Source: a virus. Taken from it: a stretch of 22,781 bases of DNA. Of the stretch, positions 1 through 22,781 are shown one piece after another. Each line of letters opens with the position of its first letter. The stretch's first letter is position 1. Location: IMG/VR virus record IMGVR_UViG_3300017779_000170, positions 1 to 22,781 of that record; one strand, given 5' to 3'. Below the pieces are notes generated by a model. The model worked only from the letters and a program-made list of their open reading frames with translations, was not told the origin of the DNA and did not search any database. A program made the translations under genes and the position numbers.

Positions 1-135
1 AGTCGAATTGAAGCGTTTATTGTCCAAGAAGTCAAAGAATTAATTGAAGAAAGACAAGACGGATTTATCGACTTTGAAAAAGACGTTGAAGAAATTGAAA
101 GAATCGAAAAATTAGAAAGAGAATGGAAATCATAA
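1..135 (+). CDS. C-terminal fragment of an unknown charged protein
   Basis: This frame is open from the first base of the window to a TAA, giving 44 residues of a gene that begins outside. What is visible is almost entirely charged, rich in Glu, Lys, Ile and Leu, and probably one long amphipathic helix or coiled coil. It ends in ...REWKS. The next small ORF starts inside its last codons (12-13 bp overlap), the same tight packing used by the genes that follow. No family can be named from the tail alone. Confidence 0.6.
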   Translation, partial: SRIEAFIVQEVKELIEERQDGFIDFEKDVEEIERIEKLEREWKS

Positions 136-284
136 ACGAAATAACACATCTTAGACGGATGATTTATTTGTATAAGTATCCAGCTAACAAACAAGAGTTT
201 GAAAGGGCGAGAAAGCACCTTAATAAAGTGCATAAGCAATACGGAACAATAGACATTTGTTCCATTCAAGAATTAATAAAATAA
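123..284 (+). CDS. Small hypothetical protein (53 aa)
   Basis: A short ORF from an ATG lying inside the end of the preceding gene to a TAA. The product is basic and mostly helical-looking (MEIINEITHLRRMIYLY at the start, ...SIQELIK at the end). Overlapping start and stop, AT-rich composition and the dense gene packing support a real gene, but I recognise no domain. It is the last gene before a 64-bp gap that looks like a promoter region. It may be a DNA- or protein-binding accessory peptide; that is only a guess from its charge. Confidence 0.45.
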   Translation: MEIINEITHLRRMIYLYKYPANKQEFERARKHLNKVHKQYGTIDICSIQELIK

Positions 285-296
285 AGTTTATAAGAA

Positions 297-327
297 TTGC
301 ATAATTTGTTTATATTATGTATATTCG
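297..327 (+). promoter_or_regulatory. Bacteroidota-type promoter candidate
   Basis: In the 64-bp gap before the gene at 349, TTG (297-299) is followed after 20 bp by TATATTCG (320-327). This matches the Bacteroidota vegetative promoter pattern TTG-N17-23-TAnnTTTG with one mismatch (C for T in the second block). The downstream leader is pure A/T and has no Shine-Dalgarno sequence. It would drive the accessory gene string that starts at 349. Because the region is very AT-rich, a chance match is possible. Confidence 0.4.
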
Positions 328-348
328 TTAAAAATTAATTAAGAAACT

Positions 349-621
349 ATGTATAAAATCAAACAAATGACAAGTCCAGCAAGTGGAAACCCTGTCGCAA
401 ATCAATTTGAAATTTACACCCCTAAGGGCGTTTATTTTCAATCCTACGATAGTATAATTGCTCTTGTAGATAATAAGCGTAATATTATTTTAGATGAATA
501 TTATCACGACTATTCAAGAACGACAAGCAAATATCTAACAAAATTTTTAGGCTTGAACACACAAGAGAGAAAAAACCAAATAAAGAACAAAAAAATAAAA
601 CTAAAAAACTTAAATAAATAA
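349..621 (+). CDS. Small conserved-looking phage protein (90 aa), DUF8033-like
   Basis: The 90-residue protein has an N-terminal half built around NPVANQFEIYT and a GVYFQSYDSIIA segment. This arrangement (xxGNPVANQF, then FQSYxSxIA) recurs in small proteins of phages and mobile elements; I associate it tentatively with DUF8033. The C-terminal half is basic and ends in a Lys/Asn-rich tail (KKIKLKNLNK). The start follows an A-rich leader ending AAGAAACTATG. It is the first gene after the promoter candidate at 297-327. Its function is unknown. The short sequence at its stop codon is repeated at the end of the next gene. Confidence 0.7.
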   Translation: MYKIKQMTSPASGNPVANQFEIYTPKGVYFQSYDSIIALVDNKRNIILDEYYHDYSRTTSKYLTKFLGLNTQERKNQIKNKKIKLKNLNK

Positions 622-624
622 CTA
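606..624 (+). repeat. Short gene-junction repeat, copy 1 of 2
   Basis: The stretch AAACTTAAATAAATAACTA spans the stop codon of the gene at 349 and the leader of the next gene. It recurs with one A missing at 779-796, across the next stop/start junction. It may reflect copied gene boundaries or a favoured translation-initiation leader. Confidence 0.5.
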
Positions 625-797
625 TGAAATACTTAACAGAGAAACAAATTGTTGATTATGCGAAGTGGGTCTATAACGAATGTGATGACCCAATTTCTGA
701 GATAGAATGGTTAGTGCAACAAATACTTGACACTAAAAATAATAAAACAGAAATCATAAAAGATTTTACCGAAAGTGTAAACTTAAATAATAACTAA
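624..797 (+). CDS. Small hypothetical protein (57 aa)
   Basis: The ORF opens with ATG directly after TAAATAAATAACT and ends with TAA two bases before the next start. The product is acidic in the middle (NECDDPISEIEW) and ends in an Asn/Lys-rich tail. No domain is recognised. Its place between two convincing small genes with no wasted bases, and the A-rich leader shared with its neighbours, argue that it is translated. Confidence 0.5.
   Translation: MKYLTEKQIVDYAKWVYNECDDPISEIEWLVQQILDTKNNKTEIIKDFTESVNLNNN
779..796 (+). repeat. Short gene-junction repeat, copy 2 of 2
   Basis: AAACTTAAATAATAACTA matches positions 606-624 except for one missing A. Like the first copy it covers the end of a gene and the leader of the next one. 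Confidence 0.5.
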
Positions 798-798
798 A

Positions 799-1077
799 AT
801 GATGAACTTAAATAAAATTGAAAAACGACTCCAGCTACACGCTGAAACAGAAATTAAAGAAATTGTAGAAAATTTTATGAATGACATTGACACTAATTTA
901 TTAGACAAATATGGGGGTGCAAGTGATTATGTACATTTAAAACTTAATGACTCTGTGTATTCTCAAAGTATTCAAAAATTTGAAACAATGTTAATCTGTA
1001 TGTTGAAAAAAAGACATTTAGAGGCAATGGTAGAGGTAAAATCAAAAGAATTAATCAAAAAACTAGATTTAATATGA
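799..1077 (+). CDS. Hypothetical helical protein (92 aa)
   Basis: The product is a charged, probably all-helical protein of 92 residues that starts MMNLNKIEKRLQLHAETEI. Two adjacent ATGs (799 and 802) could both serve as start. The C-terminus is a basic helix rich in Lys and Leu. The stop overlaps the next start as ATGA, suggesting translational coupling. I recognise no family. The alternation of Glu, Lys and hydrophobic residues would fit a small helical bundle or coiled coil. Confidence 0.6.
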   Translation: MMNLNKIEKRLQLHAETEIKEIVENFMNDIDTNLLDKYGGASDYVHLKLNDSVYSQSIQKFETMLICMLKKRHLEAMVEVKSKELIKKLDLI

Positions 1078-1322
1078 AAGAAAAAAGAATAGATCAAAAA
1101 CTAAAAGTTACCAGCATAAGGTACTTTGAAACTCGCAGGGGTTTGGGTTATGAATGCAAAACCAATTACAAAAGTGTTGTCATTTGGAATGACGGCAATG
1201 GTGGTGGGACGTTCATTGAGCCTAATAAAGGTATATTTCCGTTCAGAGATTTGACCGATTCCCAGCTGGAAAATCTAATTGACAACTACGAATTTAATAA
1301 TAAAAAATTTAAAACTATATAA
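1074..1322 (+). CDS. Small phage protein with GYECKTNY / NDGNGGGTF motifs (82 aa)
   Basis: The protein has a basic N-terminus, then RRGLGYECKTN and IWNDGNGGGTFIEP, a turn-rich beta-type core like that of other small phage proteins, although I cannot name the family. It ends in EFNNKKFKTI. The DNA coding for that tail, including the stop and the next start, is almost identical to the end of the next gene (see the repeats at 1290 and 1510). The start overlaps the preceding stop (ATGA). Function unknown. Confidence 0.65.
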   Translation: MKEKRIDQKLKVTSIRYFETRRGLGYECKTNYKSVVIWNDGNGGGTFIEPNKGIFPFRDLTDSQLENLIDNYEFNNKKFKTI

Positions 1323-1326
1323 TATG
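1290..1326 (+). repeat. 37-bp gene-junction direct repeat, copy 1
   Basis: These 37 bp cover the last ten codons and stop of the gene at 1074 and the start codon of the next gene. They match 1510-1546 at 36 of 37 positions (A1307 versus C1527). The copies lie 220 bp apart, exactly one gene plus its one-base gap. Confidence 0.9.
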
Positions 1327-1542
1327 AAAAACAATTTTCAACTAAAAGCAACAAGAGTTTCTGATTTTGATATGGTAGGCGATGAACATTATGGGGATGT
1401 ACCTTATGGAGTTTGTTTAGATGTATATTGTCAATGTGGAGAATTTTTAGAATGTGGGACGGATTGGTCTTATTTTAAAACCGAAAAAGAAGCAGAGGAT
1501 TTCTGCGAAGAATTTAATAATAAAAACTTTAAAACTATATAA
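1324..1542 (+). CDS. Small Cys-rich hypothetical protein (72 aa)
   Basis: I chose the ATG at 1324, not an upstream ATG at 1279 inside the previous gene, because it has the same leader (AACTATATAATATG) as the next gene. The 72-residue product has four cysteines in a C-x4-C-x-C-x5-C pattern (around VCLDVYCQCGEFLEC), which could bind a metal but is not a zinc-finger type I know. It ends in EFNNKNFKTI, nearly the same tail as the preceding protein. Long direct repeats flank the gene, so it looks like an inserted or duplicated cassette. Function unknown. Confidence 0.65.
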   Translation: MKNNFQLKATRVSDFDMVGDEHYGDVPYGVCLDVYCQCGEFLECGTDWSYFKTEKEAEDFCEEFNNKNFKTI

Positions 1543-1546
1543 TATG
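1510..1546 (+). repeat. 37-bp gene-junction direct repeat, copy 2
   Basis: This is the second copy of the junction at 1290-1326, with one mismatch. It covers the tail of the gene at 1324 and the start codon of the gene at 1544. Recombination between the copies would remove exactly one gene and leave both neighbours intact. Confidence 0.9.
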
Positions 1547-2188
1547 GCAAATCATTGTTGGAATTGGATACAATTCTCAGGTAAAGGAAAAAAGGGGTGT
1601 AAATCTCTTAACAAATTAGTTGATAGGTTGAAAACCTATGAAGAAACAGATTATTTAGCAGAATGGGGAGATTATATACTCGACAAGGGTAAGATAGGAG
1701 ATTCTATTGAAATTTTAAACAAAAGGCACGACAATGATTGTGGATATGTATATGGCTCAAGGTGGTTTGATTTCAATATTGATGACGATATACAAGGAGA
1801 ACACCCTATCATCACAATATTGGGGGATTCTGCTTGGTCGCCTATGTGTCCACTTGTGGGAGAGATATGTAAGCATTACGGCTTAAGCGGAGAAATTGAA
1901 TATGAAGAGCCAGGATGCGACTTTGCTGGTCGCCAAGCGTTTAATGATAAAGGCATACTAATTGAAAATATAGATGTAACCTATCACGAATGGCGTTACA
2001 TAGACGATAGAAGATATTGGTTTGAAGATGTGCGTTATGGCTACGAGGGTTGTGATGATGAAGATTGCACCATAGAGCAATTAACAAAGGATCATTCCTA
2101 CGCTTCTGAATCAGACATTAAAGAACTAAGAGAATTAATACTTGATATGAACGCTGAAACCTTAAAAGAACAACAAAATGAATCATAA
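1544..2188 (+). CDS. Api92/DUF1281-like protein (ferredoxin-like fold, 214 aa)
   Basis: The start at 1544 follows the repeated AACTATATAATATG leader; the frame extends further upstream but would overlap the previous gene. The N-terminus MANHCWNWIQFSG resembles the MPNWCxNxLxxxG opening of the Api92/YubB (DUF1281) family. The middle carries GDSAWSPMCPLVGEICKHY and then EYEEPGCDFAGR, close to the family's W-x-PP...Y-x-E-x-G-x-x-FxG signature. The remainder is acidic. Proteins of this family are common on phages, plasmids and integrative elements, and their role is not settled. The stop overlaps the next start by 11 bp. The family call is by eye and moderately firm; the function is unknown. Confidence 0.7.
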   Translation: MANHCWNWIQFSGKGKKGCKSLNKLVDRLKTYEETDYLAEWGDYILDKGKIGDSIEILNKRHDNDCGYVYGSRWFDFNIDDDIQGEHPIITILGDSAWSPMCPLVGEICKHYGLSGEIEYEEPGCDFAGRQAFNDKGILIENIDVTYHEWRYIDDRRYWFEDVRYGYEGCDDEDCTIEQLTKDHSYASESDIKELRELILDMNAETLKEQQNES

Positions 2189-2561
2189 ATTATCCAATCA
2201 ACAATTTGTATCTCTTGTAGATTTCAAAGATGCAAGAATCGAAGCACTAATTAGTGAGAATGATAAAATTAAAAAAGAAAATGCTAAGCTAAAAGCATTT
2301 GTTAAAAAAAGTAACGGCTCGTTAGAATGGTGGTCGCTTTACGGAGCGTGTGTGTCCACTAACAAACCTAATGCTGATAATTTTGCATGTCAATATGCAG
2401 ACGAACAAATGGGTTTATTGACTGATAATGGATTAAGTGCTGAGGAAGTGAGGGAATACTATTTAAATTCTGGCTTTCCAGAATACGAGGAAGAGCCTTA
2501 TACATCTTACACAAATGCAGATTGGATAGAATGTGCTAACGAAAATGATTTGGAAAGATGA
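2178..2561 (+). CDS. Hypothetical protein with N-terminal coiled coil (127 aa)
   Basis: The ATG lies inside the end of the preceding gene. Residues about 15-45 form a strongly charged helix with heptad-like spacing (RIEALISENDKIKKENAKLK), very likely a coiled coil that mediates self-association. The second half is a different, acidic and aromatic segment with a SLEWWSLYGACVS stretch and an EEEPYTSYTNADWIE tail, which I do not recognise. The stop overlaps the next start as ATGA. Confidence 0.65.
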   Translation: MNHKLSNQQFVSLVDFKDARIEALISENDKIKKENAKLKAFVKKSNGSLEWWSLYGACVSTNKPNADNFACQYADEQMGLLTDNGLSAEEVREYYLNSGFPEYEEEPYTSYTNADWIECANENDLER

Positions 2562-2680
2562 ATATTAACGAAAGAGAACGTAGAAAAGTGATTATAAGCA
2601 CAATTCTGCACTTAAAATCTAAAGTCAAACAAACTCCTTCAATAATTAAACAGATTAAGGAGTTACAACAAAAATTATAA
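2558..2680 (+). CDS. Small basic hypothetical protein (40 aa)
   Basis: A 40-codon ORF starts in an ATGA overlap with the preceding gene and ends with TAA one base before the next ATG. The peptide (MNINERERRKVII...KELQQKL) is very basic and probably one or two helices. Exact fitting of both ends to the neighbouring genes is the main evidence that it is translated. It could be a nucleic-acid-binding peptide; nothing in the sequence proves it. Confidence 0.5.
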   Translation: MNINERERRKVIISTILHLKSKVKQTPSIIKQIKELQQKL

Positions 2681-2681
2681 A

Positions 2682-2993
2682 ATGGGATATAGAAGTGAAG
2701 TATTTATTGGCGTACCAGCCGACAGAAAGCAAGAGCTGGAAGAGTTAATTGATGGTATGTTGCAGTTAGAAAAAGAAAACAAAGATATAGCCATCTATTA
2801 TGGAGATTGGCTTAAATGGTACAAAGGCAACTATAAAGAGGTAGATCAAATTATTGATTTGATTGAGAACTTAGTAGCTATCGAGGATGATGCATTTATT
2901 GTGGCTCTTGGCGAAGATGGGGCAATACATAGCGCTGTGGGGGATTACGAGGAGTGGGTAGATATTCGTTTGGAAATAAATATAGATATATGA
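2682..2993 (+). CDS. MGYRS-type phage protein (103 aa)
   Basis: The protein opens with MGYRSEVFIGVPAD, the opening of a widespread group of small phage proteins that start MGYRSxV. It continues with GDWLKWYKGNYKEVDQIIDLIE and a FIVALGEDGAIHSAVGD segment, matching the group's KWY...V..I and GED...G pattern. The role of these proteins is unknown. The leader is A/T-rich, with the ATG one base after the previous stop. The stop overlaps the next start as ATGA, so expression of the two is probably coupled. Confidence 0.7.
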   Translation: MGYRSEVFIGVPADRKQELEELIDGMLQLEKENKDIAIYYGDWLKWYKGNYKEVDQIIDLIENLVAIEDDAFIVALGEDGAIHSAVGDYEEWVDIRLEINIDI

Positions 2994-3217
2994 AAATAAT
3001 TAAAGAAAAGAAAATCAAACTAAAAACCTATGTTGTTGAATATTGGTTTTTAGTATTTATTGACGGCGAAGATATGGGTTATGATTTTGAGCAAGTTGAA
3101 GTTAATGCTATTAGCTCATCATCTGCTATCAGAAAGGTAAAAGACAATCTACAACAAGATTTCCCCCACACTTTAAATGCAAAAAATTTTAAAGTTATTA
3201 GGTATTTCCGTAATTAA
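2990..3217 (+). CDS. Hypothetical protein (75 aa)
   Basis: I prefer the ATG at 2990 (ATGA overlap with the preceding stop) to the ATG at 2954, which would sit inside the previous gene. After a basic start (MKIIKEKKIKLKTY) the protein has a hydrophobic beta-like strand (VVEYWFLVFIDG), an acidic segment and a Ser-rich helix. Its end, NAKNFKVIRYF, faintly resembles the NNKNFKTI tails of the genes at 1074 and 1324. A beta-beta-alpha layout with an 'edge strand' start is all that can be read from it. Confidence 0.6.
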   Translation: MKIIKEKKIKLKTYVVEYWFLVFIDGEDMGYDFEQVEVNAISSSSAIRKVKDNLQQDFPHTLNAKNFKVIRYFRN

Positions 3218-3261
3218 TTACTAAGTTTACAAACTAAAATTAAATAAAATATAATAAAGTT

Positions 3262-3372
3262 ATGTACTACAATCTATTAAATCATCTTAATCAAAAACCC
3301 AGCGAATTAGAGCTAATTCATATGGAAAAATGCACTTTAATTATTAACCAAAGCCACCAAGAGAATGAGTAA
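3262..3372 (+). CDS. Small hypothetical protein (36 aa)
   Basis: A 36-codon ORF after a 44-bp AT-rich gap, opening MYYNLLNHLNQKPSELELIH. It begins the chain of overlapping ORFs that runs to 5729: its stop lies 8 bp inside the next start. The product is probably two short helices. Support comes from position and overlap only. Confidence 0.4.
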   Translation: MYYNLLNHLNQKPSELELIHMEKCTLIINQSHQENE

Positions 3373-3472
3373 ATACGAAAAAAACCTTAAAGGGTGTGCT
3401 TGGGCGGGGATATTTTTAATATCTCTTTTTTTTGCACATTTAGTTTATGAATTTATATTGTGGTTGTTATGA
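3365..3472 (+). CDS. Small single-pass membrane protein (35 aa)
   Basis: The ORF encodes a basic N-terminus (MSKYEKNLKG) followed by an almost uninterrupted hydrophobic stretch, residues 11-35 (CAWAGIFLISLFFAHLVYEF and on), long enough for one membrane-spanning helix. The positive-inside rule would place the N-terminus in the cytoplasm. It overlaps the preceding ORF by 8 bp and the next as ATGA. Tiny phage membrane proteins of this kind often act in lysis control, superinfection exclusion or host takeover; the sequence does not tell which. Confidence 0.5.
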   Translation: MSKYEKNLKGCAWAGIFLISLFFAHLVYEFILWLL

Positions 3473-3711
3473 TGGATTGGAAAGAAAACAATACGGGAGG
3501 TATTGTATTTGTGGAAACACCTGAATATTATAACGGGGACAATAACTATACTGCTCGTGAAGTTGTAGAAAACTTTGATCTTAATTATAACTTAGGAACT
3601 GCTTGTACTTACATTTTAAGAGCGTACCGAAAGCACTCATCTCCAAACGAAGACTTACAGAAAGCAATTAATCACTTACAATTTGAATTAAATAAACTAA
3701 ACAAGAAATGA
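3469..3711 (+). CDS. DUF3310 protein (80 aa)
   Basis: The ATG at 3469 forms an ATGA overlap with the previous stop; a GTG at 3460 is a weaker alternative. The protein shows the DUF3310 pattern: Y20-Y21-N-G-D, E31 within AREVVENF, G43 then CTYILRAYRK at 46-55, and DLQKAINHL at 62-70. DUF3310 is widespread in phages and forms the C-terminal part of T7 gp1.7, a nucleotide kinase. At 80 residues this version is only the helical domain, so kinase activity should not be assumed. A role in nucleotide metabolism would suit its position just before the replication and recombination genes. Confidence 0.75.
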   Translation: MMDWKENNTGGIVFVETPEYYNGDNNYTAREVVENFDLNYNLGTACTYILRAYRKHSSPNEDLQKAINHLQFELNKLNKK

Positions 3712-4004
3712 AAAAAGAAATATTCGATAGCTACGCAAAAAAAGTAGCCAAACAATTTCACCTAACTTTAGATGAAATGTTCACAACAACAAGGCGTAGA
3801 GATGTGGTAGATGCCAGGCAGATGCTTTATTATCTTTGTATGGAAAGGCCAATAAGAATTTCCTATATAAAAAGATTTTTAGAGCAATATGGCTTTAGCG
3901 TTACGCATTCGACTATAATTCATGGATACAACAAAGCGAAAGAATTAATCCAGCAAGACATAGATGTAAAAGAACTTGTTTCTGAACTCCTTAATAATGA
4001 TTAA
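3708..4004 (+). CDS. Stand-alone DnaA domain IV-like DNA-binding protein (98 aa)
   Basis: Residues 26-80 match the DNA-binding domain IV of the bacterial initiator DnaA. TTRRRDVVDARQMLYYLC (26-43) lines up with the basic loop and first helices (SxxRxxxVVxARQIAMYL). THSTIIHGYNKAKEL (66-80) lines up with the DHTTVLHACRKI signature helix, with Asp replaced by Thr. DnaA's AAA+ ATPase domain (domain III) and helicase-loading domain I are absent. The protein could mark the phage origin, compete for host DnaA boxes or regulate transcription. It sits in the overlap chain immediately before the recombination genes. The domain call is strong; the role is inferred. Confidence 0.85.
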   Translation: MKKEIFDSYAKKVAKQFHLTLDEMFTTTRRRDVVDARQMLYYLCMERPIRISYIKRFLEQYGFSVTHSTIIHGYNKAKELIQQDIDVKELVSELLNND

Positions 4005-4425
4005 AAAAAAATTTTCTTTAAACGAAATATTTAATCAAGCAATCAACAAGACTAATGCAGTTGTTACCAATATGCCCCTTGGCATAAATGCTATATACTT
4101 AGGTATTAAGATTCAAAAGTTTGAAGATCAAATTCAAATATTAGATTTAAATAAAGGCGGAAGCTACTATAAGTTAATTGACCCAGCTCATTATCAAGTT
4201 TTTTATGATTATGGCTGGAAAATTGGTTGTTTGAGAATGGCTATCTATAATTGTGTTTACAAGCTAGAGCTGGTTGAAGAAAGAATAAAAACTGAAGTCA
4301 ATACTAGAAAAAATGACAAGCATATACAGAATTTAAAAAACAAAAGAGAAAAACTTTTACAAAAACATTACGCATACAATAATAAATTAAATCAAATACA
4401 AAAACAAAATGAAAAACTACTTTGA
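3997..4425 (+). CDS. Hypothetical protein with C-terminal coiled coil (142 aa)
   Basis: The start at 3997 overlaps the DnaA-like gene by 8 bp. The N-terminal part mixes hydrophobic and polar residues (ATNMPLGINAIYLG-like strand region). Residues from about 75 on are a long helix rich in Lys, Glu, Asn and Gln that should form a coiled coil (NKREKLLQKHYAYNNKLNQI). Nine A residues directly follow the first two codons. The gene overlaps the annealing-protein gene by 17 bp, so it may be a partner of the recombination set, but no known family is recognised. Confidence 0.65.
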   Translation: MIKKKFSLNEIFNQAINKTNAVVTNMPLGINAIYLGIKIQKFEDQIQILDLNKGGSYYKLIDPAHYQVFYDYGWKIGCLRMAIYNCVYKLELVEERIKTEVNTRKNDKHIQNLKNKREKLLQKHYAYNNKLNQIQKQNEKLL

Positions 4426-4999
4426 AGAATTGGCAAAAGTCAATGTTAAGGACAAAATCGAAAAAAAAGGAAACTTTAATTATTTGTCTTGGGCAAACGC
4501 CTGGGCAATGATTAAAATGAAATACCCAAATACTCAGCGAATAGTTTATGAATCAGAGCATACGGGTTTAAATTTTTTTACTGACGGCACTACTGCATAT
4601 GTTAAGGTTGGGGTAACTGTGAATGGAATTGAGCATATTGATTATTTACCGATTATGGACTATAGAAACAAAAGCATAACTATTGATAAGATTACGTCTA
4701 TGGACGTAAACACTGCAATACAAAGATCTACTGCTAAGGCAGTTGCTATGCATGGTTTAGGCTTATCTCTATGGGTAGGAGAGGATATAACACAAGTCAT
4801 CACGCCCAGCGCTCCAATCATTAAAAAAACCAGCACTACATATACTTTAAAAATAGGAGATGATAATTGGACAAAAGTATTGACTTATGTTTCTAAAAAC
4901 AAAAAAATAGGTTTAGAGCAAATTGTCAAAAACCTATCTACAAAATACAAAGTAACTAAATCGGTTAAGGATGCTATTAATAAAAAAATAAATGAGTAA
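4409..4999 (+). CDS. DUF1071-type single-strand annealing protein (196 aa)
   Basis: This matches the DUF1071 group of phage recombinases, which are Rad52/ERF-like annealing proteins. The diagnostic parts are NFNYLSWANAWAMIKMKYP (22-40), the strand block around V65-V71, PIMDYRNKSI (81-90), and DVNTAIQRSTAKAVAMHGLG (99-118) followed by LSLWVGED (119-126). Such proteins coat ssDNA and pair complementary strands without ATP. The C-terminal 60 residues are basic and variable, perhaps for partner binding. The gene overlaps the exonuclease gene by 8 bp, giving the classical exonuclease/annealing-protein pair (as in RecET or lambda Red) in the order annealing protein then nuclease. Confidence 0.85.
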   Translation: MKNYFEELAKVNVKDKIEKKGNFNYLSWANAWAMIKMKYPNTQRIVYESEHTGLNFFTDGTTAYVKVGVTVNGIEHIDYLPIMDYRNKSITIDKITSMDVNTAIQRSTAKAVAMHGLGLSLWVGEDITQVITPSAPIIKKTSTTYTLKIGDDNWTKVLTYVSKNKKIGLEQIVKNLSTKYKVTKSVKDAINKKINE

Positions 5000-5729
5000 A
5001 GATATTTTAGATAAATTAAAGGATGATAAAAATTATTATGGAGATTTTGGTAAACAATTCTTATCTAATTCGGACATAATAAAGCTACTAAAAGACCCAT
5101 CGTCTTTTAGACAACCACAAGAACAGACAAAGCCAATGCTTGAGGGGAGATATTTTCACACAAAAATGCTTGAGCCTGACAAATTAGATGAGTTTACAAT
5201 TTTAGATGTATCTTCAAGAACTACAAAGATTTTTAAAGAACTTGATGAAGACGTAAAACCTAATGTATTACTACAAAAAGAAAAAGATCATTTAGATTTT
5301 TTAGTAAACAAGATGTCATCAAATATGGAGTTGTGTGATTTAATTTACGCAGAAAACAATGAGTTTGAAGTTCCAGGACTTTGTGAAATTATGAGCGAAA
5401 AATGGAAAGGTAAAGCTGATATTATAAATAAAGTTGATGATTTAATTATTGACATCAAAACAAGTTCTGATATCGATAAATTTTTGTACAGTGCAAAATC
5501 ATATAATTATGATTCACAAGCATATATATACCAGCGTATGTTTAATAGACCCTTAATTTTTATAGTAATAGATAAACGCAACGGAAGATTAAAAATAGCA
5601 GACTGCTCTCCTTCATTTATTGAGTCGGGTAAAGAAAAAGTTGAAAAAGCGATTGATGTTTATCATAAATTTTTTAGTGATGAAAAAACTGAAGACATTA
5701 ATTCTTACATTTTTAAAGAAACATTATAG
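4992..5729 (+). CDS. PD-(D/E)XK exonuclease, RecE/DUF3799-like (245 aa)
   Basis: The protein shows the core of RecE/lambda-exonuclease-like nucleases. LEGRYFHTKML (50-60) contains the G-x-x-H helix. WKGKADIIN (138-146) carries the metal-binding Asp143. LIIDIKTSS (151-159) carries the catalytic D154-x-K156. YDSQAYIYQ (173-181) is the Q-motif helix. It would degrade one strand of duplex DNA to expose ssDNA for the annealing protein encoded just upstream. The length is typical of the single-domain nuclease. The AxGxxxH/D/DxK/Q set is complete, so activity is expected. Confidence 0.85.
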   Translation: MSKDILDKLKDDKNYYGDFGKQFLSNSDIIKLLKDPSSFRQPQEQTKPMLEGRYFHTKMLEPDKLDEFTILDVSSRTTKIFKELDEDVKPNVLLQKEKDHLDFLVNKMSSNMELCDLIYAENNEFEVPGLCEIMSEKWKGKADIINKVDDLIIDIKTSSDIDKFLYSAKSYNYDSQAYIYQRMFNRPLIFIVIDKRNGRLKIADCSPSFIESGKEKVEKAIDVYHKFFSDEKTEDINSYIFKETL

Positions 5730-5757
5730 CTTAGCTAATAATCAAAAAAATTTATGG

Positions 5758-5853
5758 ATGCAAGTTCCAAGCATCTGTAAAACTAGGCGTGATAAAGATG
5801 AAATTATCATGACTATGATTGAACATTTGGAGCAAAACATTAAAATAAAGTAA
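5758..5853 (+). CDS. Possible small protein (31 aa)
   Basis: In the 126 bp between exonuclease and ssDNA-binding gene, one frame is open and ends two bases before the next ATG. The first usable ATG inside the gap gives 31 residues (MQVPSICKTRRDKDEIIMTM...). The same frame is open back into the exonuclease gene (ATG 5620), but that longer version would overlap by 110 bp and is unlikely. The peptide is basic, then helical. It could be a remnant of a longer gene. Confidence 0.35.
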   Translation: MQVPSICKTRRDKDEIIMTMIEHLEQNIKIK

Positions 5854-5855
5854 CT

Positions 5856-6128
5856 ATGAGTAATTACGAAACAAAGCCTGGGAGTTTTTCATTATTTAAA
5901 AACGAAAACAAAAATGATGATAACAACCAGCCACACTACAAAGGAAATGGGAAAGACATTAATGGAAATGACTTTCAAGTTTCTGCGTGGTTGACTACAA
6001 GTAAAAATGGTGTAAAGTATTTCTCTTGTAAAATGCAAGAGCCATACAATAACGAAAACAAAGCACCAGCAAAAACAAACGATCCTGTCTCCGTTGATAG
6101 TAAAGAGGACACCGGTTTACCGTTTTAA
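5856..6128 (+). CDS. DUF736-like ssDNA-binding protein (90 aa)
   Basis: The start follows AAGTAACTATG. The N-terminal half has the look of DUF736-like small proteins and other OB-type folds: PGSFSLFKNENKN, P26-H-Y-K-G30, a hydrophilic turn, FQVSAWLTTSKNGVKYFSCK (40-59). The acidic tail ends in DTGLPF, like the DDIPF tips by which SSB proteins recruit partners. Placed after annealing protein and exonuclease, it is best read as the ssDNA-binding component of the recombination/replication set. The fold is inferred from pattern only. Confidence 0.65.
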   Translation: MSNYETKPGSFSLFKNENKNDDNNQPHYKGNGKDINGNDFQVSAWLTTSKNGVKYFSCKMQEPYNNENKAPAKTNDPVSVDSKEDTGLPF

Positions 6129-6148
6129 CCACCCAACCTGAAGTTATT

Positions 6149-6187
6149 GAAAGGGAGTCATTGCTCCCTTTCTTTAGCTTTTTTTTT
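6149..6187 (+). terminator. Intrinsic terminator
   Basis: GAAAGGGAG (6149-6157) pairs perfectly over 9 bp with CTCCCTTTC (6164-6172) around a 6-base loop, followed by a T-rich run that ends in nine Ts (6179-6187). It lies 21 bp after the ssDNA-binding protein gene and would end the transcription unit that contains the recombination genes. Confidence 0.85.
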
Positions 6188-6220
6188 GTGTCAAATGACG
6201 ATTAATATACTATATTAGTC

Positions 6221-6239
6221 AAGGCATAGCAATATGCTT
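6221..6239. other. Small AT-rich hairpin
   Basis: AAG(G)CATA-GCAA-TATGCTT can form a 7-bp stem with one bulged G and a four-base GCAA loop, a GNRA-type loop. It could be an operator, a structured leader or an origin element. In such AT-rich DNA a stem of this length may also be chance. Confidence 0.3.
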
Positions 6240-6277
6240 CAATTATTTTTTATTTATATATATATTCTATTATATTA

Positions 6278-6306
6278 TTGACATTATCGACATAATAATA
6301 TATAAA
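6278..6306 (+). promoter_or_regulatory. Consensus-like TTGACA-N17-TATAAA promoter element
   Basis: TTGACA (6278-6283) and TATAAA (6301-6306) are separated by exactly 17 bp, the optimum for sigma-70 promoters. It lies 55 bp before the primase-helicase start. This pattern is unlike the TTG/TAnnTTTG promoters of Bacteroidota, so if the host is of that group the match may be chance or may serve another polymerase. A weaker Bacteroidota-type alternative is TTTG (6185-6188) with TATATTAG (6211-6218). Confidence 0.45.
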
Positions 6307-6360
6307 TAACTAATTATCAGTAAATTATATTTAATAAAATCAACATTAAATCAACATAAA

Positions 6361-8772
6361 ATGGACATAACCATATTCCAGGATATAAAAAAAACATCCC
6401 AACCTTTCTATAGAAGTGTAAACCTAGTGCTTAAAAGAATACAAGATGGGGCATCTAAAGATATAGTTAAAAAAATTAGAGCAGAAAAAGATAAGAGCAA
6501 TAGAAACATATTAAAGCAAAAACTTCCAGCCATTTGCTTCAGCGGTAAATTTACCAAAAGGAGCGATAAAGCTATTAAAGAGCATAGCGGATTAATTTGT
6601 TTAGATTTTGATGGTTACAAAACTAATCGTGATATGTTGCAAGAAAAAGAAAAACTATCAAAGGATAAGTTTATTTATTCTGTATTTATATCTCCCAGCG
6701 GTAATGGTCTTAAGGCCTTGGTTAAAATACCTACTTCAACTGAAAATCATAAAAATTATTTTCTCAGCCTTCAAACTTATTTTAATAGCGAATACTTTGA
6801 TAAGACTTGCAAAAACATATCAAGAGTTTGCTATGAATCATATGACCCCTTAATTTATGTTAACGCTCAGTCGAGTTTATGGGATAAAATTCAAGAGCAA
6901 GAGTTTACTGAGGTTACAAAGCACTCAGACATACCTACTATTCCCGTAACGGATGAAAACAAAATAGTAGATATTTTAGTTAAATGGTGGCAAAAAAAAT
7001 ACCCAATGATGGAGGGAGAGCGAAATAATAATGTTTATGTTTTAGCATCTGCATTTAATGATTTTGGTATTAATCAATCTTTAGCTGAATTTGTTTTAGG
7101 TAATTACCAAACTAAGTCATTTAATCAAACAGAAATAAAAAGAACTATACAATCAGCATACGCTCAAAAGCAAAACTTTGGCACGAAATACTATGAAGAT
7201 GCTGATAGAGTCAATAACATAAAGATTAAATTAAAACGAGGCGTACCAAAAAAAGAAATTAGATCTCAATTAGTCGAGTCAGATATTGAGGTCAGCACAG
7301 TTGACAATGTATTGGCTCGTTTAGATGAAGAGAATGCCAACAATCAATTTTGGACTAAGAACGATAAAGGTGTAATAAAAATTGTACATATTTTATTTAA
7401 ACAGTTTTTAGAAGAAAACGGATTCTACAAATTTAATCCTGAAGGAAGTAAAAATTATGTGTTTGTAAAAGTAACTAACAACCTTATTGACCATACTTCT
7501 GAAAAGGAAATAAAAGATTTTATTTTAAACTATCTTTTAGAAATAGACGACTTAAGTGTTTACAATTATTTTGCTGAACATACTAGGTATTTCAGAGAGG
7601 AGTTTTTAACACTTTTATCATCAATCGCAGTGTACTTTATTGAAGACACCAAATCTAGCGCCTATTTATATTATAAAAATTGTGCCGTTAAGGTAACACA
7701 CGATGAGGTTGTGAAAATTGATTACTTAGATTTAGGTGGTTATGTATGGAAAGATCATGTAATAGACAGAGAGTTTAGTAGTTGTGATAGTGGAGATTGC
7801 GATTATAAGCAATTTGTTTCAAACATTTGCGGAAAAATAGAAAGCAGAACAAATTCTATGCGTTCTACTATTGGCTATCTCTTACACGCTTGGAAAAATT
7901 TATCATATTGTCCAGCTACAATACTTAATGATGAAGTAATATCAGATAATCCAGAGGGAGGGACGGGCAAAGGTTTGTTTATGAACGCTCTATCTCATAT
8001 GAAAAAATTAGTTGTCATAGATGGCAAGTCATTTAATTTTGAAAAGAGTTTTGCATACCAGCTGGTATCTGCGGATACACAAATATTATGTTTTGATGAT
8101 GTAAAAAAACATTTTGACTTTGAAAGATTATTTAGTGTAGTAACTGAGGGATTAACTTTAGAAAAGAAAAATAAAGATGCAATCAAGATACCATTTAGTA
8201 AAAGCCCTAAAGTAACTATAACCACAAATTATGCCATAAAAGGTAAAGGTTCATCATTTGAAAGAAGAAAGTGGGAGTTAGAATTAACACAGTTCTATAC
8301 TAAGGACTTTACACCTTTGAAAGAATTTGGCAAACTTATGTTTGGAGAGTGGGATGACTTAGAGTGGTGTAGGTTTGACAACTATATGATAGAGTGCCTA
8401 CAAATGTATATGAAGTTTGGTTTGATTAAAAGTGAATTTGTAAACTTACGAATCAGACAACTTTCGGCAGAAACTTGCCACGAGTTTTTAGAGTGGAGCG
8501 GATTGATTGGCGAAGGCGGACAAAACGAGAAACTAAAGCCAGGTGGTAAAATTTATAAAAACGATTTGTATTTAGACTTTTGCGATGACAATCCTGACTT
8601 TGCGCCTAAGTCAAAATTTACCGTATCAAGAACAAGATATTATAAATGGCTGGTTGCATACTCGGTATACAAATATAATTGTAACCCCGAAGAAGGGCGT
8701 GATGCTGGAGGAAGATGGGTGAGATTTAGAAATAAACACGAATTAGAAACAAACGGCTCACTTGAATTTTAA
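6361..8772 (+). CDS. Primase-helicase: BT4734/VirE-N-type primase domain plus SF3-like helicase (803 aa)
   Basis: A multidomain replication protein. Residues about 1-185 match the BT4734/VirE-N-like primase-polymerase domain, with the acidic D82-F-D84 metal site in GLICLDFDG and SPSGNGLKALVKI after it. Residues about 200-270 look like a PriCT-type helical domain. The C-terminal half is a superfamily 3-like helicase: Walker A EGGTGKG (532-538), Walker B ILCFDD (575-580), a TTN sensor (621-623) and ERRKW (634-638) as likely arginine finger. It would make primers and unwind DNA at the fork. The start follows ATCAACATAAAATG. The stop overlaps the next start as TAATG. This domain order is well known in Bacteroidota elements and their phages. 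Confidence 0.85.
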   Translation: MDITIFQDIKKTSQPFYRSVNLVLKRIQDGASKDIVKKIRAEKDKSNRNILKQKLPAICFSGKFTKRSDKAIKEHSGLICLDFDGYKTNRDMLQEKEKLSKDKFIYSVFISPSGNGLKALVKIPTSTENHKNYFLSLQTYFNSEYFDKTCKNISRVCYESYDPLIYVNAQSSLWDKIQEQEFTEVTKHSDIPTIPVTDENKIVDILVKWWQKKYPMMEGERNNNVYVLASAFNDFGINQSLAEFVLGNYQTKSFNQTEIKRTIQSAYAQKQNFGTKYYEDADRVNNIKIKLKRGVPKKEIRSQLVESDIEVSTVDNVLARLDEENANNQFWTKNDKGVIKIVHILFKQFLEENGFYKFNPEGSKNYVFVKVTNNLIDHTSEKEIKDFILNYLLEIDDLSVYNYFAEHTRYFREEFLTLLSSIAVYFIEDTKSSAYLYYKNCAVKVTHDEVVKIDYLDLGGYVWKDHVIDREFSSCDSGDCDYKQFVSNICGKIESRTNSMRSTIGYLLHAWKNLSYCPATILNDEVISDNPEGGTGKGLFMNALSHMKKLVVIDGKSFNFEKSFAYQLVSADTQILCFDDVKKHFDFERLFSVVTEGLTLEKKNKDAIKIPFSKSPKVTITTNYAIKGKGSSFERRKWELELTQFYTKDFTPLKEFGKLMFGEWDDLEWCRFDNYMIECLQMYMKFGLIKSEFVNLRIRQLSAETCHEFLEWSGLIGEGGQNEKLKPGGKIYKNDLYLDFCDDNPDFAPKSKFTVSRTRYYKWLVAYSVYKYNCNPEEGRDAGGRWVRFRNKHELETNGSLEF

Positions 8773-10001
8773 TGCAGTTTAGGGAATATCAAAAAGAAAT
8801 AATAAATAAAGCATTGCCTCTGTTGAAAAAAGATAAATTTGTTTATCTTGCGATGGAGGTTAGAACCGGAAAGACGCTTACGAGCTTGGGTGTTAGTATG
8901 CTTCTGCCGGTTCAGAACCTCTTGTTTATTACCAAAAAAAAAGCAATTAGTAGTGTTCAAGACGACTACAAACTATTAAACCCATCATATAATCTTACGA
9001 CTATAAATTATGAATCCCTACATAAGGTAGCCCCAAGGGGATGGGATATGGTTGTGTGTGATGAGGCTCATGGCCTAGGGGCGTTTCCCAAAAGAAACAA
9101 AAGATCAAAAACGGTCAAGTCTTTAATATCTGAGAACAATCCTTATGTAATTTTTTTGTCTGGCACACCTACGCCAGAATCTTATTCTCAAATGTATCAT
9201 CAAGTTTCTGTATTAAACAAAAATCCTTTCTCGGAGTATAAAACATTTTATAAGTTTGCTAAAAAATTTGTAAACATAAAGCAACGTAAAATTAATAGCC
9301 TTCTTATAAATGATTATAGTCAAGGCTTAGACTCTATTATAGACCAAATGAAACCTCACACAATTTCTTACACTCAAAAAGAGGCTGGGTTTAAAATAAA
9401 AACAAAAGAACACACCCTTGTAGTTGAAATGTCTGAGCTAACTTATAAGTTAACTAATAAATTAAAAAAACATTTGGTGGTTGAAGGCAACCCAAATATA
9501 ATTTTAGCAGACACTCCCGTAAAACTTATGATGAAGCTTCACCAAATGTATTCAGGTACAGTAAAGTTTGAGTCGGGTGAATCAATGGTGCTAGACTACT
9601 CTAAGGCAGAGTATATTTATAAAAAATTTAAGCATAAAAAAATAGGAATATTTTATAAATTTAAAGAAGAATACAATGCGTTGAAAGAAGTTTATGGAAC
9701 ACAACTTTGCAACACACTTGAAGAATTTTGTAACTCAAATAAAAGTATAGCACTACAAATTGTTAGTGGTAGAGAGGGAATATCACTAAAGGATGCTGAC
9801 TGCTTAGTGTATTACAATATAGATTTTTCAGCAACCAGCTATTGGCAGTCTAGAGATAGAATGACTACCAAAGAGAGAACAGAAAGTGATGTGTATTGGG
9901 TGTTTGCAAGGGGTGGTATTGAAAGCGAAATTTATAAAGCTGTTACCAAAAAGAAAGATTATACATTAAAACATTTTAAAAGAGATTTATTAACTTTATA
10001 A
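8772..10001 (+). CDS. SNF2/DEAD-like SF2 helicase (409 aa)
   Basis: The start shares its A with the primase stop (TAATG), so the two are probably translated in step. Superfamily 2 motifs are in order: REYQ (4-7, Q-like), Walker A EVRTGKT (29-35), VVCDEAHG (94-101, DEAH box), FLSGTPTPE (128-136, motif III), VSGREGISLKDADCLVYYN (motif V region) and QSRDR (359-363, motif VI). The layout resembles compact phage SNF2-like helicases. It may remodel replication or recombination intermediates, or DNA-bound proteins. It lacks accessory domains. A lysine run (TKKKAISS) is coded by a stretch of ten As, a possible slippery site. Confidence 0.85.
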   Translation: MQFREYQKEIINKALPLLKKDKFVYLAMEVRTGKTLTSLGVSMLLPVQNLLFITKKKAISSVQDDYKLLNPSYNLTTINYESLHKVAPRGWDMVVCDEAHGLGAFPKRNKRSKTVKSLISENNPYVIFLSGTPTPESYSQMYHQVSVLNKNPFSEYKTFYKFAKKFVNIKQRKINSLLINDYSQGLDSIIDQMKPHTISYTQKEAGFKIKTKEHTLVVEMSELTYKLTNKLKKHLVVEGNPNIILADTPVKLMMKLHQMYSGTVKFESGESMVLDYSKAEYIYKKFKHKKIGIFYKFKEEYNALKEVYGTQLCNTLEEFCNSNKSIALQIVSGREGISLKDADCLVYYNIDFSATSYWQSRDRMTTKERTESDVYWVFARGGIESEIYKAVTKKKDYTLKHFKRDLLTL

Positions 10002-10007
10002 AATATT

Positions 10008-10469
10008 ATGGTAGTAGAATTAGACCCGAAAGAGGTAGAGCTTTGCGAGTATATTGGAGAACTTAGATCAAGTATAGCCAGGCAAAACAATGTGAGGGAT
10101 GCAAAAATAGGAGACCATGATGGGGTAAGCGCAGATATTCAGGGGTTCAAGGCTGAGTATGCGTTTGCTAAACAAAATAATTTATTTCCTGACTTTGGTT
10201 TATCCCCTAGAAGTGGTAGTGCTGATGGAGTAACAAAAAACGGAAGTAGGTATGATATAAAATCTACCAGCCATAGGTATGGTAACTTATTATCTACATT
10301 GAAAGCTAATCAAGATATTGATATATATGTATTAGCTTATGTGGATAAAAATAAAATTGAGTTTATTGGATGGGCGACTAAAGAAGAACTCATTAATAAA
10401 AAAAATATTAAAAATTTAGGTCATGGGTCTGGATATTTTCTCAGCCGATACAACCTTCATAAATTTTAA
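10008..10469 (+). CDS. PD-(D/E)XK nuclease-like protein (153 aa)
   Basis: The sequence has an acidic-residue set typical of small PD-(D/E)XK folds: E50 in GFKAEYAFAK, D73 in SGSADGV, and D83-I-K85 in RYDIKSTSH. Then comes a strand-rich part IYVLAYVDKNKIEFIGWATK (106-125) as in DUF-type restriction-like nucleases. It is separated from the helicase by 6 bp and from the VRR-NUC gene by one base. It may be an endonuclease for replication intermediates, host DNA degradation or Holliday junctions. I cannot name the family, and catalytic assignment is by eye. Confidence 0.65.
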   Translation: MVVELDPKEVELCEYIGELRSSIARQNNVRDAKIGDHDGVSADIQGFKAEYAFAKQNNLFPDFGLSPRSGSADGVTKNGSRYDIKSTSHRYGNLLSTLKANQDIDIYVLAYVDKNKIEFIGWATKEELINKKNIKNLGHGSGYFLSRYNLHKF

Positions 10470-10470
10470 T

Positions 10471-10710
10471 ATGACAGAACAACAAATACAGAACAAAAGA
10501 ATAAAGGAGCTGGAGTTAGAGGGTTACTATGTTATAAAGCTCAAGCTAACAAATAAAAATGGTATACCCGATTTAATTGCTTTGCCTAAAAATTGTAATG
10601 TTTTGTTTTCAGAAATAAAAAAACCAGGAGGTAAGCTTTCAGAGCTTCAAAAGTACAGGATAAAAGAGTTAAAAAAATATGGATTTCAAACCGAAGTATA
10701 TAAAGGATAA
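10471..10710 (+). CDS. VRR-NUC domain nuclease (79 aa)
   Basis: I chose ATG 10471 (leader AATTTTAATATG), not an ATG at 10423 inside the previous gene. The whole protein is one VRR-NUC domain. An EGYYVIKLKLTNKNGIPDLIA segment supplies G31-I-P-D34, FSEIKKPGGKLSELQ supplies E48-I-K50 and Q60, and the end is KKYGFQTEVY. Stand-alone VRR-NUC proteins are frequent in phages and are structure-specific nucleases, some cutting Holliday junctions. Being beside helicase and primase, it is likely a junction-processing enzyme that finishes replication or prepares packaging. Confidence 0.85.
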   Translation: MTEQQIQNKRIKELELEGYYVIKLKLTNKNGIPDLIALPKNCNVLFSEIKKPGGKLSELQKYRIKELKKYGFQTEVYKG

Positions 10711-11041
10711 TGGATATGATGTGGCTGACGAATACCTGGAGGCTTTAGATGATATGGATTTTGAGTTGTCATTAATAATATCAAATTATATAGACAAACA
10801 TGTTATAGATATAAAACCAACAATTCATACTACACATGTTATAGGTGGAATAGTTAAGCACAATAATGAGTCTGTGCCATTCGCCTTAGAAATAATAAAA
10901 GAAAGAGGTTCGTTTTTAATTCTATCAGACATATGTTTAATCACAATAAATGAGTACCTTGATTTAATTAATTTAAATTTATACATAAAACAAAATGTTA
11001 AAAGCGACAAGAAGAAGAAAAATATTAAAACTGTATACTGA
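10679..11041 (+). CDS. Hypothetical protein (120 aa)
   Basis: The ATG at 10679 overlaps the VRR-NUC gene by 32 bp; no good later start exists in this frame near the beginning. The N-terminal part is acidic and helical (DVADEYLEALDDMDFELS). The middle is strand-rich with His and Thr (TIHTTHVIGGIVKHNNES). The end is very basic (NVKSDKKKKNIKTVY). I recognise no family. The basic tail is coded in the same DNA as the start of the next gene. Confidence 0.6.
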   Translation: MDFKPKYIKDNGYDVADEYLEALDDMDFELSLIISNYIDKHVIDIKPTIHTTHVIGGIVKHNNESVPFALEIIKERGSFLILSDICLITINEYLDLINLNLYIKQNVKSDKKKKNIKTVY

Positions 11042-11342
11042 AAACCCAGAAATTGCTTATGAGCAAATTGCTCTGTTGGCAGATTGTAGCGAAACCTATG
11101 TAACGCAATGCATAAGGAATTATCATATCGACCAAGTTTCTTATTATAATTTTTGCTTAGCACCCAGCCTAGCTGATCCTGATGTTTATTTTTTATTTAG
11201 TGATAACGGCGTTGAGAAGGTTTTAAAATTTAAAAACAATATCGTGTACCCTCAGCACGAATTAACACCTTTAGAAGAGCTTTATATTAGCTTAAACCTT
11301 AGCAGAAACATAGGGTTCGAGAAAAAAAATTTTTTTATATGA
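10995..11342 (+). CDS. Helix-turn-helix protein (115 aa)
   Basis: Residues 5-45 (RRRKILKLYTENPEIAYEQI followed by ALLADCSETYVTQCIRNYH) form a basic helix followed by a helix-turn-helix of the type found in transposase/recombinase and small regulator proteins. The rest (strand-rich, DPDVYFLFSDNGVEKVLKFK) may be a ligand or dimer domain. It overlaps the previous gene by 47 bp, which is large, but the HTH begins so early that a later start would destroy it. It probably binds DNA, perhaps as a phage transcription regulator. Confidence 0.6.
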   Translation: MLKATRRRKILKLYTENPEIAYEQIALLADCSETYVTQCIRNYHIDQVSYYNFCLAPSLADPDVYFLFSDNGVEKVLKFKNNIVYPQHELTPLEELYISLNLSRNIGFEKKNFFI

Positions 11343-11394
11343 TTTTTTTTAGTATATTTATGACAATGACAATACTATTACGCTCAATGGATTA
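11343..11394. other. AT-rich gap before the last two replication-side genes
   Basis: This 52-bp gap contains an eight-base T run, TATATTTA and the tandem repeat GACAATGACAAT. No clear promoter or GC-stem terminator is visible. It may contain a weak promoter for the downstream pair. Confidence 0.3.
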
Positions 11395-11589
11395 ATGGCT
11401 TCTAAAATTTCACCGAACGACATTCAAGCTATAAAGCACATAACTTATGTTGCCGATGAAATGCACGACCTCACTAACGAACTCTACGAAGACCTCATGG
11501 AAAGAGACCATGAAGAAGCAAAAATAAAAGCCACAAATATTATATCCATACTTAATGAGTTAATTTACGCATTAACAGATGAAGTATAA
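11395..11589 (+). CDS. Small helical protein (64 aa)
   Basis: The protein is acidic and predicted fully helical (an AIKHITYVADEMHDLTNELY stretch and an IKATNIISILNELIYALTDE stretch), looking like a two- or three-helix bundle. The leader CTCAATGGATTAATG gives no Shine-Dalgarno; a second ATG at 11387 is out of frame. The stop lies 11 bp inside the phosphoesterase gene, so the two are probably coupled. No family is recognised; it may be a small partner or inhibitor of the following enzyme, but this rests only on the arrangement. Confidence 0.65.
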   Translation: MASKISPNDIQAIKHITYVADEMHDLTNELYEDLMERDHEEAKIKATNIISILNELIYALTDEV

Positions 11590-12307
11590 TTTTGACGAAA
11601 TAAGACCAAGGCTATCAGGTAACAAGCGCAAAGCGTTTGAGAATTTAAATAAAAAGGAGCGAAGGATACTCGTAATAGGAGATCTTCACGCTCCTTTTAC
11701 TTTAGAGGGATACCTAGAACATTGCCAGGAAGTTTACGCTAAGTTTAATTGTAATCAAGTAATTTACATTGGAGACATTTTAGATAATCACGCATTTTCA
11801 TACCATGAGCCAGATCCGTCTGGGCTTTCGGCGGGGAATGAGCTTAAGCTAGCTAAAAAGTTTGTAAAAAAATGGTACAGAGCTTTCCCGGTAGCAGATG
11901 TTTTAATCGGAAATCATGACCGTATGGCTGCAAGGAAGGCTATGACCGGTGGTGTGCCTTCAGCTTGGATTAAGTCTTATAATGATGTGTTGGGTACACC
12001 TAAGTGGAATTGGATTGAAACCATAGTTTACGACAATGTTCTTTACGAGCATGGAGAAGGTGGTCAAGCAAAGACTAAGGCAAAAAACAATATGATGTCT
12101 AGTGTATGTGGGCATACTCATACTGAGTCATACGTTCATTGGTTTGTGGGTAAAAAGTTTCGAGTTTTTGGAATGCAGATTGGCTGCGGCGTTGATGCTA
12201 AAAGTTATGCAGCAGCTTACGCTCGCAACTTTAAAAAACAAGCTATAGCTTGTGGTGTAGTTATAGGTGGGCATACAGCTATAAACTGCATGATGGATTT
12301 AAATTAA
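11579..12307 (+). CDS. Calcineurin-like metallophosphoesterase (242 aa)
   Basis: All signature motifs of the superfamily are present: GDLH (34-37), GDILDNH (65-71), GNHDR (111-115), YEHGEGG (156-162) and GHTHTE (178-183). These give two metal sites built from Asp, Asn and His. Substrates of the phage members are largely unknown: nucleotides, DNA ends, or phosphoproteins are possible. The enzyme is cytoplasmic, with no signal peptide. It ends the plus-strand replication side. Its last 9 bp overlap the end of the minus-strand gene coming the other way. Confidence 0.85.
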   Translation: MKYNFDEIRPRLSGNKRKAFENLNKKERRILVIGDLHAPFTLEGYLEHCQEVYAKFNCNQVIYIGDILDNHAFSYHEPDPSGLSAGNELKLAKKFVKKWYRAFPVADVLIGNHDRMAARKAMTGGVPSAWIKSYNDVLGTPKWNWIETIVYDNVLYEHGEGGQAKTKAKNNMMSSVCGHTHTESYVHWFVGKKFRVFGMQIGCGVDAKSYAAAYARNFKKQAIACGVVIGGHTAINCMMDLN

Positions 12308-12544
12308 GTGAAGGGCCTTGCATTTTGCCCAATGAATTTCAGCACACTTGCTGTAGTCTTCTAATTTTTCAAAATACTCCCTAACATAATCATAAACCCC
12401 GTCTTCCATAGGCACAACTGGAATTGTTGGATTAAAAACAAAGTGAACCTCCTCATCCCTATCTAGCATTTGATGGAAAGTCTCTTTCCCAGTTAATATC
12501 TTATAACTGTTCATCATACATTTATGTTGGTTAAAACTATTCAT
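12299..12544 (-). CDS. Hypothetical protein at the end of the virion gene string (81 aa)
   Basis: The ATG shares its A with the stop of the 2441-residue gene (TAATG), so translation is probably coupled. The protein contains HFVFNPTIPVVP and a Tyr/Glu-rich helix followed by CAEIHWAKCKAL; two Cys and nearby His could bind metal, but no known finger is evident. I do not recognise the family. It closes the minus-strand unit, overlapping the end of the plus-strand phosphoesterase by 9 bp with no terminator in between. It may be a virion or assembly factor, judged only by its position. Confidence 0.7.
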   Translation of the reverse strand: MNSFNQHKCMMNSYKILTGKETFHQMLDRDEEVHFVFNPTIPVVPMEDGVYDYVREYFEKLEDYSKCAEIHWAKCKALHLI

Positions 12545-15500
12545 TAGTATTCACTTGGGTCAAAGTCATCTTCTTCAAAGTATTCATCTTCAAAAGAATC
12601 GTTTGCTTGTTCTCTCAGCTCTCTTCTGTATTCAGAGGGGTCTTCTGTTTTTAGATACTCTAAATATTCTCTTCTCTCTTTTTCTCTTTTTGATCTTTTT
12701 CTATTTTTAACATCATCTGCGAAGAAGTCTTTAACAACAGCTCGTCTTATGTCTTTATAAAAAGGTACTAAACCGGAATTACCTAAAAGCTCCAATACCA
12801 TTCTGTTGGTTAATTCTTCTTTATTTTTCTCTCTACTTTCTTTTGTTGCATTATTAATCGACCTAAAACCCAGACTAGTCATTCGTTCCAAAGTTTTTAT
12901 TATCGGCCCAAACGGCCCAGCTAAAACTCCTACCGCCGTCTTAGTAAGGCCTTTATCTTCTATTTGATCTAAACTTAGCTGGTTATATACTATTGAGTGC
13001 TTATAAGCGTCATAATCTCCCTCTCTTAAACCATCCAATGCTTTTTCATTAAACTGCTCTATCAACATAGATGGAACTAAATTAGGAATATTACCCATAC
13101 TTTTTCTAGTCATAAGACTAAGCATAGTACCTACGACTTGTCGTGTTATAATATCTTCAATATCAGACTCATCCTCGGATTCATCATCAACACCAAATAG
13201 TTCTTGATCAAATGCTTGACTTAATACTGTATACAGAATAGGATACATAGTCATACGCATACCTACACCTGCTAAAATACCTAAAGCTTGAGTTCGACTT
13301 ATTTCTCCTTTTCTTTGTAAAGCTCCTACAGCCATTCTTGCGGTGGCATACTCAAATAAACTAAAGTTTGCCATAAATTTATTAGCAGCCCTGTAAGCAT
13401 TAACCGCGCCTCCGCCGCCTTTACCTGTTGTTCGATACTGATTTTTAATTACACTATCAAAAGGATTTTTTGATGTACCTATCATGGTAGCGGTCTGGTC
13501 AGCTTTTTTAGTTGCTTTTTCTACGGCAGCTTTATATTTATCCCCTAAGTATTTACTCTCACCTCTCCCTATATCTTTAAGATCTTTAGAAGTTAGCTTG
13601 ATGCCTGTTTCAGCCTCAAATGTTGTAGCAAACTTACCATACCACATTGGTATACTTAATGATTTATCTGGAGAAGATATAATTGTTGATGCTATTTTAT
13701 CTACAACAGCTGCGGTTTGTTTAACCCCCATTCTTAATATCACTTGCATTATGTTAGCGACATGGCTACGAGCAGTTCCGTCTGAAGGTGTACTCTGTAA
13801 AAACCCGGTTACATCTGCAAAACGAGAAGACAAACTTCTTGTTTCAAAAAGTCGTGTTGTCATTCTAGAGCCTAAATTATTAAGTATGTCAGTTCCTTCT
13901 TTTCTACTTAAAAAAGATAATTTTCCAAATTTCGTAAATCCTGTCATGGCGGCTTTAGGGTCAGCTATAATCATTGACATATTTGACTGAATCTCCGACA
14001 CCATTCTTGTAACTGAACCAAGGATGGCTTGATACGCAATTCTTTTTACTTTATTACCTATCGAACCTAAAAAACTTACATCTCTTTGTGTCTCTCCAAA
14101 TGTGACTTCTAAGATTTCAGAAACTGATTTATCTAAAGCTGATACCGCTGCTTTCTGTGCGTCAGTACTATTAGGGTCTGCCTGTATTTCAGCAGTGACC
14201 TTGTTAATTGTTTTCTTGACCCTTCTAACCTCGTTGGTCATAAAATAATCTAAAGCTACACCTGACGCCCCCTTTTCTAATGAATAAAAAGGGTCAAAAC
14301 TTATAGGCTTTGCTCCTGATGTTCTAGCTTGGTTAGCCCCACCTTTAGTAGATGCTTGAGAATATTGTTCACCTCTTGTGTTTAAGTCATTTGTCTGTTG
14401 AATGTCTGACATTAAAACTACTCGGTGAGAGTATGAGTTATAAAGCTCAACTCTATTACCTCTCAAAACGGCTGAAGTAAATTTAGACAAGGGCGCTAAC
14501 TTAGCGTTTTCAGTGTCTAATATGTTTAAAGCAGCCTTTTCGTTTTTAGTTAAACTTTTTTCTAGTTTATCTAAACTGATTTCTCCATCTACTGTAAACT
14601 GGTCAGATAATTCTTGAATTATTTTTCCATCTAAAGCTGTTAGTCTGCCCGTACCTTTTTTACTATTTATATCTTTAAGAGTGGCCTCAATAAATTCTAC
14701 TGGATTAGGGGCTTTAGGATTAGCTTCTCCATCCACCATATTATTTAAATACTCCCTTGTTAGTTGTATAAGCCTGAGTTTATATCCTTTTTTTACAACT
14801 TTATTATCCGTATTTCTGCCTCCTAAAATTTTTCTAACTTTATTTACGCCGTCTTTTTCTAATAATGCTCTTGCTGAATCTGACTTTGCTCTCATTTTAC
14901 CAACAAACACATTGTAGCTTTCAAATGTTTTAGCCAGTCTTCCAAAAGTGTTATCATAAATAGTGGTGCTGTTTAAGTTTCCAAAAGCGTTATCGACACT
15001 TGTGGCTACTGATGATCTTATTTTATCTAAAATTAAATTTTTACCAGAACGAGAATTTGTTAGAGCTATCTTTATTGATGAGCTTATGTTTTTAAAGTGT
15101 TTTAAAATACCATTTTTAGTTACTTTTTTCATCACGCTTGTAACTGGCTTAGAATCTCTGGTACTTAAAATGTCATTTAATATGTTGTTTGTGTCTACAT
15201 TTACTACACCCTGAGTTAAGTTTTGCATAACCACTCTAAGAGTTTCAAGTTTAGAATAATCAAACACACCATCTTTTTCTTGAATTAGAGCGCCTATGTC
15301 TTCCTTTGTGATTTTAGCAAACTGCTTGGCTATTTCTATATCATTATCATCATTAAGCTTACTTAAGTCAGGCTTCTTGCTTTTAATTTCTTTTATGGCT
15401 TTTGTAACATCATACTCCTTAGTTTTTCTAGGCTTTTTGTCTTTCGCTTTTTTATCTTTTATGTTAATTTCTGTGCCTAACTTTAAAGATTCATCTATAG

Positions 15501-18500
15501 AATTTAAAATATCTAAGCCTACTTCAGTATCACGACCTATGTTTGTAAACTCTAGTTTCCCTGGTTTACCATAAAATTCAAGAAGCTGCACAGCTGCATC
15601 CAGTTTGTTTAGTGGAATATTACTTAGCTCTGTATTTGCTAAAGCTATAAGAGTATTTACTAAAGCATCATTGTTAGCTCCAAATTTTCCCTTTTTAATA
15701 TTATATTTAACACCTCGACCTCTTTTATTCTTAATAGCGTTTTTAATTCTAACCAACTTAGTATTTATAGTAGCGTCATTCATTACTTTAGTAACATATT
15801 CTACTGTGCTATCAACTTGCGAATCTTTAGAAAAATCAGTTCTTAAAATTCTATTTGACATTGCTAGTGCTTGAGAAGATTTAATAATACCTCTAGACTT
15901 CAGACCTGTAATTTTATCTAACAAACTTTTTTGAGCAGCTTTGTAAGCATTTTCAGATTCCCTTGCTGCCTTAGCCTCTAGTTTTATCTGTGTTTTTAAT
16001 CCATCAGAATCTATAATTAGGCTTGTTTTTTTCTTTTTGCCTTGGGTAATTCGTTTAGCCGAGGGGCCTCTTTTTTTACCAAATACACCAGGCTCTGAAG
16101 CTTGTTTCTGAAGTTGAGTTTGAGATTGTTTTTGAACATCTACATTAGGTGATCTGTTTGGGTCAATTTTATTTACTAAACTTATATTAGCTTCAGTTGC
16201 TGGCATTCCTGTCAGCTGTGTAAATTTTTCTCTTAAACCAATTAATGTGTTTGATTCTGCGTCTAGCTTTAGAGCATTCATGGCATCTCTGTTAGGATTT
16301 TGCTTAATAAACTCTACCACCTGGTCAGGAGTAATTTCTACATCTACATCAATCTGATCGGGGTCAGCAATATAAGATAAATACCCATCTTCTAGACTCA
16401 CTCCTCCTCTTTCTTTAGATGCTATCCATATACTTGAAACACCACTTTCTCTAGGCGACAACCCGGTTACTCGTTTCCAGCTTTCTGGAGTAAACTTTAC
16501 AACAGGGGATGCACTTTTTTTATCTCTAGATATTAAGCCTTCTAATCCAAACTCTACATCTCTAGATTCTAATTGTGTTTGCTCTTCAGTTTTAACACGA
16601 GTTATAGCGTCCGCTACCTCTTTGGCGTTCTCGGAAGTTTCTATTATTCGTTGATTAACCTCGCTTTCGTTTGTTAAACCCTGTAAATCAGCCGGCTTAC
16701 CATCGTTTACATCTATTACTGTTTTTAAAATAAACTTCTCAACCTTCTTCGGTATTTTTTTTAAGGGTCTACCTGTTTTTCTGTTAATAGCTTGTACAGT
16801 TCCGTCTTCATTTAGCTGAACATCTACAGTTCTACTGCCAGGAACTCTAAATACTTGAGGCCCTCCCTTACGTTGAGATGGAGGTATGGTTTGAAAACTT
16901 TTAGGAGTTGTTGGAGTTTTAACTAAAACTGGCAACTCTAAATCTATAGTGTAAGTTTTTTTACCCCTTTTAGATCCTCGCCTTTTTATTTTAACGTCAA
17001 TCCCTGGATATGCTTTTTTTATTTTATCAACCTCAGCTTCAGCCTTAGCTTTGTCGTCCGTTTGAAAAGCACTAAAAGCCGCTTCGTTACCCTTCTCTTT
17101 TACAGATTGTTGCGTTGCATCGCTATACTTTGTTGTTTTTGTAACAACATTACCATCAGCATCTACCTTTTCACTCAAGGTTTTAGACTTATTATATGTT
17201 TTTAAACCACCTATAGATATAGTGGTTACCTCTATTACTTCTGCTCCGTCTGGTAGGGCGTTTTCCGCCTCAGTAATCATGTTCTTGAAAGCATCTCCGG
17301 TAGACTCCATTTTAGCGGTAAACTGATTTGTGGGTTTACCGTTTTCGTAAACTCTTGTGAAGCCAACAAAATTAGCGGAATCGCCACTGCTACTTATAAT
17401 AACATCTAACTCGCCTGTCTGTGGATTATTATATTTAGCCGTTTGTACACCCTTAGAGTCTGGACTTGTTATGTCAGAGATAACAGCTTTACCATAAGGT
17501 AGTTTTTTATCAGTATGGGTTTTACCAAATATTTTTGGAGCTGCATCTATTCTAGCTTTTTTATCTACTTGCGTTTCCGCCTCCTCGGTAGCTTGAACTG
17601 CCTCTTGGGTTTCAACTTCTTGGCTACCCGTTTCGGCAGCTTCTTGCTGGATGTTACCTTCTCCCACTCCTTCGCCATCTTGGGTAGATTCTTGTACATC
17701 CAAGCTCTCTGTGCTTGACTTTTGAATGGCATCTTTTTTCTCTTTAATTAATAATTTTTTTACATTCTCAAACTCTTGGTCTGTATATGTGTCTTTATCT
17801 ATTCTATCTAGTACCTCCTGGTTAGTTACTGATGCTTCAGCTTGTGCCTGTGCCTCAGCTTCTGCTAAAGCTGTTTCTGCTGATCTATCTCTGGATTTTT
17901 CTCTATCCATGAGAGCTTTTTGCATATCACTTATTTGACGTTGAGTAGGGTCTTCAATACCATTGTTAGCGAGTTCTTTTTTAGCATCACCTTTTGTTAC
18001 AGTAATAACTTCGTTAAAAGTATTTCCGTCCTGCTCTACCGTAACCTCCTCCGTCATGACTTGACTATAGTCGTCTACAATTTCAGATATCCTTTGGTCT
18101 ATCTGTCTTTTTCTAAGCTTTGTTGTTTCAGACGCACTATCTGGTAATTTACTTCTTTCTATTTGTAGTTTAATTATTTCACTTTTAGCCTCGCCCTGTG
18201 GTATCATAGGGTAGGTTTTTTCTATCTCTAAAGCAAATTGAGACTCTGCTTTTATATCAGTAACAACTGCCTTTAAGTCTGGATCATTAGTTATATCTAT
18301 ATCCATTTTAGCAATCTGGTCAGGAGTTGCTGTTCCTATGGTTGCTAATATATAATCCTTAGTTACAAAGTCTTTACCAAGTCTGTACTGTGGTGTAATA
18401 AATGCACCACGCGCCAAAGTTATTGGAGCTGAACCAGCGCCAGCAAACCCCTCTAAACCTATCTCAGCAATATCCATTTCCTGCCCAGCTAAAAGTCTTG

Positions 18501-19869
18501 CGGTTGCCTCACCAAGGCTACCCCCACCAATCTCAACACCTAAACCACTGGCTACTGGAGCTATTCTTTTTCCGTATCTGGCTGCAACTGCAATTCCTTT
18601 TTGAACAGCGTTTTTAGTTACAGCTCCTTTACCAGCTTTAGCTAACTGTTTAGCAGTTCCTTTGGCTATTGCTTTACCAGTAGTACCTACTATTTTACCT
18701 GCAACACCAGCTGTTACTGCGTCAATCATACCTATAGCAAGACCTCTGGTTGCCGCCTTGTTTCTTATTCTCTGTAATGCCTCTGGGTCTTCAAGAACCA
18801 GTCTTATACCTTCTGCATCAAACTTACCTCCTTTCGCCTCAACTTCTTCTTTCATAAATTCAGTATAAGACATACCGAACTCTAACGCTAAAGATGCACC
18901 ACCAAATGCGCCACCAACCGCTCCTGCGCCTGCGCCAAATAAAGCACCTGGCCCCGATACGGCTGTTAGAGTAGCACCTGCCGCTGCACCTGTCGATGCT
19001 CCTACCCCGGCAGCCGCAGCTGACGCAGGATTAAGCATAGATGAAAAAGAATCAATTAATAATTCTGGAGCAATAGATAAATTTGCGCCGAAGCCTAGCA
19101 TAAATCCTAAAAATCCACCACCATTTTGCTCATATATTTTTTGAAAACTTTTCATTTCATCTGACTGCACAACACCCTCAGATTTTTTTACGGCCGCTAT
19201 GTATTCTTGTAGTTCTGCATCGGTTATGTTTTTGCCCTTGGCGTACAAAGCAATAGCATCATCTACTGATTGTCCTTTGGTAAATCCATTGCCAATAGCA
19301 CGATACATATCTCCCCAAAAATCAGCACTAAGAACGCCCAAAATAGGCTTGTCATCAAACGCCCAATCCAAAGCTTGACCTAACCAGCTTTCTTCAAGCC
19401 ATGTTTCGTCTTCTATCTGTGGAATATTAAATTCTTCAGCTTCGTTTATTGCCTCATCTGTGCCAGATCGGTACAACTCAGTGTCAAAAATCTCTATTTC
19501 GTTTGGGTCATCAACACCTTCTACCACTTCCACATCCTCTTCTATGTTTGGTGTAACAGGAGGGGGTTGGTTTAATGAAGGGTCAGGAGTTTCGACTGGT
19601 GAAGTATCCAAGGATCCATCCTCCACCGGAGGTATTGTAGTATCTGCATCCGTATCTTCCGTTGGAGAAGTGCCAGGTAATTCTTCCTCTTTTTTTTTTA
19701 AGCCTAAAACATTTGACGCTTCTAGCTCAGCTACATCTTTAAAAGTTCCTTCTTCTAAATAATCAAACAGCCCGTCATAACCTAGAGTTGGAGCCATCTC
19801 TAAAAACTCCTCTAAACTTTTAAATGCTCCATCTATAGCATAGTCATATAAGTCTTCTAATTCAAACAT
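12544..19869 (-). CDS. Giant internal virion / DNA-ejection protein (2441 aa), gp16-position
   Basis: This single frame is one third of the window. N-terminus: two copies of an about 19-residue motif (residues 6-24 and 33-51: L-[YF]-DY-x3-G-x-FK). Residues 60-130 are acidic and Pro-rich. Residues about 250-480 are unusually rich in Ala and Gly with hydrophobic helices, as in membrane-inserting ejection proteins. Residues about 650-770 are Glu/Gln/Ala-rich. The remainder is a long basic helical region. A hydrophobic stretch lies near 2193-2220 and a very acidic end (FEEDDFDPSEY) closes the protein. T7 gp16, in the corresponding place, has 1318 residues and an N-terminal transglycosylase; no such motif was found here. 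It probably forms part of the ejection conduit. A polyvalent-type protein with unseen enzymatic domains is the alternative. Confidence 0.75.
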   Translation of the reverse strand: MFELEDLYDYAIDGAFKSLEEFLEMAPTLGYDGLFDYLEEGTFKDVAELEASNVLGLKKKEEELPGTSPTEDTDADTTIPPVEDGSLDTSPVETPDPSLNQPPPVTPNIEEDVEVVEGVDDPNEIEIFDTELYRSGTDEAINEAEEFNIPQIEDETWLEESWLGQALDWAFDDKPILGVLSADFWGDMYRAIGNGFTKGQSVDDAIALYAKGKNITDAELQEYIAAVKKSEGVVQSDEMKSFQKIYEQNGGGFLGFMLGFGANLSIAPELLIDSFSSMLNPASAAAAGVGASTGAAAGATLTAVSGPGALFGAGAGAVGGAFGGASLALEFGMSYTEFMKEEVEAKGGKFDAEGIRLVLEDPEALQRIRNKAATRGLAIGMIDAVTAGVAGKIVGTTGKAIAKGTAKQLAKAGKGAVTKNAVQKGIAVAARYGKRIAPVASGLGVEIGGGSLGEATARLLAGQEMDIAEIGLEGFAGAGSAPITLARGAFITPQYRLGKDFVTKDYILATIGTATPDQIAKMDIDITNDPDLKAVVTDIKAESQFALEIEKTYPMIPQGEAKSEIIKLQIERSKLPDSASETTKLRKRQIDQRISEIVDDYSQVMTEEVTVEQDGNTFNEVITVTKGDAKKELANNGIEDPTQRQISDMQKALMDREKSRDRSAETALAEAEAQAQAEASVTNQEVLDRIDKDTYTDQEFENVKKLLIKEKKDAIQKSSTESLDVQESTQDGEGVGEGNIQQEAAETGSQEVETQEAVQATEEAETQVDKKARIDAAPKIFGKTHTDKKLPYGKAVISDITSPDSKGVQTAKYNNPQTGELDVIISSSGDSANFVGFTRVYENGKPTNQFTAKMESTGDAFKNMITEAENALPDGAEVIEVTTISIGGLKTYNKSKTLSEKVDADGNVVTKTTKYSDATQQSVKEKGNEAAFSAFQTDDKAKAEAEVDKIKKAYPGIDVKIKRRGSKRGKKTYTIDLELPVLVKTPTTPKSFQTIPPSQRKGGPQVFRVPGSRTVDVQLNEDGTVQAINRKTGRPLKKIPKKVEKFILKTVIDVNDGKPADLQGLTNESEVNQRIIETSENAKEVADAITRVKTEEQTQLESRDVEFGLEGLISRDKKSASPVVKFTPESWKRVTGLSPRESGVSSIWIASKERGGVSLEDGYLSYIADPDQIDVDVEITPDQVVEFIKQNPNRDAMNALKLDAESNTLIGLREKFTQLTGMPATEANISLVNKIDPNRSPNVDVQKQSQTQLQKQASEPGVFGKKRGPSAKRITQGKKKKTSLIIDSDGLKTQIKLEAKAARESENAYKAAQKSLLDKITGLKSRGIIKSSQALAMSNRILRTDFSKDSQVDSTVEYVTKVMNDATINTKLVRIKNAIKNKRGRGVKYNIKKGKFGANNDALVNTLIALANTELSNIPLNKLDAAVQLLEFYGKPGKLEFTNIGRDTEVGLDILNSIDESLKLGTEINIKDKKAKDKKPRKTKEYDVTKAIKEIKSKKPDLSKLNDDNDIEIAKQFAKITKEDIGALIQEKDGVFDYSKLETLRVVMQNLTQGVVNVDTNNILNDILSTRDSKPVTSVMKKVTKNGILKHFKNISSSIKIALTNSRSGKNLILDKIRSSVATSVDNAFGNLNSTTIYDNTFGRLAKTFESYNVFVGKMRAKSDSARALLEKDGVNKVRKILGGRNTDNKVVKKGYKLRLIQLTREYLNNMVDGEANPKAPNPVEFIEATLKDINSKKGTGRLTALDGKIIQELSDQFTVDGEISLDKLEKSLTKNEKAALNILDTENAKLAPLSKFTSAVLRGNRVELYNSYSHRVVLMSDIQQTNDLNTRGEQYSQASTKGGANQARTSGAKPISFDPFYSLEKGASGVALDYFMTNEVRRVKKTINKVTAEIQADPNSTDAQKAAVSALDKSVSEILEVTFGETQRDVSFLGSIGNKVKRIAYQAILGSVTRMVSEIQSNMSMIIADPKAAMTGFTKFGKLSFLSRKEGTDILNNLGSRMTTRLFETRSLSSRFADVTGFLQSTPSDGTARSHVANIMQVILRMGVKQTAAVVDKIASTIISSPDKSLSIPMWYGKFATTFEAETGIKLTSKDLKDIGRGESKYLGDKYKAAVEKATKKADQTATMIGTSKNPFDSVIKNQYRTTGKGGGGAVNAYRAANKFMANFSLFEYATARMAVGALQRKGEISRTQALGILAGVGMRMTMYPILYTVLSQAFDQELFGVDDESEDESDIEDIITRQVVGTMLSLMTRKSMGNIPNLVPSMLIEQFNEKALDGLREGDYDAYKHSIVYNQLSLDQIEDKGLTKTAVGVLAGPFGPIIKTLERMTSLGFRSINNATKESREKNKEELTNRMVLELLGNSGLVPFYKDIRRAVVKDFFADDVKNRKRSKREKERREYLEYLKTEDPSEYRRELREQANDSFEDEYFEEDDFDPSEY

Positions 19870-19877
19870 ATATTTAT

Positions 19878-22139
19878 TTAATTATTTTGGTCAGTAAACA
19901 ACTTTTTCATTCTTTGATTATATTCCTGTCTGGATTCACCTTCTCTTCGAGGGTTGGCAGCTCTAATTTCCATTGCACTTAATCTACCACTTGACGCTCT
20001 AACTGTGTTAACTCTGTTAGCTGCCTCATTTAATATTCTAGCTATTTCATTAGTTACATCACTATTTGTGTAATTGTCATTGTCTAATTGGAAAATAGTA
20101 TTTTTACCTGCAATTCTAATCATAATAACTTCATCATCACCATCTCTATTAGGGAATAAACGATTTGTTTCAGCCGCTATCTGTTCTGATGTAGCACCAG
20201 ATGGAAGTCTATCTTTTACATATTCTAATACCGCAGCATCTGCTTTCTCATCAGATATCAAAGTCATTTTTACTTTTTCGTCAGGGAATAGCTTAGCAAG
20301 GTTTGTTTTTAAACTTTTCTTCATTGCCTTACGGAATATAGTGGCAAGCTGATTTCTGTCTGTAGTATCTGTTGTAAATATTCCTCCAAGGCCTGTTTCG
20401 CTACCAGGGCCACCGCCTCCAAGCTCATCTTTAACAAGGTCAAATAGAGTTTTCCCCTCTGCATCTATTTTAGTACTATCTGTGTAGTCTGCACTAATTG
20501 CTTCTTGAGTTCCTTTTCCGCTTACAACAATACCGCTTTTTTTCAATACATCTAAATCATATCCTTGTTGCTCTAAAGCTTTTTCTATCTGAACTCTAGT
20601 GGCGTCTTTTCCAGTTAATGTTTTATAAAGACTTGTTATTTCATTTAGTAGACTAACTGGATCTTTATCTTTACTATCTACAACGCCATCTTGATTAACA
20701 TCTTGAGTAGATTGAGCTGCACGCTCAATAGACACTGGCGGCATCCCGTCTCTAAATATATCTATAGTGGTTGGCTGTATATCGAAATTAGTAATTCTGC
20801 CAGCTGCACCACCCTCAACGTCAGTGTTAAGATCACTTATAAGTGTTTGCATAATAGCAGTAGCGTTAGCTTGGTCTGCTGTAAGTATATCCGCTATTTG
20901 ACCAGCTTCTCCACCGATAATATCAAGTTTTTCTGTTTGCGCAGCAGAGCTTGCGTTTTCTTGTTGTCCAGTTTTAAATCCTGCTTTTTCTCGTTTATAT
21001 CCAACTTGAGATTCAACTTGTAATCTAACATAATCTCTTGCTGCCTCTATCATGTCTTCAGTATATGTGTAAGTGGGCGGTGTCGTGCCAACATCTACTT
21101 TTATAAAATTATCGATAGAAGAGTTTGGGTAAAGCTGTCTAAACTGCTCTTCACTTTGAGCAAACTTATATAGATTTCCGTCCTTACCTTTAATACCATG
21201 TTGCTCTATAATATTTGCAACATTTGGAATTTGACTATCTCCAACAGCCCCTAGGCCGTCAGTAAGAACAATGCTGTCTACTATGCTTTCTCTTAGAGTA
21301 TCAAAAGCTTGATAAGCTTCTCCATTCTCATCTTTAAGAATAGAGTTCATTTGTCTTGCCCCCTCTGTGGTCACTACAGCTCCACCGCCTTCTAACAGCG
21401 TGTAGTCTTCTATGTAGGAAGTTATAAAAGTACCTATATCATCTACATTATTAGCCACCAATGTTTTAACATCATACTTATTGCCATTGTCTTCATAATT
21501 TATTTTGTTATTTATTGAGCTATAAGGAAGGTAGTTTTCAGGGTGAGTATCATAGTCGGGCATAATTTGATTACCGTTTCCGTCATCAATCATCCTAACG
21601 CTATACACATTTCCTTTTGGCGACACCCAAGGAACTACATTATTTAAATTACCAAAAGATTGTAATTCATCCTTTATAAATGTTTCAGTTGCAGAAGCAA
21701 TTTTAACACCATCTTCACCAAGCTGCTGTCTTTCTGTGGCTTTAACAAATGAAGCATCCCAATCTTTAGACGCGATACCCCAGTTAGCAATATTATCTTT
21801 TGCTTTTTGTATAAATTGCAAAAATTCAGCAGGCTTCATACCTCCTCTTTTAACAATACCATTTAGTGTGGTAACCTGCTCTCTCATTTGAGTTGCAAGC
21901 ATATTGACTTGATCTCCTAAAGTTTTAGAGTTATAGGCATCTGCCTTTTCAAGTTGATTTAATACCGCATCTGTTTCGTCATCAATCTCTTTCTTTCGAG
22001 CCTCTCTGTCTTCAGCTATTTTATTGAAAGTTTCATTAATACCTCTTGACATTTGATTCCAGTTTACCTGGGTATTTTCCCTACCCTGGTATATCTGATA
22101 ATCTAATGCGGATTCTTTTCTACTAAATTCGTTTGCCAT
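19878..22139 (-). CDS. Internal virion protein, gp15-position, with EF-hand/dockerin-like loop (753 aa)
   Basis: The gene starts after an A-rich leader (TTTAAAAAAAATTATG) 9 bp after the preceding gene, and the next gene follows 8 bp later. Size and position match T7 gp15 (747 residues), the internal core protein that forms the DNA-ejection tube; sequence similarity was not visible by eye. The N-terminus is a charged helix with coiled-coil character (NKIAEDREARKKEIDDE). Residues 480-491 read DVNQDGVVDSKD, which fits the 12-residue calcium-binding loop of EF-hand and dockerin proteins at every key position. The C-terminus is basic and ends GESRQEYNQRMKKLFTDQNN. There is no signal peptide or membrane helix. 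Confidence 0.75.
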   Translation of the reverse strand: MANEFSRKESALDYQIYQGRENTQVNWNQMSRGINETFNKIAEDREARKKEIDDETDAVLNQLEKADAYNSKTLGDQVNMLATQMREQVTTLNGIVKRGGMKPAEFLQFIQKAKDNIANWGIASKDWDASFVKATERQQLGEDGVKIASATETFIKDELQSFGNLNNVVPWVSPKGNVYSVRMIDDGNGNQIMPDYDTHPENYLPYSSINNKINYEDNGNKYDVKTLVANNVDDIGTFITSYIEDYTLLEGGGAVVTTEGARQMNSILKDENGEAYQAFDTLRESIVDSIVLTDGLGAVGDSQIPNVANIIEQHGIKGKDGNLYKFAQSEEQFRQLYPNSSIDNFIKVDVGTTPPTYTYTEDMIEAARDYVRLQVESQVGYKREKAGFKTGQQENASSAAQTEKLDIIGGEAGQIADILTADQANATAIMQTLISDLNTDVEGGAAGRITNFDIQPTTIDIFRDGMPPVSIERAAQSTQDVNQDGVVDSKDKDPVSLLNEITSLYKTLTGKDATRVQIEKALEQQGYDLDVLKKSGIVVSGKGTQEAISADYTDSTKIDAEGKTLFDLVKDELGGGGPGSETGLGGIFTTDTTDRNQLATIFRKAMKKSLKTNLAKLFPDEKVKMTLISDEKADAAVLEYVKDRLPSGATSEQIAAETNRLFPNRDGDDEVIMIRIAGKNTIFQLDNDNYTNSDVTNEIARILNEAANRVNTVRASSGRLSAMEIRAANPRREGESRQEYNQRMKKLFTDQNN
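20667..20702 (-). other. Calcium-binding loop motif (EF-hand/dockerin type)
   Basis: These 36 bases code for DVNQDGVVDSKD (residues 480-491 of the 753-residue virion protein). D1, N3, D5, G6, V8, D9 and D12 all match the D-x-N-x-D-G-x-[VI]-[ND]-x-x-D loop. Only one copy was seen, whereas dockerins have two. Confidence 0.7.
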
Positions 22140-22148
22140 AATTTTTTT

Positions 22149-22757
22149 TTAAACTGTAGAATTATTCATTCTGTCTAGGTAGACGTCATCCGCTTTTGTA
22201 GTTTTAGCACCAAACAAAGGAGCTAAATTAGCTACACCCATAGCAGTGTCTGCTACACCTTGAATGCCTTGCTGTTGAGCAAGAACTGAGGCTTGTGCTG
22301 CCTCTTTTGCCCTTAACTCTTGGTCTTTGGCATAACCTAAATCCATTGCTTTTAAATCTTGATTAATAGCATCTTTAGCATCAGCCTTCATCTTGGCATT
22401 TTTTTCTAAATCTTTTTGCATTAACAACCTTGTTTTCTCTGTGTTTGCATCAGCCGTTTGCTGAACGAGGCCTACGCCGGCAGCTAAATTTCTAGGGTCA
22501 CCTTCTTGAAGTGCTTGAATGTTTTGTTGTTGAGCCGCTAAGTTAGATTCCTTAGCAAATTCATAAGCTTCTCTTGAGACTTGAAGCCCTTCGTAAAAAT
22601 TCTTTTCTGCTCTTTTTCTCGCCTCCGCCATGGCTTTCTTAGACTCTCTTTCTGCTTTTGCCGCTGCGTCTGCTTGTTTACGAGCTTGACTAAATGAGCC
22701 TATCGTTCCTGCCGCGGAAGACGCCACTCCTACTACTGCTGCTGTTGTAACTGCCAT
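22149..22757 (-). CDS. Internal virion protein, gp14-like (202 aa)
   Basis: The protein has an Ala/Gly/Val/Ser-rich N-terminal stretch (residues 5-22) that can form a membrane helix, followed by a long Ala/Lys/Glu-rich helical region (KQADAAAKAERESKKAMAEA and on) and an Ala/Gln-rich middle. This architecture, its length (T7 gp14 has 196 residues) and its place before the 753- and 2441-residue genes fit T7 gp14, the protein thought to form the outer-membrane end of the ejection conduit. Start: ATG after AAAAAATTATAAT, with no Shine-Dalgarno. Sequence identity with T7 gp14 is not claimed. Confidence 0.75.
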   Translation of the reverse strand: MAVTTAAVVGVASSAAGTIGSFSQARKQADAAAKAERESKKAMAEARKRAEKNFYEGLQVSREAYEFAKESNLAAQQQNIQALQEGDPRNLAAGVGLVQQTADANTEKTRLLMQKDLEKNAKMKADAKDAINQDLKAMDLGYAKDQELRAKEAAQASVLAQQQGIQGVADTAMGVANLAPLFGAKTTKADDVYLDRMNNSTV

Positions 22758-22781
22758 ATTATAATTTTTTAATCATTTCGG
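22758..22781 (-). other. Window edge: leader of the gp14-like gene, possibly the end of another gene
   Basis: Read on the minus strand, these 24 bases are CCGAAATGATTAAAAAATTATAAT. One frame would end an upstream gene as ...EMIKKL followed by TAA, two bases before the gp14-like ATG, matching the tight spacing of the region. Another frame stops at TGA earlier. The stretch is too short to decide. Confidence 0.3.

Follow-up and report, generated by a model that had tools for sequence, protein, structure and literature searches.

How phages acquire and lose their many small accessory genes has mostly been deduced from old, blurred mosaics in which, to our knowledge, conserved sequences at the borders are seldom found. 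The locus described here raises the question of whether a short sequence at a stop/start junction can mark the borders of a single gene that is exchanged between phages. The window, as we call the whole stretch analysed, comprises 22,781 nt of IMG/VR virus record IMGVR_UViG_3300017779_000170 (positions 1 to 22,781). In it, a small gene, here called B, stands between two direct repeats, each of which runs across a gene boundary from the end of one gene into the start codon of its neighbour. The host of the window phage is presumably a flavobacterium, since the relatives of its primase-helicase include Flavobacterium, Polaribacter and Cellulophaga phages. Elsewhere in the window, positions 12544-19869 of the - strand hold one ORF of 2441 aa, probably encoding a very large virion protein.

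The direct repeat around gene B

The locus contains the following features; L005 and L015 are contigs of related phages.

1074..1322, + strand: gene A, 82 aa; its last ten codons (EFNNKKFKTI) lie inside repeat copy 1
1290..1326, + strand: 37-bp direct repeat, copy 1, from sequence comparison and simulation
1311..1326, + strand: junction motif, copy 1, with the stop of A (TAA 1320-1322) and the start of B (ATG 1324-1326)
1324..1542, + strand: gene B, 72 aa, probable motif-bounded cassette, from comparison with L005 and L015
1510..1546, + strand: 37-bp direct repeat, copy 2, made up of B's native C-terminal tail plus the junction motif
1531..1546, + strand: junction motif, copy 2, with the stop of B (TAA 1540-1542) and the start of C (ATG 1544-1546)
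1544..2188, + strand: gene C, 214 aa, with an Api92-like DUF1281_C domain; it begins at motif copy 2

The two repeat copies agree at 36 of 37 bases (sole mismatch A1307/C1527), with a start-to-start spacing of 220 bp and a longest perfect run of 19 bp. Each consists of ten C-terminal codons (EFNNK[K/N]FKTI), the TAA stop, one T and the following ATG, which confirms the repeat and its content as the earlier note had described them. Three contigs from other samples (L002, L003 and L004), 99.2-99.8% identical to the window, carry both copies, again 220 bp apart, and the repeat is thus not an assembly accident of a single contig.

The repeat has two components. Its 3' 16 bp, the junction motif, recur elsewhere, and its 5' 21 bp correspond to the protein tail of B, copied onto A. 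It spans 37 rather than 16 bp because A bears the C-terminal tail of B, which is missing from other A homologues; these end in YENVKTI in L005, L014 and L037, and in DYEFQQTASKK in L015. As B homologues elsewhere share related tails (YNKK, FNNK) and A homologues end otherwise, we infer from these sequences that the original end of A was exchanged for the tail of B in the window lineage, during the insertion of B or through later conversion.

Neither A nor B belongs to a known family in Pfam or PHROGs. The predicted structure of B has four strands and one helix, and a fold search gave no confident structural match; the top PDB match, T7 Gp1.2, was too weak (E 0.25) to be used as a structural relative. 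A homologue of B was not found in annotated phage records. Genome contigs yielded one relative, in a MAG labelled Aliivibrio, which is likely a misbinned phage contig.

Gene B in related phages

The window and L005 share only about 450-570 bp. DNA identity between them is 66% in the body of A, 93% in the body of B and 36/37 in the second repeat, followed by 5/25; motif copy 2 is the right edge of the similarity. B is 92% identical between the two phages, with 6% synonymous-codon differences, counted at codons for identical residues, versus 49% for A. The sister phage L015 can be aligned with the window over 8 kb, at 77% identity, and its B differs from that of the window by 42% of synonymous codons. 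Its gene order is different: L015 has A, a homologue of the gene at 799-1077, C and B, and the motif is absent from its junctions of these genes. Homologues of C in L015, L030 and L168 are preceded by a different gene.

The simplest reading of these comparisons is that B entered the window lineage recently, as a motif-bounded unit, from an L005-type phage. A donor of this type, and with it the direction of transfer towards the window lineage, is proposed because L005-type contigs have many motif copies and the other relatives of the window have none. From our analyses, we consider it quite probable that B is a motif-bounded single-gene accessory cassette, exchanged between phages at dispersed motif copies and derived from an L005-type phage. 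The proposal of a one-gene cassette between repeats at stop/start junctions, made in the earlier note, is borne out by the comparison with L005.

Three other readings were weighed against this one. A high A+T content and the similar ends of the two proteins would fit a repeat that had arisen by chance or from a conserved protein tail in AT-rich DNA. We give this explanation almost no credence: among matches with at most one mismatch at offsets of 20-1000, the longest in the window is 37 bp and the maximum in 100 second-order Markov simulations is 19 bp, on which a chance repeat was rejected. A conserved tail alone, an objection that the earlier note had raised itself, was rejected as well, since A homologues elsewhere end differently; the sole BLASTP match between A and B is short, C-terminal and carried by the tail, and the copies use the same codon at all ten positions with identical residues, stop included (p ~0.015 for codon usage alone). 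The near-identity of the copies, their spacing and a geometry that preserves ORFs would also suit a mutable module, by which populations gain or lose B through recombination between the repeats. This is improbable. In viral contigs, the 34-bp core of the repeat was confined to L002, L003 and L004 (two copies each, 220 bp apart) and L005 (one copy), and neither a single-copy nor a tandem form of the repeat unit was found. The longest perfect run is, moreover, shorter than the minimal efficient pairing segment of 23-27 bp published for Red-beta (PMC3945230). Ongoing deletion or duplication of B, which had been suspected, found no support among viral contigs: all near-identical contigs have the same arrangement, and the two-copy unit is fixed in the window lineage. 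Finally, A and B may have moved jointly from an L005-type phage, with A evolving faster and the left edge of the transfer lying elsewhere than at the first motif. In both phages A is the immediate left neighbour of B, and the window aligns to L005 without a break across the two genes, but the contrast in synonymous-codon differences between A and B speaks against a joint transfer, as does the finding that A of the window is equally far from the A of L005 and that of L015. We regard a joint transfer as distinctly unlikely, and retain the transfer of B as a single-gene cassette.

The junction motif and similarity breakpoints

The junction motif, AAAACTATATAATATG, is 16 bp long and its final ATG is a start codon. 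The 13-mer ACTATATAATATG has nine exact copies in L005, all on the coding strand and each placed right at an ORF's start codon; exact counts elsewhere, on one strand, are four in L026, four in L172, two in L037 and two in the window, and simulated sequences contain at most 0.02 copies on average. With up to two mismatches, the whole L005 record (a 17.8 kb contig) has 14 motif sites, all on one strand, and a reversed control pattern has none. ORFs start at nearly all motif copies in the family contigs, a term restricted here to multi-copy or cassette-sharing contigs. Most single-copy matches to the 16-mer lie in unrelated contigs and were discarded as probable chance matches or other conserved starts (e.g. 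the MSNLDAIMAQ family). Read in three frames, the motif stops two and lets the third pass through. The motif-bearing phages are uncultivated and probably infect Flavobacteria.

Swaps of whole genes with intact ORFs, as the earlier note had suggested for such junctions, are seen among the relatives, where they were read from sequence comparison of uncultivated contigs. L026 and L173 differ by one gene (93 aa in L026, 61 aa in L173), which is internal to both contigs and flanked left and right by sequence of 99.2-99.9% identity. The left edge of this swap is at the motif, with a weakly matching copy in L026 (TAAAACCATACAACATG), and at the right edge the motif is present in L026 only. To the right of a motif, L121 and L026 share 5770 bp at 99.93% identity. 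To its left, L121 has a different gene, which resembles genes of group-II contigs; this junction is 196 bp from the contig end. The tail of the L026 gene matches L030 at 98.6% over 148 bp, ending at the motif, with backbones at about 76-77%.

Across 23 contigs, 31 right and 20 left alignment ends (not independent events) are located at a motif copy in each of the two genomes, with 0.05 and 0.06 expected for randomly placed motifs. These ends fall on 70 motif sites, and 437 other ORF starts have 32 right and 37 left, which makes the rate per site several times higher at the motif. Similarity edges end 0-4 bp past it. The upstream neighbour is conserved in 18% of the comparisons made at motif junctions, compared with 34% at other junctions in the same regions and 55% in the backbone. 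The clustering of breakpoints at the motif is no proof of a pairing site, because selection also favours recombination at gene starts.

A functional start signal kept by selection ahead of accessory genes, be it a translation initiation site or a phage-specific promoter or regulator site, would likewise gather breakpoints, as only whole genes together with their signal would survive, without any pairing at the motif itself; we give this explanation somewhat less than an even chance. The motif keeps a constant position relative to the start codon, whereas the preceding stop is 1, 11 or roughly 10-130 nt away. Starts in Bacteroidetes have an A at -3, and A-rich starts are expected in hosts that do not use Shine-Dalgarno sequences (PMC6847099); the motif goes beyond this ordinary context, since the remaining gene starts of these phages are just loosely A-rich. 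The Start-Associated Sequences (SAS/ESAS) of cluster K mycobacteriophages (Pope et al. 2011, PMC3203893) are a published precedent with the same logic. A start signal alone, however, leaves the position of the similarity edges and the tail duplication in A unexplained, many genes of the same accessory arrays have no motif, and the motif is just moderately better conserved vertically than its flanks (0.90 versus 0.78 and 0.83; n=9, with few comparable junctions). Neither window junction folds better than shuffles, and no + strand terminator was found in window positions 1000-1800. Both repeat copies contain TTAATA-18-TATAAT, but sites resembling promoters are no commoner than in shuffles, and Bacteroidetes promoters differ. 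In the reading proposed for the cassette, the motif would additionally act as a start signal. A start signal reused by recombination and a motif kept for recombining are compatible, and either may apply, the two being equally possible from the sequence.

Other elements were observed near the motif. Truncated tRNA-like elements of ~40 nt, with an acceptor stem and T-arm only and called by neither ARAGORN nor Rfam, are located on the reverse strand of L082 (near 159, 933 and 2152 in the numbering of that strand) and L032 (1865), and in L166 (4504 and 5694), L167 (10735) and L005 (about 3320-3365). Their acceptor stems vary and stay complementary (TACTGGA/TCCAGTA, GGATAG/CTATCC, GAGCCA/TGGCTC, GAGTCA/TGACTC), and most of the elements directly precede a small hairpin and the junction motif. 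A strict scan of these loci found 11, and shuffles gave 0; within phage operons they may act as RNase P-type signals for processing. In L026 (1132-1206), L032 (3791-3865, - strand) and L166 (6532-6606), this position ahead of hairpin and motif is taken by a full tRNA-Arg(TCT) gene. Both tRNAs and tRNA-like elements precede the motif in group-I contigs only.

The variable cassette array has a fixed left anchor, a DUF932 gene (1085-2020 in L005, also in seven other contigs); in these eight contigs the motif follows 66-87 bp later, and then mostly different genes. One cassette family, NNKLIAEF...QYHSSWDWLMPV, has two diverged copies in L005 (3950-4312 and 5640-5966) and is also present in L026 (1594-1875), L068, L072, L137 and L172, in many arrays with different neighbours.

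Proposed exchange and relation to known systems

The annealing recombinase that the earlier note attributed to the phage is accompanied in the window by a neighbouring exonuclease.

4409..4999, + strand: Sak-type single-strand annealing protein, candidate recombinase (PF06378, phrog_659)
4992..5729, + strand: RecE/exonuclease VIII-like nuclease, candidate partner of the annealing protein (phrog_412, PF12684)

L005 has a RecE-like/YqaJ exonuclease beside a 177-aa gene. The motif, with its upstream stop and downstream start, is scattered over the accessory arrays of several phage lineages. In the mechanism that we propose, co-infection of one cell by two motif-bearing phages would lead to exchange between motif copies. 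Such exchange would replace, insert or reorder whole genes, and ORFs would stay intact because the motif closes two of the three reading frames and provides a start codon. The recombination machinery would pair on motif identity, with the Sak protein and the exonuclease annealing the short identities; partial similarity of adjacent gene ends or starts may help, and products would be selected because they are intact. Phage Rad52-like recombinases use short, diverged identities (PMC3945230). Exchange at the motif alone is probably rare or reliant on another process, since its 16-19 bp of identity are below the segment length given above for Red-beta. That the phages possess a dedicated cassette-exchange system, with a universal stop/start joint, a fixed entry at the DUF932 gene, several participating lineages and a common pool of small genes, is conceivable but doubtful; if true, single-gene exchange would almost always be productive.

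SAS are found in about 11-19 copies per genome and have the consensus GGGATAGGAGCCC with a Shine-Dalgarno core; their function was left open by the authors (PMC3203893). Like SAS, the motif is short, asymmetric, in one orientation, located before ATG starts of unrelated gene families in the non-structural region, and sometimes includes the upstream stop codon. Copy numbers compare as nine exact and up to 14 with mismatches in L005 and two in the window, in incomplete contigs. Unlike SAS, the motif has an unrelated sequence without a Shine-Dalgarno core, often sits in a 1-bp intergenic gap rather than one of more than 50 bp, and is here tied to recombination breakpoints. As its sequence differs from the SAS consensus, we do not file it as SAS; it just works like one.

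T4-type phages reportedly carry PeSL (promoter-early stem-loop) cassettes, said to have been described by Arbiol in 2010 and Comeau in 2014. As cited in PMC4503421, PeSL is a dispersed element of regulatory appearance at gene junctions, through which the small genes of a variable region are shuffled. The motif is similar in its link to small-gene shuffling, as a breakpoint association only, and differs in that no stem-loop lies between A, B and C and no promoter is established; a small hairpin precedes some group-I motif copies only. In the boundary-sequence model of phage mosaicism, homologous exchange takes place at short conserved sequences at module borders (PMC3029335). Here too, similarity breakpoints coincide with a short sequence common to both parents, but one motif serves many borders, within and between lineages and down to single genes. 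Integron cassettes likewise consist of single genes with a common joint and a fixed left anchor, here the DUF932 gene of the eight group-I contigs; in contrast, the present element is 16 bp long, lies before the start codon, and has no attC-like structure at the window junctions. As for an integrase, none of the integron type was identified; the motif-rich L005 encodes a tyrosine-recombinase-like protein at 7953-8903 (phrog_1 integrase, weak Pfam match). Because it fails the sequence definition of SAS and the stem-loop of PeSL, the motif is a variant new relative to both, within a limited open-access literature search, in which SAS came closest as an element and PeSL shuffling and the boundary-sequence model as processes.

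Here a single short motif marks the borders, and recent one-gene swaps can be dated via synonymous sites. The same gene families recur in differing orders across lineages. With this, the boundary-sequence idea becomes testable in a Bacteroidetes-type phage system. The motif also gives a sequence with which to search for the common gene pool, and this pool may include genes for host takeover or anti-defence.
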